Assembly: GCA_025362315.1 (NCBI GenBank)
Contig: JANYGP010000075.1
Coordinates: 62,001-126,000, forward strand
Reading direction: 5' to 3'
Source: Polaromonas sp.
GTDB lineage: Bacteria; Pseudomonadota; Gammaproteobacteria; Burkholderiales; Burkholderiaceae_C
DNA: 64,000 bases
Shown: piece after piece, positions 1 through 64,000 of the stretch
How positions within the stretch are numbered: position 1 is the stretch's first letter
Layout of the letters: each line of letters begins with the position of its first letter
Notes under the pieces: generated by a model
The model's database searches: none
Told to the model about the DNA's origin: nothing
Seen by the model: only the letters and a program-made list of their open reading frames with translations
Program-made: the position numbers and the translations under genes

Positions 1-2
1 GC

Positions 3-2399
3 AATCCACCGCTGACAACACGGCAATTGGCCGACACTTTGACCATGGCCGGCCTGGAAGTTGAAGACTTGAAACCGGTTGCACCTGCGTTTACGCACAT
101 CGTCGTCGGTGAAATCAAATCTGCTGCAAAACACCCCAATGCAGACAAACTGCAGGTGTGCGAAGTCGATGTGGGGCAGGGTGCCTTGCTGAGTATCGTG
201 TGCGGCGCGCCCAATGCGCGCGTTGGCATCAAGGTGCCATGCGCCCTGGTTGGAGCAGAGCTGCCACCAGCTGAAGATGGCAAGCCCTTTCTTATCAAGG
301 TTGGGCAACTGCGTGGCGTGGAAAGTCAGGGCATGTTGTGCTCAGCGCGTGAACTGAAGCTGTCAGACGATCACGGTGGACTGCTTGAACTGCCACCGGG
401 TGCGCCGTTGGGGCAGGACATACGTCAATACTTGAATCTGGACGACACCTTGTTCACGCTCAAACTCACGCCCAATCTGGCGCATTGCCTCAGTGTTTAC
501 GGCGTGGCACGCGAACTTGCTGCACTGACCGGTGCACTTCTCAAATCACCGAGTTATCCGGCTGTTGCAGTGACAGGCAACGCTGCCTTGCTTGTAAAAA
601 TAAGCGCACCGGACTTGTGCGGCCGCTTTTCAGGCCGGGTCATTAAAAATCTCAATACCCAAGCCAAAACACCGCAGTGGATGGTAGACCGTCTGGCTCG
701 CTGTGGTCAACGCAGTGTGACGGCGCTGGTGGATATTTCAAACTATGTGATGTTTGAACTTGGCAGGCCCTCGCATATTTTTGACTTGGACAAAATTCAT
801 GGCGGATTGAATGTGCGCTGGGGCAAACCGGGCGAAACACTCAAGCTGCTCAACGGCAATACTGTGACTGTTGACGAAAAAGTTGGCGTGATTGCCGATG
901 ATTCCCAGGTTGAGTCACTGGCCGGAATCATGGGCGGCGACGCAACTGCGGTGTCTGACAAAACACTTCATATTTACGTTGAAGCTGCTTTCTGGTGGCC
1001 CAAAGCTATTGCTGGCCGTTCACGACGCTACAACTTTTCAACCGATGCAGGTCATCGGTTTGAACGCGGTGTTGACCCCGGCAATACGGTTGAGCACATT
1101 GATCGCATCAGCCAGCTCGTCGTTGACATTTGTGGGACGCCACAAACAGTGTGTGGCCCACTGGACGACATACAGGTCAACATGCCTGTTGCAAAACCTG
1201 TCACTTTGCGGGTGGCACGAGCTTGCAAGGTCATCGGCATGGTTGTCACGCAAGCCCAATGTCTGGACGTGCTCACCCGGCTTGGTTTGCAAGCCGTTGA
1301 AGGCGATGGCACGTTAACCGTTATTCCGCCCAGCTACCGGTTTGATTTGCAAATTGAAGAGGATTTGATTGAAGAAGTGGTGCGCATGATCGGTTATGAC
1401 AACCTGCCAGAGCTGCCTCCACTGGCGCCGATTACAGCCAAACTGCAACCTGAAGCAGAACGCAGCCCGTTTGCTGTTCGCCGCAGGCTGGCCTCGCTGG
1501 GGTATCAGGAGACCATCAATTTCAGTTTTGTTGAAGAGCGCTGGGAGCATGAACTTGCTGGCAATCTGAATCCTGTCAAGTTGTTGAATCCGATTGCAAG
1601 TCATATGAGCGTGATGCGCTCGTCGCTGTTGGGCTCGCTGCTACAAGTTTTGAAATTCAATCTCGACCGCAAAGCGGCGCGGGTCAATATTTTTGAACTG
1701 GGGCGGGTGTTTTTGCGAGATGCTGAAAGTCGCAATACCGATACCACTGTCGCTGGCTTCGACCAACCCATGCGGGTAGCAGGCCTGGTGTTTGGGTCGC
1801 GAACAATTCCGAGCTGGCACCAGCCAGACAAAGCCGCAACTTTTTTTGATGTGAAGTCGGACGTAGAGGCGTTGCTGGCACCATTCAAGGCGACTTTTGC
1901 TGCAGCAACGCATCCGGCCATGCACCCAGGGCGTTGTGCCAGTGTGTCGGTCGGCCACAAGACGATTGGATTTGTGGGTGAACTGCATCCCAAATGGCGT
2001 CAAAATTATGAGTTTTCACAAGCGCCAATTATGTTTGAGCTGGACCTTGACGCTGTCTTGACGCGGCGGGTTCCAGCCTACAAAGCCGTTGGCAAAGTTC
2101 AGCCAGTCGAGCGCGACATCGCCGTCATCGTGACTGAAACTGTGACCCATACAGCGTTAATGACAGCCATATTTGCAGCGTCGATCAACGGCTTGCTGAC
2201 GGATGCGGTGCTGTTTGATATTTACCGGCCAAAACCTGATGCTGCTGGCCAGGCAGGAATGCAATTGGGCGAAAAGAGTCTGGCAGTGCGATTGGTGTTG
2301 TCCAGCCATACAACTACACTGACAGACGACATGATAGAAAGTGCAACTCAGGCTGTTATCAAACACTTGCAAGCCACGCTCGGTGCCCGTTTGCGCTGA
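3..2399 (+). CDS. pheT: Phenylalanyl-tRNA synthetase beta subunit, 5'-truncated by the window edge
   Basis: Beta chain of the alpha2-beta2 enzyme that charges tRNA-Phe in the cytoplasm. The reading frame is open from base 3 and already reads NPPLTTRQLADTLTMAGLEV, typical of the extreme N-terminus of PheT, so only about a dozen codons are missing and the TTG at 27 is not the real start. The N-terminal tRNA-binding (EMAP-like) domain is seen in HPNADKLQVCEVDVG, followed by the B3/B4 editing region, the B5 domain, the catalytic-like core and a C-terminal FDX-ACB anticodon-binding domain (VERDIAVIV). About 800 residues fits the family. pheS is expected just upstream; ihfA follows after 51 bases, the usual order in proteobacteria. 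Confidence 0.97.
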   Translation, partial: NPPLTTRQLADTLTMAGLEVEDLKPVAPAFTHIVVGEIKSAAKHPNADKLQVCEVDVGQGALLSIVCGAPNARVGIKVPCALVGAELPPAEDGKPFLIKVGQLRGVESQGMLCSARELKLSDDHGGLLELPPGAPLGQDIRQYLNLDDTLFTLKLTPNLAHCLSVYGVARELAALTGALLKSPSYPAVAVTGNAALLVKISAPDLCGRFSGRVIKNLNTQAKTPQWMVDRLARCGQRSVTALVDISNYVMFELGRPSHIFDLDKIHGGLNVRWGKPGETLKLLNGNTVTVDEKVGVIADDSQVESLAGIMGGDATAVSDKTLHIYVEAAFWWPKAIAGRSRRYNFSTDAGHRFERGVDPGNTVEHIDRISQLVVDICGTPQTVCGPLDDIQVNMPVAKPVTLRVARACKVIGMVVTQAQCLDVLTRLGLQAVEGDGTLTVIPPSYRFDLQIEEDLIEEVVRMIGYDNLPELPPLAPITAKLQPEAERSPFAVRRRLASLGYQETINFSFVEERWEHELAGNLNPVKLLNPIASHMSVMRSSLLGSLLQVLKFNLDRKAARVNIFELGRVFLRDAESRNTDTTVAGFDQPMRVAGLVFGSRTIPSWHQPDKAATFFDVKSDVEALLAPFKATFAAATHPAMHPGRCASVSVGHKTIGFVGELHPKWRQNYEFSQAPIMFELDLDAVLTRRVPAYKAVGKVQPVERDIAVIVTETVTHTALMTAIFAASINGLLTDAVLFDIYRPKPDAAGQAGMQLGEKSLAVRLVLSSHTTTLTDDMIESATQAVIKHLQATLGARLR

Positions 2400-2450
2400 A
2401 AGCGGCAGCAACAAGACAAAATAATCAAGAAGCGCTTACAAAGGGACAAG

Positions 2451-2777
2451 GTGGAATTTTTAATCGAAAGCCTGGAAACCCCGGCATTGACAAAAGCGCA
2501 TCTGGCCGATTTGCTGTTTGAGCAGATTGGTTTGAACAAGCGCGAATCGAAGGACATGATTGACGCTTTTTTTAACCAGATATCTGATCAGCTGGTGGAA
2601 GGAACAGACGTCAAAATATCTGGTTTTGGAAATTTTCAAATACGCACCAAGGCACCTCGTCCTGGACGTAACCCACGAACGGGTGAAGCGATTCCCATTG
2701 ATGCCAGACGTGTGGTGACTTTTCATGCCAGCCACAAACTCAAGGGGCAAATTCAGGGCGACAGCGTTGCAGGTTGA
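2451..2777 (+). CDS. ihfA: Integration host factor alpha subunit
   Basis: Small DNA-bending nucleoid protein that pairs with IhfB in replication, recombination and sigma-54 promoter control. The 108 residues carry the HU/IHF fold with the DNA-intercalating arm motif PGRNPRTGEAI around residues 70-80. The start is a GTG at 2451, chosen because it gives the normal family N-terminus before ALTKAHLADLLFEQIGLNK; no ATG fits. It lies 51 bases after pheT and upstream of a MerR gene, an order that is conserved in Burkholderiales. IHF alpha rather than HU is supported by this position and by the IHF-type sequence GFGNFQIRTKA. Confidence 0.96.
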   Translation: MEFLIESLETPALTKAHLADLLFEQIGLNKRESKDMIDAFFNQISDQLVEGTDVKISGFGNFQIRTKAPRPGRNPRTGEAIPIDARRVVTFHASHKLKGQIQGDSVAG

Positions 2778-2788
2778 TGATGCCGCTC

Positions 2789-2814
2789 ATGACGTTTTTG
2801 TATAAACGCGTCAT
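2789..2814 (+). terminator. Possible hairpin terminator after ihfA
   Basis: An imperfect inverted repeat (ATGACGTTT ... AAACGCGTCAT, one bulged base) lies 11 bases after the ihfA stop and is followed by a T-rich stretch (TATTTTG). It is weak and could instead be incidental. Confidence 0.35.
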
Positions 2815-2885
2815 TATTTTGTACCAAAGCAACACCAAAGAAAAATAGTCGCCACCTTTTGGATTAAGTTAGCGCCAGGTTTGCA

Positions 2886-2901
2886 CTAAGTTTGAACTTA
2901 G
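2886..2901. promoter_or_regulatory. Inverted repeat upstream of the MerR gene
   Basis: A 6-base dyad, CTAAGT-TTGA-ACTTAG, sits 40 bases before the MerR start codon. It could be an operator for autoregulation, but a clear -10/-35 pair with the long spacer typical of MerR promoters was not found, so the role is only suggested by position. Confidence 0.3.
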
Positions 2902-2940
2902 AGTAAATTTACAGCTTTCCGCTATAGCGCATTGATCTAA

Positions 2941-3435
2941 TTGGAGAATTCACTCCCCCCCATTCCCGCAAAACGCTATTTCACGATTGGTGAAGTCAGT
3001 GATTTGTGCGGCGTCAAACCTCATGTGCTTCGATATTGGGAGCAAGAGTTCACGCAGTTACGCCCGATGAAAAGACGTGGCAACCGCCGTTACTACCAAC
3101 ATCACGAAGTGCTGATGATTCGGCGGATACGCGATTTGTTATACGACCAGGGTTTCACAATCAGCGGCGCTCGCAACAAGCTCCATGAAATTGTCCAAAC
3201 CGAAACCGACAAACATCGCAACGGCGAGGTCATGCTTGATGGTATCGACGTTACTGACGCTTCCGATTCAGTTCTGGACAGCTTGGGCGAATTCGAAGAT
3301 TCAGTGGATTTTGAAGAAAGTGAGACGCCTGCAGATGCGCTAGATCTGCCAACAGGAATTGCTGCGCAGCAGCGGCTTCTGCTCGTTCGACGTGAGCTGT
3401 TTGAAATTCGGGATCTGCTGGGTTCAACGCACTGA
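2941..3435 (+). CDS. MerR family transcriptional regulator
   Basis: DNA-binding regulator of 164 residues. The N-terminal winged helix-turn-helix is plain: YFTIGEVSDLCGVKPHVLRYWEQEF at about residues 13-37 (helix-turn-helix and the RYWE signature), followed by the wing RRGNRRYY and HHEVLMIRRIRDLLYDQGFTI. A short acidic C-terminal tail with no cysteine metal site replaces an effector domain, so the ligand is unknown. The start is TTG at 2941; no ATG lies upstream in frame near it. The gene sits between ihfA and tRNA-Pro, a long-conserved synteny in beta- and gammaproteobacteria, which argues for a housekeeping rather than a metal-resistance role. Confidence 0.9.
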   Translation: MENSLPPIPAKRYFTIGEVSDLCGVKPHVLRYWEQEFTQLRPMKRRGNRRYYQHHEVLMIRRIRDLLYDQGFTISGARNKLHEIVQTETDKHRNGEVMLDGIDVTDASDSVLDSLGEFEDSVDFEESETPADALDLPTGIAAQQRLLLVRRELFEIRDLLGSTH

Positions 3436-3454
3436 AGGTCACCAAGCGCAACGC

Positions 3455-3460
3455 TATAAT
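3455..3460 (+). promoter_or_regulatory. -10 box of tRNA-Pro
   Basis: A perfect TATAAT lies 9 bases before the first base of the tRNA, overlapping the end of the spacer after the MerR stop. No good -35 is seen at the 17-base spacing, so the promoter may rely on the strong -10 element. Confidence 0.6.
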
Positions 3461-3469
3461 GAAATTGTT

Positions 3470-3546
3470 CGGTGTGTGGCGCAGCCTGGTAGCGCACTTG
3501 CATGGGGTGCAAGGGGTCGAAGGTTCGAATCCTTTCACACCGACCA
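3470..3546 (+). tRNA. tRNA-Pro (anticodon GGG)
   Basis: The 77-base segment folds as a cloverleaf: acceptor CGGTGTG pairs with CACACCG, the discriminator A and CCA end are encoded (3543-3546), the anticodon stem CTTGC/GCAAG encloses loop ATGGGGT with GGG at 34-36, and the T loop is GTTCGAATC. It reads CCC and CCU proline codons. It has its own TATAAT box and is followed by a strong terminator. Confidence 0.97.
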
Positions 3547-3558
3547 AACAGTTAACTC

Positions 3559-3584
3559 AGCCCGGCATCTTGTCGGGCTTTTTT
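3559..3584 (+). terminator. Rho-independent terminator of tRNA-Pro
   Basis: Stem AGCCCG/CGGGCT (3559-3564 with 3574-3579) followed by a run of six T residues, 12 bases after the tRNA CCA end. Confidence 0.85.
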
Positions 3585-3606
3585 ATGCCTGGGTGAAAAG
3601 GATCAA

Positions 3607-3627
3607 GACGTCCATGTGGCGGACGTC
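3607..3627 (-). terminator. Hairpin at the 3' end of the Nudix gene
   Basis: Perfect 7-base stem GACGTCC/GGACGTC with a 7-base loop overlaps the stop codon of the minus-strand Nudix gene. The following T tract is short, so it may be an RNA-protecting hairpin rather than a true terminator. Confidence 0.4.
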
Positions 3628-4180
3628 AGGCAATATCCGCAACATGAAATGCAAATTGTCCCGTTTTCTGATCCGCAAAGTAAAATTTCAGGGTCTCCCT
3701 GACGGTCTGAAAAGCAATTTCATCCCACGGCACCTCTGACTCACTGAACAATCTTGCTTCCATGGTTTCAAATCCTGGATCAAATTCAGTGCTGAGCAGC
3801 TTTGCCCTGTAGAACAAATGCAGCTGACCCACCTTTGCAACGTTCATCAAGGTAAAAAGACCCTGCATCTCAAATTTTGCACCAGCTTCTTCCCTTGTTT
3901 CGCGTGCGGCGCCCTCAGCTGTTGTTTCAGTCAGCTCCATGAAGCCAGCAGGCAATGTCCATTTGCCCTTGCGCGGCTCAATGTTTCGTTTGCAAAGTAA
4001 GACCTGCTCCGCGCTGGCTCCCCAAGTACAAACAGTTCCGACCACGTTGAGGGGATTTTCGTAATGCACCAAGTGGCAACTTGAACAAACTGCACGCAAT
4101 TTTGTGTCGCCGTCGTCGGGTAAGCGGTATTCAACCGTTGAGCCGCAAGCGCGGCAAAATTTAATGGCTGCTGGTTTCAT
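3626..4180 (-). CDS. Nudix hydrolase with N-terminal zinc ribbon
   Basis: Cytoplasmic pyrophosphohydrolase of 184 residues that hydrolyses a nucleoside diphosphate linked to another moiety (NADH and ADP-ribose type substrates are usual for this architecture). An N-terminal zinc ribbon is formed by CRACG and CSSC at about residues 9-36, as in NudC-like proteins, and the complete Nudix box GX5EX7REUXEEXGU reads GFMELTETTAEGAARETREEAGA-like with every catalytic glutamate present (about residues 98-120). The gene stands alone, convergent with tRNA-Pro and divergent from the rhodopsin operon. The exact substrate cannot be told from the sequence. Confidence 0.9.
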   Translation of the reverse strand: MKPAAIKFCRACGSTVEYRLPDDGDTKLRAVCSSCHLVHYENPLNVVGTVCTWGASAEQVLLCKRNIEPRKGKWTLPAGFMELTETTAEGAARETREEAGAKFEMQGLFTLMNVAKVGQLHLFYRAKLLSTEFDPGFETMEARLFSESEVPWDEIAFQTVRETLKFYFADQKTGQFAFHVADIA

Positions 4181-4403
4181 CAGCCAAGTGTAGGAGATCG
4201 CATTGTTTTACCAATGGTCGCGTGGCTATCACGAATATTCTGGCGGAATTTGATGACCCGTTAAAAATATTTGCATTGCAAAACTAATTCCGTATTCTTC
4301 ATATCGATTTGCATTTCTTGATTTATTACTACAAAAATTGGCTTTTTATGTGTACGATAAGAAATATGATGGCACAAAACTTACCCGTCGACCAACTTGA
4401 ACG

Positions 4404-5054
4404 ATGATTTATTTTAGAACTGACGAGGGACAACAGGCGGCATACAGCAGCCAATCAGCACTGCCACGCAAGCTCAAGTCAATCTTAAAAGTCATAGATG
4501 GCAAGACCTCAACGGAAGTATTTGAACGAAATTTACATTCATTTGGTGATGTTCGCGCAATTTTACGATCACTCGAAATGGCAGGTTTGTTGGGGTACAC
4601 AGCAGAAAGAGCGACAGACGACTTTGACGAAAACAATCATTTCGTGGATTTACATACAAAAAATCAGCAGGAACGCGATTGGTCATCAACCCACCATCCA
4701 CTGGACGTAGCGTCTTTGAAGACGAATCTGAAAAATGCTGTTCCATTTATCCCTACAGCACCTCCATCCGCGACCAGCAATCACTTAAACACCAAAGCGG
4801 CGAACTTTTCAAATAGTCCTGATAATTTTTCAGGAAATAAAGTTCTTGAGTCAGTTCTTAACGAGATGGCAGATTTTGTGCTGATGCATTCACCGGAGCA
4901 ATCCTTTCAGATCCTCAAAGAAATTGAAGAGATCACGTCGCTGGAGGTGCTGGCAGCCACTCTGGGTGGATATGAGCAAATGGTTTCGAATCTGGGGAAA
5001 GCAGGTGCCGATCACCTGAACAGCATCAAGTCAACATTGCGCGAGCATTTGTAA
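4404..5054 (+). CDS. Unrecognised protein 1 of the rhodopsin operon (winged-helix-like N domain)
   Basis: 216-residue protein that I do not recognise. Residues about 15-66 form a compact block (ALPRKLKSILKVIDGKTS ... FGDVRAILRSLEMAGLLGY) that looks like a small winged-helix fold: a helix ending in VIDG, then a pair of helices and a GLL turn. The same pattern recurs in the next two genes. A polar, low-complexity linker (about 70-140) leads to a helical C-terminal domain (LESVLNEMADFVLMHSPEQS to the end), whose layout resembles the C-terminal domain of protein 3. No signal peptide or membrane segment is seen. It is the first gene of the run leading to the opsin, after a 223-base AT-rich gap that must hold the promoter. 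A regulatory or assembly role is possible but is inference only. Confidence 0.75.
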   Translation: MIYFRTDEGQQAAYSSQSALPRKLKSILKVIDGKTSTEVFERNLHSFGDVRAILRSLEMAGLLGYTAERATDDFDENNHFVDLHTKNQQERDWSSTHHPLDVASLKTNLKNAVPFIPTAPPSATSNHLNTKAANFSNSPDNFSGNKVLESVLNEMADFVLMHSPEQSFQILKEIEEITSLEVLAATLGGYEQMVSNLGKAGADHLNSIKSTLREHL

Positions 5055-5093
5055 AGCAATGATCGTGAATACAAAATCGGGGAGCCGCAGTTT

Positions 5094-5432
5094 ATGAGCC
5101 AGCTTTCAGACGTGGTTTTTAACATCACACCAACAGGCTACTCTGCACTGCGCAGCGAGTCAGGTTCATTGGCTCTGTCCCTGAAAACAGTTTTAACAAT
5201 GGTTGACGGTATTTGTCCAGTGGCACAGTACGTGCCTTTTTTGAAGGCCTTCGACCCGCTCGAAGAGAAATTCCTGATACTTGAACGGATGGGATACGTG
5301 AAACGGGCTGGCACTATTTCTGCCAAAGCGGTTTCAGGATTTGAACAGTCGGTTTTGCAGGGCGATCCACTGTCTCGCTTGCCGCGCATTGATGCACACA
5401 ACGGCGAATCTGGCTTTATGCCGTTAATTTGA
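5094..5432 (+). CDS. Unrecognised protein 2 of the rhodopsin operon (single winged-helix-like domain)
   Basis: 112-residue cytosolic protein, function unknown. It consists almost only of the domain shared with its neighbours: LTMVDGICPVAQ with the VDG motif near residue 37-39, then helices ending in LEKMGY-like ILERMGYVKRAG. It lacks the linker and the C-terminal helical domain present in proteins 1 and 3, so it looks like a shortened paralogue. It starts with ATG 39 bases after protein 1 and its last four bases overlap the earliest possible start of protein 3, indicating co-transcription. Confidence 0.7.
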   Translation: MSQLSDVVFNITPTGYSALRSESGSLALSLKTVLTMVDGICPVAQYVPFLKAFDPLEEKFLILERMGYVKRAGTISAKAVSGFEQSVLQGDPLSRLPRIDAHNGESGFMPLI

Positions 5433-5452
5433 ATCCATTTTCAGGAGGCCAC

Positions 5453-6034
5453 ATGTCGACCATTTATCGCCAATCACTCAAAGGTATCGATGAGATAGCT
5501 TTCAAGTCAGGAGGTTTGCCACTTCGGCTGATGAGCTATCTGCTTGTTGTCGACGGTGATGCGTCTGTCGATCAATTGGTGAGCCGTCATCAAAACTTGC
5601 CGTCTATGCAAGCTGTTTTGCAAGGTTTGTGCAGCCAGGGATTCATTGAAGTGTCAGGTGTGGCAGCCAATGTGGTGGACATTGGCCAGATGCGCGTGTC
5701 CAACGGTGCCAACTTTTCAGCTCCTGCACAGACGCAGCCAACTCTGCAGCAGTCGAATAACAACTTTGCCTACTCGCCGCAGCTATCTGGCCAGCAATAT
5801 GCAGCGCCAGCCAACGCGTTTCCTGACCTGGACAACTACAAAAACAGCATGATTCGCGATGTCAGCGCTTTGCTGGGCGCAGATGCTGCGCCTGTCGTCA
5901 ACAAAATACAGGTTTGCCGTACGCGCGACGATCTCTTTTCAACCATGATGGGAATCAAAAAAATTATCACCATTTACACCAATCGGGACGCTGCAGAAAA
6001 GTTTGGATCCCGATATGCGGTTCTGTCCAGCTGA
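5453..6034 (+). CDS. Unrecognised protein 3 of the rhodopsin operon (winged-helix-like N domain)
   Basis: 193-residue protein, not recognised. The start at 5453 is preferred over an in-frame ATG at 5429 because a perfect AGGAGG lies 5 bases before it. The N-terminal block (LPLRLMSYLLVVDGDASV ... MQAVLQGLCSQGFIEV) matches the LP-LR-hydrophobic-VDG ... L-GL-GFIEV pattern of proteins 1 and 2. A glutamine/asparagine/proline-rich linker (about residues 80-125) joins it to a C-terminal helical domain (MIRDVSALLGADAAPVVNKI onward). Soluble, no signal peptide. The opsin gene follows after 60 bases, so the three proteins and the pump very likely share a transcript. Confidence 0.75.
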   Translation: MSTIYRQSLKGIDEIAFKSGGLPLRLMSYLLVVDGDASVDQLVSRHQNLPSMQAVLQGLCSQGFIEVSGVAANVVDIGQMRVSNGANFSAPAQTQPTLQQSNNNFAYSPQLSGQQYAAPANAFPDLDNYKNSMIRDVSALLGADAAPVVNKIQVCRTRDDLFSTMMGIKKIITIYTNRDAAEKFGSRYAVLSS

Positions 6035-6094
6035 ATTGCCTAACTTTTTACTTTTTCCATTCAAACTTATTCAACTAACCAGCCAGGAGCTTCC

Positions 6095-6841
6095 ATGCAA
6101 TTCGACTTGATCATGGCCACGCAATTTTCTTTTTTAATGGGATTTATCGGCATGGTAGGAGGTGCCTACTATTTCACGCTGATCAAAAGCACGTTGCCCA
6201 TTGAACACCAGTCCAATGCGGTGACATCAGCCGTTTACTGCCTGATGGCAGCCATCATGTACGGCATCATCAATTACAAATACGGCATTGGTACGGACGC
6301 ACTTGCCAAGGGTGATTACCCAACTGTGCTGCGCTACGTTGACTGGCTTGTGACAACACCTTTGCTGGTGCTCAAGTTCCCGGAAATGCTGGGCGGTGAA
6401 GAGGCGCCAGCGGTCGCGCTTTTGGTGATCGTAGCCGACATCATGATGATCGTGTTCGGCTTTGCAGGGGAGACATCGATCAATTTTTCCAAGGGCGCAA
6501 CAGTCATTGGATGGGCCATGTTCGGGGTGAGCTGCCTGGCCTGGCTGTTCATTATCTTTATTTTGTACACCGCAGTGTCCAACGCAGCAACCAACAAGTT
6601 GGGGCCTGTAAAGGTCGGCTTAAGCCGTTTGAAGTTGTTCATCGTTCTCGGCTGGGCCATCTATCCGCTGGGCTACTTGTTGACCCTCATTTCAAATTCT
6701 GCAGATTTGAGAATTGGCCGCGAACTGGTGTACAACTTTGCCGACCTGTTTAACAAAGTCGGCTTTGGCATGGTTGCCATTTATACGGTTCGCCAGATTG
6801 TCCGTGAACAAAAAATCCGCGACGCAATGCAGCAGCTGTAA
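6095..6841 (+). CDS. Light-driven proton-pumping rhodopsin, DTK motif (Exiguobacterium-rhodopsin type)
   Basis: Seven-helix retinal protein of the inner membrane, 248 residues. Helix C reads RYVDWLVTTPLLVLKF, giving D83 (proton acceptor), T87 and K94, where most proteorhodopsins have Glu as proton donor; lysine at this place is the hallmark of Exiguobacterium sibiricum rhodopsin (ESR). Retinal would bind K221 in helix G (NFADLFNKVGFG), with D217 as second counterion and R80 conserved. Leu91 at the colour-tuning place predicts green absorption. From memory of the ESR sequence, its counterion partner His57 aligns with Met55 here, and the only histidine in the protein is H38 near helix B's start. 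Good RBS (CCAGGAG) precedes the ATG. An outward proton pump is the expected function. Confidence 0.95.
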   Translation: MQFDLIMATQFSFLMGFIGMVGGAYYFTLIKSTLPIEHQSNAVTSAVYCLMAAIMYGIINYKYGIGTDALAKGDYPTVLRYVDWLVTTPLLVLKFPEMLGGEEAPAVALLVIVADIMMIVFGFAGETSINFSKGATVIGWAMFGVSCLAWLFIIFILYTAVSNAATNKLGPVKVGLSRLKLFIVLGWAIYPLGYLLTLISNSADLRIGRELVYNFADLFNKVGFGMVAIYTVRQIVREQKIRDAMQQL

Positions 6842-6862
6842 TCGGCCGCGCATGCAGCCGTT

Positions 6863-6887
6863 GGCTTTGCATGGGTTGTGCAAAGCC
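6863..6887 (+). terminator. Hairpin between the opsin gene and crtY
   Basis: Perfect 9-base stem GGCTTTGCA/TGCAAAGCC with a 7-base loop, followed by GCTTTATT. It sits 21 bases after the opsin stop. The weak T tract suggests partial termination or 3'-end protection, which would let the opsin be made in excess over the retinal enzymes. Confidence 0.55.
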
Positions 6888-6930
6888 GCTTTATTGAATG
6901 CCTTTGTCCATACCTGGCGCTGACCGTAAC

Positions 6931-8085
6931 ATGACCGAGTGGGACGTGGTGATTGTCGGTGGTGGCCTGAGCGGACTTGCGCTGGCAGTTGAGTTAGCGC
7001 AACCTGAATGTGCTCACCTGCGGGTGCTGGTGATTGAAAAGCGCACAGAGTACCTTCGGGACAGAACCTGGAGCTACTGGTCCACGCAGCCACATCGTTA
7101 CTCTGCCCTTGAACGAAAGCGATGGCACAAATGGCGGGTTGGCTTTAATGGCCGGCACGCGGTGCAAAAAACCCGCCAGAACTCAACTGTTGCCTACTGC
7201 ACGATGGATGCGGATGTGTTTTATGCATATGCCCAGCAGCAAATTGCGGCTGCGCCAAACGTCCATCTCAAAATGGGCACGGCGGTTCGGGACATTCAGG
7301 ACGGACCTGTTCAGACCGTACTGCTGGATGACAACACCAGCCTGCGCAGTCACTGGGTGATGGACGCACGCCCCTTGAAAGCACCGGACGCCAACTCGCT
7401 GTGCCAGCACTTTGTGGGCTGGGAAATTGTCACCTCAAGTGATTGTTTTGACGACAGCACAGTTGAGCTGATGGATTTTCAGTCAACAAACACCGGATTG
7501 CACTTTCTTTACGTGCTTCCATACGGGAAGCGGCAAGCACTGATAGAAACAACGTGGATGTCAGCATATGCACATCGTCCCGACTACGAAGCAGAATTGC
7601 AGACTTATCTTCAAGACCGATATGGACTGACCACATACAAGCGCGTGTACCGTGAACAAGGCTGTCTTGATTTGCAGTCCATGCCGCGTACCTACGTAAA
7701 AACGGATGGCAGTCATAAAAGGGTTTCTCTTGGCAGGGCTGCAGGAACACTTCGTTCCTCGACAGGTTTTGCATTTCTCGAAACTCTGGCCGATGCCAGA
7801 CGCATCGCCGGCTGTTTTGCCACTGTTCCATTGGCCGATGTGCGCGTACCGCCTTATCGTCCCGACTGGCTGGACGGCTGGATGGACAAAATATTTTGTG
7901 GTGGACTCGTTGCCGACTGGCCTCGAGCGCCCGAATTTTTCCTGGCGATGTTCAAGGGCGTGGCTGCAGAAACCCTGGTTGCTTTTTTGACCGGCCGGCC
8001 AACGATGCTGCAGCGGTTGAGTGTCAGCCTGCAACTGCCCAAATGGCATTTCTTGCGTGCAGCCCATCGCGCTCTGACAGGTTGA
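6931..8085 (+). CDS. crtY: Lycopene beta-cyclase
   Basis: Membrane-associated flavoprotein that closes both ends of lycopene to give beta-carotene, the precursor of retinal. The N-terminus has the dinucleotide-binding motif VVIVGGGLSGLALA and an acidic strand end (VIEK), then the CrtY signature DRTWSYW near residues 45-51. Length 384 residues is normal for bacterial CrtY. The start at 6931 is preferred because the family begins right before the FAD motif; an in-frame ATG at 6898 would add 11 residues. blh follows after 4 bases, so the two are translated together. The earlier carotenoid genes crtE, crtB and crtI are not in this window. Confidence 0.93.
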   Translation: MTEWDVVIVGGGLSGLALAVELAQPECAHLRVLVIEKRTEYLRDRTWSYWSTQPHRYSALERKRWHKWRVGFNGRHAVQKTRQNSTVAYCTMDADVFYAYAQQQIAAAPNVHLKMGTAVRDIQDGPVQTVLLDDNTSLRSHWVMDARPLKAPDANSLCQHFVGWEIVTSSDCFDDSTVELMDFQSTNTGLHFLYVLPYGKRQALIETTWMSAYAHRPDYEAELQTYLQDRYGLTTYKRVYREQGCLDLQSMPRTYVKTDGSHKRVSLGRAAGTLRSSTGFAFLETLADARRIAGCFATVPLADVRVPPYRPDWLDGWMDKIFCGGLVADWPRAPEFFLAMFKGVAAETLVAFLTGRPTMLQRLSVSLQLPKWHFLRAAHRALTG

Positions 8086-8089
8086 TCCG

Positions 8090-9019
8090 TTGATTGAAAA
8101 AAGCAGGTTTTCGGCCTTGACAGCAATTGCATTATTTGCAGCGTTTGCAGTTGTGGGACTCCTGCTGTGGCTTGACCGGACAGTGCCGCTGGCTGGCTTG
8201 TGGGCGCTGCTGATGACCACTTTGACGGTTGGCTTTGTCCATGGTGCACTTGATGCAGTACTGTTGCCCCAACGCTTTGTAAAACGGGCGCAAATTGCTC
8301 TTATGTTTACAGCGTATTTTTTGCTGGTACTGGTGTTGGGCTGGATTTTAAGTGCTGTTGTCAGCGTGGCTTTGGCCGCATTGCTGATGATGTCTGTCTG
8401 GCATTTTGGCGAGCCTTATGGTCACTGGAAAGAACTGTCACTTCATCAAAGCCTGTTGACCCGCGCTGCTGTGGGTGGTGCGCCTGTCATGCTGCCGGTG
8501 TGGTTGGCACCTGCCCAGTTTGCAGCTACTCTGGCCGGTGTTATTCCCGAGTTGGGCCTGCGCGGGTGGCACGTGCTGGCCTGGGTATGGCTTGGCACGT
8601 TGGCAGTCTGGCTGGTGGTGTACGGCCTGCCTCAAATGCGCTCAATGCGCCGTGCATGGTACGAGGTGCTGGGCTGCACTGCGCTTTATATTGTTTTTTC
8701 GCCATTGATGGCGTTTGCAATCTACTTTGGTTTTTATCACGCGCCCGTACACATTTACCGGGTGTGGCAAGCGTGCTTTCCAGCTGCTTCGAAAATACCC
8801 GTTAAAAAGGCAGTTGCGGTCATCGCGTTGACCACTTTCATCACATGGCTCATGGGCGCGGGCTTGGGTTGGCGCTTTGTGTCAACCAGTGCTGAAACCC
8901 TTGACCCAGCAGCCGCCTTGCGTTGGCTGATCGTGAGTTTTGCAGCTTTGACAGCGCCTCATCTGGTGTTGATCAGCCTGTGCGCCAGGTTTTTAACGCG
9001 CCCAGAATTGCGTCATTGA
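8090..9019 (+). CDS. blh: Beta-carotene 15,15'-dioxygenase, Brp/Blh family
   Basis: Integral membrane iron enzyme that splits beta-carotene into two retinal molecules for the opsin. The family's histidines are all visible: GFVHGALD (first transmembrane block), SVWHFGE, GFYHAPVH and the C-terminal TAPHLVL. About eight hydrophobic segments across 309 residues fit the family. The start is TTG at 8090, 4 bases after the crtY stop. It is the last gene of the light operon; downstream is a 160-base gap carrying a dispersed repeat. Confidence 0.94.
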   Translation: MIEKSRFSALTAIALFAAFAVVGLLLWLDRTVPLAGLWALLMTTLTVGFVHGALDAVLLPQRFVKRAQIALMFTAYFLLVLVLGWILSAVVSVALAALLMMSVWHFGEPYGHWKELSLHQSLLTRAAVGGAPVMLPVWLAPAQFAATLAGVIPELGLRGWHVLAWVWLGTLAVWLVVYGLPQMRSMRRAWYEVLGCTALYIVFSPLMAFAIYFGFYHAPVHIYRVWQACFPAASKIPVKKAVAVIALTTFITWLMGAGLGWRFVSTSAETLDPAAALRWLIVSFAALTAPHLVLISLCARFLTRPELRH

Positions 9020-9050
9020 CCAGGCTGCCTGATGTGTGGCACCCACGTCT

Positions 9051-9110
9051 TGTTTGCTATTATATTAAGAGCTGCTAACGCCCATTTTTGTTGGCCTGCT
9101 AGCATAAAAA
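9051..9110 (+). repeat. Dispersed palindromic repeat, copy 1
   Basis: Core AGCTGCTAACGCCC ... GGCCTGCTAGC preceded by TTTGCTATTATATTAA. Same family as the copies at 13141, 21345, 25422, 29646, 31598, 33908, 39944, 41652, 47604, 50270, 53846 and 60235. It fills the gap between blh and the convergent TRAP gene. Confidence 0.7.
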
Positions 9111-9179
9111 GTCAATTAAATCAGTTTCAAATGTGAAAAACCGGCTACAAACCGGTCTTTTCCCAAATAGCGAATCGTG

Positions 9180-10232
9180 TCAAGCTTTTGTGGTTTTGCC
9201 GTGCTTTTCAATCAGGGCTTTGGCAGCGTCCAGCAGCTTTTTGCCGTCAAAGCCTTTTTTGTTCATGTCTTCCACCCATTCCACTTCAACAGCACGGGCT
9301 TTGCGGCGGAAGTCTTGCGCCTCTGCCACGCTGACGGTGTAAATTGTATTGCCACGGTCGCTGGCTGACTTGCGGCCAATGCCGTCATTGCCCTGCTGGG
9401 TTTTGCCCAGCAAAGCCGAAGTTGCCATGCCTGAATTGTTGTCAATGACCTTTTTCAGGTCAGGTGCCAGGCTGTTGTACTTGGCCTTGTTCATGGCCAT
9501 CACGAAAGTCGTGGTGTAAAGACTGCCACCTGCCGGCTCAAATTCAGCATGGAATCTGGTCAGCTCGTTGACCTTGACGGACGGCACCACTTCCCATGGG
9601 ATCACACAGCCGTTGATGGTGCCTTTGCTCAACGCATCAGGAATACCTGGCAGCGGCATGCCAACAGGCGTGGCGCCCAGCACACCCAGCAACTTGGTGA
9701 CCTGGCGGGTGGGGCCACGCAGCTTCATGCCGCGCATGTCGGCAATTGACTTGACCGCTTTGTCAGCGGTATGAATAACTCCCGGGCCATGGACATGCAC
9801 AGCAATGACCTGTGTGTCCTTGAACTCATCAACAGCCACGGTTTGAAAATACTCCCAATAAGCCTTGGAGGTTGCTTCAGCGTTGTTCATCATAAAAGGC
9901 AGTTCGAACACTTCCACTCGTGGAAACCGGCCAGCCGTGTTGCCGGGCAATGTCCACACCACGTCGACCACCCCGTCTTTGGCCTGGTCGTATAACTGCA
10001 CCGGGGTGCCGCCCAGTTGCATGGCCGGGTAGCCTTCAAACTTGATGCGCCCGCCGGACTCTTTTTCAACCTTGTCCATCCACGGTTTGTGCATGGTCAG
10101 CCACACATTGGATTGCGGCGACATGAAGGTATGAAACTTGAGCGTGACCGCTTGCTGAGCCATGCCCGAGAGCGCAGGCGCACCCAGTGCGGCGGCAGCA
10201 CCGGATTTGAGAACAGTGCGTCTGGCGATCAT
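9180..10232 (-). CDS. dctP: TRAP transporter substrate-binding protein (DctP family)
   Basis: Periplasmic solute receptor, 350 residues, that delivers an organic acid to the DctQ-DctM permease encoded in the same operon. The N-terminus MIARRTVLKSGAAAALGAPAL is a twin-arginine-type signal ending near AQQ. The family core is seen in the middle (MRGMKLRGPTRQVTKLLGVLGATPVG, the region with the conserved arginine that grips carboxylates, and PLPGIPDALSKGTINGCVIPWE). It is the last gene of the gentisate operon, so the ligand is probably an aromatic or related acid; that is inference from context. Confidence 0.9.
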   Translation of the reverse strand: MIARRTVLKSGAAAALGAPALSGMAQQAVTLKFHTFMSPQSNVWLTMHKPWMDKVEKESGGRIKFEGYPAMQLGGTPVQLYDQAKDGVVDVVWTLPGNTAGRFPRVEVFELPFMMNNAEATSKAYWEYFQTVAVDEFKDTQVIAVHVHGPGVIHTADKAVKSIADMRGMKLRGPTRQVTKLLGVLGATPVGMPLPGIPDALSKGTINGCVIPWEVVPSVKVNELTRFHAEFEPAGGSLYTTTFVMAMNKAKYNSLAPDLKKVIDNNSGMATSALLGKTQQGNDGIGRKSASDRGNTIYTVSVAEAQDFRRKARAVEVEWVEDMNKKGFDGKKLLDAAKALIEKHGKTTKA

Positions 10233-10328
10233 GGTGTTTCCTTAAAACAAGTAACTTGACGAGGTGAAATTTAAATGCAGCGCCAGGTTTTGAAAACCCG
10301 TGAATGCCCTGTGACAAAACTTCTCTGC

Positions 10329-11288
10329 TTATTCGGCTTTGATACCTGACGACTGAATGGTTTTTGCCCAAAACTCGGTGTCCTTTTTCACCAGGGTGTC
10401 CAGTCCTGTGGGGTTGAGGTAGCGCAGCTCAATGCCAGCTGTGTCGGCACGTGTTTTGGTTTCAGGCAACTCCAGTGCTGCTTTGATCTGACTGCTGAGC
10501 CTGGCCACGATGTCGGCAGGTGTTCCTGCTGGCGCGAAAATGCCAATCCATGCTTCGAGTTCAAAGCCTTTCAGACCGGCTTCTGCGGTGGTGGGTACGC
10601 CAGGCAGCCCGGGGTGGCGGGTTTTCCCTGCAACGGCCAGTCCCTTGAGTTTGCCCACCTGGATTTGCCCCATGACAGACGGGGGCGTGGTGATGAACAC
10701 CTGTACCTGACCTGACAGCACATCTTGCAACGCCGGGCCAGAACCGCGGTACGGGATGTGCACCATGCTGGTTTGCGTCAGTTGTTTGAACATCTCCGTG
10801 CCAATGTGCGACAGCGAGCCATTGCCCTGGCTGGCATAACTGAGCTTGCCCGGGTTTGCTTTGAGGTATTTGATGAATTCGCCAAGATTGTTGGCAGGCA
10901 CTGATGGGTGTACAGCCACAACGTTGGTGGCAACCGTGATCAATGCAACCGATACGAAATCTTTTTGAGACCAGGGCAGCTTGGGCGTCAGATTCGGGTT
11001 GCCAACGTGGTACGCCGAATAGGAGTTGAGCAGCGTATAGCCGTCGGGTGCTGCACGCGCCACGCCCTGGTAGGCCACGTTACCGCTGCCACCGCCCCGG
11101 TTGTCAACCACCACAGTTTGGGCGGTGACCTTGGCCAGCGCGTCGGACAAAATGCGCGCTGACGCATCCACAAATCCGCCGGGCGGATTGGGAACCACCA
11201 GCGTGATGGGTTTGTTTGGGTAGGGCTGTGCCAAAGGCATTGTTGCAGCTGCAATCAGCAGCAGAGCAATCGCAGATCGCTGAAACAT
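10329..11288 (-). CDS. Bug family (TctC-like) periplasmic binding protein
   Basis: Extracytoplasmic receptor of the tripartite tricarboxylate transporter family, 319 residues from the ATG at 11288, which gives a normal signal peptide (MFQRSAIALLLIAAATMPLAQ). The mature part begins YPNKPITLVVPNPPGGFVDASAR, the standard Bug opening with the PGG ligand loop, and continues with IGTEMFKQLT and IPYRGSGPALQDVLSGQV. No TctA/TctB lies beside it; the operon instead contains a TRAP permease. Such orphan Bug proteins are very common in Burkholderiales and may serve a remote permease or signalling. The ligand is unknown. Confidence 0.88.
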   Translation of the reverse strand: MFQRSAIALLLIAAATMPLAQPYPNKPITLVVPNPPGGFVDASARILSDALAKVTAQTVVVDNRGGGSGNVAYQGVARAAPDGYTLLNSYSAYHVGNPNLTPKLPWSQKDFVSVALITVATNVVAVHPSVPANNLGEFIKYLKANPGKLSYASQGNGSLSHIGTEMFKQLTQTSMVHIPYRGSGPALQDVLSGQVQVFITTPPSVMGQIQVGKLKGLAVAGKTRHPGLPGVPTTAEAGLKGFELEAWIGIFAPAGTPADIVARLSSQIKAALELPETKTRADTAGIELRYLNPTGLDTLVKKDTEFWAKTIQSSGIKAE

Positions 11289-11332
11289 AAGTTGAAGTGT
11301 CCCGGAGTTGTGTTGAAAGTTATGAATTGCGG

Positions 11333-12664
11333 TCAGGTGATGTACTTCACCAGCCAAAGTGAGATGCCTGGAAACAGCAACAGCACCACCGTTCGGATCG
11401 TATCCGATACCAAAAACGGCATCACGCCCTTGTAGCTTTCGGCAATCGGCACCGCATTGGCCTTGCCTTTGGTCATGCCGTTGACAACATACACGTTCAG
11501 CCCCACCGGCGGTGCCAGCATGCCAAAACCAACAGTCATCAGCACCATGATGCCAAACCAGATCGCGGTGTTTTCCTTGCTCATCCCAAAGTCCAGGCCC
11601 ATGACCATCGGGAAAAAGATCGGAATGGTCAGCAAGATCATGCTCAGCTCGTCCATCACCGCACCGAGCACCACATAAAACAGCATGATGGCCGCCACCA
11701 CCATGACGGGCGACAAGCCCCAGGAGCCCACAACCTGCGCCAACTGCGAAGGCACCTGCGTCAATGCCAGTGCTGAGTTCATCAAATCCGCACCAAGAAA
11801 AATCAGAAAGATCATGGCCGAGCTTTCAGCCGTGGCATAAAAGCAGTTTTTGAACTTCTCCCAGGTCATCTCGCGCTTGGCCAGCGCTGCCACAAACGTG
11901 GCAAATGCACCCACCGCCGCACCTTCTGTCGGGGTAAAAAATCCGCCATAAATACCGCCAAACACAATCACAAAAATGACAGCAATAGGCCCAATGCCTT
12001 TGAGCGCCTGTGCCATATCTGTCCTGGCGACACGGGTGTTTTCGGGCGCGTGGCCAGGTACCAGCCGCACGTAAATGCTGATGGCAATCATGTAACCCAG
12101 CATGGCAATGATGCCCGGCACCATCGCCGCTGCAAACAGCTTGGCAATGTTTTGCTCGGTCAAAATGGCGTAGATCACCAGCGGCACAGATGGTGGGATC
12201 AAGATGCCCAAAGTTCCGCCCGCAGCCAGCGTGCCCGTGGTCAGGCGGCCTGAGTAGCCGTGTTTGCGCATTTCGTCGTACGCCACATTGGTGATGGTGG
12301 CAGCTGTGGCGACAGACGATCCGCAAATGGCTCCAAAAGCCGCGCAGGCCAGCACGGCACCCATCGCCAGGCCACCTTTGAAGCGGCCCATGACACTGGA
12401 GGCAAACTGAAACAGTGCCTTGCTGATGCCGCCCTGCGTGGCGAAATGCCCCATCAGAATAAAAAGAGGAATGACTGACAGGTCGTAACTGGCAAAACGC
12501 GCAAACGCCTGGCTGTTCAAAAAATTGGCCAGCGGACTCCAGCCGGTTTGCATGACATAGCCAATGCCGCCCGCAGCAAACATGGTGATGGCAATCGGCA
12601 CCCGCAGGGCCATCAGCACCAGCATGATGCCAAAAATCGTCAAAGCCATTTGAATCGCGCTCAT
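11333..12664 (-). CDS. dctM: TRAP transporter large permease (DctM family)
   Basis: Ion-coupled inner-membrane permease, 443 residues with about twelve hydrophobic helices. Family signatures include the N-terminal LMALRVPIAITMFAAGGIGY, the glycine-rich IPLFILMGHFATQGG and LGILIPPSVPLVIYAILTEQ, and a late GFGMLAPPVGLNVYVV. Its ATG overlaps the stop of the small permease gene (ATGA), showing translational coupling. It works with DctQ and the DctP receptor of this operon. Confidence 0.94.
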   Translation of the reverse strand: MSAIQMALTIFGIMLVLMALRVPIAITMFAAGGIGYVMQTGWSPLANFLNSQAFARFASYDLSVIPLFILMGHFATQGGISKALFQFASSVMGRFKGGLAMGAVLACAAFGAICGSSVATAATITNVAYDEMRKHGYSGRLTTGTLAAGGTLGILIPPSVPLVIYAILTEQNIAKLFAAAMVPGIIAMLGYMIAISIYVRLVPGHAPENTRVARTDMAQALKGIGPIAVIFVIVFGGIYGGFFTPTEGAAVGAFATFVAALAKREMTWEKFKNCFYATAESSAMIFLIFLGADLMNSALALTQVPSQLAQVVGSWGLSPVMVVAAIMLFYVVLGAVMDELSMILLTIPIFFPMVMGLDFGMSKENTAIWFGIMVLMTVGFGMLAPPVGLNVYVVNGMTKGKANAVPIAESYKGVMPFLVSDTIRTVVLLLFPGISLWLVKYIT

Positions 12665-13158
12665 ACGGCCAGCTCTGGGTTGTCTTCAGTCGTTGGTTTT
12701 TCAAACCCGAAAATGGCCTGGTGCAGCGCAATCAGCACCGTCAGGGCCAGCGGCGGCACCATCACGGCGTAAACAATCCACTCGGGCAAGCCCAAAATTT
12801 GTGTTTCAGAATGGGTGCGAAACGAATTCAGGCCGCCTAGGGTGGTGCGCCAGGCCATCAATGCCATCACGCAACCCAGCAGCAAAGCGCCCGTGCGGTC
12901 GAGTGCAAGCTGCGCAGCAGGGGACGCCCGGGTGGTAAAAAAGTCCACCACAATGTTGCCCCGTTTGACCTGACACCAGGGCATGAACAGCGCAATCGCG
13001 GCACCCGCTGCTGCACCAGAGAGCTCAAAGTCGCCCACAATGGTTTTGCCAACCAGGTCGCGCCCGATGATGCTGACACACGTCATGAGCGTGATGAATA
13101 TCAGCAGCAAGCCCGCCAAAATGGCACAGGACTTGGCCAGATTTGATAATATTTTCAT
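12661..13158 (-). CDS. dctQ: TRAP transporter small permease (DctQ family)
   Basis: Small four-helix membrane subunit of the TRAP transporter, 165 residues from the ATG at 13158 (a longer open frame exists upstream but the membrane domain begins here). IIGRDLVGKTIVGDFELSGAAAGA and the polar KRGNIVVDFF are family features. The start codon lies inside a copy of the dispersed repeat, so the repeat supplies the first codons (MKILSNL). It is coupled to dctM by a 4-base overlap. Confidence 0.9.
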   Translation of the reverse strand: MKILSNLAKSCAILAGLLLIFITLMTCVSIIGRDLVGKTIVGDFELSGAAAGAAIALFMPWCQVKRGNIVVDFFTTRASPAAQLALDRTGALLLGCVMALMAWRTTLGGLNSFRTHSETQILGLPEWIVYAVMVPPLALTVLIALHQAIFGFEKPTTEDNPELAV

Positions 13159-13190
13159 AGCTGCTAACGCCCGAATCAATTGGGTTTTAA
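13141..13190 (+). repeat. Dispersed palindromic repeat, copy 2
   Basis: Core ATAGCTGCTAACGCCC ... TTGGGTTTT. It covers the start codon of dctQ and most of the gap to the hydrolase gene upstream. Confidence 0.65.
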
Positions 13191-13894
13191 ACGACTTTGA
13201 TGTGCAGTTCGCCCAGACCGGCGACGCTGCCAACCAGGATGTCGCCTGTAACGACCGCTGCCACACCCTCAGGCGTTCCGGTGTAAATCAGGTCGCCCGG
13301 CATCAGCTCCCAGGCAGCGGACAGATGCTCAATGGTCTCAGCCACATTCCAGATCAGCTTGGCAACGTTGCTGCGCTGGCGGTCTGTGCCGTTGACCTGC
13401 ACAAATAAATCAGCATGATTGACATCGCCAGCCAAAGCGGTGGGTGTGATGGGACCAATAGGTGCCGAATGGTCAAAGCCTTTGCCGATGCACCACGGGC
13501 GGCCAGCTTTTTTCATCTCGCCTTGCAAGTCGCGGCGCGTCATGTCCAGTCCAACTGCATAGCCAAAGATGTGCGCGTGGGCGTCAGCAGCTTTGATGTC
13601 TTTGCCGCCTGTCCCTATTGCCACCACCAACTCAATTTCATGGTGGAAATTTTTCGTCAGGCTCGGATAGGGGAGGGTCCCAACAGTTCCAGCATCTACC
13701 GCCACAATGGCGTCGGCTGGTTTCAAAAAGAAAAAGGGTGGCTCCCGACCGGTAAAGCCCATTTCTTTGGCGTGTTCCTCGTAGTTGCGGCCGACACAGT
13801 ACACGCGGTGAACGGCATAGCGGTGCGTGCTGCCAGCCACTGGCACTGAAACGACAGGAGGCGGGGTAAAAACATAAGCGGGTGAATTTGTCAT
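13187..13894 (-). CDS. Fumarylacetoacetate hydrolase family protein (probable fumarylpyruvate hydrolase)
   Basis: Cytoplasmic hydrolase of 235 residues that would cut fumarylpyruvate (or maleylpyruvate) to fumarate/malate and pyruvate, the last step of the gentisate route. The FAH fold is evident from CVGRNYEEHAKEM, the metal site in FHHEIELVVAIG and GLDMTRRDLQ, the KGFDHSAPIGP motif and the C-terminal IYTGTPEGV. The ATG at 13894 overlaps the stop of the gentisate dioxygenase gene by four bases, which fits consecutive steps. No maleylpyruvate isomerase gene is seen in the operon. Confidence 0.9.
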   Translation of the reverse strand: MTNSPAYVFTPPPVVSVPVAGSTHRYAVHRVYCVGRNYEEHAKEMGFTGREPPFFFLKPADAIVAVDAGTVGTLPYPSLTKNFHHEIELVVAIGTGGKDIKAADAHAHIFGYAVGLDMTRRDLQGEMKKAGRPWCIGKGFDHSAPIGPITPTALAGDVNHADLFVQVNGTDRQRSNVAKLIWNVAETIEHLSAAWELMPGDLIYTGTPEGVAAVVTGDILVGSVAGLGELHIKVV

Positions 13895-14955
13895 GACATT
13901 CTTTCTTCTTTGTGTATCCCCAACGCCTGATGCACCGGTCGGTCTGAAAAACTGAACAGCACACATCCCAATTGCGAATTCAATCGAACAGTGTGCCACG
14001 ACGGCACCACAAAATGGTCACGTGGACTGAATTGATACACAAGGGTTTTGCCGCTGTGTTCGATGCTGATGCTGCCCTGGCCCTCAACCACGCTGAACAC
14101 TTCTCCGTCGGTTTGCCTGTACGGCTTGCCTTCAAAACCGGCTGGCAAGCGCTGCATGAAGGTGGCCATCGTGGGCATGGGCGAGCCGCCCGTCGCCGGG
14201 TTGACATAACGCAGCTTGACGCCGTCCCACGCATCGACCTCTGCGTGTTGCTCCAGATTGTGTAGCGCCTCTCGCGTGCGGTCGTAGGGATAGCTGAAGA
14301 TGGGAGACGTCTGGCCAAAAGGCGACTGGTGCCGCACAGGCATCATGTTGGCGCCATATTTGTGCAGGCTGACGCCTTCGGGTTTTGTCGCGCGCTGGCT
14401 GGCAGCGCTGCCGTTTTCGGCAAAGCCTGCATCAAAAAATTTCAGCATCGGAATGTCCAGCCCATCCAGCCAGACCACCGGCTCATCGACTTCAACTTTG
14501 CCAGAGTGACCGTGATCGTGCCAGGTCCAGCTGGGAGTGATGATGAAGTCACCCGGTGCCATGCGGCATCGCTCGCCATCGACAGCGGTGTATGCGCCTT
14601 GGCCTTCTACTACAAAGCGCAAGGCACTTTGTGTATGGCGGTGACCCGGTGCCACTTCGCCCGGCAGGATGACCTGCAAGCCGGCATACAGCGACTGGGT
14701 GATGCAGGACTGGCCTTTGAGTGCCGGGTTTTCAAGAATCAGCACCCTGCGCACAGCTTCTTCAGCGGTGATGAGCTGGCCCGCTGCGCGCAAAAACGGC
14801 TGGATGTCCGAGTATTTCCAGCAGGCGGGAACACAGGGCGTGTTGGGTGCGCTGGGGACAAGTGCATGCAAAACCTCCCACAACGGGCTTAAATTGCGCT
14901 GGCTGATGGTGTCGTAAAAAGCTTTGCGCTCTGCGTGATTGTCAGAAGGTGTCAT
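13891..14955 (-). CDS. Gentisate 1,2-dioxygenase
   Basis: Ring-cleaving Fe(II) bicupin of 354 residues that opens gentisate (2,5-dihydroxybenzoate) to maleylpyruvate. The first cupin contains PGEVAPGHRHTQSALRFVVEG, carrying the iron-binding histidines, and WHDHGHSG; the second cupin is in the C-terminal third (GEVFSVVEGQGS, DHFVVPSWHTVRLN). The N-terminal SPLWEVLHALVPSAP is typical of the family. It overlaps the hydrolase gene downstream and follows the FAD oxidoreductase gene after 11 bases. 1-Hydroxy-2-naphthoate or salicylate dioxygenases are close relatives, so the exact substrate is not certain. Confidence 0.92.
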   Translation of the reverse strand: MTPSDNHAERKAFYDTISQRNLSPLWEVLHALVPSAPNTPCVPACWKYSDIQPFLRAAGQLITAEEAVRRVLILENPALKGQSCITQSLYAGLQVILPGEVAPGHRHTQSALRFVVEGQGAYTAVDGERCRMAPGDFIITPSWTWHDHGHSGKVEVDEPVVWLDGLDIPMLKFFDAGFAENGSAASQRATKPEGVSLHKYGANMMPVRHQSPFGQTSPIFSYPYDRTREALHNLEQHAEVDAWDGVKLRYVNPATGGSPMPTMATFMQRLPAGFEGKPYRQTDGEVFSVVEGQGSISIEHSGKTLVYQFSPRDHFVVPSWHTVRLNSQLGCVLFSFSDRPVHQALGIHKEERMS

Positions 14956-14966
14956 GTCAGCCTTTA

Positions 14967-16337
14967 TCAGTCAAGGCAGGCACCGTCATGCTTGAGCCTG
15001 TGCTGCAAAGCCTTGACATCCATGTCAATAAAGCTTTGCGAGGCGCCCAGCATGGCCGCAGCTGTGCCCGCTGCCTGACCCATCACAAAACAACTGCCGC
15101 TCACGCGCGCGGCAGACTGGCCTTCATGCGTCATCGACGCGCAGCGGCCTGCAACCAGCAGGTTTTTAACCTCGTTTGGCACCAGCATGCGCCAGGGCAG
15201 GTCGTTGTCAACCTGCCCGTCGGCTGTGCCCGAATTGCGTGGAAACTGCCATTCAATTTTGCCCGCAACGTGCAGCTCCATTGGCCAGGCGTTGATGCCG
15301 ATCACATCGTTGAACCGGCTCGAAGCCAAAATATCTTCACCCGTCAGGACGTATTGGCCCACAACACGCCGGCTTTCACGAATGCCGATTTGCGCGGCAA
15401 TGTCGACCAGAGATGCGTTGGCAAAGCCCGGGATTTCGTGGCGCAAAAAATCAAAATAGTCCATGACTTGCTGTCGGCCTGCCAGCTCGCCATCACTGAG
15501 CTGCCGGGCGTCTGTGGCGTCCATGGCATTGCCTTGCGCATTGGCAATCTGGGTGACATTGGCACGCCATTCCGTTGGATTTTTTTGTGGCCGGAGGATC
15601 GCACCCTCACGCGGAAATCGGTATTTGCCAGGCTTGTCTTCCTGTGCTTTGGCCATTGCCTGATTGATGGCAGCAAATTCACCCACGGCACTCAATGCAG
15701 CATCAGGCTCGACATGCCCAACCCGGAACATGGTGGTTGGAAACAGCCCGCTTCCCTGGCCATCACCCACCTCGCAAGGCACTCCTGCAAAGTGAGCCAG
15801 GTCTGCATCGCCCGAGCAATCAATAAAGTTTGCCGCCCTGACAGCCCTGCGGCCCGATTTTGTTTCAACCAGTAGTGCATCTATTTTTGATTCCTGCATC
15901 ACCACCGCAGCTGCCCATGCATGAAACAAGATCTGGACACCGCTGGCCACCAGCATCTGGTCGGCTGCGCATTTCAAAATAGAAACATCGTAAGACTGAA
16001 CGCGTATGCGGCCTTGCATGCCGTCCTGCGGCCTGTTCAGTCCGCCCATGCTGGCCATGCGGGCCAGCAATTCATCGACCACACCATGAACGACTTGCCG
16101 CATTTCGCCATTTTTACGGCCATACAGCCCTGCAAAATTGGTTACCCCGCCCGCAGTTCCCATGCCGCCCAAAAAGCCGTAGCGTTCAACCAGCAGAACC
16201 GAAGCGCCGTTGTTGCTGGCACTCACGCTGGCAGCCAGGCCCGCCGGCCCGCCACCCAGCACCACGACATCAAACTCTCCATAAACCGGAACATCCCGTG
16301 CACTCTCGTGAACAGACTGCATGGCCTTCAGCCTCAT
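14967..16337 (-). CDS. FAD-dependent oxidoreductase
   Basis: 456-residue flavoprotein of the FAD-dependent oxidoreductase group (PF12831 type), seen from FDVVVLGGGPAGLAASVSAS and the GFLGGMGTAGGV motif near residues 20-65 and the C-terminal RVSGSCFVMGQAAGTAAAM. It is not of the classical 3-hydroxybenzoate 6-hydroxylase type, so how it joins the gentisate pathway is unclear; oxidation of a non-aromatic or partly reduced ring precursor is one option. Its start overlaps the stop of the upstream Bug gene (ATGA), placing it firmly in the operon. Confidence 0.85.
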   Translation of the reverse strand: MRLKAMQSVHESARDVPVYGEFDVVVLGGGPAGLAASVSASNNGASVLLVERYGFLGGMGTAGGVTNFAGLYGRKNGEMRQVVHGVVDELLARMASMGGLNRPQDGMQGRIRVQSYDVSILKCAADQMLVASGVQILFHAWAAAVVMQESKIDALLVETKSGRRAVRAANFIDCSGDADLAHFAGVPCEVGDGQGSGLFPTTMFRVGHVEPDAALSAVGEFAAINQAMAKAQEDKPGKYRFPREGAILRPQKNPTEWRANVTQIANAQGNAMDATDARQLSDGELAGRQQVMDYFDFLRHEIPGFANASLVDIAAQIGIRESRRVVGQYVLTGEDILASSRFNDVIGINAWPMELHVAGKIEWQFPRNSGTADGQVDNDLPWRMLVPNEVKNLLVAGRCASMTHEGQSAARVSGSCFVMGQAAGTAAAMLGASQSFIDMDVKALQHRLKHDGACLD

Positions 16338-17368
16338 TCCACTTTGATGCCGCGCATGGCGATGATGCCGCCCATGATCGCTGTTTCGCTCTTGATCCGG
16401 CTGGTCAAACCTTCAGGCGATGTTCCCACTGCCTGCCAGCCCTGGTTGAAAAGTTTTTGACGGGTGTCCGCATCCCGGATAATTTTTGACACCTCGGCAT
16501 TGAGGCGGGTTTGTGCAGCTTTGGACAGATTGGCGGGGCCCACCAGCGCCGTCCAGACTTCAAGGTTGAAGTTTCGCACTTCAGAATCTGCCAGCGGCGC
16601 GATGTCTGATGCCAGCAGGCTGCGGCCACTGGTCAAGCCGATGGCCTTGAGCTTGCCTGCGCGGATTTGGGGCAATGCAATGCCCGGCGGCATCAGTGCC
16701 ATCTGGATTTGCCCGCCCAGCAGTGCTGTCACGACCTGCGGGTTTCCCTGATACGGAATGTGTACAGCCCTGAGGTCACCCGTCTTGGACTTCAGCAGCT
16801 CCATGCCCAGATGACCGACAGAGCCATTGCCAACCGAGCCGTAATTCCACTTGTCGCCACCGTTGCGGGCTGCGTCAAAAAAGCCGCTACCTGATGGCAG
16901 GTTGGGCTGCGCAACCAGCACCAGCGGCGCTGTTGTCAACAATGAAATGGGCGTGAAATCTTTGGCGGGGTCGTACGCAAGCTTTGGGTTCAGCAGCCTG
17001 GCAGATGTCAGGTTCCCGTTGATGACAACGCCAAGCGTGTGATCATCAAGAGCTTTGGCAACCTGATCAGCGGCAATGTTGCCCGATGCACCTGGCTTGT
17101 TTTCAATGATGACAGGTTGACCCAGGATTTTTGACAGGGGTTCAGCCAGCGTGCGGGCTGCCATGTCGGGTGTGGAGCCACCAGCAAAGCCGACCAGGAT
17201 ACGCACCGGTTTGGTTGGCCAGACAGCTGCAGTATCAGATTTTTTTACGGGTTTTTGTGCTGAAGCGGAGGAAGAAAGGGCGCATGCAGCTACCAAAAAA
17301 ATAGCAATGGCATTGTTGGTGCTCAAATGTTTGCGGGGAAAGTCCAATGGCTGTGATAAGTGCTTCAT
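16334..17368 (-). CDS. Bug family (TctC-like) periplasmic binding protein
   Basis: 344-residue extracytoplasmic receptor and first gene of the aromatic-acid operon. A long N-terminal segment with AIAIFLVAACALSSSASAQ is the signal peptide, followed by WPTKPVRILVGFAGGSTPDMAAR (Bug ligand loop) and IPYQGNPQVVTALLGGQIQ. It is a second Bug protein in the same operon as a TRAP system and has no TctA/TctB partner nearby. The divergent MarR gene across a 138-base gap probably regulates it. Confidence 0.88.
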   Translation of the reverse strand: MKHLSQPLDFPRKHLSTNNAIAIFLVAACALSSSASAQKPVKKSDTAAVWPTKPVRILVGFAGGSTPDMAARTLAEPLSKILGQPVIIENKPGASGNIAADQVAKALDDHTLGVVINGNLTSARLLNPKLAYDPAKDFTPISLLTTAPLVLVAQPNLPSGSGFFDAARNGGDKWNYGSVGNGSVGHLGMELLKSKTGDLRAVHIPYQGNPQVVTALLGGQIQMALMPPGIALPQIRAGKLKAIGLTSGRSLLASDIAPLADSEVRNFNLEVWTALVGPANLSKAAQTRLNAEVSKIIRDADTRQKLFNQGWQAVGTSPEGLTSRIKSETAIMGGIIAMRGIKVE

Positions 17369-17506
17369 GTTCTGGCCTGTAAAACTAAAACTCTATTTAA
17401 CCAGTTTTGCGCTGGATTTGATGTGAACAATCGACCAAATTTTTATCCCCGAATCAATAAGCATGCATATCAGTTTGCCCGGCGACACAGGCTTCAAACT
17501 TGCTTG

Positions 17507-17956
17507 ATGACTAAAAGTTTCAAGTTCGGTGAGGCGCCGGGGTTTTTGATCCGGCGGGCGCAGCAGTTGGCAATTTCTGTTTTTATGGAAAAAACCATAG
17601 ACTTCGACGCGACTCCGGTGCAGTTTGCCATTTTGAATGCATTGATGGATGACCCAGGTAAAGACCAGATCACGCTGTCAAACCGGGTGGCGTTTGACCC
17701 TGCTACGTTTGGCTCGGTGGTCGGGCGAATTGAAGCCAAGGGATGGGTGACGCACAAAGCGGATGCGAACGACAAACGGCGCAAGTTGTTGTGGATCACG
17801 CCGGCGGGTCAGGCAACAGCTCTTGGCATGAAACGCGCGGTCGCCAAGGCGCAGCTGCGAATCATCGCACCGCTGGATGCAGCTGAACGCGTGCTGTTTA
17901 CAAAGCTGCTTCACAAGCTGGTTTCCGGGCATGAGAAGCTGGCTAAACCGGGGTAA
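17507..17956 (+). CDS. MarR family transcriptional regulator
   Basis: 149-residue winged-helix repressor-type protein. The start at 17507 is preferred to the longer open frame because it gives the normal N-terminus before GFLIRRAQQLAISVFMEKT. The DNA-binding part includes TLSNRVAFDPATFGSVVGRIEAKGWVT and the wing DANDKRRKLLWITPAG. It is transcribed away from the gentisate/TRAP operon, the usual arrangement for MarR control of aromatic catabolism, so an aromatic acid or CoA ester is the likely inducer (inference). Confidence 0.92.
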   Translation: MTKSFKFGEAPGFLIRRAQQLAISVFMEKTIDFDATPVQFAILNALMDDPGKDQITLSNRVAFDPATFGSVVGRIEAKGWVTHKADANDKRRKLLWITPAGQATALGMKRAVAKAQLRIIAPLDAAERVLFTKLLHKLVSGHEKLAKPG

Positions 17957-17977
17957 CTTGCGCAGAAGCCAGAAAAT

Positions 17978-18310
17978 TCAATATTGACTGGCTGGCAGTG
18001 TCACGCTCAAGCCATCCAGTGCAGCGCTGAGCACAATCTGGCAGCTCAGGCGACTGTTGGGCTGGCGCGGGACGGCTGTGAAAGCCAGCATGGCAAGCTC
18101 TTCGGTATCAGCAGGTGGCAGTTGCGATGCATATGCTGGGTCCACGATCACGTGGCAGGTTGCGCAAGTCATCAGTCCCCCGCAGTCCGCTGCAATGCCG
18201 CTCAGGTTTTTTGAAGTGGCGACGTCCATTAGGCTCTTGCCAGTCTTGCCTTCAATCGATGTTCTGGTGCCATCAGCTGCTGTGAAGTGAACGGTGATTG
18301 TGTTGTTCAT
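17978..18310 (-). CDS. [2Fe-2S] ferredoxin
   Basis: 110-residue adrenodoxin/putidaredoxin-type electron carrier. The cluster ligands are C-X5-C-X2-C (CGGLMTCATC, about residues 42-51) and a later cysteine in RLSCQIV. It would pass electrons to an oxygenase; the Rieske oxygenase gene upstream is its natural partner but appears broken here. The ATG at 18310 is chosen because the fold starts with ITVHFTAADGT right after it. Confidence 0.9.
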   Translation of the reverse strand: MNNTITVHFTAADGTRTSIEGKTGKSLMDVATSKNLSGIAADCGGLMTCATCHVIVDPAYASQLPPADTEELAMLAFTAVPRQPNSRLSCQIVLSAALDGLSVTLPASQY

Positions 18311-18365
18311 GGCTGCTTTTCGTGAGTGGTGTTCATGACTGGTGTTCTTGATCAAAGTCGATGGA

Positions 18366-19409
18366 TCAAATGCGGCCAAAATATTCGCGGCGCTGCCATT
18401 CAGCTTTGTCATCAGCTGCGTTGTAACGTGCAATTTCCTGGCGTTTGATCTGGGTAAAACAGTCAACAAAGTCGGTACCCAAAGCATGTGCAAAAGTCGC
18501 ATCCTGGCGCAAGGCATCCAGCGCCTGCCCCAGGCTGGTAGGCAGCTTGAAATTGGCGCTTTCGCAAGGCGATGTGCTGGCAGGTGGTGCTGTCAGCTGA
18601 CGCTCCAGACCGTCCAGCCCGGCATGAATTTGCGACGCCATGTACAAGTATGGGTTGGCGGCGGGTTCGCCCAGCCGGTTTTCTAGGCGCGTGCCTTTGT
18701 CGCCCGGCCCGCCAATCACACGCAGCATCGCGCCCCGGTTGTCCCGCCCCCACACGGCGGACTGGGGGGCCAGTGCATTGGCCTGAAACCGGTCGTAGCC
18801 GTTGATGGTGGGCGTACACAGCGCGGTCATGCTGCCAGCATGCACCAGCAGACCAGCCAGATAGCGCGCGCCAGTGGTTGACAGCGTATGCTGTGCCTGC
18901 AGTACGTTGCTGCCAGCAAGAGGTGCATCACGTGTGAAAGCGTTGACGCCGGTATTGATGTCTGTCAGCGACTGGTGCAGATGCCAGCCGCTGGACATGA
19001 TGTGCTGAAAAGGCGGCCGGCACATGAATGTGGCGTGATACCCCGCGCGGTGCAACGCCTGCTTGACGGCACTGCGAAACAGCACCATGTTGTCAGCTGC
19101 TGGCAAGGCATCGGTAAACTCAAAAACGGCTTCCACCTGGCTTGGGCCAAATTCGATTTCAAGCGACAGCAGCGGCAAGCCAAGTGCCTGCGCGGTGTTC
19201 TGCACGATGCGCAGTTGCTCGTCAGACATGTCGGTCCACTGCTCGGACAGCAGGCTGTGGCCGGGATGGATCAACGACACATCAGGCGCGGGACCAGGCC
19301 AGTCAGAGCGCATGGGGTCCAGGTGGTGTGCTGACAGATTGGCGTTGAGGTCCCGCAAAACTGGTGAAAAAGCTGTACCAGTACGTGTGTGTGTCGTCGA
19401 CGGGCACAT
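18366..19409 (-). pseudogene. Glutamine-synthetase-like gene missing its 5' third
   Basis: The open frame of 347 codons matches only the catalytic C-terminal part of glutamine-synthetase-family proteins (about 450 residues normally): LEIEFGPSQVE with the second metal-binding glutamates, the SSGWHLHQSL histidine motif, GRDNRGAMLRV and RLENRLGEPAANPYLY. The N-terminal domain and the first E-x-E metal motif (EVEFHLF in relatives, recalled) are absent. The first about 16 codons, MCPSTTHTRTG..., are simply out-of-frame Rieske sequence. The gene therefore begins inside the oxygenase remnant and is very likely inactive. Members of this family often act on amines rather than ammonia. Confidence 0.7.
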
Positions 19410-20295
19410 GCATTTGCGTGATGGTCATGGTGTCAGACAGCGGTATGACAAACGTCGCCGGGAAAATGGCCTGAGTCACACGAACATGGGTCAATTCAGC
19501 TGTCATGTGCCGCAATGCCGCCAGCTGCATGCCCCACGGTTTGTCGACAAAGCTGATGTCAGGTTGCGCAAATTCGCGCATGATGCGCGTCATAGGCCAT
19601 TCTTCCCCGTTTATTTCACCGTTGGCGGTGCCTGCTGCAGCACTGCGAAACTGCTTGCCAGCGGCATTGGTACCCACATCGTCCAAAGCAACATCGTGCA
19701 AAAAGCGGTGCAGATACGAAGGGTGCGCCGGGTCAATGCCAACTTCAAAAGCCTGCAGCCAGTTGGCGTTCCACAAACCCTTGAAGGCAAAACTGTGGCT
19801 TGCCGGGGCTTTGAAGCAGTCAAACCCGGGAATAGGCGGCGGCGTCACGCCTTCATCACCCAGCCAGGCAAACAGCACGCCACTTTTTTCAACGACAGGG
19901 TAGCTGCGCTGCCTGATGCGATCACACAGTTTGCTGCCTGCAGATTCGGCCGGTGTTTGAAGGCACCGGCCGTCGGAAGCAAATTTCCAGCCATGAAATG
20001 GGCAGCGCAAGCCGCCGCCCTGATCGGCTGATTCAAGGCGGCCAAACGACAAATCGGCACCGCGATGCGCGCAATCCCGGTCCAGCAAACCCCAACCATT
20101 GATTGCATCCTTGAAAAGCACCAGGTCTTGACCCAGCAAACGAACAGCCTTGACAGGCCGCTGCGCCATGCGCGCATCAAAAGCGGGGTTGAACTCGTCC
20201 ACCAACGCTGCCGGCTGCCAGTACTGGCGCAGCAGTTGCCCGCAGGGCGTGCCGGGCGAGATGCGGGTTAAGCGTCCGTTTTGTTCAGCATTCAT
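19303..20295 (-). pseudogene. Rieske aromatic-ring oxygenase gene missing its 3' end
   Basis: From the ATG at 20295 (the family start MNAEQNGRLTRISPGTPCG) the frame runs normally through the Rieske cluster (CAHRGADL and CPFHGWKF) and the mononuclear iron site (DPAHPSYLH), as in phthalate 4,5-dioxygenase-like proteins. After YWYSFFTSFAGP the sequence leaves the family and ends within 11 codons, about 90-100 residues early, where it runs into the glutamine-synthetase frame. Loss of the C-terminal part suggests an inactive remnant. Confidence 0.7.
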
Positions 20296-20334
20296 TGCAG
20301 TGAAAGTCAGTTGGGCAGACCCGATAATAAGCCG

Positions 20335-20805
20335 ATGCAAAACACGGACGAAATCAACGATGCCCGCTTGTGGGTGGCTGACGGCTGGACCGCCAAAGTG
20401 ATCAAAAATGAAGATGACGATGGCTGGGCCGTGGCCATGATCAAGGACGGAGAACCTGAACCTGCGCTCATTGGCCCCTGGACCATGGGACGTGACAAAA
20501 AGAACCCCAAACCGCTGGATGTCAATGCCTTTCACACGCTGGTTAAAACTGCCTCGGAGTTCGTGCGCCGGCATGAGCAGCAGCTGCATTCAGAACTGCA
20601 CCAGAGCCTGACCGTGACCGCTGCAATCGGGCGCGTTACCGTCAGTCTGGACATCACTCCGGATGAAGACAACCCCTACGCCACGCTGAGTGCCCATGAT
20701 GAGGGCGGCACCTTGCTGGCCGAGGTCAAAACTGCCGCGTCCTTCAAACTCAACCGTGCCAGTGCCGAGCGTTGGGCAGCCAGTCATTTTGAAAAACCGA
20801 AATAA
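20335..20805 (+). CDS. Conserved hypothetical protein
   Basis: 156-residue soluble acidic protein, not assigned a function. It starts at the ATG at 20335, 39 bases from the divergent Rieske gene. It reads like a compact alpha/beta protein: ARLWVADGWTAKVIKNEDDDGWAVAMI, GPWTMGRDKKNPKPLDVNAF, then a beta-rich second half (VTVSLDITPDEDNPYATLSA). No signal peptide, cysteine motif or membrane segment. The DUF2721 gene follows after 49 bases and may be co-transcribed. Confidence 0.8.
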   Translation: MQNTDEINDARLWVADGWTAKVIKNEDDDGWAVAMIKDGEPEPALIGPWTMGRDKKNPKPLDVNAFHTLVKTASEFVRRHEQQLHSELHQSLTVTAAIGRVTVSLDITPDEDNPYATLSAHDEGGTLLAEVKTAASFKLNRASAERWAASHFEKPK

Positions 20806-20854
20806 AAAGCCAAAATAAAAAGCCGAAATAACCCCCCCCAATTGAACACCTTCA

Positions 20855-21313
20855 ATGAACTTTGCGACTGAACTTTCTGCGGTGACCCATGGCATTCAGC
20901 TGGCCGTGGCGCCGGTTTTTTTGCTGACTGCGGTTTCGGGCATTATTTCGGCGGCCGCTGGCCGCTTGGGCCGCATCATTGACCGGGCCCGTTTTCTCGA
21001 AAATCGCCTGGAGTCCGGCGCTGTCAGCGATGTGCGCAGCCAGCGCATGTATGCAGAACTTGACCAGCTGCGTCTGCGAGGCTGGCTGGTCAATGGCTGC
21101 ATTGCGCTGCTGACGCTGTGCGCCATGCTGATTGGCCTGACAATTATTTTGCTTTTCTTGGCAGAGACCAGTTCACTGCCCATTTTGAAGCTTGCACCCA
21201 TCAGCTTTCTGTCAGGCGTTGGATGTTTTCTGGCGGCGCTGGTGTGCTTTCTGGCCGAAACATTGCAAGCCACCAAGTTGCTGAAGTTTGCCCAGCCGCC
21301 TGTCAGGAGCTAA
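20855..21313 (+). CDS. DUF2721 family membrane protein
   Basis: 152-residue membrane protein of unknown role. The signature THGIQLAVAPVFLLTAVSGIISAAAGRLGRIIDRARFLE opens the protein, and two further hydrophobic stretches (GCIALLTLCAMLIGLTIILL and ISFLSGVGCFLAALVCFLAE, positions about 75-140) give three membrane helices with a charged cytosolic loop between helices one and two. It follows the hypothetical gene at 20335 in the same direction. Confidence 0.88.
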   Translation: MNFATELSAVTHGIQLAVAPVFLLTAVSGIISAAAGRLGRIIDRARFLENRLESGAVSDVRSQRMYAELDQLRLRGWLVNGCIALLTLCAMLIGLTIILLFLAETSSLPILKLAPISFLSGVGCFLAALVCFLAETLQATKLLKFAQPPVRS

Positions 21314-21344
21314 ACCCCGACTTGACGTCAAGCCTGAGGGTTTT

Positions 21345-21411
21345 ACTTTTTGCTATGCATTCAATAGCTGGTAGCGCATATATGATGGGCGCTGGCAATG
21401 CCTTTTAATCA
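21345..21411 (+). repeat. Dispersed palindromic repeat, copy 3
   Basis: TTTTTGCTATGCATTCAATAGCTGGTAGCGC ... GATGGGCGCTGGC lies between the DUF2721 and isochorismatase genes. It is a more diverged copy of the family. Confidence 0.6.
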
Positions 21412-21485
21412 AAGATTTGGCCTATTTTTATGCCCAGCATTCCCATGTCTGGCTTTGACTGTTTATTTATCTGAAGGAGCATTTG

Positions 21486-22121
21486 ATGTTGCTTGACGCT
21501 GACGACTGCCAATTGGTGTTGGTTGACTATCAACTTCGCTTGATGCCGGCCATATTTGAAGGCGAGCAAGTCATTGCCAACGCCGTGCTGCTGGCCCGTT
21601 TGGCTCAGGTGATGCAGGTGCCCGTCTGGGGGACGGAGCAAATGCCTGACAAGCTGGGCCCTCAAGTCGAAGTCTTGCGGCTGGCAATGGAATTGGCTGG
21701 CGGCAAAACGCTGGCAAAGGCCCATTTCAGCGCGATGGCTGATGGCCTGGGCGACTGGCTGCGCCCACCTGTGCGCAAAATGCCGCAAAACGACCCGCAA
21801 CGGGGCAATGTCCGCAGCTTACCCAAGCATCTGCAAAAGGCGGCACCGTCCCCCGAAGAAGGCAAAAACACCATTGTGATCGCCGGCTGCGAAGCGCATG
21901 TGTGCCTGCTGCAAACCGCTCTGGATTTGCTGGAAGAGGAGTATGAAGTCTGGGTGGTGACCGACGCCTGCAGTTCACGCACCGAGCGCAACCGCGACGC
22001 GGCGTTTGACCGGCTGGCGGGCAATGGTGCCGAGCTGGTGACCACTGAAATGGTGGCATTTGAGTGGCTGCGCAGCGCCGAGCATCCTTTGTTCAAAGAA
22101 GTGCTCAGCGTTATCAAATAA
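21486..22121 (+). CDS. Isochorismatase family hydrolase
   Basis: Cysteine hydrolase of 211 residues of the isochorismatase/nicotinamidase superfamily. The catalytic trio is visible: Asp in VLVDYQLRL, Lys in LAKAHFSA and Cys in GCEAHVCLLQTA. A proline- and lysine-rich stretch of about 35 residues (RKMPQNDPQRGNV..., about 100-135) separates the lysine and cysteine halves, longer than in relatives I know. An AAGGAG lies 8 bases before the ATG. The substrate cannot be deduced. The gene ends 3 bases short of the convergent SDR gene. Confidence 0.88.
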   Translation: MLLDADDCQLVLVDYQLRLMPAIFEGEQVIANAVLLARLAQVMQVPVWGTEQMPDKLGPQVEVLRLAMELAGGKTLAKAHFSAMADGLGDWLRPPVRKMPQNDPQRGNVRSLPKHLQKAAPSPEEGKNTIVIAGCEAHVCLLQTALDLLEEEYEVWVVTDACSSRTERNRDAAFDRLAGNGAELVTTEMVAFEWLRSAEHPLFKEVLSVIK

Positions 22122-22124
22122 CGA

Positions 22125-22883
22125 TCAACGCGGGGCCAACCGGATGGCGCCGTCAAGCCGGATCACTTCGCCGTTGAGCATGTCGTTTTCGAAAATATGT
22201 TTGGCCAGTTTGGCGTAGTCTTCGGGCGTGCCCAGACGGCTGGGGAAGGGCACCGATGCAGCCAGCGAGTCCTGCACGTCCTGCGGCATGCCGAACATCA
22301 TTGGCGTGCCAAAAATGCCCGGTGCAATGGTCATGTTGCGAATGCCATTGCGTGCCAGATCACGGGCAATTGGAAGCGTCATGCCAACAATGCCGCCTTT
22401 GGATGCGCTGTATGCGGCCTGGCCCATTTGCCCGTCATAGGCAGCAACCGATGCAGTAGATATCAGCACACCGCGCTCGCCGGTGGACTCAGGTTCGTTC
22501 CTGGCCATGGCGTCAGCTGCCAGGCGAATCATGTTGAAGCTGCCCAACAGATTGACCGTGATGGTTTTGCTGAACACCGCCAGGCTGTGTGCGCCGTTTT
22601 TACCCACTGTTTTTTCAGCTGGGGCAATGCCTGCGCAATTGACCAGGCCCATCAGTTTGCCCATTGACACAGCTTTGGCCACCACCGCCTGGCCGTCTGC
22701 TTCCTGGCTCACATCGCATTTGACAAAGGCACCACCAATTTCTGTGGCAATCGCCTGGCCTTTTTCAGCCTGCATGTCGGCAATGACAATATGGCCGCCA
22801 TTGGCTGCCAGCATGCGCGCTGTGCCTTCGCCCAAACCGGAAGCGCCGCCCGTGACGATAAAAACTTTGCCTGTAATGTCCAT
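22125..22883 (-). CDS. Short-chain dehydrogenase, type-2 3-hydroxyacyl-CoA dehydrogenase-like
   Basis: 252-residue NAD(P)-dependent oxidoreductase. The cofactor motif is [13 protein letters not shown], with IADMQAEKG after the second strand, NCAG in the fourth and the catalytic Ser-Tyr-Lys in [14 protein letters not shown] and AYSASKGG. The whole sequence resembles 17-beta-HSD type 10 / 3-hydroxy-2-methylbutyryl-CoA dehydrogenase, an enzyme of isoleucine and fatty-acid breakdown. A LiuR-like operator lies 40-55 bases upstream, in keeping with that pathway. Confidence 0.88.
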
Positions 22884-22922
22884 GATGCTTTCCCTGTGTG
22901 GTGATTGAAATCGAAGTTGACG

Positions 22923-22938
22923 TTGACGTAAACGTCAA
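22923..22938. promoter_or_regulatory. LiuR-like operator upstream of the SDR gene
   Basis: Perfect 16-base inverted repeat TTGACGTAAACGTCAA, preceded by a further TTGACG half. It matches the known form of LiuR/MerR-family boxes that control branched-chain amino acid and fatty-acid degradation genes in proteobacteria (pattern recalled from comparative genomics). It lies 40 bases before the SDR start codon. Confidence 0.6.
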
Positions 22939-22960
22939 GCCTCTATGAAATTATGGCCCA

Positions 22961-22995
22961 TAAAAAAGCCCGGCTGCTTTTGCGGCAGCCGGGCT
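22961..22995 (-). terminator. Rho-independent terminator of the ferric binding protein gene
   Basis: Perfect 11-base stem AGCCCGGCTGC/GCAGCCGGGCT with a 7-base loop; read on the minus strand it is followed by six U residues. It begins 18 bases after the stop codon at 23013. Confidence 0.9.
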
Positions 22996-23012
22996 GGTTT
23001 TAAAACAGCTGA

Positions 23013-24086
23013 TTATTTGTAGCCAACGCGGTCCAGCATTTGCTGAATCTTGACCTGGCTTGCCCCAATGGCAGCAACTGGCAGCGCCTCCTGTTTGAAG
23101 CTGCCGCCGCTCATGGTGCTGAGTGCGCTGTTGGTCAATTTAACGCCTGCTACGGAGGGATATTCATTGTTGCCGTTGGCAAAATAATCCTGCGCAGTCG
23201 GACTTGCCAGATATTCCATGAACTTCACAGCATTGGCTGTATTTTTGGCATTTTTAGCCACTGCTGCACCCGATATATTCATGTGTGTGCCCCAGCTTTC
23301 CTGGTTCGGAAACACCACTGATACTTTGTCCATCACGGCTTTGTCTTCCGCCTTGTCTGAGCGCATCAGCCGCGCGACATAGTAGGTGTTGGTGATGGCA
23401 ATGCCGCATTCGCCAGATGCCACGCCTTTGATCTGGTCGGTGTCGCCGCCTTTGGGCGCGCGTGCCATGTTGTCGACCATGCCTTTGAGCCAGGTTTCAG
23501 CCTTGGCGTCGCCCACGTGTTCAGCGACTGCGCCAAACAGCGACAGGTTGTATGGGTGTGAGCCTGAACGCGTGCAAAGCAGGCCCTTGTTTTTGGCGTC
23601 GCCCAGTTCTTCATACGTGTCCACATCGGCTTTTTTGACCCGAACCTTGTCATACACAACAACCCGGGCGCGGGTGGAGTAACCAAACCAGGTGGTGCCA
23701 TCAGGGCCAGCCTTGGCACGCAAGGCCGCAGGAATGGCTTTTTCCAGCATGGGTGATTTGATCGGTGCAAACAGGCCGTCGGCATCGCCTTTCCAGAGCC
23801 GCGCAACGTCCACCAGCATGATGACATCAGCCGCAGACGCTGTGCCCTCCGCCTTCAAACGTGCCAAAATTCCGGCGTCGTCTGCATCCACACGGTTGAT
23901 TTTGATTCCGGTGGCTTTCGTAAAGTCGGTGTACAGCGCCTCATCCGTTGTGTAATGGCGTGCCGAGTACAGGTTTAACACCTGCTCTTGTGCGCTGGCA
24001 CCAGCCGCGCCAAACAATGCTGCTGCGCTGACTGCAATGCCGGCAATGCTGGAAATACCGATGGCCAATGGCGCTTTCTTGAACAT
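23013..24086 (-). CDS. Ferric iron ABC transporter substrate-binding protein (FbpA/FutA-like)
   Basis: Periplasmic Fe3+ receptor of 357 residues. The ATG at 24086 gives a normal signal peptide (FKKAPLAIGISSIAGI ... GASAQEQ) and the mature start LNLYSARHYTTDEALYTDF; the open frame extends far upstream but that part is composition-driven. The adjacent tyrosines that coordinate iron are kept in ITNTYYVARL, and the cleft residues in HYTTDE and NNEYPSVAGV fit. No FbpB/FbpC permease or ATPase gene is adjacent. A Fur-like box lies upstream, and a strong terminator ends the transcript, so it is a single-gene iron-regulated unit. Confidence 0.92.
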   Translation of the reverse strand: MFKKAPLAIGISSIAGIAVSAAALFGAAGASAQEQVLNLYSARHYTTDEALYTDFTKATGIKINRVDADDAGILARLKAEGTASAADVIMLVDVARLWKGDADGLFAPIKSPMLEKAIPAALRAKAGPDGTTWFGYSTRARVVVYDKVRVKKADVDTYEELGDAKNKGLLCTRSGSHPYNLSLFGAVAEHVGDAKAETWLKGMVDNMARAPKGGDTDQIKGVASGECGIAITNTYYVARLMRSDKAEDKAVMDKVSVVFPNQESWGTHMNISGAAVAKNAKNTANAVKFMEYLASPTAQDYFANGNNEYPSVAGVKLTNSALSTMSGGSFKQEALPVAAIGASQVKIQQMLDRVGYK

Positions 24087-24105
24087 GTTAAAACCCTGTC
24101 GAATA

Positions 24106-25026
24106 ATGAAAAATGCCATTGTAGCGTTACGAACGCGAATAATTCTCATTTGTTTTATGACCTGTGGGGTTTTTGCTTTGAGCGGCTGTACAACACCTGC
24201 CGTTATCGCACCGGCTGCACCGAAGCCGCCAACCCCGGTTGTTCCAAAGCCCATCAAAATTGGCCTGGCTTTGGGCGGTGGCGCAGCCCGTGGCTTTGCC
24301 CATGTTGGCGTTATTGCAGTGCTGGAAGAAGCAGGCATCAAGCCGCAATATGTGGTGGGTACTTCAGCTGGCAGCCTCGTGGCAGCGCTGTACGCCAGCG
24401 GCAAAACCAGTGCGCAACTGCAGCAGACTGCACTGACCATGGAAGAAGTCGCCATCACCGACTGGATGCTGCCCATCATCGGGCGCGGCATGTTTCGGGG
24501 TGAGGCGCTAACACGGTATGTCAATGTGATGCTGGCCGGGCGCCTGATGGAAAACATGGCCATCCCGCTGGGAATTGTGGCCACTGACCTGGGCAACGGG
24601 AACGCGGTGCTGTTTCAAAGGGGTGACACTGGCACGGCGGTGCGCGCATCCAGTGCTGTGCCAGGGGTGTTTGTGCCCGTCAAAATCAATGGCCGGGACT
24701 ATGTGGACGGCGGCCTGGTGTCCCCGGTACCAGTGCGATTTGCCCGGCAAATGGGTGCCGACCTGGTCATTGCGGTTGACATTTCCAACCCGCCCGAGGC
24801 CAATGCCGCAGACAGCACCTTACAAATTTTGCTGCAGACCTTTGCCATCATGGGCAAAAGCATCAATGACTATGAGCTCAAAGGCGCAGACCTGGTGGTG
24901 CGGCCATCACAAATTGGGCTGAAAAGCGCCGACTTTTCGTCCCGCCAGCGTGCCATTGACGCAGGGCGGGCGGCCATGCTGGCAGCACTGCCAGCCTTGA
25001 AGGCCAGGCTGGCAGCCGCCCAATAG
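24106..25026 (+). CDS. Patatin-like phospholipase, lipoprotein
   Basis: 306-residue serine lipase/acyl hydrolase anchored by lipid. The N-terminus from the ATG at 24106 has a basic start, a hydrophobic run and the lipobox LSGC. The patatin domain is complete: oxyanion loop GGGAARGFAH, nucleophile GTSAGS, and catalytic aspartate in DGGLVSP. The start codons of this gene and of the divergent iron-binding gene are only 19 bases apart, and no clear RBS is seen, so the true start could be slightly different. It resembles RssA-type proteins in size. Confidence 0.88.
   Translation: MKNAIVALRTRIILICFMTCGVFALSGCTTPAVIAPAAPKPPTPVVPKPIKIGLALGGGAARGFAHVGVIAVLEEAGIKPQYVVGTSAGSLVAALYASGKTSAQLQQTALTMEEVAITDWMLPIIGRGMFRGEALTRYVNVMLAGRLMENMAIPLGIVATDLGNGNAVLFQRGDTGTAVRASSAVPGVFVPVKINGRDYVDGGLVSPVPVRFARQMGADLVIAVDISNPPEANAADSTLQILLQTFAIMGKSINDYELKGADLVVRPSQIGLKSADFSSRQRAIDAGRAAMLAALPALKARLAAAQ
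24135..24153. promoter_or_regulatory. Fur-like box upstream of the ferric binding protein gene
   Basis: GCGAATAATTCTCATTTGT agrees with the common half-palindromic Fur pattern (AATNATTCTCATT). It is about 50 bases before the minus-strand start at 24086, a typical promoter distance, and lies within the first codons of the divergent patatin gene. Confidence 0.5.
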
Positions 25027-25044
25027 GCAAGAAGCGCCCAAATT

Positions 25045-26412
25045 TCAAATTGCACCGTCAAACATAAGAACATCAACTGCGTCACCGATTGCCACATTGC
25101 CTTGCGCGTGGTGCAAAACAATCAGGCCGTTGGCCTGGGCCATCGAGCTCAACACACCAGATCCCTGGTTGCCTGTGGTTTTGACTTGGCAAGCGCCGTC
25201 TGGCGCAGTCGACACCCAGCCGCGCTGGTATTCGGTGCGGCCTGCTTTTTTTCGCATGGGCTCGCTGCTGCGCGCTTTTAACAAAACTTGCTTGACGGCG
25301 ATGGCACCCATCATTTTCAGCAGGGCGGGGCGCACGAATGCCAGAAACGTCACCATCACGGCAACCGGGTTGCCCGGCAGGCCGAACAAAATGCAATCAG
25401 TTGACGCATTGCGTAAATCACTACTATTTTGATAGCTGCCAGCGCCCTTATTGTTAGGGCTGTAGGCTGATTTAATGCTGGAAAACGGCACAAAATCAGG
25501 CTTTTCAATGCGCCCAACTGCCATGGGTCTGCCAGGCCGCATGGCGATCCGCCAAAACTCTACATCGCCCAGCTCTCTCATCATGGCCTTGGTGTGGTCA
25601 GCCTCACCCACACTGACCCCGCCTGATGTGATGATGGCGTCTGCCTGACTTGCTGCCAGGGCAAATGCATCTTTCAAGGCGGCAGGGTCATCACGCACCA
25701 CGCCCATGTCAATCACCTGGCAGCCCATGCGGGTCAGCAAGCCAAACACCACGTACCGATTGCTGTCGTACACCGCGCCTTCACGCGGCAGCTCGCCCAG
25801 CGACAAAATCTCGTCACCGGTTGAAAAGTAGGCAACTTTCAGTTTTCTGAAGCAGGCCACTGTTTTCAAGCCCAAAGAGGCCACCAGCCCAATTCTTGCG
25901 GGCGTGAGCAGCTCACCTTTCAGGAGCGCGGCCTTGCCTTGCATCAGGTCTTCGCCCCGGTGGCGGCGGTTGTCACCTGGCTTGAGGATATTCGGCGGGA
26001 TGGCAATGGTTTGACCTGCGCTGGCTACAAATTCTTGCGGCACCACGGTGTCTAGCCCCGTTGGCATGATGGCCCCGGTCATGATCTTGACGCACTGGCC
26101 CTTAGTGCAAGTGCCCTGCCATGCTTTGCCTGCAAACGCAGTGCCGATCACTTGCAAGCTCAGTGGCTTGTCGCCCAATTGCTGCCCGTCAAATGAGTAG
26201 CCGTCCATGGCCGAGTTGTCGTGCGGGGGCACGTCAAACGGGCTGATGACGTTTGACGACAGCACACGGCCCAAAGCTTCAAACAAGGGCACGTCTTCGG
26301 TGTCTTGCACGGGGGTGACGAGCTGTTCCAGAAAGTGCAGCACATCGTCAGCTGCCAGCGCCTGGGGGTCGTACCCCTGCAATTCAGCACCGATTTGGGC
26401 AAGTGTTTTCAC
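25045..26412 (-). CDS. moeA: Molybdopterin molybdotransferase with an in-frame repeat insertion
   Basis: Inserts molybdate into adenylylated molybdopterin, the late step of cofactor synthesis. Family motifs are clear: VPPHDNSAMDGYSFDG, KIMTGAIMPTGLDTVVPQE, YFSTGDEI, TSGGVSVGEADH and FGLPGNPVAVMVTFL. Between RPGRPMAVGRIE and FGLPGNP, where relatives have a few residues, there are about 35 extra residues, of which about 311-331 are encoded by a copy of the dispersed repeat. The start is GTG at 26412, overlapping the mobA stop. Whether the enlarged loop affects activity is not known; it lies next to the active-site region. Confidence 0.95.
   Translation of the reverse strand: MKTLAQIGAELQGYDPQALAADDVLHFLEQLVTPVQDTEDVPLFEALGRVLSSNVISPFDVPPHDNSAMDGYSFDGQQLGDKPLSLQVIGTAFAGKAWQGTCTKGQCVKIMTGAIMPTGLDTVVPQEFVASAGQTIAIPPNILKPGDNRRHRGEDLMQGKAALLKGELLTPARIGLVASLGLKTVACFRKLKVAYFSTGDEILSLGELPREGAVYDSNRYVVFGLLTRMGCQVIDMGVVRDDPAALKDAFALAASQADAIITSGGVSVGEADHTKAMMRELGDVEFWRIAMRPGRPMAVGRIEKPDFVPFSSIKSAYSPNNKGAGSYQNSSDLRNASTDCILFGLPGNPVAVMVTFLAFVRPALLKMMGAIAVKQVLLKARSSEPMRKKAGRTEYQRGWVSTAPDGACQVKTTGNQGSGVLSSMAQANGLIVLHHAQGNVAIGDAVDVLMFDGAI
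25422..25478 (+). repeat. Dispersed palindromic repeat, copy 4, inside moeA
   Basis: CTATTTTGATAGCTGCCAGCGCCC ... TTAGGGCTGTAGGCTGATTT read in frame within moeA on the opposite strand. It adds about 20 codons without a stop. Confidence 0.75.
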
Positions 26413-27029
26413 GGCTGACGGGATTGAAGAAACTTAAGTTCAGCCAAGGTGTTGGCATTGAAAAATGCCTGCGCATCATCGCCCGGTAAATTGAACGGAA
26501 CGTGCGCGACTTTGTGCTGTGCTGTCCAGACATCGATCTTTCTGCCACCAGAACACGTGAAATTGTTCAGACTGTCGAGCATGTGTGTGCCCATCAGGCA
26601 AAACACTGGCTGCGCCCGGGTTTGCCCATCTTCTTCAGGTGCGCTGGCCACTGCAAAGTCTGCCGACTGTCTGGAAAACGCGTCAGCCATGCGCTCTGCC
26701 AGGTCATGCGGAAAGCGCGGTGTATCGCACGGCACAGTCAAAAGGTACGGCGTTTTGCACTGCACCAGCCCAGTCATGAAGCCTGCCAGAGGCCCCGCAA
26801 ATTCGCCCATGCTTGCAGCATCTGGCCAGACCGGCACGCCAAAGGATTCGTACTCTGCCAGATTGCGATTGGCATTGATCATCACATTTGCGACCTGCGC
26901 CTGAATGCGCTTCAACGCGTGCAGCGCCAGCGGGATGCCATTGAAGTGTTGCAAGCCCTTGTCAACGCCGCCCATGCGGGAGCCCCGGCCGCCGGCCAGA
27001 ATGACGCAGGTGATGTCGGCGGCTTGCAA
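26409..27029 (-). CDS. mobA: Molybdenum cofactor guanylyltransferase
   Basis: Transfers GMP to molybdenum-molybdopterin to form the bis-MGD cofactor used by DMSO reductase-family enzymes. The nucleotide-binding start VILAGGRGSRMGGVDKGL is diagnostic, with VPCDTPRFP as the metal-binding site. 206 residues is normal. The start is TTG at 27029, two bases after the moaA stop codon; the next gene moeA overlaps by four bases. moaA-mobA-moeA thus form a compact operon. Confidence 0.95.
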   Translation of the reverse strand: MQAADITCVILAGGRGSRMGGVDKGLQHFNGIPLALHALKRIQAQVANVMINANRNLAEYESFGVPVWPDAASMGEFAGPLAGFMTGLVQCKTPYLLTVPCDTPRFPHDLAERMADAFSRQSADFAVASAPEEDGQTRAQPVFCLMGTHMLDSLNNFTCSGGRKIDVWTAQHKVAHVPFNLPGDDAQAFFNANTLAELKFLQSRQP

Positions 27030-27031
27030 AG

Positions 27032-28153
27032 CTAGCCCCCGATGTAGCTCATCTCAACGCGCCTTCGGCCATGGCCAGAGTCAACGTCGGCAGGCAAGGC
27101 AGCCCGCAACTGTGAATAGCGGTCGCTGCGTTGCTGCCAGATGTTGGCAACTGCATTTGAAATTTGCGCATCGCTGAAGTCACCACGCAGCAGACCGCGA
27201 AGGTCGTGTCCTGAAACAGCAAACAGGCATAAAAACAGTTTTCCCTCGGTTGACAAGCGGGCCCGGTTGCAGTCGCCGCAAAATGCCTGCGTGACGCTGC
27301 TGATCACGCCAATCTCTCCAGCGCCATCGTCGTAGCGCCAGCGTTCGGCGGTCTCGCCAACGTAGTTTGGACCAATCGCTGTGACGGGAAACTCGCTGTT
27401 GATCACATCGATCAGTTGCCGGGACGGCATGACTTCATCCATGCGCCAGCCGTTGGTTGCGCCCACATCCATGTATTCAATGAAACGCAGCACATTGCCG
27501 GAATGGTGAAAGTGTCTGGCCATTGGCAAGATTTCGGAGTCGTTTGTGCCGCGCTTGACCACCATGTTGATCTTGATTGGCGACAAGCCCACGTTGTTGG
27601 CAACTTCAATGCCGTGCAGCACATCAGTTACTGGAAAGTCCACATCGTTCATGCGCCGAAAAATGGCGTCATCCATCGCGTCCAGGCTGACGGTGACGCG
27701 CTGCAGGCCTGCGTCTTTGAGCGACTTCGCTTTTTTGGCCAGCAGCGATGCATTGGTGGTCAGCGTGATGTCCAGCGGCTTGCCAGCAGCTGTGGTCATG
27801 CGGGCCAGCATTTCAATCAGCGCCTCAATGTTTTTGCGCAGCAGCGGCTCGCCGCCTGTCAAGCGGATTTTTTCAACGCCATGCGCTACAAAAACGCGAG
27901 CAAGCCGCGCAATTTCTTCGAAGCTCAGCAACGAAGATTGCGGCAAATACGCATAGTCTTTGTTAAATACCTCACTGGGCATGCAGTAGCTGCACCTGAA
28001 GTTGCAGCGATCGGTGACGCTGATGCGCAGGTCACGCAGGGGGCGGGCCAGGGTATCGGTGAGCAGGCCGGTAGCGGGGAACGATTGCGCCGCAGCATTG
28101 GCTGCCAGCTTGGCTGACAGTTGGCTGATGATGGGAATGATGCGGGCGGTCAT
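27032..28153 (-). CDS. moaA: GTP 3',8-cyclase, molybdenum cofactor synthesis
   Basis: Radical-SAM enzyme that starts molybdopterin synthesis from GTP. The N-terminal [4Fe-4S] site is CNFRCSYC (about residues 50-57), the C-terminal second cluster is [18 protein letters not shown], and the protein ends in the conserved GG needed for activity. LTGGEPLLR is the SAM-binding loop. 373 residues, with an N-terminal extension of about 40 residues rich in alanine. It is the first gene of the moaA-mobA-moeA operon. Confidence 0.97.
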
Positions 28154-28165
28154 GACCTGGCAAGC

Positions 28166-28564
28166 TTATGCCAAAGCCGAGGCGATGTCGGTTTGCGCAA
28201 AGTCATTGCCTTTGTACAGAAGTCGATGGCCCAGTGCCTTGGCTGTCCCATACACAAAGCAGTCACCAAAGTTCAAGCTGGCTCGGTGTCGGCCTTTGCC
28301 GTAAACATGAAATGCGTCAATCGCAAGCTGAGCCATCTCCAGGGTGAAGGGTTCGATGGTGATGGTTGCAATGGTCAAGACCTCGGCCAAGCGCGCCGTG
28401 GACGCAGCGCCTAAACGCCCGCTCAGCACCATGGCGCACTCAAGATAAGCTGGCGCGGGCAGCATTTTGGTGCTGGCTACGCTAAGAGCAGCGACGTACG
28501 CCTCAGCGTCATCCTCTCCAATCGCTATGCACACCACAACTGACGTATCTACAACCAGCACCAT
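28166..28564 (-). CDS. PIN-domain ribonuclease toxin (VapC family)
   Basis: 132-residue toxin of a type II toxin-antitoxin pair, expected to cleave RNA. The PIN acidic residues are visible: VVDTSV at the start, YLECA in the middle and NFGDCFVYGTA near the end. The ATG at 28564 overlaps the antitoxin stop (TGATG), the normal coupling; a GTG one codon earlier is possible. It ends 12 bases before the start of moaA, which reads in the same direction. Confidence 0.9.
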   Translation of the reverse strand: MVLVVDTSVVVCIAIGEDDAEAYVAALSVASTKMLPAPAYLECAMVLSGRLGAASTARLAEVLTIATITIEPFTLEMAQLAIDAFHVYGKGRHRASLNFGDCFVYGTAKALGHRLLYKGNDFAQTDIASALA

Positions 28565-28830
28565 CACGCAGGCAGGCCATTGTTGTCATAACCGATGATC
28601 TCGTTGTCAGTGCGTGTGTCCAGCACCGGCTCAGCACGCGCCTTTTGCACAATCACCATCAACGCATCAAATTGGGTTTTGGCATCAGCATTGATGTTGC
28701 TGGGTGTGACTTGAAGTGCCTGTTCAAGCAGTACTGTTGCCTGTTTGTTCACCGAACGATGATTGGCCGCGGCTGCACTTTGCAAGCGTGCCTGTAAAAC
28801 GTCGGGCAATCGCAATGTGATGGTGTTCAT
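28564..28830 (-). CDS. Antitoxin of the VapC pair (ribbon-helix-helix type)
   Basis: 88-residue antitoxin. The N-terminus ITLRLPDVLQARLQSAAAANHRSVNKQ is a ribbon-helix-helix DNA-binding motif like FitA/Arc; the acidic C-terminal tail would block the toxin. The ATG at 28830 is chosen because the strand of the ribbon starts immediately after. As in most such pairs it precedes the toxin and should repress the promoter. Confidence 0.85.
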   Translation of the reverse strand: MNTITLRLPDVLQARLQSAAAANHRSVNKQATVLLEQALQVTPSNINADAKTQFDALMVIVQKARAEPVLDTRTDNEIIGYDNNGLPA

Positions 28831-28872
28831 TGAGTCATTATGAATCAAAAAGATTCATCTTACAAAATCTCA

Positions 28873-29634
28873 TCAAACGCACCTCGCGCCATCCACTTCA
28901 ATACACACGCCACTGATGAAAGCTGCCTCGTCACTGGCCAGATACAGCGCTGCGTTTGCAACATCCAGCGCAGTCGAAAAGCGGCCCAACGGAATGCTGC
29001 TCCTGAATTTGGCCAAACGCGTTTCATCCATCGGCCCACCTGCAAACTCAGCCGACAAACCCGTTTCGGGGTTAAACACTGGGTTGATGCAGTTGACCCG
29101 AATGTTGTCCGGCCCCAACTCGGCGGCCAATGATTTGGATGTGGTGATCACCGCGCCCTTGCTGCCGTTGTACCAGGTCAAGCCCGGACGGGGGCGCACA
29201 CCAGCGGTGGAGGCAATGTTGATAAAGCTGCCGCCACCATTGGCTTTAAAAAACGGCACGGCGTGGATGGTGCTCAAGTAAATGCTTTTGACATTGATGG
29301 CGTAGCACTTGTCAAAGTCGTCCTCACTGACGTCCAGCGCAGGTTGGTTCAGGTGCGTCCAGCCCGCGTTGTTGACCATCACGTCCAACTTGCCGTGGCG
29401 CGCAACAGCTGCTTCAACCAGCGCCTTGACCTGAGCAGAGTTGGTCACATCCGCCTGAAAAAACGAAGCAGTGCCGCCTGCTTTCGCGATGGCAGCTACC
29501 ACCGCCTCGCCCATGGCCGCATTGATGTCGTTCACAACAACGCTGGCCCCTTCAGCCGCCAAGCGCCGGGAAATGCCCTCACCAATGCCGCCGCCAGAGC
29601 CTGTGACGATGATGGATTTATTTTTAAGTCTCAT
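28873..29634 (-). CDS. Short-chain dehydrogenase/reductase
   Basis: 253-residue NAD(P)-dependent oxidoreductase with the classical SDR signs: TGSGGGIGEGISRRLA, NNAG, and the catalytic Ser, Tyr and Lys in IASTAGVRPRPGLTWYNGSKGA. It most resembles 3-oxoacyl-ACP reductase-like or glucose-dehydrogenase-like SDRs of unassigned substrate. It stands alone between two toxin-antitoxin pairs, with a dispersed repeat at its upstream side. Confidence 0.88.
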   Translation of the reverse strand: MRLKNKSIIVTGSGGGIGEGISRRLAAEGASVVVNDINAAMGEAVVAAIAKAGGTASFFQADVTNSAQVKALVEAAVARHGKLDVMVNNAGWTHLNQPALDVSEDDFDKCYAINVKSIYLSTIHAVPFFKANGGGSFINIASTAGVRPRPGLTWYNGSKGAVITTSKSLAAELGPDNIRVNCINPVFNPETGLSAEFAGGPMDETRLAKFRSSIPLGRFSTALDVANAALYLASDEAAFISGVCIEVDGARCV

Positions 29635-29645
29635 GGCTGTCTTCT

Positions 29646-29703
29646 ATTTTGCTATTTAATCAGGAGCTGCTCGCGCCCATTTATATTGGGCTGTGGCTGA
29701 TAT
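29646..29703 (+). repeat. Dispersed palindromic repeat, copy 5
   Basis: TTTTGCTATTTAATCAGGAGCTGCTCGCGCCC ... TTGGGCTGTGGCTGATATT, one of the best-conserved copies, between the SDR gene and the YoeB-like toxin gene. Confidence 0.75.
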
Positions 29704-29987
29704 TACTCGTAATGCGTCCACATGCGCAGAATCTTCACATGGTGTGTTGGTTCAATGACTTCGTACACCAAGCGGTGCTGCACATTGATGCGCCGCGAGT
29801 AGGCTTTTTCTAACCCGCCCCCCAACTTTTCAAAGGGTGGTGGCGTTTGGTACGGGTTGGCTTGCAGCACGTTCAACAACTCGACGGCCTTAGGTCGCAG
29901 CCCAGAGTGAGCCAACTTCTTTGCGTCTTTTTGCGCTTGTGAGGTGTAAAAGAGCTGCCAGCGCTGCGCGGCCAACGGCTGGCTCAC
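29703..29987 (-). CDS. RelE/YoeB-type mRNA interferase toxin
   Basis: 94-residue toxin of the Txe/YoeB group, expected to cut mRNA on the ribosome. The body WQLFYTSQAQKDAKKLAHSGLRPKAVELL and PFEKLGGGLEKAYSRRINVQHRLVYEV match the family, and the C-terminus retains the catalytic-type His-Tyr pair (MWTHYE). It starts at a GTG that overlaps the antitoxin stop (GTGA). Confidence 0.9.
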   Translation of the reverse strand: MSQPLAAQRWQLFYTSQAQKDAKKLAHSGLRPKAVELLNVLQANPYQTPPPFEKLGGGLEKAYSRRINVQHRLVYEVIEPTHHVKILRMWTHYE

Positions 29988-30226
29988 CAGTCCAGCTCAG
30001 TTTTGCAGTTTTCAATGGGCGTGTTCAAACCCTCGAGAATGGATTCGCGCATACCGGGTATCGACGTGAGGAACAAGGTTTCCTGTATCGACGCCCAGTC
30101 CTCACCAGAAACCAACACGGCCGTGTTGCGCTTGCCTTTGATGATGATGGGTTGGTGCGATGCGGCGCTGTCGTCAATCAAGCGGTAGAGGTTGGCGCGG
30201 GCTTCTGATGCTGTGAGAACGTTCAT
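29984..30226 (-). CDS. Phd/YefM-type antitoxin
   Basis: 80-residue antitoxin paired with the YoeB-like toxin. The Phd/YefM DNA-binding fold is clear from MNVLTASEARANLYRLIDD and PIIIKGKRNTAVLVSGEDW. The ATG at 30226 is preferred to a GTG one codon upstream. The C-terminal tail (about 55-80) would wrap the toxin. Confidence 0.9.
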   Translation of the reverse strand: MNVLTASEARANLYRLIDDSAASHQPIIIKGKRNTAVLVSGEDWASIQETLFLTSIPGMRESILEGLNTPIENCKTELDW

Positions 30227-30281
30227 CACTCAATGGTACGTTTTGCGGTACGTGTTGTCAAGTTGAAAGCGATTCAGGCTT

Positions 30282-31157
30282 TTAACTTGAATTGTTTGCA
30301 GGGGGCAATGTCGCCCACAGCCTGGCAAGCATTGCCTCATATTGGCTGTCTTCTGGCTCGATCCGATGTAAATTCGCGTCTGCAAGCTGCTCGTCCAGCG
30401 TTTTTTTTCCGCCAAGCTGAAGACATTCCAGCGTTGCGGCCTCTGCTGCTTGCAGGTCTGCAATTAAAAATAGGCCGTACCCCAGGTTGCCTAACACCAT
30501 CGCGCGATCTTGTTGGCTGCATTGGCGTTTTGCACGTTTTAGTCCGGCATTGGCGCTGCAAAGAAAGTCGCGCTTCAGTGGGCCGTTATTCCAAAACTGT
30601 TTTGCAAGGAGAAGTTTATTGACGCCAGCTTGAATCAGCCCCATCGCCACCCGCTCGCGCATAGCCGTTGTAGGGTCTGCACCAAAGTGCTGGTCTAGTT
30701 CGCTATACGTGGCGATCGCGTCAAACGGTCGGTTTAAGCGTGAAAGCGTGACGCCTTTTGCGACTAGGTATAGCGAAATCTGTTGCGGAGCCGCTTCACT
30801 GCTGCTGTCCGAGAGACTAATGGCGTCGTCAAACGCAATCAGCGCAGATTGAAGGTTTCCCTCAGAAATAAACGCTAATCCACGGGCGTAAAAGTCACTG
30901 GCAGTAAAGTCAGATTCGGGTCTGGTTTTGAGAGTTTCTCTAGCTTCTCGAACAGTCGCTGCCGCCCTCTGATTGACTTCGTCGGTAGGCTCACCACCAC
31001 CAGCTGTTTTGCTGTCGGGCCTGAGCAAAACCAGGCCGGCTTCATTAATTTCCCTTTCCTTGGCTGCTTTGCTGATGTGAGATTGATTAACACCGGCTTG
31101 AATTTGCTCTACACCGTCCGTTGCTTTCGCGCGTAATCTTTCAATCTCTGAATTCAA
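30282..31157 (-). pseudogene. TPR-like protein, 3' part of a gene split by an amber codon
   Basis: The 291-codon frame encodes an alpha-helical repeat protein: a coiled-coil-like start (LNSEIERLRAKATDGVEQIQAG), then TPR-like units (ASDFYARGLAFISEGNLQSALIAFDDAIS; ISLYLVAKGVTLSRLNRPFDAIATY). It has only a TTG start with no RBS. It is exactly in frame with the upstream gene, separated by one TAG at 31179-31181 and seven sense codons (FDQNAVE). I therefore read it as the distal part of one original gene rather than an independent gene. The complete protein would be a membrane- or secreted-anchored TPR protein of about 430 residues. Confidence 0.6.
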
Positions 31158-31178
31158 CTCGACGGCGTTTTGATCAAA

Positions 31179-31568
31179 CTATTGTTTAGATGCCGACCGC
31201 GCTTCTTTTTCGGCTTTGCTTTTCGCGCTGAAGTAGGTTGCAAAACCAGCAATAAACACGAAAACAGTGATGGCTGCGCTGGTGTAAGAGATGTAATTGC
31301 CCAAGGTCGTGGTTTGGTTTGAAATGGCGGTCAGGCTATTGGTATCTTTTGCGGTGTTTTCGGTTTGCCGCTTTTCAACATCGTCGAGCTTCCTGACAAA
31401 AGCCTCGCGTTGCACTGCCAGCTCTTTGTCTAGCGCACGGACTTGCTCTTGCAGTTTTTCAAAGTCAGCTTGGGTCGCGTTTTGGTTTGCTGCAATGGCG
31501 GGGCTAGCAGTAGCCACCGCCAACATGAAAGCCCACAGACCCTTGAGAATTAAGTTTTGCCAGGACAT
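31179..31568 (-). pseudogene. Membrane/coiled-coil protein, 5' part of a gene split by an amber codon
   Basis: From the ATG at 31568 the 129 residues contain a signal peptide (WQNLILKGLWAFMLAVATASPAIA), a coiled coil (FEKLQEQVRALDKELAVQREAFVRKLDD) and a transmembrane helix (AAITVFVFIAGFATYFSA), ending EARSASKQ-stop. The frame continues past TAG into the TPR protein; related proteins that I recall have a Trp there (TGG), so a single base change probably created the stop. A short membrane protein could still be made. Confidence 0.6.
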
Positions 31569-31597
31569 GACAATTTTAAAAATGATCAACGGATTTT

Positions 31598-31653
31598 AGT
31601 ATCGATTTGATAGCTGCTCGCGTACGTATTTATTGGGCTTCAGCTTGGTTTAA
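31598..31653 (+). repeat. Dispersed palindromic repeat, copy 6
   Basis: AGTATCGATTTGATAGCTGCTCGCG ... TTATTGGGCTTCAGCTTGGTTT, in the gap between the split TPR gene and a PIN toxin gene. Confidence 0.75.
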
Positions 31654-32047
31654 AGGGGTCAAGCAGGGTAACGCCAAAGGGTTTGAAGTCTTTGACGTTG
31701 CGTGTCACTACCGTCAAGCCATGCACTAGCGCTGTTGCTGCAATCATGGCATCTTGGTCGTGATGATCGGGTTTTCGGTGTGTCAATTTAGCCAAACGGC
31801 GGTACACATCAGCGCTGATGTCTATGACTGCAAAGGACGCTTGCAAACCGTTGAGCCATGCTTCAATTTCAAGCGCTTTGGCTTTGTTGTTGTCGCGGGT
31901 TAACTCAATGCCCGCTTGAATCTCACCTAAAACGACAACGCTCAGGTGCAGTGACGGCGCGGGCACTGACTGAAACCACGCTAAAACTCCACCATGAGGC
32001 TTGGCTTTACGAAGCTCTGAAATGACGTTGGTGTCAAGCAGGTACAC
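31640..32047 (-). CDS. PIN-domain ribonuclease toxin (FitB/VapC family)
   Basis: 135-residue PIN toxin. LLDTNVISELRKAKPHGGVLAWF at the N-terminus, VVVLGEIQAGIE in the middle and HHDQDAMIAATALVHGLTVVTRN at the C-terminus hold the conserved acidic residues and match FitB. The start is GTG at 32047. Its 3' end lies within a copy of the dispersed repeat, which supplies the last few codons (about LDPFKPS). The antitoxin gene lies 29 bases upstream. Confidence 0.9.
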   Translation of the reverse strand: MYLLDTNVISELRKAKPHGGVLAWFQSVPAPSLHLSVVVLGEIQAGIELTRDNNKAKALEIEAWLNGLQASFAVIDISADVYRRLAKLTHRKPDHHDQDAMIAATALVHGLTVVTRNVKDFKPFGVTLLDPFKPS

Positions 32048-32076
32048 GAAAGAGATGCAAGATATGCGCTAAGGCT

Positions 32077-32343
32077 TCAGAACTGTGGCGCTGGGCGGCG
32101 GCGACCTTTTGATTTTGCGCGGTCGGGCAACGGCAAGCCATCCTCAAACTTCGGCCCTTGGTTCAACAGCCAATCCTTGATGTCAACAGGTGCGAGTTTT
32201 TTTAGACGTTCCCATTGAGCGATCGGCAGCAGCACCGCAGATTCTTTGCCGTGGTAAGTCACCACCTGCGGCCCTTGGGTCAGGGACGCATTGAGGAATT
32301 CACTGAAACGCGCTTTTGCGTCTTGTACGGGCCAGGAGTTCAT
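32077..32343 (-). CDS. Phd/YefM-type antitoxin
   Basis: 88-residue antitoxin for the PIN toxin downstream. It shows the Phd-like opening WPVQDAKARFSEFLNASLTQGPQVV and HGKESAVLLPIAQWERL. The tail is basic and proline-rich (KSKGRRRPAPQF). This combination of a Phd-type antitoxin with a PIN toxin is common. Confidence 0.88.
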   Translation of the reverse strand: MNSWPVQDAKARFSEFLNASLTQGPQVVTYHGKESAVLLPIAQWERLKKLAPVDIKDWLLNQGPKFEDGLPLPDRAKSKGRRRPAPQF

Positions 32344-32410
32344 CGTATGCTTTCAAAAGTAGTCTGTATTCTAGTCAGATTTAAAAGCTGCGTAAACAAT
32401 CTTGTGAATT

Positions 32411-33844
32411 TCACCCATGCTTGACCGCCACAGTCTTCAGCGTCGTAAACCCAAGCAGCGCCTCAAACCCCTTCTCGCGGCCATACCCTGACGACTTCAC
32501 GCCGCCAAACGGCAGCTCCACGCCGCCGCCTGCGCCGTAGTTGTTGATAAAAACCTGGCCTGCACGGACTTTTTTGGCCATGCGGAATTGGCGTGCGCCG
32601 TCTTGGGTCCACACGCCTGCCACCAGGCCGAATTGCGTGGCGTTGGCAAGTTCGATGGCGTGGGCTTCGTCTTTGAAGGCCATCGCGCACAGCACGGGGC
32701 CAAACACTTCTTCCTGTGCCAGGCGGTGCATCGCGGGCACGTCGCGCAGCAGGGTGGGGGCTTGGTAAAAACCAGTTTCAGGTGCGTCGTCTACCACCAC
32801 GCCTTGCGCCACCATCGGGATGCCTGCGACTTGCGCGTCGCTTAAAAAGTCCCACACGCGCTGCTGCTGGCTTTGGCGGATGAGGGGGCCGACGTCCAGG
32901 TCGAGTGCGGCAGGGCCGACGCGCAGGGCTGCAAACGCTTCGCCTAGTCGCTCCAACAAGGGTTCGTAAATGCTTTGCTCAACCAGTAGCCGTGAGCCTG
33001 CCGAGCAGGTTTGCCCAGCGTTCTGCACGATGGCGTTGATGAGGGTGGGGATGGCCTCGTCCAGATTCGCATCAGCAAACACGATTTGCGGGCTTTTGCC
33101 GCCCAGCTCCAGCGTGACCGGGCAGTGGCGCACGGCTGCGACTTGCTGGATGAGTGTGCCAACCGACGGGCTGCCGGTAAAGCTGATGTGGTCGATGCCC
33201 GCGTGCCGCGCCAGCGCGTCACCCACTTCATGGCCATAGCCGGTGACGATGTTGATCGCCCCCGCTGGAAAGCCGACTTCAGCCGCCAATTGCGCCACGC
33301 GAAGGATTGAAAGGCAAGCGTCTTCACTTGGCTTGACCACGCACACATTGCCTGCCGCCAGCGCGCCGCCCACGCTGCGGCCAAAAATCTGCATCGGGTA
33401 ATTCCACGGAATGATGTGCCCGGTAACGCCGTGGGGTTCGCGCCAGGTCATCACGCTGTAGCCATTCAAGTAGGGCAGGGTGTCGCCATGCAACTTGTCG
33501 CAAGCGCCAGCGTAAAACTCGAAGTAGCGGGCGAGGGCGGCGGCATCTGCACGCGCTTGCTTCACCGGCTTGCCGCAATCGCGCTGCTCTAGCAGGGCCA
33601 ACTCGTCAGCATGCTCGGCAATCTTGTTCGACAGCTTCATGAGCAGCCGCCCACGCTCGGCAGCGGTGATGTGCTGCCACACCAAGTCAAAACAATCCCG
33701 CGCGGCAGTTACGGCGATGTGCAAGTCATGTGCATTGCTGCGCTGAATTTCATCAAATACTTGCCCATCAGATGGATCAATGACGGGAATGAATTTACCG
33801 GACGAAGAGGGGACGGAAGCGTTGGCGATGTAGTTGAGTTGCAT
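32411..33844 (-). CDS. Aldehyde dehydrogenase family protein
   Basis: 477-residue NAD(P)-dependent aldehyde dehydrogenase. The catalytic glutamate is in LELGGKSPQ and the cysteine nucleophile in NAGQTCSAGSRL; the Rossmann and bridging domains are complete (IIPWNYPMQIFGRSVGGALAAGN). It resembles betaine-aldehyde/gamma-aminobutyraldehyde-type enzymes but the substrate is not fixed by sequence. It is a single-gene unit; the segment upstream carries a repeat copy, and an accessory toxin-antitoxin patch lies downstream. Confidence 0.93.
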   Translation of the reverse strand: MQLNYIANASVPSSSGKFIPVIDPSDGQVFDEIQRSNAHDLHIAVTAARDCFDLVWQHITAAERGRLLMKLSNKIAEHADELALLEQRDCGKPVKQARADAAALARYFEFYAGACDKLHGDTLPYLNGYSVMTWREPHGVTGHIIPWNYPMQIFGRSVGGALAAGNVCVVKPSEDACLSILRVAQLAAEVGFPAGAINIVTGYGHEVGDALARHAGIDHISFTGSPSVGTLIQQVAAVRHCPVTLELGGKSPQIVFADANLDEAIPTLINAIVQNAGQTCSAGSRLLVEQSIYEPLLERLGEAFAALRVGPAALDLDVGPLIRQSQQQRVWDFLSDAQVAGIPMVAQGVVVDDAPETGFYQAPTLLRDVPAMHRLAQEEVFGPVLCAMAFKDEAHAIELANATQFGLVAGVWTQDGARQFRMAKKVRAGQVFINNYGAGGGVELPFGGVKSSGYGREKGFEALLGFTTLKTVAVKHG

Positions 33845-33907
33845 GGGTTTATTTTGCGCCGAAAAACAAGAAAATGGCCTGATTCACACGAATTTAGGTA
33901 TTAAATA

Positions 33908-33960
33908 AGTCTACAAGCCAATAAATACGGGCGCAAGCAGCTACTAAAAAAATAGCATAT
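33908..33960 (-). repeat. Dispersed palindromic repeat, copy 7
   Basis: Minus-strand orientation: ATGCTATTTTTTTAGTAGCTGCTTGCGCCC-type core with GGC arms, in the gap between the aldehyde dehydrogenase and hppA genes. Confidence 0.7.
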
Positions 33961-33975
33961 AGATTAACCAAAAGG

Positions 33976-34005
33976 AAACCCGCAGCAGTCTCCTGATGCG
34001 GGTTT
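33976..34005 (-). terminator. Probable terminator of hppA
   Basis: Perfect 9-base stem AAACCCGCA/TGCGGGTTT with a 12-base loop, about 20 bases after the hppA stop; on the minus strand it is followed by CCTTTTGG. Confidence 0.6.
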
Positions 34006-34024
34006 GATGTTGGGGAGCGCTGAG

Positions 34025-36508
34025 TTACATCAAAGCCACTTCAACCCTGCGGCCCTCAGACGCGCTGGTTGCACCGGCTTTGATGTCTTCGGGTTTTTTC
34101 AGCTCGATTTTGTCGTCAGCTACGCCAGACGCTTTCAGCAAATCACGTACAGCAAAGGCGCGCAACTTCGCAATTTCAGCATTTTTGGCGGCGTCGCCTG
34201 ATGCATCCACATAGCCGCTGATAACTGCTTTTTTGCCGCCTGCAACACCTTTGAGGATATCTGCCAGCGCATCCTTGCCGCCTGAAGCCAGGTCTGATTT
34301 GCCGGACGTAAAGTAGAACTTGACCACGCCGCCTTCAGACTTGACCGATGCTGCATCAACAGCTTCAGGCTGCGGGCTTGGTGCTGTGGTGACAGCCGCC
34401 TGCATGGCTGCGGTAGCAACAGCGGCCACCGGCGCTGCAACGGTTGCAGCCGGCATGTCGCCGCCGTGTACTTTGACTACCAGCGGCACGATCAGCAGCG
34501 CCACGATGTTGATGATCTTGATCAGCGGGTTGACCGCAGGGCCAGCGGTGTCCTTGTACGGATCGCCTACGGTATCGCCGGTCACGGCAGCTTTGTGAGC
34601 TTCAGAGCCTTTGCCGCCATGGTTGCCGTCTTCAATGTACTTTTTTGCGTTGTCCCAGGCGCCGCCGCCGGTACACATCGAAATTGCAACAAACAGACCG
34701 GTGACGATGGTGCCCATCAGCAGGCCACCCAGCGCTTTGGGGCCCAGCAGCAGGCCAACCAGGATCGGCACCACCACTGGCAGCAGTGACGGAATGATCA
34801 TTTCCTTGATGGCCGATGTCGTCAACATGTCCACCGCTGCGCTGTAGTCTGGCTTGCGTTTGCCCGCCATGATGAGGCCGTCGGCAAATTGGCGGCGTAC
34901 TTCAACCACCACCGAGCCCGCAGCGCGGCCCACGGCTTCCATCGCCATCGCGCCGAACAAATACGGAATCAAGCCGCCGATGAACAAACCGACAATGACC
35001 ATCGGGTCGCTCAGGTCAAAGCTGATGGCCTTGCCGTAGCTCTCCAATTTGTGGGTGTAGTCAGCAAACAGCACCAGTGCGGCCAGACCGGCCGAGCCAA
35101 TGGCGTAGCCCTTGGTCACGGCTTTGGTGGTGTTGCCCACCGCGTCCAGCGGGTCAGTCACGGCGCGTACTTCGGGCGGCAGCTCGGCCATCTCGGCAAT
35201 GCCGCCCGCGTTGTCGGTGATCGGTCCATACGCGTCCAGCGCCACCACAATGCCGGCCATGCTCAGCATCGATGTGGCGGCAATTGCAATGCCGAACAAA
35301 CCTGCGAGTTTGTACGACACCAAAATAGCGATGCAGACAAACACCACAGGCCAGGCGGTTGAACGCATCGACACACCCAAACCCGCAATAATGTTGGTGC
35401 CATGCCCAGTGGTAGACGCTTGCGCAATATGCTTGACCGGCGCGTATTGCGTGCCGGTGTAGTACTCGGTGACCCACACCAATGCAGCTGTCAGCACCAG
35501 GCCAACGGCGCAAGCACCGAAAAGCTTCATCTGGCTGCCCGTGGCGGTAATCGAGTTGTCAGGCATCAGCCACGTGGTGACAAAGTAAAACGCTACCAGC
35601 GACAGCACCCCGGCGATTGCCAGGCCTTTGTACAAGGCTGGCATGACATTTTTCATGCCCGGTGATGCCTTGACAAAAAAGCAGCCAATGATGGACGCCA
35701 CAATAGACACCGCCCCCAATGCCAGTGGGTAAAGCACGGCATTGGTTGGCGCATTTGTGACGAGCAACGCGCCCAGCACCATGGTCGCAATCAGCGTGAC
35801 AGCGTAGGTTTCAAACAGGTCAGCTGCCATGCCGGCGCAGTCGCCGACGTTGTCGCCCACGTTGTCGGCAATCACGGCGGGGTTGCGTGGGTCGTCTTCA
35901 GGAATGCCCGCCTCAACCTTGCCCACCAGATCCGCACCGACGTCAGCACCCTTGGTAAAAATGCCGCCGCCCAGTCGCGCAAAAATGGAAATCAATGACG
36001 ATCCAAAAGCAAACCCGATCAATGGGTTCAGCAGCGCAGCTGTGGGCGTTTGCCCGCCAACCAGATACCAGTAAAAAGCGGTCACGCCCAGCAAGCCAAG
36101 GCCCACCACCAGCATGCCGGTGATAGCGCCGCCCCGGAAAGCCACGTCCAGCGCAGGGCCAATGCCGCGCGTGGCGGCCTGTGCAGTGCGCACATTGGCG
36201 CGCACCGACACATTCATGCCAATGAAGCCGCAAGCGCCTGACAACACAGCGCCCACCACAAAGCCAACGGCGGTTTTCATGTCCAGGAAAACGCCGATCA
36301 AAATGGCCAGCACCACACCCACAATCGCAATGGTTTTGTATTGCCGGGCCAGATAAGCAGCGGCACCGGTTTGAATGGCCGCTGCAATTTCCTGCATGCG
36401 CGCATTGCCCGCGTCTTGCGACAAAATCCAGCTGCGCGCCCATACGCCGTAGCCGACGGCAATGAAGCCGCATACAAGCGCCAAGATAAGCGCTGAGTTG
36501 CCTGTCAT
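34025..36508 (-). CDS. hppA: Membrane proton-pumping pyrophosphatase with C-terminal OmpA-like domain
   Basis: Inner-membrane pump that couples hydrolysis of pyrophosphate to ion export, 827 residues. About 16 hydrophobic helices, the pyrophosphate site [35 protein letters not shown] (acidic cluster, about 200-235) and the second site near DNAGGIAEM are intact. Lys462 in [10 protein letters not shown] marks the K+-independent, H+-pumping class. Unusually, after the last helix and an alanine-rich linker (about 690-725) there is an OmpA/MotB-type peptidoglycan-binding domain ([11 protein letters not shown] ... [14 protein letters not shown] ... RRVEVALM, about 726-827). Good RBS (AGGAG). It is divergent from soluble ppa. 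Confidence 0.95.
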
Positions 36509-36767
36509 ATGTGAATCTCCTGTGTTTTTTGCCTGGAGAGTTGATACGCAAGCGTTTCAACCCGCTGCGCTGCTTCCTCGTTACTTGTGTGCAAGTCGAT
36601 TGGCCAACGCAGTAAATTTAACCGGAAAACATGACAAGTTCACGATGAAAGCGGTTTGGATCTGTAAAATGAGGGTTAGTCCTAGCTCGTGATTTCACAA
36701 CCTTAAGTCATTTCCAGCTTTTGGTTTGTCGATTTTCTTTACTTTCTAACCGGTTGCCCAAATCACC

Positions 36768-37307
36768 ATGTCCCTAGATAAAGTCACCCCCGGCAACAAT
36801 GCCCCCCAGCAGTTCAATGTGATCATTGAAATTCCGATGAACGCCGACCCGGTGAAATACGAGGTGGACAAGGAGTCAGGCGCGATTTTCGTGGACCGCT
36901 TCATGAGCACGTCCATGCACTACCCGACCAACTACGGCTACGTGCCGCAAACACTGAGCGGCGATGGTGACCCGGTCGATGTGCTGGTCATCACACCCGT
37001 GCCGCTGATCCCGGGTGTGGTGGTGACTTGCCGGGCCATCGGCATTTTAAAAATGACAGATGAAGCCGGTGAAGATGGCAAGGTGCTGGCTGTGCCGATT
37101 GATAAAAAATGCGCGCTGTACACCCACTGGCAAAAGCCGGAAGACATGAATCCCTTGCGGCTAAAAACGATTGCCCACTTTTTTGAGCATTACAAAGACC
37201 TCGAAGAGGGCAAGTGGGTCAAAATTGGCGGTTGGGAAGGTCCGGACGCTGCGCACAAAGAGATCGCAGACGGAATGACCAACTACGTCAGCAAGCGCTC
37301 TGTTTAA
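36768..37307 (+). CDS. ppa: Inorganic pyrophosphatase, soluble family I
   Basis: 179-residue cytoplasmic enzyme that splits pyrophosphate to two phosphates. The active-site signatures are plain: [46 protein letters not shown] (with the DGDPxD metal ligands) and [20 protein letters not shown]. It faces hppA across 259 bases, so the two competing pyrophosphatases probably share a control region. Its last 20 bases overlap the 3' end of the convergent BLUF gene. Confidence 0.96.
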
Positions 37308-37734
37308 GCGGCGCAAGCGCGCCTTCGTCAAACAGCTGCAGCAGCAGGGAAATGGCTTCTGCATGCCGCGTGCTGTCAGCTCTTTCAGCCGCCTGCTCCA
37401 GCACGTTTTGAATGTCGTGGGGGGCAACCAGCTCCATGCTCCAGTTTGGATACAGCCTGTTGTCAAGCCCCGACGCGCTGTGCAGTTGCAAAATGCATTC
37501 GTGGCGCGGATCTTTGCGGATCCATCCCATCAGCTCGTGCACTGCATGGTGGGGACCTTCCAGCCACTGCAAGAACATGCCGCCACCGTAAGTCAGCAGG
37601 CCAGTAACTTCGAGTTGCGGGTTGTGTTTTTCAGATAACTGAATGATTTTCGACATGTCATCTGGCTGCATGGCTGGCGTTGCATGGCTGCAGTAGATGT
37701 AAGTGATCAAGTCCTGTCGGTAAATGGCGGTCAT
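37288..37734 (-). CDS. BLUF-domain blue-light photoreceptor
   Basis: 148-residue flavin-binding light sensor. The BLUF fold fills the protein: [14 protein letters not shown] with the key Tyr, [24 protein letters not shown] with the conserved Asn and the Gln that flips on illumination, and YPNWSMELV with the Trp. No output domain follows, only a helical cap of about 45 residues ([17 protein letters not shown] to the end), so it should act by binding a partner. Start at 37734 is preferred because GGGGG lies upstream; a GTG at 37758 would add 8 residues. Confidence 0.93.
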
Positions 37735-37825
37735 GCTGTTTGCCCCCTTTTTTATCACTCTTGCGGACTTGAGCCGCCCTTGCGTGATCTTAAGCCCGTG
37801 ACTGGCTGTTGCCTGAAGGGAAATA

Positions 37826-38668
37826 TCAGGGTTTTACCGGGTAAATCAGGGCATACAAACGACTTTTGTCGCCCATGGCAAAAGGCTGCCAATGCCCCTC
37901 AGGCTGCGCCAGCCGGTCGGCAATGGCCCACCAGGCGCTGGGGTTCAAGCCCAGGCCAATGTGGCTGGCAATGACTTCAATGTTTTCAGTTAGCCGGTTG
38001 CTTCGGCTGGGTGCCTGAATGCTTGCCTGCCAAGCCACAACACCGTCAGTGCGCGAATAAATGCTGCTGGTTGGCACCGGCGGGGCTGATGGCAGGTCGT
38101 AGCTGCTGACTTCCGTTTCAATCCTGCGGCCACTGGCCAGCTCGTACACGCGCCACGCATGGGTTGATTTGTGTGAGCCGGCAAACGGTGTGCCCAAGGT
38201 AATGACGCTGCGCACCATGTGCGGCAGTTCCTTGGCCAGCTCCCGGGCGTATACGCCGCCCAGGCTCCAGCCAATCAGACTGACTTTTCGGTGCGTTTTT
38301 TTGAATGTGCGTTCCAGGTTGCTTTTGGCCTCATCGAGCACACCGGGACGCGGGCCAAAATTAAAGCCCTGTTCCCACCCCCAGGGCTGGTACCCCAGCG
38401 ACTGCAGGTAGTGGCGCAATGGGATGGTCGATGCATCATTGGCGGACAATCCCGGGAACACCATCACCGCATGGCCGTCGGCCCGCGGGGCACGTGTCAG
38501 GAGCGGCCACGCTGGCAGAAGGGCACCAAACTCCCAAAACGCACGCAACTCCAGTGGCAACAGCCAGGCACTCGGCGGCTGGCAGTGAGGCGTGACTGCA
38601 TCAACAGGTGCAGGCAGGGCAGCAGTTGTGTGGGTAGCAGGCGCTTTTTTGGATGAAGGATTGGCCAT
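37826..38668 (-). CDS. Alpha/beta hydrolase
   Basis: 280-residue serine hydrolase. MVFPGLSANDASTIPLRHYL and the nucleophile elbow IGWSLGGVYA (Ser about residue 134) define the fold, with a late IASHIGLGLNPSAWW histidine segment. There is no signal peptide; the N-terminus is proline- and alanine-rich. It resembles esterase/lipase-like proteins of unknown substrate and stands alone. Confidence 0.85.
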   Translation of the reverse strand: MANPSSKKAPATHTTAALPAPVDAVTPHCQPPSAWLLPLELRAFWEFGALLPAWPLLTRAPRADGHAVMVFPGLSANDASTIPLRHYLQSLGYQPWGWEQGFNFGPRPGVLDEAKSNLERTFKKTHRKVSLIGWSLGGVYARELAKELPHMVRSVITLGTPFAGSHKSTHAWRVYELASGRRIETEVSSYDLPSAPPVPTSSIYSRTDGVVAWQASIQAPSRSNRLTENIEVIASHIGLGLNPSAWWAIADRLAQPEGHWQPFAMGDKSRLYALIYPVKP

Positions 38669-38820
38669 GGTCTAAAAAATGAATTTGTCGCAGTGCTGAA
38701 CTGTAAGACAGCGTTCTGCCGGATTTGCGCTTTTTCAAAGAGTCGTGGCTCTAACTTTGACTTCTGTTTTGCTGGGTCTGGCCCTGAACAACCGGCTGAT
38801 GACTTACCGGTGCTGAACAG

Positions 38821-39591
38821 TCAAAGCAGGCTATTTCCCAGCAGCGCCTGGTCGTCGTCCAGCAGCCCGGCCACCGGTGTTGCCTTGGCCAATGCCAGCC
38901 ACACGCCAAATGGCAAATTCCGCCGGGCACTTCGAGGTGCTGGCCGGGCAACTCTCAGGTGTTCGCGTTCAACCAGCATGACGCCGCATTCGCCGGGGAC
39001 TTCGCTGGCGTCCCCAATGGGTTTGCCTTTCATGTCGCTGCCCAGCACGTACCAGCATTCACCGCCCAGGTCCAGGTAAGCCGCGCGCTTGTCGGTTTTT
39101 TTCAGGTCGCCCAGCAAATCTGACCGCTGAACCTTGATCTCATGAACGATGGGCTCAACATACTCAGCAACTGATGTGTTGCGGATGGAAAAAACGTCTG
39201 GTTTCGCCATGCACCATCGCACCGGCCCGCCTGTGGTCAAGGCCGGCAGTTGTGAGCGCAGGCTCAAACCACGCCAGGTCACCCGGCCAGCGCGCACCAT
39301 GTTGCAGGCCACACTTGCGACCAGGTCTTCATGTCGGGATCGCGCTGCGCGGTTTTTTTGCAAACTGCCTGCCAGAAAGCTCAAGCCCAGATCTGTCACG
39401 CGCAAGGTCTGATGGCCTGACAGGCACACAATACGTTCGAGCAAACCGGCAGCCAGCAGGTCAATTTCAAGTGCGTCCTGACACGGCCAGCCGGCAGAGC
39501 GGTACATTTCGCGCAGGCGCCTGGCATGTGCACGGCTCAATTCAGGTGGGACTGATGGCCCAGCCGGCAAGACCAGATATGTCTCTGTCAT
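38821..39591 (-). CDS. Conserved protein with PD-(D/E)XK nuclease-like motif
   Basis: 256-residue protein I cannot name. The N-terminal part looks like a winged helix with a small hydrophobic core (LLAAGLLERIVCLSGHQTLRVTDLGLSFLAG). The middle carries KPDVFSIR, then VHEIKVQRSDLLGDLKK, that is the PD...E-x-K pattern of restriction-like nucleases, and WYVLG. This combination suggests a DNA-binding nuclease or a degenerate relative such as MmcB-like repair proteins. Its ATG overlaps the stop of the FemAB-like gene by four bases, so the two are translated together. Confidence 0.65.
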   Translation of the reverse strand: MTETYLVLPAGPSVPPELSRAHARRLREMYRSAGWPCQDALEIDLLAAGLLERIVCLSGHQTLRVTDLGLSFLAGSLQKNRAARSRHEDLVASVACNMVRAGRVTWRGLSLRSQLPALTTGGPVRWCMAKPDVFSIRNTSVAEYVEPIVHEIKVQRSDLLGDLKKTDKRAAYLDLGGECWYVLGSDMKGKPIGDASEVPGECGVMLVEREHLRVARPAPRSARRNLPFGVWLALAKATPVAGLLDDDQALLGNSLL

Positions 39592-40868
39592 GACTGTGGG
39601 TCCGCAGCAGTTGCCTGCCGCAACGGGCTGCGTTGCTCCAGTTCCTGCATGTAGTGTTCAATACCCGAGCCTTCACGCGCCAAAAAGCGTTCGATGGCAT
39701 CGGCAAACGACGGGTGGGCCAGCCAGTGGGCGCTGGTGGTCTTGACAGGCAGCAGGGCGCGTGCCATCTTGTGCTCACCCTGTGCGCCGCCTTCAAAGCT
39801 GTGGTAACCGTGTTCAATGCACCACTGCAGCGGCTGGTAGTAGCACGCTTCAAAGTGAAGGCAATCAACCCGCGCCAGCGCACCCCAGTAGCGGCCGTAG
39901 GCAGTCAATACCGACTTTTGACTGCCTTTTTCAGTATCAAAACAATCTGTAGCCCTCGTATCATGTGCGCTGACAGCTATTAAACTTGTAGCAATTTTCT
40001 GCTTTTTGCCGCTGCCTTCATGCTCGGCGACAAACATCAGCCAGTTTTCGGGCATGGTGTCCTGCATGCGCTGAAAAAAGTCGCGGCTCAAATACGGTGC
40101 ATTGCCATGTTCATAGTAAGTGCGCTCGTAGCAGCTGTAAAAAAAGTCCCAATCTGCATTGCTGATGTCTTTGCCCAGCGCTGACCGGAAAGTAATGCCC
40201 GCAGCCTCAACTTTTTTGCGCTCCTGGCGGATTTTTTTGCGTTTTTCTTGTGCCAATGACATCAGGAAATCATCAAAATTTTCATAAGCTGGCACTGTGT
40301 TTGTCCAGTGAAACTGAACGTTGTGGCGCAGCAACAGTCCTGCCTCCTCGCAAGCCGCCACATCATCATCGCTGGTAAAAAGCAAATGCAGGGACGACAG
40401 TTTTTCTGTCTCGCACCAGGCGATAACTGCTTTGACAAGCAGCAGGCGTTCAGGCGCATTGCGCGCCAAAAGTCGCGGCCCGGGGACCGGCGTGAACGGC
40501 GGTGCTACCAGCGCCTTGGGGTAGTAGGGCAAGCCATGCTGGTGATAAGCATTGGCCCAGGCGTGATCAAACACATACTCGCCATACGAATGGTCTTTCA
40601 GGTAAAGCGCGCAGGCGCCAGCAAGCGAATTGCCATGCCATAGCGTGACAAAACGCGGCGTCCAGCCCGTGGCGGGAGTCGCGCTTGCGCTTTGGTGCAT
40701 GGCCGCCAGATACTCATGGCGCATGAAAGGGTTCAATCCATGCCCACAGTCCCCGTCAGTTGGTTGCTGGGCTAACAGGGCGTTCCATTCCTGGCCATTG
40801 ACCTCCAGCGGCGAATCCAGGACGCGAATGACATAATCGTTTTTCTCTTTCATCAGACCTGTCTTCAT
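39588..40868 (-). CDS. FemAB-like/GNAT-type acyltransferase family protein with an in-frame repeat insertion
   Basis: 426-residue cytosolic protein of the FemAB-like (PF04339) group, related to GNAT acyltransferases; its substrate is unknown. Typical blocks are NPFMRHEYLAAMH, YGEYVFDHAWANAYHQHGLPYYPK, EKRKKIRQERKKVEAAGI and ACYYQPLQWCIEHGYHSFEGGAQGEHK. In the region between IATSLIAVSA and AYGRYWGAL, normally contiguous or nearly so, about 25 extra residues occur, partly coded by a copy of the dispersed repeat. Its start is six bases from the divergent nadE start. Confidence 0.85.
   Translation of the reverse strand: MKTGLMKEKNDYVIRVLDSPLEVNGQEWNALLAQQPTDGDCGHGLNPFMRHEYLAAMHQSASATPATGWTPRFVTLWHGNSLAGACALYLKDHSYGEYVFDHAWANAYHQHGLPYYPKALVAPPFTPVPGPRLLARNAPERLLLVKAVIAWCETEKLSSLHLLFTSDDDVAACEEAGLLLRHNVQFHWTNTVPAYENFDDFLMSLAQEKRKKIRQERKKVEAAGITFRSALGKDISNADWDFFYSCYERTYYEHGNAPYLSRDFFQRMQDTMPENWLMFVAEHEGSGKKQKIATSLIAVSAHDTRATDCFDTEKGSQKSVLTAYGRYWGALARVDCLHFEACYYQPLQWCIEHGYHSFEGGAQGEHKMARALLPVKTTSAHWLAHPSFADAIERFLAREGSGIEHYMQELEQRSPLRQATAADPQS
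39944..39994 (-). repeat. Dispersed palindromic repeat, copy 8, inside the FemAB-like gene
   Basis: TTGCTACAAGTTTAATAGCTGTCAGCGC on the minus strand followed by GGGCTACAG; a diverged copy read in frame in the acyltransferase gene (residues about 292-308). Confidence 0.6.
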
Positions 40869-40874
40869 TCAAAA

Positions 40875-42578
40875 ATGCCATTGAAAATCTGCGTTTTACA
40901 GCTCAATTATTGCGTGGGTGACATACCCGGCAATGCGCAAAAAATAATTGATGCGTCTGTTGCAGCCTACGCCCGTGGGGTTCGCCTTGTAGTCACGCCT
41001 GAACTGGCCATTTGTGGCTACGCTTGTGAAGATCTTTTTTTGCGTGCTTCGTTCATGCAAGCCTGTGATGATGCCGTGAAACAGGTGGCCCATGCATTGG
41101 CTGGGTTAAACGATCTGACCGTGGTTGTCGGCACGCCGCGCATGGCTGGCGATGGGGTTCGCACCAGGAGTGTGGCAGTGCAGCAGCGCCACAATGCGGC
41201 TTTGGTTTTGCGGGGTGGCCAGACAATTGCTGAGTATGCCAAGCAGGAATTGCCCAATTACCAGGTGTTTGACGAGCGGCGTTACTTCACACCCGGCCTT
41301 CAGACCTGCGTGTTTGATGTTGACGGCCTTCAGGCAGGTTTGCTGATTTGCGAAGACGCCTGGTTTGACGCGCCAGCGCAGTGCGCCAGGGATGCAGGCG
41401 CCCAGGTATTGCTGGTTCTCAATGCCTCGCCGTTTCACGTTGGCAAGGGCGGTGAACGCGAACGCATGATGAGCCAGCGTGCCCAGGCTGTGGGCTTGCC
41501 ACTGGTGTATGCGCACCTGGTTGGCGGGCAGGATGAAATTGTTTTTGAAGGGCGATCCTTTGTGCTGCGCAGCGATGGCGCGGTTGCGGGCCGGGCACCG
41601 GCCTTCAGGGAAAACCTGTTTGATATTGAGCTTGTTTATAAACAAAAAACACCTCTAGCGCACGCTTTATCTGCGCAAGCAGCTATTGAAATAATAGCTG
41701 TAACCACACCCGCGCAAAGTGATGACGCAGACCTGTGGGATGCGCTGGTGCTGGGCGTACGTGACTATCTGGGTAAAAACGGGTTTCCTGGCGCGCTGTT
41801 GGGCTTGTCGGGCGGCATCGACTCTGCTTTGGTACTGGCCATTGCAGTCGACGCCATTGGTGCGGACAAGGTCCGCACAGTGATGATGCCGTCGCCCTAC
41901 ACCGCCGACATTTCATGGCAGGATGCGCGGGAAATGGCCCGGCGTATGAATGTCCGGTACGATGAAATCTCCATCATTCCGGAGTTTGAAGCTTTCAAGG
42001 CTTCGCTGGCCAATGACTTCAAGGGGCGCGCTGAAGACACGGCAGAGGAAAACATCCAGGCGCGCATTCGTGGCACGCTGCTGATGGCCCTGTCCAACAA
42101 GTTTGGCTCGATTGTGCTGACCACCGGCAACAAGAGCGAAATGGCAACCGGTTACTGCACGCTTTACGGCGACATGGCGGGCGGTTTTGCAGTCATCAAG
42201 GACCTGGCCAAGACCACCGTTTTTCGCCTGGCGCACTGGCGCAATGCGCATGACCCCTACAGCACCGGGCTGTCGCCGATTCCTGAACGCATCATCACCC
42301 GCCCGCCCAGCGCAGAACTCAAAGCCGACCAGACTGACCAGGACAGCCTGCCACCTTATGACGTGCTTGACGCAATTCTGGAGCGTTACATGGAAAACGA
42401 CGAAAGCATTGAAAGCATCATTGCCGCGGGGTTTGACCGTTCAGTGGTCACGCGCGTGACGTGTCTGGTCAAAATAAACGAATACAAGCGCCGTCAGGCA
42501 CCGGTCGGCATTCGGGTAACTCACAGGAGTTTTGGCAAGGATTGGCGCTACCCTATCACCAACAAATTCATTGCCTGA
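40875..42578 (+). CDS. nadE: Glutamine-dependent NAD+ synthetase
   Basis: 567-residue two-domain enzyme that makes NAD+ from deamido-NAD+ with ammonia channelled from glutamine. The N-terminal nitrilase-type glutaminase has its Glu (VVTPELAICGY), Lys (AKQELPNY) and Cys (LLICEDAWFDAP). The C-terminal synthetase has the PPi loop LGLSGGIDSALVLA and NKSEMATGYCTLYGDMAGGF. In the linker between domains (residues about 259-276) a copy of the dispersed repeat is translated. It starts six bases from the divergent FemAB-like gene and is followed by glnB after 12 bases. Confidence 0.97.
   Translation: MPLKICVLQLNYCVGDIPGNAQKIIDASVAAYARGVRLVVTPELAICGYACEDLFLRASFMQACDDAVKQVAHALAGLNDLTVVVGTPRMAGDGVRTRSVAVQQRHNAALVLRGGQTIAEYAKQELPNYQVFDERRYFTPGLQTCVFDVDGLQAGLLICEDAWFDAPAQCARDAGAQVLLVLNASPFHVGKGGERERMMSQRAQAVGLPLVYAHLVGGQDEIVFEGRSFVLRSDGAVAGRAPAFRENLFDIELVYKQKTPLAHALSAQAAIEIIAVTTPAQSDDADLWDALVLGVRDYLGKNGFPGALLGLSGGIDSALVLAIAVDAIGADKVRTVMMPSPYTADISWQDAREMARRMNVRYDEISIIPEFEAFKASLANDFKGRAEDTAEENIQARIRGTLLMALSNKFGSIVLTTGNKSEMATGYCTLYGDMAGGFAVIKDLAKTTVFRLAHWRNAHDPYSTGLSPIPERIITRPPSAELKADQTDQDSLPPYDVLDAILERYMENDESIESIIAAGFDRSVVTRVTCLVKINEYKRRQAPVGIRVTHRSFGKDWRYPITNKFIA
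41652..41701 (-). repeat. Dispersed palindromic repeat, copy 9, inside nadE
   Basis: Minus-strand core GCTATTATTTCAATAGCTGC and TTGCGCAGATAAAGCGTGCGC; read in frame in the linker between the two NadE domains. Confidence 0.7.
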
Positions 42579-42929
<351 letters not shown>

Positions 42930-43145
42930 AACCGTTGCGAATTTATTTTTCGGGCGAATTACAGCTGTGAGCGTTAGCGAACTCGTGGCATTCGGCGTTG
43001 CTCGGAATCCTCATGAACACAGGTACATTCCGGCATCCTGCGCACCGTGCGCCTTGCATTTCAACCGAAAACGAAGTTTCAGAGAAGACTAACTTGTACC
43101 CAAGTCATGTCGTAACTAAAGTCTAAATTTTCAAGCGGTTTTGTC
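42930..43145. other. Intergenic segment between glnB and the RDD gene
   Basis: 216 bases without a convincing gene. It contains a short perfect dyad GCGCAC-C-GTGCGC (43040-43052) and otherwise no strong terminator, although two convergent genes end at its borders. Confidence 0.4.
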
Positions 43146-43754
43146 TCAGTCTGGCTTTTTGCCAGCCATCCGTGCCAGACGTTTTGGGCTCTCCGGGGCT
43201 TTCCACGTGATCAACTGGGTGCCGGCAAAGGCATCATGCCAAAACTGCTTGCGTGGATGAAAGCGTGCCAGCACTGCCCACACAGCGACCCAGCCCACTG
43301 CCAGCACAGCGCCTTCCTTGCCGGACGCGCCTAAAGCCCATGCAAAAACGAGCGGCGGTAAAAACCACAACCAGCTGAGCATGTAGCGAATCAAGGCACG
43401 TTTTTGGGTAATGGCTTGCCCATCTGCACCGACCACACGAATGTCCCAGGTTTTCATCGCCAGCGTTTGACCTTTGGCCCAAAACCAGACAAAGTAAATG
43501 CCGAAAACCACGAACAAAAAAGCTTGCAGTGCATTGCGGTTGTCCATACCGTTTCTGGTTTGACTCAACGCGCCAAACAAATAGCCTGCCAGAAACACCA
43601 CGCCAAACATCAGCAGGCCTTCGTACATCCAGCAGGCTATGCGGCGCGGAATTGAAGGTACGTCCATTGGCAATTTGGGCGGCGTAGCGGGACCCATACC
43701 CGTTTGCAAGTCCTCAGGCTTGTCAGCGGCTGAAACCGTGTCTTGAAAAGCCAT
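43146..43754 (-). CDS. RDD family membrane protein
   Basis: 202-residue inner-membrane protein with the RDD domain: IPRRIACWMYEGLLMFGVVFLAGYL at about residue 36, FVWFWAKGQTLAMKTWDIRVVGADG and the arginine/aspartate set, RYMLSWLWFLPPLVFAWALG. Three to four hydrophobic helices. The function is unknown; related proteins are proposed as ion exchangers. It is the last gene of the sigma factor-DUF3619-DUF3106-RDD operon, two bases after DUF3106. Confidence 0.9.
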   Translation of the reverse strand: MAFQDTVSAADKPEDLQTGMGPATPPKLPMDVPSIPRRIACWMYEGLLMFGVVFLAGYLFGALSQTRNGMDNRNALQAFLFVVFGIYFVWFWAKGQTLAMKTWDIRVVGADGQAITQKRALIRYMLSWLWFLPPLVFAWALGASGKEGAVLAVGWVAVWAVLARFHPRKQFWHDAFAGTQLITWKAPESPKRLARMAGKKPD

Positions 43755-43756
43755 TG

Positions 43757-44437
43757 TCAGTTTGCAGGCGCTGCAGTGGTTCCTGGCGCAGTGCCCGAAG
43801 CAGATACTGGCGACGACTCAACTGCTGTTTTGACAGGGGGAGTTATTGGCAGCCTGGGCAAAAGCGGGCCATTTTTTGGGGTGATCGCCAATTTTTGTGG
43901 CTCAACCGGTTTGACTGCAGTGGCCGCACCAGCTGGTTTGGGGCTGGCAGTGGCAGCCAGTTTTGCTTTTTCAGCCGGGCTCAGTGCCTGGTAACTTTCC
44001 CACTTGGCCTTTTTTTCATCGCCAGTGAGCTCTTTTGACAATTCTTTGGTTTTTGCAAAATTCAGTCTGGCGACAGCACGGTCTTGCGGACTCATGGCAA
44101 CCCATTCGACCATCCGGCTGTGCATGGTGGTTTGCTCAAGAGGGGACAGCTTGCCGTAATTTTTCGATATTTCAAGCCACTTGCGCTTTTGAGGTTCACT
44201 GATGCCGTTCCAGCTGCCAGCCAAGGGTTTCAAGGCCTGTTGCTGCGCAACGGGCAAATCAGCCCACAAAGGTTTGGATGAGGGCGCAGGCGCCACAGCT
44301 TTTGCAGCACTGGCTGCGACTGCCTTGCTGGCAGCTGGTTTGGCCCCGCCCAAATTAGCCGGAGCAACATCTTGGCTTTGCGTAGCACCGTAAAAAGGCA
44401 AAGCCGAAAGAACCAAAATAACAAAAGCCTGCTTCAT
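43757..44437 (-). CDS. DUF3106 family periplasmic protein
   Basis: 226 residues from the ATG at 44437, which opens with a signal peptide (KQAFVILVLSALPFYGATQSQ). The DUF3106 core is the repeated W-x-L / P-x-x-R pattern: LWADLPVAQQQALKPLAGSWNGISEPQKRKWLEISKNY and LSPLEQTTMHSRMVEWVAMSPQDRAVAR. The flanks are rich in Ala, Pro and Lys. Such proteins are usually encoded next to an ECF-type sigma factor and DUF3619, as here, and may belong to an envelope-stress response. Confidence 0.88.
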   Translation of the reverse strand: MKQAFVILVLSALPFYGATQSQDVAPANLGGAKPAASKAVAASAAKAVAPAPSSKPLWADLPVAQQQALKPLAGSWNGISEPQKRKWLEISKNYGKLSPLEQTTMHSRMVEWVAMSPQDRAVARLNFAKTKELSKELTGDEKKAKWESYQALSPAEKAKLAATASPKPAGAATAVKPVEPQKLAITPKNGPLLPRLPITPPVKTAVESSPVSASGTAPGTTAAPAN

Positions 44438-44493
44438 GGGTTGCTTCAAACATTCTAAAAAGTAGGGCAATGTTTCAGTCTGCCAAAAATTGC

Positions 44494-44928
44494 TCAGCGA
44501 TTGGTTTTCAGAAATTGAACAAAACCTGGATCAGAAAAGGCAGCAGGGGGCAAGTCGTCAACGAGCAATGCAGCATCGACCTCAGCGATTTCCTGGGCGC
44601 GGTTGTCGTTTTGAATGGAATTGATGGTCAACATGCCAACCACCAGCGCAATCAGGGGCATGACTGAGCCAATCCGGCCCCACCAACCCAAGCCATCACC
44701 CGAGCCGCCCCACAAAAGAGAAGCACTGCCAGGGCCAGAATGAACAATGCCGCCAGCAGCCTGAACCTTGCCCACCTTGCGCTTGGCCACAGCCTGTACA
44801 CGTGCAGCACGCAGGCGTTCAGAAATTTCGTATGGCAGGTCGGCTGCACCAGCAGACAGGTAGGAGGCTGCTTTCAGTGCAAAACGCTCTTGCAAAATAT
44901 CGTGTCGGTTTTGTAGTGAATTTGTCAT
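44494..44928 (-). CDS. DUF3619 family protein (probable membrane partner of the sigma factor)
   Basis: 144 residues from the ATG at 44928, coupled to the sigma gene by a 4-base overlap. The N-terminal cytosolic half is helical (LQERFALKAASYLSAGAADLPYEISERLRAARVQAV), followed by one membrane helix (VMPLIALVVGMLTIN) and a short acidic periplasmic part (EIAEVDAALLVDDLPPAAFSDPGF). This layout resembles an anti-sigma factor, and gene order supports it, but no zinc motif is present, so the role is inference. Confidence 0.85.
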   Translation of the reverse strand: MTNSLQNRHDILQERFALKAASYLSAGAADLPYEISERLRAARVQAVAKRKVGKVQAAGGIVHSGPGSASLLWGGSGDGLGWWGRIGSVMPLIALVVGMLTINSIQNDNRAQEIAEVDAALLVDDLPPAAFSDPGFVQFLKTNR

Positions 44929-45491
44929 AGTTTCAATCCTTTGGCGCTGAGTGCTTTGCTGAGCGCTGCAACAGCCCGGGAACAATGCGTTTTAACGCTG
45001 CCTTCAGAGCATCCCATCGCCAGCGCCGTTTCGGCCACGTCCATCTCCTCCCAGTAACGCAACAAGAACGCTTCTCGTTGACGACCGGGTAAAAGTTTTA
45101 CTTCCACTTCAATCTCGCGCAGAATTTGAACCCGTTCCGTTGCATCCTGCGCGCTTTCAGTGCCTTCGGAGTCAGATTGCAACTCTAAAGTTTCCAGAAT
45201 ATCAAAATCTCCGTCAGCGCCTGCGGACTCAAAATCACTCATGTTCGAAAAAAGGGCATTGCGGGTTTTGCGGCGCCTGAACCAGTCCAGTGTGGTGTTG
45301 GACAAAATGCGCTGAAACAACATGGGCAACTCGGCAACCGGCTTGTCGCCGTAGCTGTGCGCCAGCTTCATCATGGAATCCTGAACGATGTCCAGCGCTG
45401 CTTCTTCATCCCGGGTGTGGTAGACGCTGCGCTTGAAAGCGCGTTTTTCAACGCTTTTCAGAAATTCGGAAAGTTCTTGTTCTGTTGCCAA
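44925..45491 (-). CDS. RNA polymerase sigma-70 factor, ECF type
   Basis: 188-residue alternative sigma factor. Region 2 includes AALDIVQDSMMKLAHSYGDKPVAELPMLFQRILSNTTLDWFRRRK and region 4 LLPGRQREAFLLRYWEEMDVAETALAMGCSEGSVKTHCSRAVAAL (helix-turn-helix). An acidic linker (ESAGADGDFDILETLELQSDSEGTES positions) separates them. Start is TTG at 45491. It heads a four-gene operon with DUF3619, DUF3106 and RDD, divergent from ilvB. Confidence 0.93.
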   Translation of the reverse strand: MATEQELSEFLKSVEKRAFKRSVYHTRDEEAALDIVQDSMMKLAHSYGDKPVAELPMLFQRILSNTTLDWFRRRKTRNALFSNMSDFESAGADGDFDILETLELQSDSEGTESAQDATERVQILREIEVEVKLLPGRQREAFLLRYWEEMDVAETALAMGCSEGSVKTHCSRAVAALSKALSAKGLKL

Positions 45492-45772
45492 CGGGGGGGA
45501 TTTCCGGTTTGTCTGCTGCTGTTGTTCTTGTTGGTGACCACTTCAAATTATCGCATTTTGGCAATTGACTTTGCGCCAAGACGCAGGCCAGTTGGCGATC
45601 AGGCAGTGTGCAAATGTCATAATCGTGTTCGCAATTCAAACGGCAAACGGGTCATGACTTGGCAGATGATGATTCTGCTGATGGTTTTGGTCTCAAGTCT
45701 TGACACGGCTCCACAAGAGAACGTGAAAAGGCACCCAAGTTATTTCGTCAGAGAAATTCACAAAGGTTCATC

Positions 45773-47557
45773 ATGGAAATCACAAAAGCGGAAATCGCTT
45801 GCGCAGCAGCAGCGACTGCACACGCCTCTTCAAATCCCCAAGAGCTGCGCGGCGCGGAAATCCTCGTCAAATCACTTCAGGCTGAAAACGTCAAATACAT
45901 CTGGGGTTATCCAGGTGGTGCTGTCCTGCACATTTACGACGCGTTCTACAAGCAAGACACCATTCAGCACGTATTGGTGCGGCATGAGCAGGCTGCAGTC
46001 CATGCAGCCGACGGCTACGCCCGCGCCACTGGCGATGTAGGCGTCGCGCTGGTCACATCCGGACCCGGCGTCACCAATGCCATCACCGGTATTGCCACTG
46101 CCTACATGGACAGTATTCCGATGGTCATCATTACCGGTCAAGTGCCCACGCACGCGATTGGCCTGGATGCTTTTCAGGAATGCGACACCGTCGGTATCAC
46201 CCGGCCTATCGTCAAACACAATTTTTTGGTGAAAGACGCCAGACACATTGCCGAGACAATGAAAAAAGCGTTTCACATCGCTCGCAGCGGCCGGCCCGGC
46301 CCGGTGGTGGTGGACATTCCAAAAGATGTGTCTTTCAACAAAGTGGCTTACACCGGCTACCCGGCCACGGTTGAAATGCGCAGCTACAACCCGTCCCGCA
46401 AAGGCCACGGCGGGCAAATCCGCAAGGCCCTGCAACTGTTGCTGGCAGCAAAGCGACCTTATATCTACACAGGTGGCGGCGTCCTGCTGAGCAACGCATC
46501 TGCCGAGCTGCGCACGCTGGTTGATATGCTGGGCTACCCGTGCACCAACACGCTGATGGGCCTGGGTGCCTACCCGGCCAGCGACCCTAAATTTTTGGGC
46601 ATGCTGGGCATGCACGGCACCTATGAGGCCAACAATGCGATGCAAAACTGCGACGTGCTGCTGGCCGTTGGCGCACGGTTTGACGACCGTGTGATCGGCA
46701 ACCCCAAGCACTTTGCGCAAAACGAACGCAAGATTATTCACATTGACATTGATCCGTCGAGCATTTCAAAACGCGTCAAGGTTGACATCCCGATTGTGGG
46801 AGACGTGAAGGAAGTATTGACTGAACTGATTTCGATGATCAGAGAGTCAAACGTCAAACCTGATGCCAACGCGCTTGGCAACTGGTGGAGCACGATTGAC
46901 GGCTGGCGCAAACGCGATTGCATGAAATACAGTCTGGGTGACGGCAGCACCATTAAGCCGCAGTACGTGGTTGAGACGCTGTGGAACATGACCAAAGACG
47001 CTGATGCGTACATCACGTCGGACGTGGGCCAGCACCAGATGTGGGCCGCGCAGTACTACAAGTTTGACCAGCCGCGCCGATGGATCAATTCAGGTGGTTT
47101 GGGCACGATGGGTGTAGGTTTGCCGTATGCAATGGGCATCAAGCTGGCCAAGCCAGACTCAGAAGTGTTTTGCATCACGGGCGAAGGTTCAATCCAGATG
47201 TGCATTCAGGAACTGTCCACCTGCTTTCAGTACAACACACCCGTAAAGATCGTGTCGCTGAACAACCGCTATCTGGGAATGGTTCGTCAATGGCAAGAAA
47301 TTGACTATGAAAGCCGATACAGCCACAGCTACATGGACGCGCTGCCAGACTTTGTGAAACTGGCTGAGGCTTACGGCCATGTCGGTATGCTGATTGAAAA
47401 GCCGGGCGATGTGGAGCCCGCCTTGCGTGAAGCACGCAAACTCAAGGATCGCACCGTGTTCATGGACTTCAGGACTGACTCGACAGAAAACGTGTTTCCG
47501 ATGGTGCAGGCGGGCAAAGGCATCAATGAGATGCTGCTGGGATCTGAAGACCTGTAA
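45773..47557 (+). CDS. ilvB: Acetolactate synthase large subunit
   Basis: 594-residue thiamine-diphosphate enzyme joining two pyruvates (or pyruvate and 2-oxobutyrate) at the start of valine, leucine and isoleucine synthesis. The N-terminal domain has YPGGAVLHIYDAF, the catalytic Glu in RHEQAAVHAADGYARA, and SGPGVTNAITGIA; the cofactor motif is ITGEGSIQMCIQE ... SLNN. The ATG at 45773 has AAAGG upstream. ilvN and ilvC follow in the same direction. The symbol ilvI would be equally valid. Confidence 0.96.
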   Translation: MEITKAEIACAAAATAHASSNPQELRGAEILVKSLQAENVKYIWGYPGGAVLHIYDAFYKQDTIQHVLVRHEQAAVHAADGYARATGDVGVALVTSGPGVTNAITGIATAYMDSIPMVIITGQVPTHAIGLDAFQECDTVGITRPIVKHNFLVKDARHIAETMKKAFHIARSGRPGPVVVDIPKDVSFNKVAYTGYPATVEMRSYNPSRKGHGGQIRKALQLLLAAKRPYIYTGGGVLLSNASAELRTLVDMLGYPCTNTLMGLGAYPASDPKFLGMLGMHGTYEANNAMQNCDVLLAVGARFDDRVIGNPKHFAQNERKIIHIDIDPSSISKRVKVDIPIVGDVKEVLTELISMIRESNVKPDANALGNWWSTIDGWRKRDCMKYSLGDGSTIKPQYVVETLWNMTKDADAYITSDVGQHQMWAAQYYKFDQPRRWINSGGLGTMGVGLPYAMGIKLAKPDSEVFCITGEGSIQMCIQELSTCFQYNTPVKIVSLNNRYLGMVRQWQEIDYESRYSHSYMDALPDFVKLAEAYGHVGMLIEKPGDVEPALREARKLKDRTVFMDFRTDSTENVFPMVQAGKGINEMLLGSEDL

Positions 47558-47603
47558 AACGGCTTTATTTGAGAGCTATTTATGCCGATAACTCTTTAGA
47601 TAT

Positions 47604-47640
47604 GGGCGCAAGCAGCTCCTGAATCAATAGCAAATATTTT
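47604..47640 (-). repeat. Dispersed palindromic repeat, copy 10
   Basis: TTTGCTATTGATTCAGGAGCTGCTTGCGCCCATATC on the minus-strand side of the ilvB-ilvN gap; only one arm is well conserved. Confidence 0.6.
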
Positions 47641-47735
47641 ATCGATCACAATAACAAGGTGACAAATCTATCGCATGCCAAACCTGCACATTACCGTGTG
47701 CAGGGGAGGGCATGTGAGATGAAGCGTCCAGACAC

Positions 47736-48227
47736 ATGAAACACATCATTGCAGTTTTACTGGAAAACGAACCCGGCGCGCTGTCCCGCGTGGTGGGGTT
47801 GTTTTCAGCCCGCGGCTACAACATTGAAAGCCTGACAGTCGCACCGACAGAAGACCCCACACTGTCCCGCATGACAATTCAGACCAGCGGATCAGACGAC
47901 GTGATTGAGCAGATAACCAAGCACCTGAACAAGCTGATTGAAGTTGTCAAGGTTGTTGATTTGACCGAAGGCGCTTACACCGAGCGTGAGCTGATGATGG
48001 TCAAAGTACGGGCAGTGGGCAAAGAGCGGGAGGAGATGAAGCGCATGGCTGATATATTTCGCGGGCGGATCATTGATGTGACTGAGAAAAGTTACACCAT
48101 TGAGCTGACCGGTGACCAGCATAAAAATGATGCGTTTCTGGAAGCCATTGACCGCACCGCAATACTGGAAACGGTACGCACCGGCTCAAGTGGTATCGGG
48201 CGTGGTGAGCGCATTTTGCGCGTCTAG
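47736..48227 (+). CDS. ilvN: Acetolactate synthase small (regulatory) subunit
   Basis: 163-residue regulatory subunit that confers valine feedback inhibition on IlvB. The ACT domain is complete: MKHIIAVLLENEPGALSRVVGLFSARGYNIESLTVAPTEDPTLSRM, followed by the C-terminal ALS_ss domain (LMMVKVRAVGKEREEMKRMADIF). Size fits IlvH-type subunits. The 178-base gap after ilvB contains a repeat copy, and ilvC starts 41 bases downstream. Confidence 0.95.
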   Translation: MKHIIAVLLENEPGALSRVVGLFSARGYNIESLTVAPTEDPTLSRMTIQTSGSDDVIEQITKHLNKLIEVVKVVDLTEGAYTERELMMVKVRAVGKEREEMKRMADIFRGRIIDVTEKSYTIELTGDQHKNDAFLEAIDRTAILETVRTGSSGIGRGERILRV

Positions 48228-48253
48228 ACTAAAAAATTTGATTTCAGTTTTAA

Positions 48254-49285
<1,032 letters not shown>

Positions 49286-49314
49286 AGTCGCCCGTGGGCA
49301 GGAAGCTGTCCTGC

Positions 49315-49348
49315 AAAAAGCCGCGCAAACACCTTGCGCGGCTTTTTT
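49315..49348 (+). terminator. Rho-independent terminator of ilvBNC
   Basis: Stem GCCGCGC/GCGCGGC (49320-49326 with 49336-49342) with flanking A5/T6 runs, which could also act bidirectionally. Confidence 0.92.
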
Positions 49349-49400
49349 GTTGACGCAGCCGGCAGTTGGTTATGCTTGCCAACAGTTACAGGAGTTTTCT

Positions 49401-50213
49401 ATGCATGATGGTGATGAACCTTCGGTCCAAAGCGCAGACGTTGTGGTGCGCAAGCGTCGAAAGGGCATTTATATCCTGCCCAACCTGTTCACGCTGGGCG
49501 GGCTGTTCGGCGGGTTTTACGCCATCGTCATGGCGATGGATGGCCGTTTTGAAAATGCAGCCATTGGCGTGTTTTGTGCAATGGTGCTTGACAGCCTGGA
49601 CGGCCGCATTGCACGCATGACCAACACGCAAAGCGCCTTCGGCGAGCAGATGGATTCGTTGTCTGACATGGTGTCATTTGGGGCAGCACCGGCGCTGATT
49701 GCCTATGTGTGGGCACTCAGCACATTGGGCCGCTGGGGCTGGATTGCTGCTTTTGTCTACTGCGCATGCGCTGCACTGCGTCTGGCCCGCTTTAATGTCA
49801 ACACCACAGTGGTTGACAAACGCTTTTTTCAGGGCTTGCCGTCGCCTGCTGCAGCGGCCCTGGTGGCAGGCTTCATCTGGCTCATGACCGATGCCGGCAT
49901 TGACGGCGAACAGGTGCGCTGGTTTGCGTTTGCACTTACTTTGTATGCAGGGCTGACCATGGTGACAAACGTTCCGTTTTACAGCTTCAAGGACGTTCAA
50001 ATGAAGCGCAGCGTTCCGTTTGCTGCGATTGTTCTGATAGCGCTCGGCATCGCGGTCATCAACATTGACCCGCCCATTGTGATGTTTGGCCTGTTTGTGT
50101 TGTATGGATTTTCGGGTTACGGTGTTTATGCCTGGCGCAAAGCCAAGGGCCAGCAAACCAGCGTCATTTCCACGTCAACCGATGAGCCCGACGAGCGCGG
50201 GCTGCACAAGTAA
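49401..50213 (+). CDS. pssA: CDP-diacylglycerol-serine O-phosphatidyltransferase
   Basis: 270-residue integral membrane enzyme that makes phosphatidylserine, precursor of phosphatidylethanolamine. The CDP-alcohol phosphotransferase motif DG-x2-AR-x8-G-x3-D-x3-D is exact in DGRIARMTNTQSAFGEQMDS plus LSD. About seven hydrophobic helices follow (YILPNLFTLGGLFGGFYAIV first). The ATG at 49401 has AGGAG 6 bases before it. It lies between the ilvC terminator and a LysR gene. Confidence 0.94.
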   Translation: MHDGDEPSVQSADVVVRKRRKGIYILPNLFTLGGLFGGFYAIVMAMDGRFENAAIGVFCAMVLDSLDGRIARMTNTQSAFGEQMDSLSDMVSFGAAPALIAYVWALSTLGRWGWIAAFVYCACAALRLARFNVNTTVVDKRFFQGLPSPAAAALVAGFIWLMTDAGIDGEQVRWFAFALTLYAGLTMVTNVPFYSFKDVQMKRSVPFAAIVLIALGIAVINIDPPIVMFGLFVLYGFSGYGVYAWRKAKGQQTSVISTSTDEPDERGLHK

Positions 50214-50269
50214 CTATGTTGCGGGGACTTGAATAGCGCAAATTTCGATTTTTTCGTTGATTCTTAGAG

Positions 50270-50328
50270 CAATATCAGCCTCTGGCGCACGTTGCATAAG
50301 CGCTAACAGCTCCTGAAATAACAGCAGT
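50270..50328 (-). repeat. Dispersed palindromic repeat, copy 11
   Basis: Minus-strand core GTTATTTCAGGAGCTGTTAGCGC with the GCGCCAGAGGCTGATATTGC arm; in the pssA-lysR gap. Confidence 0.7.
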
Positions 50329-50338
50329 AAAAGTCCCC

Positions 50339-51274
50339 ATGCGTCTTCGCCACATCGAAGTTTTCAACGCGGTCATGCTGACCGGCAGCGTCAGCGCAGC
50401 GGCGCGGCTGATCAACGTCACGCAACCGGCCGTCAGCCGGACGCTGCAGCATGCAGAACTGCAATTGGGATTTGCGTTGTTTCAGCGCAGCAAAGGGCGG
50501 TTGCTGCCCACGTCTGAAGCGCTGACGCTGTACCCGCACATCGAAAAGTTGTTTTCCCAGCTCGACAGCGTTCAGCAGTTGGCTAAAAACTTAAAAATCA
50601 CAGGCTCACCCAAGGAGTTACGTGTCTTGAGTGTGCCGGCTTTGAGCTTTGAAGTATTGCCGCATGCCATCAAGCTGTTTCGAGTCAGGAACCCAGACAT
50701 TGGCATCACCATCAAAGCGCTGCATTCGCCGCAAATTCTGGCAGCTCTTTTGCAGCAAGATGCCGATGTGGGCTTTTTGTTCAGCCCCGGCGTGCATGCC
50801 GCGCTGACGCAGGAGCACCTGGCCGATGGGCGCATGGTGTGCATTGCCCCCCACGGCATGCTGCCCAGCCGGGTGGTGAAGCGGGGCAGCATCAGGCTGG
50901 CTGAACTTGCCCAGGGGGTTCACATGCCTGTGATTGGGCTGGACGCGCAAGACCCGGTTGGCCGTGTGTTAAGCCAGGCGTTGCGCGATTCAGGTGCCGA
51001 CGGCGGCAGCACGCCAGCAGGCCTGAAGTTTGACATCGTTGTGCAGACTTACCATTCAGCGCTGGCCCTGGCGCACCACGGATTGGGTCTGGCGCTGGTA
51101 GACAGTTACACCGCCGCTTCAGCTGACTTGAGCCGGGTTGATATCTTAAATCTGGAGCCAATGCTACCCGTGCCTGTCAAAGCGTTGGCGCATGCTGGCA
51201 CGCCAGGGTCAGTCCAGGTGCGGGCGTTCATCAGGTGCTTTGAGCAGGCGCTCCGGGTAATGCAGGTTCAGTAA
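50339..51274 (+). CDS. LysR family transcriptional regulator
   Basis: 311-residue regulator. The N-terminal winged helix reads MRLRHIEVFNAVMLTGSVSAAARLINVTQPAVSRTLQHAELQLG with an FQRSKGRLLPT wing; the C-terminal two-lobed effector domain follows (ELRVLSVPALSFEVLPHAI ...). It is convergent with the amino-acid dehydrogenase gene (20 bases apart) and therefore may or may not control it. The inducer is unknown. Confidence 0.92.
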   Translation: MRLRHIEVFNAVMLTGSVSAAARLINVTQPAVSRTLQHAELQLGFALFQRSKGRLLPTSEALTLYPHIEKLFSQLDSVQQLAKNLKITGSPKELRVLSVPALSFEVLPHAIKLFRVRNPDIGITIKALHSPQILAALLQQDADVGFLFSPGVHAALTQEHLADGRMVCIAPHGMLPSRVVKRGSIRLAELAQGVHMPVIGLDAQDPVGRVLSQALRDSGADGGSTPAGLKFDIVVQTYHSALALAHHGLGLALVDSYTAASADLSRVDILNLEPMLPVPVKALAHAGTPGSVQVRAFIRCFEQALRVMQVQ

Positions 51275-51293
51275 CTGACTGGAAAGCAGGCTT

Positions 51294-52511
51294 TCAGGAC
51301 AGCAGCCTGGCCAGGCGCATGGCCGACCCAAAAGCAAGCGTCAGGCCCAGTGCGCCATGCCCAACGTTGAAGAACATGTTTGTTGGCCCATTGGGGTGGG
51401 TGCCAATGATAGGGCGGGCGGTAGGGGTAGCCGGGCGCAGCCCAGCCCAGGGGCGCAGATCGGCAAACGTGCTGCAACCTGGAAATACAGTCTGGGTAGA
51501 CGCTTGCAGCGATGCAATCTGTAAGTGAGAAATTTCGGTGTTGTACCCGCCCAATTCGGCCATTCCGGCCACACGCAAACGCGAGCCAATGCGCGCAAAC
51601 ACCACTTTGCGGGCGCTGTCGGTCACGCTGACGGTGGGCGAAAGCTTAGCACCACTTTGGCTGTCCAGCACATCAAGCGTGATGCTGTAGCCCTTTAACG
51701 GATACACAGGTAAATCAACACCCAAGTGACGCCCGACAGGCGCTGACGCCGCACCAAGCGCCAGCACATATTGGTCAGCATCAACATCGCCTTGTGTCGT
51801 GGTCACGGCAACAATGTGCCTCGCCTCGCGTTTGATGTGCTTGATGGGTGTGTTCAATAAAAACCGGACGCCGCGCTGTGTCAGCAGCACATGCAGGCCG
51901 TCACACAGCTTTTGGCAGTCGGCAGCACATTCGCCTGGCGTGTACACCGCACCTGAAATGTGCTGCTGGAAATTGGCAAGGGCAGGCTCAATGTCAATGC
52001 AGCGCTGCGCATCCACGGCCTCTTGCACACTGCCCAGCTTTTGCTGCAGTGCCAACTGTTTTTGGGCGGCGGCAAAAGCAGCTGTACCAGCAAACAGCAC
52101 CAGCTTGCCACTTTTTGTATGGTCAATGGCCAAGTTCTCAGCGGCCATCATGGCGTCCAGGCCCATTCTGCTTTGCTCAGCCAGCTGGAGCAGCTCAGCC
52201 GTGGTGCTGCGTGACGCAGCAGTGTTGCAAGCTGCCATGAACTTCAGCGCCCACCGCCACTGGTACACGTCAAGTTGTGGGCGAATTTTCAGAGGCGACG
52301 ACGCCGACATCAACAGCTTTGGCAGCTGGGCCCAGATACCCGGGTCTGCCAGCGGCTGAACGTAGCTGTAACTCAACTGAGCGCCATTGCCGCCACTGGC
52401 CCCGCTGCCTGGCAGTGCGCGGTCGATGACAGTTACGTCATGGCCCGCACGGTTTAATTCATAAGCGCTCGCCAAACCAATGATTCCTGCCCCCAATACA
52501 CACACACGCAT
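51294..52511 (-). CDS. FAD-dependent D-amino acid dehydrogenase-like oxidoreductase
   Basis: 405 residues from the ATG at 52511, starting MRVCVLGAGIIGLASAYELNRAGHDVTVIDR, the FAD-binding motif of the DAO family. Other DadA-like features are GGNGAQLSYSYVQPLADPG, the covalent-free FAD site and the closing LRPATPTARPIIGTHP ... NVGHGALGLTLAFGSA. The reaction would be oxidation of a D-amino acid to the 2-oxo acid at the membrane, but related family members act on sarcosine or glycine, so the exact substrate is open. No alr/dadX racemase is beside it. Confidence 0.9.
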   Translation of the reverse strand: MRVCVLGAGIIGLASAYELNRAGHDVTVIDRALPGSGASGGNGAQLSYSYVQPLADPGIWAQLPKLLMSASSPLKIRPQLDVYQWRWALKFMAACNTAASRSTTAELLQLAEQSRMGLDAMMAAENLAIDHTKSGKLVLFAGTAAFAAAQKQLALQQKLGSVQEAVDAQRCIDIEPALANFQQHISGAVYTPGECAADCQKLCDGLHVLLTQRGVRFLLNTPIKHIKREARHIVAVTTTQGDVDADQYVLALGAASAPVGRHLGVDLPVYPLKGYSITLDVLDSQSGAKLSPTVSVTDSARKVVFARIGSRLRVAGMAELGGYNTEISHLQIASLQASTQTVFPGCSTFADLRPWAGLRPATPTARPIIGTHPNGPTNMFFNVGHGALGLTLAFGSAMRLARLLS

Positions 52512-52754
52512 TGCAACCATCCGCTCTGAAAAAGCCAAACTTTAAGAGCAGAAGCCTGGTTTGCCCAATGCCGAAACACCCGGGGCCATGACCTGGGGTT
52601 ATGGAGCCACAAAGCCGCATATTTGTGGATACGATGCGGGATTGTCATGACTTTTTGTCATGGGTTTGCCATCAAAATACATACCGTGCGAGGTGCAGCC
52701 TGCTTACACTTGCGCCGCAATCCAGTTCATTCACAAACACTCAGAAAGAGACCC

Positions 52755-53642
52755 ATGAAATTTTCAACCCTGATGACCGCAGCACTGCTGTGCACCGGCG
52801 TACTGGCTACCAGCGCCCAAGCCGACACCCTGAAAAAAATTGCTGACAGCAACAAAATCACTGTGTCATACCGCGAAGCATCGGTCCCTTTCAGCTACCT
52901 GATTGGGTCAACCAAGGCAGTGGGGTTTTCAGTCGAGCTGACCGAGGCCATCATTGACGACGTTCGCAAGAAAACAAAAAGGCCTGACCTGCAAATTGCA
53001 TACATGCCAGTCACATCGCAAAACCGCATTCCCTTGCTGGTTAACGGCACCTATGACCTGGAGTGCGGCTCCACCACCAACAACTCGACCCGCGCTAAGG
53101 ACGTGACCTTCAGCACCAACATGTTCTACACCGGCACACGCTTGCTGGTTAAAAAGACATCCGGTGTCAAAAACTATGCGGATTTGGCTAAAAAGACAGT
53201 TGCCAGCACCACCGGCACCACCAACGCGCAGGTCATACGCAAGTACAACACCGAGAAAAACCTCGACATGCAACTGATTTTGGGCAAAGACCACGACGAC
53301 TCTCTGCTGCTGGTTGAAAGCGACCGTGCAGTGGCGTTTGCGATGGACGACATCTTGCTGTTTGGCCTGCGCGCCAATTCCAAAAACCCTGCCTCACTCG
53401 AAGTGGTTGGTGATTCGCTGCAAGTTGAGCCCTATGCCTGCATGGTCCGCAAAGACGACCCGGAATTTAAAAAGCTGGTTGACGGCACGATCAACCGCAT
53501 GATGAAGTCAGGCGAATTTGCCAAGCTGTATACCAAGTGGTTTGAGTCACCCATCGTGCCAAAGGGTGTGAACCTGGCTTTGCCAATGTCGGCTGATTTG
53601 AAAGCTATTTTGAAAGCGCCGACTGACAAGCCAACGCTGTAA
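52755..53642 (+). CDS. gltI: Glutamate/aspartate ABC transporter substrate-binding protein
   Basis: 295-residue periplasmic binding protein of family 3. The signal peptide MKFSTLMTAALLCTGVLATSAQA ends before DTLKKIADSNKITVSYREASVPFSYL, and the amino-acid site includes VNGTYDLECGSTTNNSTRAKDV and the conserved arginine. The sequence is of the GltI (glutamate/aspartate) type. The start at 52755 replaces a longer open frame because of the clear signal peptide. The permease and ATPase genes (gltJKL) do not follow, so it must work with a remote operon or is an orphan. Confidence 0.9.
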   Translation: MKFSTLMTAALLCTGVLATSAQADTLKKIADSNKITVSYREASVPFSYLIGSTKAVGFSVELTEAIIDDVRKKTKRPDLQIAYMPVTSQNRIPLLVNGTYDLECGSTTNNSTRAKDVTFSTNMFYTGTRLLVKKTSGVKNYADLAKKTVASTTGTTNAQVIRKYNTEKNLDMQLILGKDHDDSLLLVESDRAVAFAMDDILLFGLRANSKNPASLEVVGDSLQVEPYACMVRKDDPEFKKLVDGTINRMMKSGEFAKLYTKWFESPIVPKGVNLALPMSADLKAILKAPTDKPTL

Positions 53643-53771
53643 TTGTTGAAGACAGTCTCATGCACCACGCCTGGCACACCACGGGAACCGTTGGTGTTTT
53701 GGGTGGCATGAGGCTGCAGCAAGAGCTAAATTTGCCCACTTGCTTGCAGGTGCATATGCCTGATCACATGC

Positions 53772-53791
53772 AAACCGCGGCACCGCGGTTT
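53772..53791. terminator. Inverted repeat after gltI
   Basis: Perfect 9-base dyad AAACCGCGG-CA-CCGCGGTTT, about 130 bases after the gltI stop. The loop of two bases is very short; as a cruciform or bidirectional terminator the role is uncertain. Confidence 0.35.
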
Positions 53792-53845
53792 CTGATCCTG
53801 ACTTGCCACGTTGCCGCCTGAACCTGGCGCATTCAAGCGTCATTT

Positions 53846-53896
53846 AAGGTTCCAGCCCACAATAAATGGGCGCTGGCAGCTATTCAATAAGAAGCA
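53846..53896 (-). repeat. Dispersed palindromic repeat, copy 12
   Basis: Minus-strand core TTGAATAGCTGCCAGCGCCC and TTGTGGGCTGG; just past the end of the Hsp15 gene. Confidence 0.75.
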
Positions 53897-53921
53897 GGCA
53901 TGCAGGCGCTCCTGTTTGCAT

Positions 53922-54323
53922 TCAATCAGCCGATGCGCTCCAGCGGTTTCCCCATTGATTCACTTTGTCAATGCTTCGCCGATCGCGCTTGGTGGGGCGG
54001 CCATGCTCTTGGGCGCTGGCAGGCTCCAGGCGGTGCTGCTCGGCATATTGATCGCGCAGCTTGATGCTGCCCTCGGTCTCCAGATACAACAACTGGGCTT
54101 GTGGTGCACCGCCGCGCTTGTCGCTGATGCCGCGCACCACCACCGTGCGTGTCACTGGCCCTTGGCGCAAGGCCACTGTGTCGCCAATTTTCACTTCCTT
54201 GGCGGGTTTGACTTCCAGATCGTTGATGCGGACCCGACCCTTGTCGACCTCGTCTGTTGCCAGGCTGCGGGTCTTGTAAAAGCGGGCGGCCCAGAGCCAT
54301 TTGTCGATGCGTATTTTTTCCAT
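53922..54323 (-). CDS. hslR: S4-domain RNA-binding heat-shock protein Hsp15
   Basis: 133 residues from the ATG at 54323. The S4 domain IRIDKWLWAARFYKTRSLATDEVDKGRVRINDLEVKPAKEVKIGD is diagnostic; the C-terminal tail is basic (RPTKRDRRSIDK). Hsp15 binds 50S subunits carrying a stalled nascent chain and helps recycling. It lies 17 bases after tctE in the same direction and may be co-transcribed with it. Confidence 0.92.
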   Translation of the reverse strand: MEKIRIDKWLWAARFYKTRSLATDEVDKGRVRINDLEVKPAKEVKIGDTVALRQGPVTRTVVVRGISDKRGGAPQAQLLYLETEGSIKLRDQYAEQHRLEPASAQEHGRPTKRDRRSIDKVNQWGNRWSASAD

Positions 54324-54340
54324 GTCACAGTATTTTGTCG

Positions 54341-55750
54341 TCAAACGACCAGTGGCAGGCGAACAGTTGCATCAAGACCCGTGATCACGCCATGTTGCAC
54401 GCGGTTGTCGAGCGATATCGTGCCACCCAGCACCAGCACTATTTCGTTGCAAATGGCCAGGCCCAGGCCTGAGCCGCGTGCCATATCGCCTGCTGAAAAC
54501 GGCTGGAACAGGCGCCGTGCCAGCGCCGCTGTGATGCCGGGGCCGCTGTCAGACAGGCACAAGGCGGCATGGGTGTTGTCTCGCACGATGCGTATGGTCA
54601 GCTTGCCTGAAGTTGGCGTGTGCTTGATGGCGTTGTGCAGCAGGTTGCGGGTCATCTCGGTCAGCATCCATTCATGTGCGGCTATCGGTGTTGCAACAGT
54701 TTCGATGGCAAAGTCAATATTTTTGTCAGCCAACAGCGCTGACAAGTCCAGGGCCACAGCGCGCATGACATAAGCCAGGTCCAGCGTTTCAAGCTCGGGC
54801 TGCTGGCGCAATTGCTCGACTTTTGCCAGCGCCAGCATCTGGTTGGCCACCAGTGTGGCGCGGTCCACTGTCTGTTTGATGTCTGTCAGTGCCTCCTGAG
54901 GCTGCTGGTCGCCACGCATAGCGGACTGCACCTGTACTTTTAGCACTGCCAGCGGCGTGCGCAACTGGTGGGCTGCATCGCGAACAAATCGCTTTTGATT
55001 TTCCAGCAGGCCATCAAGGCGGGCCATCACAGCGTTGGTCGCGTCCATCAGCGGCATCAGTTCGCGCGGTGCATCGGGCGCGGTGATCGGGCTCAAATCG
55101 CCTTCTGGGCGTGCGCGCAGTTGCTCGCTCAGGCGTCGCACTGGCCGCGTGGCACGCTGCACCACCAGCACGACTACCAGCGCGGTCACAGCCAGCAGCA
55201 ATGCCTGACGCCACAGCGTGTCAATCAGCACAGTGCGCGCCAGCGATTGGCGCAACTCCAGCGTTTCTGCCACCTGAATGACTGCCATGGCGCGCCCGCT
55301 GGACGAGGCTACTGGCTGCATCAGCACCGCCACCCGCACCGGTGTGTCTTCGAATGTGTCGTCGTAAAAATCAACCAGCGCGGCATAGGCTGGTTTCGCG
55401 CGGATTTGCCCCCGCCAAAAAGGCAGCCCTGCAAAACCGGACACCAGCGTGCCGTCGAGGCTGGACACGCGGTAGAACAACCTGCTCTGGTTGTCCGCCT
55501 CAAACGCCTCCAGAGCTGCGTAAGGCACAGTGGCACGAAGCGCAGCCTGCGCGTCGTAACCCGTGACGTCCAGTTGCTCACCAATCGATTTGGTCGATGC
55601 CAGCAAAGTGCGGTCGTAAGCGGTGTTGATGGCCTGAAGAGCCTCGCTGTACAGGCTGGCGGTGTTGATGCCAATCAGCAAACCAACAGGAAGCAAAATC
55701 CCCAGCAGCAAGTGTCGTCTCAGGGATCGCCGTTCGGAGCTGACCTTCAT
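54341..55750 (-). CDS. tctE: Two-component sensor histidine kinase (TctE-like)
   Basis: 469-residue membrane sensor from the ATG at 55750. Helix 1 is LLLGILLPVGLLIGINTASL, a periplasmic domain of about 150 residues follows (DUF sensor type with YRVSSLDGTLVSGFAGLP), then helix 2 (ALLLAVTALVVVLVVQRA), a HAMP-like region, the phospho-acceptor DAAHQLRTPLAVL, the N box NLLHNAIKHTP, and G boxes SDSGPGI and GSGLGLAI. It is paired with tctD, and the divergent tctCBA genes make a tricarboxylate-responsive role likely. Confidence 0.92.
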   Translation of the reverse strand: MKVSSERRSLRRHLLLGILLPVGLLIGINTASLYSEALQAINTAYDRTLLASTKSIGEQLDVTGYDAQAALRATVPYAALEAFEADNQSRLFYRVSSLDGTLVSGFAGLPFWRGQIRAKPAYAALVDFYDDTFEDTPVRVAVLMQPVASSSGRAMAVIQVAETLELRQSLARTVLIDTLWRQALLLAVTALVVVLVVQRATRPVRRLSEQLRARPEGDLSPITAPDAPRELMPLMDATNAVMARLDGLLENQKRFVRDAAHQLRTPLAVLKVQVQSAMRGDQQPQEALTDIKQTVDRATLVANQMLALAKVEQLRQQPELETLDLAYVMRAVALDLSALLADKNIDFAIETVATPIAAHEWMLTEMTRNLLHNAIKHTPTSGKLTIRIVRDNTHAALCLSDSGPGITAALARRLFQPFSAGDMARGSGLGLAICNEIVLVLGGTISLDNRVQHGVITGLDATVRLPLVV

Positions 55751-56439
55751 GGGCTTGCCTTGATCAGATAACCCAGGCCGCGCAGTGTTGTCAAAGTTAC
55801 ACCGCAAACGTGCAATTTTTTGCGCAGGCGGTACACCACCACTTCAATCGCTTCGTACTGCACATCGGCCTGGCCGGGGAACACTGTTTTAAACAGCTGT
55901 TCTTTGGACACCGCATGGCCAGATTTGACCAACAGGTTTTGCAGCAGTGCGCGCTCGCGCGGGGTCAGGTCCATCGGCTCATTGACGTTGTAAACAGCAC
56001 CGCTGCTTTTTTCATAGCGCAGTGTGCCCAGCTGAATACTGCCAATTTCGTTGGCGTCATTCAGATCACCGGCAAGATTTAGCCGCCGGCGCGCCAGTGC
56101 CCGCAGTCTGGCTTCCAGTTCGTCCAGGTCAAACGGTTTGGCCAGGTAGTCGTCAGCGCCCAAATTGAGGCCCATGATGCGGTCGCCTACCGTGCCTCGC
56201 GCCGTTGCTATCAGCACTGGCGTGTTCAGATTGCTTTTGCGCGCCTGGGCCAGCACCTCCAGGCCATCCAGACCAGGCAGGGTCAAGTCCAGCAAAACAA
56301 CGTCAAACCGCATGGCCCGCCACTTTTCAAGCGCCAGCAAGCCATCGCCACAAGGGTGAACCTGAAATCCCCGTCGGCTCAGGCTGCGCTCCAGCGTGGC
56401 GCTCATCACGGCGTCGTCTTCAACAAGTAAGAGTTTCAT
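55747..56439 (-). CDS. tctD: Two-component response regulator (OmpR family, TctD-like)
   Basis: 230 residues from the ATG at 56439 (the upstream open frame reads through a 12-base tandem repeat and is not coding). The receiver domain has LLVEDD, the phospho-acceptor Asp in VVLLDLTLPG and the Lys in LAKPFD; the C-terminal winged helix is LTPRERALLQNLLVKSGHAVSKEQLF and VVVYRLRKKL. It overlaps tctE by four bases and faces tctC, whose promoter it probably controls. Confidence 0.93.
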   Translation of the reverse strand: MKLLLVEDDAVMSATLERSLSRRGFQVHPCGDGLLALEKWRAMRFDVVLLDLTLPGLDGLEVLAQARKSNLNTPVLIATARGTVGDRIMGLNLGADDYLAKPFDLDELEARLRALARRRLNLAGDLNDANEIGSIQLGTLRYEKSSGAVYNVNEPMDLTPRERALLQNLLVKSGHAVSKEQLFKTVFPGQADVQYEAIEVVVYRLRKKLHVCGVTLTTLRGLGYLIKASP

Positions 56440-56491
56440 GAACTCAATAGTATGAACCCACTCATTTGTACCTTCCGCAACTGCTTCCCCG

Positions 56492-56556
56492 GGCACTTGA
56501 ATTGGCACTTGCCTTTGCACTTGCCTTGGCACTTGCCTTGGCACTTAACTTGGCAC
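56492..56556. repeat. Five 12-base tandem repeats in the tctD-tctC gap
   Basis: Units of consensus GGCACTTGCCTT run from 56492 to 56551 (variants GGCACTTGAATT, TGCACTTGCCTT, GGCACTTAACTT) with a sixth partial unit. Each contains a near-palindromic GGCA-x2-TGCC. They lie about 50 bases before the tctD start and 100-160 before tctC, so they could be an operator array. Confidence 0.75.
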
Positions 56557-56656
56557 CCAAGTCAGCACTTTCCCTAAGCTTCTCGACAGGCGTTTGACAG
56601 AAATGGGGTGCATCATCGGCAGGTAACTTCCTACCACTTTGACTTTGGAGACAACC

Positions 56657-57616
56657 ATGCGCCGCGATACCTTTCTGAAATCCATGGCTGCACTTGCCGC
56701 TGCTGGCGCACTGCCGATGCCCGCGCTGGCTGCAGCCAACATCAAAATGATGATTCCTGCCAACCCTGGCGGTGGCTGGGACACCACAGGCCGTGCCCTG
56801 GGCAAAGCGATGCAGGAGTCCGGTGCAGCCAGCACGGTGACCTTTGACAACAAAGGTGGTGCAGCCGGTGCGCTGGGCCTGGCCCAATTTATCAACGGCT
56901 CCAAAGGCGACGCCAATGCCTTGATGGTGATGGGTGCGGTCATGCTGGGCGGCATCATCACGGGCAAGCCACCCGTTAACCTGAGCACGGCCACGCCAAT
57001 AGCGCGCCTGACCAGCGAATACAACGTGTTTGTGCTGCCTGCCAATTCGCCTTTCAAGTCTTTGGCTGAGGTAATCGCACAGCTGAAAAAAGACCCCGGC
57101 AGCGTGAAGTGGGGCGGCGGCTCGCGTGGCTCGACCGAGCATATTGCAGCGGCCATGATTGCCCGCGAAGTTGGTGTGGACCCGTCAAAAATCAATTACG
57201 TGGCTTTCAGGGGCGGTGGCGAGGCGACTGCTGCCATTTTGGGCGGCAATGTCACGGTCGGCGGCAGTGGCTACAGCGAGTTTGCTGAGTACATTGCGTC
57301 CGGCAAGATGAAGGCAATTGCTGTCACGTCCGAGGCGCGGCTCAGGGGCGTGGCGGTGCCAACACTCAAGGAGCAGGGCATCAACGTGATGATTGGCAAC
57401 TGGCGTGGCGTGTATGGCGCACCTGGCATCACGCCTGCCCAGCGTACAGAGCTGACCAACGTCGTGCTCAAAGCCATCAAGGCCAAAAGCTGGCTGGATG
57501 CGTCCGAGAAAAACAACTGGACATCCGCAGTGCTGACAGGCCCTGCGTTTGACAAGTTTGTGGACGATGACTTTGCCAGTTTGCGGGCAACGATGGTGAA
57601 GTCGGGCATGGTGTAA
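56657..57616 (+). CDS. tctC: Tricarboxylate transporter receptor TctC (Bug family)
   Basis: 319-residue periplasmic receptor for citrate-like acids. The ATG at 56657 (GGAG seven bases upstream) opens MRRDTFLKSMAALAAAGALPMPALAAANIK, a Tat-like signal. The Bug core is IKMMIPANPGGGWDTTGRALG and the later FRGGGEATAAILGGNVTV. tctB starts three bases after its stop, and tctA follows. Unlike the two orphan Bug genes at 10.3-17.4 kb this one has its own permease. Confidence 0.94.
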   Translation: MRRDTFLKSMAALAAAGALPMPALAAANIKMMIPANPGGGWDTTGRALGKAMQESGAASTVTFDNKGGAAGALGLAQFINGSKGDANALMVMGAVMLGGIITGKPPVNLSTATPIARLTSEYNVFVLPANSPFKSLAEVIAQLKKDPGSVKWGGGSRGSTEHIAAAMIAREVGVDPSKINYVAFRGGGEATAAILGGNVTVGGSGYSEFAEYIASGKMKAIAVTSEARLRGVAVPTLKEQGINVMIGNWRGVYGAPGITPAQRTELTNVVLKAIKAKSWLDASEKNNWTSAVLTGPAFDKFVDDDFASLRATMVKSGMV

Positions 57617-57619
57617 CTG

Positions 57620-58126
57620 ATGACAAAGCATCCTGCCGCAACTCTGCAAATGTATGTCGCCATTGGTGTGCTGATGATTGGCCTGGGCTTGGCGGTGGGT
57701 GCTGTCAGCATTCCGTCGGCTGCGGGTTATGGCGGTGTGGGCCCCAATTTTCTGCCCTGGCTGGTGTCTGTGGCGTTGATGGTTTGTGGCGCATTCATGG
57801 TGTGGGAGTCGCGTACGGGTGGCTTTCGTGCCACGGATGAGGCAGATGGTGTGGCACCTTGCTGGTCAGGTTTTGCCTGGGTCTCAGCCGGGCTGCTGGC
57901 CAATGCGGCTTTGATCACCACCATCGGCTTTATTTTCAGCTGCACCCTGTGTTTTGTGCTGGCAGTGCAGGGGTTGCGGGGCGCTGAAGGCAAGGCCAGC
58001 CTGGTGCCTGCCATGCTTGTGAAAGATTCGCTTATCGGCATGGCCATTTCTGCGCCGGTGTACTGGATGTTCACCCAATTTCTGGCTATAAATTTGCCTG
58101 GCCTGACATCTACCGGGTGGCTCTAA
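57620..58126 (+). CDS. tctB: Tricarboxylate transporter small permease TctB
   Basis: 168-residue membrane protein with four hydrophobic helices (VAIGVLMIGLGLAVGAVSI, FLPWLVSVALMVCGAFMV, LLANAALITTIGFIFSCTL, LIGMAISAPVYWMFTQFL) and the family motif GYGGVGPNFLPWLVS. It is the small subunit that joins TctA in the inner membrane. Three bases separate it from tctC and twelve from tctA. Confidence 0.92.
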   Translation: MTKHPAATLQMYVAIGVLMIGLGLAVGAVSIPSAAGYGGVGPNFLPWLVSVALMVCGAFMVWESRTGGFRATDEADGVAPCWSGFAWVSAGLLANAALITTIGFIFSCTLCFVLAVQGLRGAEGKASLVPAMLVKDSLIGMAISAPVYWMFTQFLAINLPGLTSTGWL

Positions 58127-58138
58127 GCCAGAATTTGT

Positions 58139-59638
58139 ATGGATATTTTTAACTTGCTGATGCAGGGCTTTGCCACCGCAGCGACACCAGTCAACTTGCT
58201 GTGGTGTTTTGTCGGTTGCGCGCTGGGTACTGCTGTTGGCGTACTCCCCGGCATTGGCCCGGCTGTGGCAGTGGCCATGTTGCTGCCCATTACTGTCAAG
58301 GTCGAAGCCACGGCGTCGATGATCTTTTTTGCGGGCATTTACTACGGCGCGATGTACGGCGGCTCGACCACCTCGATTTTGCTGAATACGCCGGGCGAAA
58401 CCGCCAGCATGGTCACAGCAATGGAAGGCAACAAAATGGCCAAAAGCGGCCGCGCAGGAGCGGCGCTGGCCACGGCTGCCATCGGCTCATTTGTAGCGGG
58501 CACCATAGCCACCGTTATCGTTACGCTGTTCGCGCCTATCGTGGCCGATTACGCCGTCAAGCTCGGGCCGCCTGAATACTTCATGCTGATGCTGCTGGCG
58601 TTTACCACTGTCAGCGCTGTGCTGGGCAAGAGCACGGTTCGCGGGCTGACAGCACTGTTCATGGGTCTGGCTGCTGGTCTGGTGGGCCTGGACCAGATTT
58701 CTGCCCAGGCGCGTTACACGGGCGGCGTGCCCGAGCTGCTGGACGGCATTGAAATTGTGCTGGTAGCTGTGGGTTTGTTTGCGGTGGCCGAGGCACTGCA
58801 CGCGGTGCTGTACGAAGGCAAAGTCAAGGAAGACCAGAACAAATTGAGCAAGGTGCACATGACCGGCAAAGACTGGCGCAGGTCTGTCCCGGCCTGGCTG
58901 CGCGGCACCGCCATTGGTGTGCCGTTTGGCTGCATTCCTGCAGGCGGCACCGAGATACCGACTTTTTTGAGCTACGCCACCGAGAAAAAGCTAGCTAAAA
59001 AAGAAGTGGCTGATGAGTTTGGCACCCTGGGCGCGATTGAAGGCGTAGCAGGGCCTGAGGCGGCCAACAACGCGACCGTTACGGCGGCCATGATCCCGCT
59101 GTTGACGCTCGGCATCCCCACATCCAACACCACTGCCATTTTGCTGGGAGCGTTTCAAAACTACGGCATTCAGCCTGGGCCGCAGCTCTTTAGTTCTTCA
59201 TCCACACTGGTGTGGGCGTTGATTGCGTCGCTTTACATCGGCAACGTCATGCTGCTCGTGCTCAATTTGCCGCTGGTGGGTCTGTGGGTCAAGCTGCTCA
59301 AAATCCCAAAACCGTACTTGTACGCCGGTATTTTGATTTTTGCGACCGTTGGCGTCTACGGCATGCGGCAAAGCGCGTTTGATCTGTTTTTGCTCTACGC
59401 CATCGGCGTGTTGGGCGTGGTGATGCGCCGCTTTGATTTTCCGACTGCACCGGTGGTGGTGGGCATGATTTTGGGGCCCCTGGCCGAGGCGCAGCTGCGC
59501 AACGCGATGTCAATAGGTGAGGGCAGTGCGATGGTGTTTGTGCAGCGCCCGGTATCGCTTATTCTGATTGTTGTCGTGGTCGCCGTGCTGGTAGTGCCCC
59601 GTGTCGCCAGGACGTGGTCAGCCAGAGCGCTACGGTAG
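58139..59638 (+). CDS. tctA: Tricarboxylate transporter large permease TctA
   Basis: 499-residue permease with about twelve membrane helices. Family signatures are [37 protein letters not shown], the conserved [20 protein letters not shown] and [35 protein letters not shown]. It moves the acid bound by TctC, driven by a cation gradient. It ends the tctCBA operon. Confidence 0.96.
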
Positions 59639-59693
59639 ACCGTTGCTGGCAAAGGTGCAGCAAGCCAGGCCGCTGCGCCCTTGTTTGGATTGA

Positions 59694-60143
59694 TTATTTG
59701 CCGTTAATCGCCAACAGCTCGACTTCAAACACCAGCGTGGCATTCGGTGGAATCACGCCGCCTGCGCCGCGTTGGCCGTAAGCAATGGCTGATGGGCATG
59801 TCAGCTTTGCTTTGCCGCCAGTCTTCATCAACTGCACGCCTTCGGTCCAGCAAGGGATCACGCCGTTCAATGGGAATTCAGTGGGTTCATTGCGCTTGTA
59901 CGAGCTGTCAAATTCCTTGCCATCCGGAAAAGTGCCTTTGTAATGCACTTTAACTTTGTCAGTGGCTTTTGGGCTGTCGCCTGTGCCGTCTTTCAGGGAG
60001 CGATACACCAGGCCGCTCGAAGTGACTTTTGCGCCGGCTTCCTTGCTGGCAGCTGCCAATGCGGCATCGGTTTGCGCAAGCGCGGCAGTCGCTGTGAACA
60101 GGCAGATTGCGCTGGAAATTAAAAGCAGTGGAAATGAACGCAT
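59694..60143 (-). CDS. FKBP-type peptidyl-prolyl isomerase, exported
   Basis: 149-residue proline isomerase. The signal peptide is MRSFPLLLISSAICLFTATAALAQ; the FKBP domain is VKVHYKGTFPDGKEFDSSYKRNEPTEFPL, IPCWTEGVQLMKTGGKAKLTCPSAIAYGQRG and IPPNATLVFEVELL, with the aromatic pocket intact. A periplasmic folding role is expected. It is a single-gene unit. Confidence 0.94.
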   Translation of the reverse strand: MRSFPLLLISSAICLFTATAALAQTDAALAAASKEAGAKVTSSGLVYRSLKDGTGDSPKATDKVKVHYKGTFPDGKEFDSSYKRNEPTEFPLNGVIPCWTEGVQLMKTGGKAKLTCPSAIAYGQRGAGGVIPPNATLVFEVELLAINGK

Positions 60144-60234
60144 GAGAAATCCTTAAAAAATCAAAACCAAGAATGTTTGCGGTTGCTGGCGGCGAACCAG
60201 ACATCAAATGACCGTGCTGTATTTTAAAGTTATT

Positions 60235-60294
60235 TATTTACTATTAAATCAATAGCTGTATGCGCCCATATTAATTGGGCTAGAGCGCTGTTTA
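60235..60294 (+). repeat. Dispersed palindromic repeat, copy 13
   Basis: TTATTTACTATTAAATCAATAGCTGTATGCGCCC ... TTGGGCTAGAGCGCTGTTTA, between the FKBP and helicase genes; close to consensus. Confidence 0.75.
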
Positions 60295-60298
60295 ACCC

Positions 60299-62671
60299 TT
60301 AAAAATGCACCGGGGGACGCTTTTCCGGTCGTGAAGCGCTGTGAGTGATGTTTTGCACCCGCCACCAATGTGGCAACAGGCTTTGCACTTCGGGCTGCGT
60401 GAAGCGGTCATCCATCAGCACCACGACTCCTGTGTCCTGCTGGGTGCGGATCACGCGGCCTGCGGCTTGCACCACTTTTTGTACGCCCGGATAAAGATAG
60501 GTGTAGTTATAGGCGGTGTCATGTTGCCCTTCACCCTGTATGTCGTCATTTTTAAAATAGTCAGCCATGCGTTTTTTGATTTCTTCGTTCACCGCGTTGA
60601 CTTGCGGCAAGCCCAGTGTGGCAATGAATGCACCAATCAGTCGGCTACCTGGCAAATCAATCCCTTCTGCAAATGCGCCCCCCAGCACTGCAAACCCAAT
60701 GCCGCGCGATGTGCTGGTAAAGCGGCTTAAAAACTGTTCACGTCCAGCCTCGTTCATCTGGCGGGTTTGCACCCAGGTGGTGATGTGTGGGTGACATTGG
60801 GAAAAATAGTGTTCCAGCTTTTGCAGGTAGTCATAACTGCTGGTAAAAGCCAGGTAATTGCCGGGCGCTTTGGCATACTGCTGCGCCATCAGATCAGTGA
60901 TCACTGCCAAAGACTGGTTGCGGTCGTGATAGCGGGTTGACACATTTCGCACCGCGCTGACGGCCAGCTGATCAGGTGAAAACGGTGACGCAACGTCAAT
61001 CCACGCTGTAGCCATTGGCAAGCCCAGGGTGTCTTTGTAAAAGTTAGCTGGACTCAACGTGGCAGAAAAAAGCACTGCGCTCTGCGCATCGGTGAAGCGC
61101 GGATTTAAAAATGGTGCAGGCACGATGTTGCGGATGGTCAATGTTGCGCTGCCCTGGCTGCTTTGGAGCAGTGAGCCAGCAGGCGTCGCTTCATCTGTCA
61201 GCGTGATGTCGAACATGGAATGCGTGCCAAAGCTGTCTGCCATGCGGGAAAAGTGCAGCGCCTCAAAGTAAAACGACTGCAATTCAGCATCAACCCGTGT
61301 CGGATTGGCCACCAAAAAATCGGTGATGCCGGTGATGAGCTGTTGCAAGACTTTCAAAAAATCAGCCGGCAATTCCTCGACCACCAGGTAGTCGACAACT
61401 TGCGTTTTATGCACATCGTAAAAAGCCCGATTGAGCTTGTCGAGCACAGCGCGTACAGCTCGCGGCGCCGCTGCATGCACAGCTTGCAGCTGCCGCTGGT
61501 TCAGCGCAGCCGAATACATGCTGCGGGCACGCTCAATCATGTTGTGTGCCTCGTCAACCAGTACGCTCACCCGCCACTGATAACTGACAGTCATGGCGTG
61601 CAGCATGGCACTTAGATCAAAGTAATAGTTGTAATCGCCAATGACAACGTCGGCCCAGGTGGCCATTTCTTGCGCCAGGTAATAGGGGCACACCGCATGG
61701 GTCAGGGCCACATCCCGCATGGCGGTTTTGTCCAGCAGGACATCGGCTGCGCTTTGTACAGCTGCGTAGCGCGCCTGCGGCAGCCGGTCATAAAAACCTT
61801 TGGCCAGCGGACACGAGTCTCCGTGACATGCCTTGTCCGGGTGCTCGCATGATTTGTCCCGGGCGACAAGCTCCACAACACGCAGTCGCAAGCTGGGCGT
61901 ACTCGCACTGATCAGATCAAACGCATCCAGTGCCAGCTTACGCCCGGGTGTTTTGGCTGCCAGATAAAAAAGCTTGTCCAGCCGCTGGGACGGCATGGCC
62001 TTGAGCAGGGGAAACACAGTGCCAATTGTTTTGCCGATGCCGGTAGTGGCTTGCGCCATCAGGCACTTGCAATTGCTGGCGGTTTTATAAACCGCCTCGG
62101 CCAGTTCGCGTTGCCCGGGCCTGAAGGTCACGTGCGGGAAGGCAAGGGCGGTTAACGACGCATCACGTGCGGTGCGGTGTGCCAGCTCGCGTACAGCCCA
62201 GGCTAAAAACAACTCGCACTGCTGGTTGAAATATTCCTTCAGGCGGGTGGCTGTGAAGTTTTCGACCAGCGGGGTTTCCTGCATGCTGGCAATGTCAAAG
62301 TAAACCAATGCCAGATTGACATCTTTCAGGTCTTTGGCCTGGCACAGCAGCCAGCCATAAATTTTGACCTGCGCCCAATGCAAGGCGCGTTTGTTGTCTG
62401 CCATGTTGTGCAGGTCGCCCCGGTAGGTTTTGACTTCTTCGAGCTGGTTGTTGACTGGGTCGTAACCGTCTGCCCTGCCGCGAACCGACAGGGTTTTGTA
62501 GGTGCCGTCAAGTGTGACTTCGCTCAAATACCCGGCATCCCTCCGTGACGCTACCAGCGCATGCCCGGCCATGCCTTCGCTGGCTGAAGGCGAGGGTGTT
62601 AATCGCAGATCCAGGTCGCCATGCTTGGCAGTGAAATTGCACAGCGCCCGTACCGATACGCAGTAAGTCAA
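60299..62671 (-). CDS. DinG/Rad3-like Fe-S helicase with N-terminal PD-(D/E)XK-type domain
   Basis: 790-residue ATP-dependent DNA helicase of superfamily 2. Walker A is ATTGIGKTIGTVFPLL, the iron-sulfur cysteines are in CEHPDKACHGDSCPLA and THAVCPYYLA, the DEAH box is VLVDEAHNM, and motif VI is VQAAGRVIRTQQDTG. The first about 180 residues contain GRADGYDP and EEVKTYRG, a nuclease-like core as in Cas4/VRR-type domains. The start is TTG at 62671; the frame has no ATG nearby. Role in repair or recombination is inferred from the fold. Confidence 0.9.
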   Translation of the reverse strand: MTYCVSVRALCNFTAKHGDLDLRLTPSPSASEGMAGHALVASRRDAGYLSEVTLDGTYKTLSVRGRADGYDPVNNQLEEVKTYRGDLHNMADNKRALHWAQVKIYGWLLCQAKDLKDVNLALVYFDIASMQETPLVENFTATRLKEYFNQQCELFLAWAVRELAHRTARDASLTALAFPHVTFRPGQRELAEAVYKTASNCKCLMAQATTGIGKTIGTVFPLLKAMPSQRLDKLFYLAAKTPGRKLALDAFDLISASTPSLRLRVVELVARDKSCEHPDKACHGDSCPLAKGFYDRLPQARYAAVQSAADVLLDKTAMRDVALTHAVCPYYLAQEMATWADVVIGDYNYYFDLSAMLHAMTVSYQWRVSVLVDEAHNMIERARSMYSAALNQRQLQAVHAAAPRAVRAVLDKLNRAFYDVHKTQVVDYLVVEELPADFLKVLQQLITGITDFLVANPTRVDAELQSFYFEALHFSRMADSFGTHSMFDITLTDEATPAGSLLQSSQGSATLTIRNIVPAPFLNPRFTDAQSAVLFSATLSPANFYKDTLGLPMATAWIDVASPFSPDQLAVSAVRNVSTRYHDRNQSLAVITDLMAQQYAKAPGNYLAFTSSYDYLQKLEHYFSQCHPHITTWVQTRQMNEAGREQFLSRFTSTSRGIGFAVLGGAFAEGIDLPGSRLIGAFIATLGLPQVNAVNEEIKKRMADYFKNDDIQGEGQHDTAYNYTYLYPGVQKVVQAAGRVIRTQQDTGVVVLMDDRFTQPEVQSLLPHWWRVQNITHSASRPEKRPPVHF

Positions 62672-62769
62672 CTGCGACTCATTGGGTTGCAGAGCAAGGG
62701 GCAGAGGGTGGGCATGCCCATGATTTTAAAGGGCGCGCAGTCAGCAGGCCGCGCGCCCAGCAGGATTGA

Positions 62770-63318
62770 TTACAGTCGGCCCAGGTCCTGCACGGCATCA
62801 ATGATCATGCTGCTGCCAATGGCAATCAGCAATATGTCACTGGCAACACGCACGTATTTGTAACCCGCCGGAGGCGTGCCCAGCTGCACTACAACAGGGG
62901 CGGGCACGGGGTAATACACAACATTGGCCGGCAAGGGCTGACCCATTGCCCATTTTTTGCCCTGGCCCGGCGGCATGCAACCGTTGTTCTTTTTGGCCAA
63001 GCCTGGCGGGCAACGACCTGCGCTGTACTGCTGCCCGTAATAGTTGCGAATCGCGCCACGTTGGGAGTCTGTGAAATAGGTATTGACAGATACGTTGGCT
63101 GTCACGCCTTCATATTTTTGCTTTTTGTCTTTGTGCTTTTCTTTTTTATCGTGCTTGCCTTCTTTGCTTTCTTTGCCCTCTTTGTCCTCTTTGTGTTCTT
63201 TGCCTTGTCCGGCCCAATCTGGTTTTTCAGCCAGGGCAGGGCTGACAAAACTGACAGAGGCGGCAGACAGAAGCAGGGCTGAAATCAATGGGACGGAGAG
63301 GTACTTTAAAAGGTGCAT
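62770..63318 (-). CDS. RcnB/CigR-like exported protein with Lys/Glu-rich segment
   Basis: 182-residue protein with a signal peptide (LISALLLSAASVSFVSPALA), then a low-complexity charged stretch of about 40 residues made of KE, KH and KD repeats, and a C-terminal domain resembling the RcnB/anti-virulence CigR family (CPPGLAKKNNGCMPPGQGKKW, then a hydrophobic PAGYKYVRVASDILLIAIGSSMIIDAV ending that may be a membrane anchor). The function is unknown. Confidence 0.8.
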   Translation of the reverse strand: MHLLKYLSVPLISALLLSAASVSFVSPALAEKPDWAGQGKEHKEDKEGKESKEGKHDKKEKHKDKKQKYEGVTANVSVNTYFTDSQRGAIRNYYGQQYSAGRCPPGLAKKNNGCMPPGQGKKWAMGQPLPANVVYYPVPAPVVVQLGTPPAGYKYVRVASDILLIAIGSSMIIDAVQDLGRL

Positions 63319-63460
63319 ATGTTTTTTTGTTCAGTGGTGTGAGGTTAGACAATCCCTGCGGCAAATTATTTTTGCTTGGCTTTACAACGCATCAAATGCA
63401 ACTTGGGTTGGCTTTGATGAACATTTGCTTTGACTTTGAAGGCGTCGTCCTACAAACGTA

Positions 63461-64000
63461 TCAAATGTGCGGCACGCCTTTTTTCTGCCGCTCAATCTCA
63501 TCTTTTTTCATGTTCAGGTAGCTCGCTTTGTCGGCTTCATGCAGTTGCAGTGGGTACTGCTCCGTGCTGTCAAACCATTTCTCCAGCCTGTTGTCCAGCT
63601 GCTCGTGCGCAGGCACAGACAATGACTTCAGGTACGCATCAATGGCCAGGTAGTAGCGCATGGTGTTGCGTTCAACTGCGCCCCGCATGCCACCTACGTA
63701 AACGCCTCCATTAGCGCCTCCATCAGCGCCCCCATTAGCGCCTGCATTAGCGTTGCTTTCATTCGAATTTGTTTCAATTTTTGTAAAGCCAACTTTGCTG
63801 CTTCCTGCTGTGCTCAGGTAAGCTTGCATGGCTATCCTGCCCGCCAGACCAAAACCATATGCATATTGAAGATGCAAAAAGGTTTTGTTGTTAGGTAACG
63901 GTACTGCTGCAAGTGATATTGCGTAGTTGCTGGTACCCAATGGGCCTTTGTCAGCATTCAGTTGCACCCGCATGAAATTTGGATTCGGCGGATTCGCTGT
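63461..64000 (-). CDS. Unrecognised protein, 5' end cut by the window
   Basis: The frame is open to the edge, so the ATG at 63973 need not be the start. About 179 residues are visible. I do not recognise the fold: an N-terminal beta-rich part (NYAISLAAVPLPNNKTFLHLQYAYG), a glycine/alanine/asparagine-rich insert of about 30 residues coded by four 12-base repeats, and a helical, charged C-terminus (TMRYYLAIDAYLKSL ... KASYLNMKKDEIERQKKG). It could be a secreted or envelope protein but this is not shown. Confidence 0.6.
   Translation of the reverse strand, partial: TANPPNPNFMRVQLNADKGPLGTSNYAISLAAVPLPNNKTFLHLQYAYGFGLAGRIAMQAYLSTAGSSKVGFTKIETNSNESNANAGANGGADGGANGGVYVGGMRGAVERNTMRYYLAIDAYLKSLSVPAHEQLDNRLEKWFDSTEQYPLQLHEADKASYLNMKKDEIERQKKGVPHI
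63704..63751. repeat. Four 12-base tandem repeats inside the last gene
   Basis: Units GCCTCCATTAGC, GCCTCCATCAGC, GCCCCCATTAGC and GCCTGCATTAGC encode the Asn/Gly/Ala-rich insert and could vary in number between strains. Confidence 0.8.

Follow-up and report, generated by a model that had tools for sequence, protein, structure and literature searches.

The window analyzed here is a stretch of 64,000 nucleotides from a Polaromonas sp. contig (JANYGP010000075.1, positions 62,001 to 126,000; assembly GCA_025362315.1), in which three genes for soluble proteins, P1, P2 and P3 (the trio), precede a microbial rhodopsin gene and two genes of carotenoid and retinal synthesis (Table 1). An earlier note on this DNA had claimed three open reading frames separated from each other and from the opsin by 39, under 25 and 60 bases. 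All three are real and lie on the forward strand at the claimed positions, and the gaps measured 39, 20 and 60 nt. The most likely start of P3 is the ATG at 5453 behind an AGGAGG sequence, rather than the TTG at 5429. The approximate domain limits of P1 are those suggested by alignment. On the 5' side of the trio lie pheT-, ihfA- and MerR-like ORFs and a divergent Nudix-like ORF, named by reading their translations. A tRNA-Pro(GGG) gene occupies positions 3470–3546, ~0.86 kb before P1, and tRNA was the only Rfam match at gathering scores between positions 3400 and 9300. Repeats of 16 nt or more were absent around the trio–opsin unit. The G+C content of the trio–opsin stretch, 0.48, lies below the mean over the window's 2.4-kb segments (0.55) and is compatible with an old acquisition.

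Table 1. Features of the trio–opsin locus (positions in the window)
Feature	Position	Strand	Description
P1 gene	4404–5054	+	216 aa soluble protein; N-domain ~1–66, variable linker, C-domain ~144–216
P2 gene	5094–5432	+	112 aa; N-domain alone
P3 gene	5453–6034	+	193 aa; N-domain, conserved NVV-x-I-x-QMRV-x-NG stretch, Q/P-rich linker, C-domain
Opsin gene	6095–6841	+	248 aa; ESR-like, proton-pump type, D-T-K motif
Opsin C-tail, VREQKIRDAMQQL	6800–6838	+	Candidate docking site; conservation is observed, docking is putative
Hairpin 3' of opsin	6862–6888	+	Possible terminator or attenuator
crtY-type lycopene cyclase gene	6898–8085	+	PF05834, E 2.7e-46
blh, beta-carotene 15,15'-dioxygenase gene	8090–9019	+	Retinal synthesis; PF15461 and TIGR03753, both above cut-offs

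Kinship of the three proteins

Pairwise BLASTP related P3 to both P1 (E 2e-4) and P2 (E 4e-4), and the pair P1–P2 was not significant (E 0.68). Family profiles were then compared with hhalign, using alignments of 45 P1 (A1), 34 P3 (A2) and 26 P2 (A3) sequences. All three pairs matched: P1–P2 at E 5.7e-8, P1–P3 at E 2.7e-6 over 168 columns covering both the N- and the C-domain, and P2–P3 at E 1.8e-4. The mutual similarity proposed from the letters alone thus holds for every pair, and the reach of the P1–P3 match into the C-domain agrees with the proposal that these two share a linker and C-terminal domain and that P2 is the N-domain alone.

The proteins were also taken to belong to no described family, and no convincing match was found to contradict this. 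Pfam matched no family to P1–P3 at E ≤ 1; NCBIfam gave E 0.1 for P1 and 0.04 for P3, both far short of cut-off; PADLOC returned nothing for any of the three, and PHROGs a single match, to P3 at E 0.059. A Pfam scan of relatives (90 of P3, 91 of P1, 26 of P2) produced scattered weak matches only, such as HTH_20 in 4/90 P3 relatives (best E 0.06) and DprA_WH in 6/91 P1 relatives (best E 0.015). The stronger scores among P3 relatives, TFIIA (0.0017) and DUF2076 (0.0003), are suspected to stem from the Q/P-rich linker. A likeness of P2 to designed pentatricopeptide repeats (E 1.8e-11) was rejected as an artefact of repeats, since none of the stretches passes by itself. Assignment of a winged-helix-type fold to P1–P3 would be a guess from sequence pattern. 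None of the three proteins contains a 19-residue window above 1.6 on the KD hydropathy scale, i.e. a transmembrane-like segment.

The linked opsin and its C-terminal tail

The gene downstream of P3 encodes a Bac_rhodopsin protein (Pfam E 1.8e-35) whose closest solved structure is Exiguobacterium sibiricum rhodopsin (ESR; 4hyj, E 2.7e-61), with 45% identity over 228 aligned positions. The six opsins found linked to the trio (see below) are 44–49% identical to ESR over 228 columns, and all six retain the Asp acceptor, the Thr, the Lys donor and the Schiff-base Lys. ESR is described as a DTK proton pump in passages of PMC8387761 and PMC10154332, and a passage of PMC10138546 describes its His57 as interacting with Asp85 and influencing the photocycle. 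In contrast to ESR, the linked opsins have Met at this position in five cases, that of the window included, and Ile in the sixth; they also differ in having a conserved C-tail and the upstream three-gene set. Because His57 is replaced in 6/6, we call the opsin ESR-like but not an ESR orthologue in respect of this residue. The D-T-K residues and the Schiff-base Lys fit the earlier identification of a proton-pumping rhodopsin, and the linked opsin is predicted to be an ESR-like DTK proton pump.

Each of the six linked opsins ends 27 residues past the Schiff-base Lys. The first 16 residues, counted from this Lys, are 86% identical both in the linked opsins and in 22 other opsins; these bear a retinal Lys, come from the genomes sampled at family, genus and order level, and were taken with different tails only. 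Beyond the 16th residue, the linked opsins continue with 12 residues of the type VREQKIREAMxxL that are 83% identical pairwise, compared with 1–9 residues and 37% identity (210/231 pairs long enough) in the 22 others. This count leaves aside the unclassified opsin L125 and opsins that do not fit the helix pattern, among them L134, L135 and L020–L027, the last lacking the Lys; the tail motif was absent from the ends of these sequences as well. The opsin sequence of L017 is incomplete. C-termini of microbial rhodopsins face the cytoplasm. Since P1–P3 have no transmembrane-like stretch, contact between the trio and the opsin tail is plausible, on an argument built on six related opsins.

Co-occurrence of the trio with one opsin clade

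P1, P2, P3 and the opsin were collinear in 6/6 loci, with gaps of –4 to 87 nt. The five loci other than the window (L001 from genome G821; L002–L005 from G064, G035, G279 and G207) belong to Polaromonas, Comamonadaceae and Brachymonas MAGs and were confirmed by a scan in which the P1 alignment was run against the contigs of GTDB r220; the six genomes represent four genera. Because that scan began from P1, searches starting from the opsin are the fairer test of linkage, and all six linked opsins were reached by these too.

Among 399 family genomes, 21 had a PF01036 match, above cut-off in 18; the other three look like chance. Five of the 18 (the window's genome G000, G035, G064, G207 and G279) encode an opsin 79–100% identical to that of the window, and the trio adjoins it in all five. 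The remaining 13 carry opsins 23–30% identical, five of them xanthorhodopsin-like (G216, G261, G274, G307, G337) and eight lacking the Lys that binds retinal, and none of these genomes had a full-length P3 among the at most eight preliminary candidates scored per genome. With scoring at the same depth, full-length P3 (E < 1e-80) was found in 5/399 family genomes, exactly those with the ≥79% identical opsin. The genus sample gave the same picture: 17 of 87 genomes had an opsin match, two of them ESR-like (100 and 91%), and P3 (E < 1e-20) was present in exactly these two and in none of the other 15 (28–38% identity, the 38% match being a fragment). In the order sample (399 genomes), 13 genomes beside the window's own had opsin matches, at most 34% identical and in G468 and G726 looking like chance, and no trio genes lay within the flanks examined, which reached up to 1.5 kb to either side. 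Plasmid records gave no P3 match, with opsins of 25–30% identity in six, and none of the 80 pattern matches on viral contigs encoded a P3 relative. When the best 120 P1 and best 120 P3 matches were compared, 27 equal source-contig sizes of at least 2 kb were found, the window's own included, against a mean of 0.6 and a maximum of 3 in a shifted control, which suggests that P1 and P3 genes sit together on many metagenomic contigs too. Recurrent opsin linkage, anticipated by the earlier note for the Burkholderiales, was thus observed in these samples, where 6/6 genomes with this opsin clade carry the trio in order.

Over ungapped columns, the window and the five other loci are 38–55% identical in P1 (35–50% by tblastn), 42–65% in P2, 58–76% in P3 and 79–91% in the opsin, P3 being the best conserved member of the trio across the six loci. 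In the same comparisons dN was 0.06–0.71 versus a dS of 1.2–5 or saturated for trio plus opsin, and 0.16–0.71 versus at least 1.9 or saturated for P1–P3 alone. The linkage between trio and opsin appears from these values to be old and selected. The 3' side of the opsin varies, holding crtY-blh in the window, blh in L001, a second opsin in L002 and L005, and a crtI-like ORF (by eye) in L003 and L004; the constant core is the trio plus the opsin.

Because of the spacing and conserved order, we infer that this core is one polycistronic unit; a single transcript running on through crtY-blh to 9.0 kb is unproven. The hairpin between opsin and crtY has 12 pairs but does not exceed chance in the window, where terminator-like sites numbered 8 versus 7.1 expected by shuffling. 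The best hairpin after the window's opsin (–14.3 kcal/mol) was within the range of 90 control stretches (5% point –19.5, strongest –25.5 kcal/mol), and that of L004 (–11.3 kcal/mol) was unremarkable too. In L001 (–20.6), L002 (–26.6) and L005 (–24.7 kcal/mol) the hairpin after the opsin is stronger and passes the 5% point, in a comparison that favours the test loci because the control stretches were sampled on a coarser grid; that of L003 (–26.9 kcal/mol) falls inside the next gene. Given the strong hairpins in L001, L002 and L005, trio and opsin may form a unit by themselves in 3/6 loci.

Other light-related genes were seen in these genomes. A second, xanthorhodopsin-like opsin, ~25% identical, directly follows the trio and the ESR-like opsin in L002 (L112) and L005 (L115), and G035 holds a second opsin on a separate contig. 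The opsin-family proteins L020–L027 (above the Pfam cut-off; genomes G396, G061, G205, G173, G240, G275, G158 and G338) have Gln or Leu at the retinal-Lys position (NQIAF, NLVAF and the like), and the fragment L159 of G817 was noted along with them; Lys-less rhodopsins of beta-proteobacteria have already been described. The window's genome also encodes two PufL/PufM-type reaction-centre proteins (L164 and L165, G000:C50:69725–71396; Photo_RC E 1e-105 and 2e-97), on a contig where a BLUF-like ORF and genes resembling crtI and crtB also lie (by eye), possibly reflecting dual phototrophy or contamination (6.29% listed for this genome). Away from the window, G000:C45 (L163) has a crtZ-like hydroxylase gene with crtI- and crtB-like neighbours (by eye), which could provide the carotenoid backbone missing from the window's crtY-blh.

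Relatives of the trio without opsins were surveyed as well. The P3 profile matched in 43/399 family genomes at E ≤ 0.01, the five opsin-linked ones included (at most eight preliminary candidates per genome). Orthologues of P1 were found in the five opsin-linked family genomes and in G040, where a full-length P1 relative, not followed by a P2, neighbours MgtE-type genes; this genome, 74% complete, gave no opsin match. An unnamed stand-alone two-domain Burkholderiales family (A7, 12 sequences; YRKTxKGxxEIATR ... VDGKR ... LGP ... F) is homologous to P3 over its full length (hhalign probability 99.5, E 8.7e-23, 166 columns) and to P1 in the N-domain only (71 columns, E 7e-12). Unlike the trio, its genes lie near peptidase M61 (9), enoyl-CoA hydratase (9), DsbC (4) and DUF3108 (4), counted among 55 neighbour ORFs at 12 loci. 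A likeness of A7 to designed helical repeats was set aside as a repeat artefact. The P1 N-domain also matches, at E 9e-12, paralogues with a hydrophobic C-terminal end. L106, L108, L109, L110 and L123 are of this kind, with the same N-domain and a coiled-coil-like stretch, and L109 and L110 adjoin topoisomerase-subunit-like and RidA-like ORFs (by eye). At L107:1076–8510 a P1-type paralogue belongs to a series of co-oriented genes that also encode a 1357-aa protein (no Pfam match), a protein of the 2Fe-2S type and one with a V4R domain. Homologues away from opsins, which the earlier note named as counting against its reading, are thus common in the wide sense, but full-length P3 accompanied only the ESR-like opsin among the family and genus genomes sampled.

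For the N-domain, a tree was built from 83 rows (13 P1, 14 P2, 13 P3 and 43 others, the last omitting rows from four opsin loci, L063, L064, L066 and L067) and 79 columns; its branches are long and its root split is weak (73/72). P1 groups with non-opsin paralogues in a 26-row branch (support 100/98), and P2 and P3 form separate branches. Local triplication of one gene was set aside on this branching, which is not proof. The topology favours recruitment of the trio over a single local triplication.

Possible roles of the trio

Fixed order and joint inheritance with the opsin raise the possibility that the pump has dedicated partner proteins. Our preferred reading, to which we give an even chance, is that P1–P3 are a dedicated cytoplasmic partner set for one DTK rhodopsin clade in Comamonadaceae-type Burkholderiales. 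Trio homology, gene order, co-occurrence, dN well below dS, the lack of transmembrane-like segments and the conserved C-tail are directly supported; the existence of relatives of all parts in genomes without opsins weakens the reading. Block transfer would preserve gene order too, but without selection it would hardly do so across sequences this diverged. Spacing and conserved order suggest that the trio would be made just before the opsin, from a single polycistronic unit. P1, P2 and P3 would associate via their common domains and work on the cytoplasmic side of the pump, the conserved C-tail being their most likely target, with an effect on assembly, clustering, anchoring or coupling to another cell component. 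An unlikely elaboration makes pump and sensor a single device: three paralogous adaptors, drawn from a Burkholderiales superfamily not yet described, would bind the conserved C-tail of a DTK pump that lacks the counterion His, and would report on or control the photocycle of this pump.

Signal relay is a possible and more surprising form of the trio's role: the proteins would sense the photocycle or light state and inform a regulator of it, in the manner of the soluble transducer that serves some sensory rhodopsins. Operon-like placement and the conserved opsin tail would fit, as would P1-type paralogues beside a histidine-kinase-like ORF (L104, by eye), a response regulator (L105) and the V4R and 2Fe-2S proteins of L107. 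The opsin, however, retains pump-type residues (acceptor, Thr and Lys donor), the unit contains no kinase, cyclase or chemoreceptor, no effector can be named, and neither a chemoreceptor-type nor a known transducer was found adjacent (Pfam E ≤ 1, hydropathy of P1–P3), so that we regard a relay as doubtful. The earlier note had also proposed light-responsive regulators. Three winged-helix DNA-binding regulators of opsin or carotenoid genes would account for the pattern that precedes the GLL/GFI turn in P1–P3, which we take to resemble a winged helix, for sub-threshold matches to HTH_20, MarR_2, DprA_WH and YtcD, and for the MarR-family label of a P1 relative in one JGI record. But the helix expected to read DNA, its limits assumed from sequence pattern, is acidic (mean net charge –0.96 in P1, –0.65 in P2 and –0.68 in P3; 91, 26 and 90 sequences), and no 8-mer was common to at least four of five upstream regions, a weak test in which shuffling expects none either. 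Five named patterns had no match in six upstream regions, and some N-domain paralogues have a C-terminal end that looks membrane-spanning by eye. Because of the acidic helix and the lack of a common upstream motif in this weak test, DNA binding by P1–P3 is disfavoured, and we consider the regulator proposal quite unlikely.

Handling of retinal or carotenoids, with the trio passing retinal to the opsin or regulating Blh or CrtY, would make sense of the joint encoding of crtY and blh with the trio in the window. We judge it improbable: the downstream genes vary between loci while trio and opsin are constant, and at L117, L119, L120 and L121, from the same family, xanthorhodopsin-like opsins accompanied by crt-blh clusters do without the trio. 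That the three genes are passengers, upstream by history with no tie to the opsin, might be argued from the commonness of the superfamily in family genomes and from the solitary P1 relative. Linkage in 6/6 loci and four genera at near-saturated dS, and the failure to find full-length P3 apart from this opsin in the sampled genomes of family and genus, make this highly improbable.

Two known systems resemble the proposed partner set. Flotillin-associated rhodopsins (FArhodopsins), as described in passages of PMC10308929, are an opsin clade with a flotillin neighbour gene and a DTT, DTL or DNI motif, and the authors suggest there that a missing flotillin gene may explain a non-working DTT-type opsin in E. 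coli. Both cases, as far as those passages go, join a given opsin clade to a constant co-oriented non-carotenoid neighbour, in genomes also holding ordinary opsins; whereas the partner there is one flotillin gene, here the opsin has the motif DTK, is flanked by P3 (no Pfam match) and crtY, and is preceded by genes for three soluble proteins of an undescribed family. The second comparison is of working principle only: for Anabaena sensory rhodopsin, a soluble transducer located in the cytoplasm is encoded together with the opsin; P1–P3, by contrast, match no Pfam family (E ≤ 1), and the opsin here has pump residues. Rhodopsin-bearing Polaromonas MAGs have been reported in a passage of PMC9021309. 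The titles, abstracts and passages of open-licence literature that were searched contain no description of such proteins beside a rhodopsin.

Proton-pump rhodopsins are usually regarded as self-sufficient, with retinal as their sole need. If the partner-set reading is true, the rhodopsin of these Burkholderiales would be a light pump with dedicated protein partners. The linkage of the trio to the opsin, a known neighbour, also offers a functional handle on a Burkholderiales superfamily for which no Pfam or NCBIfam model was found.
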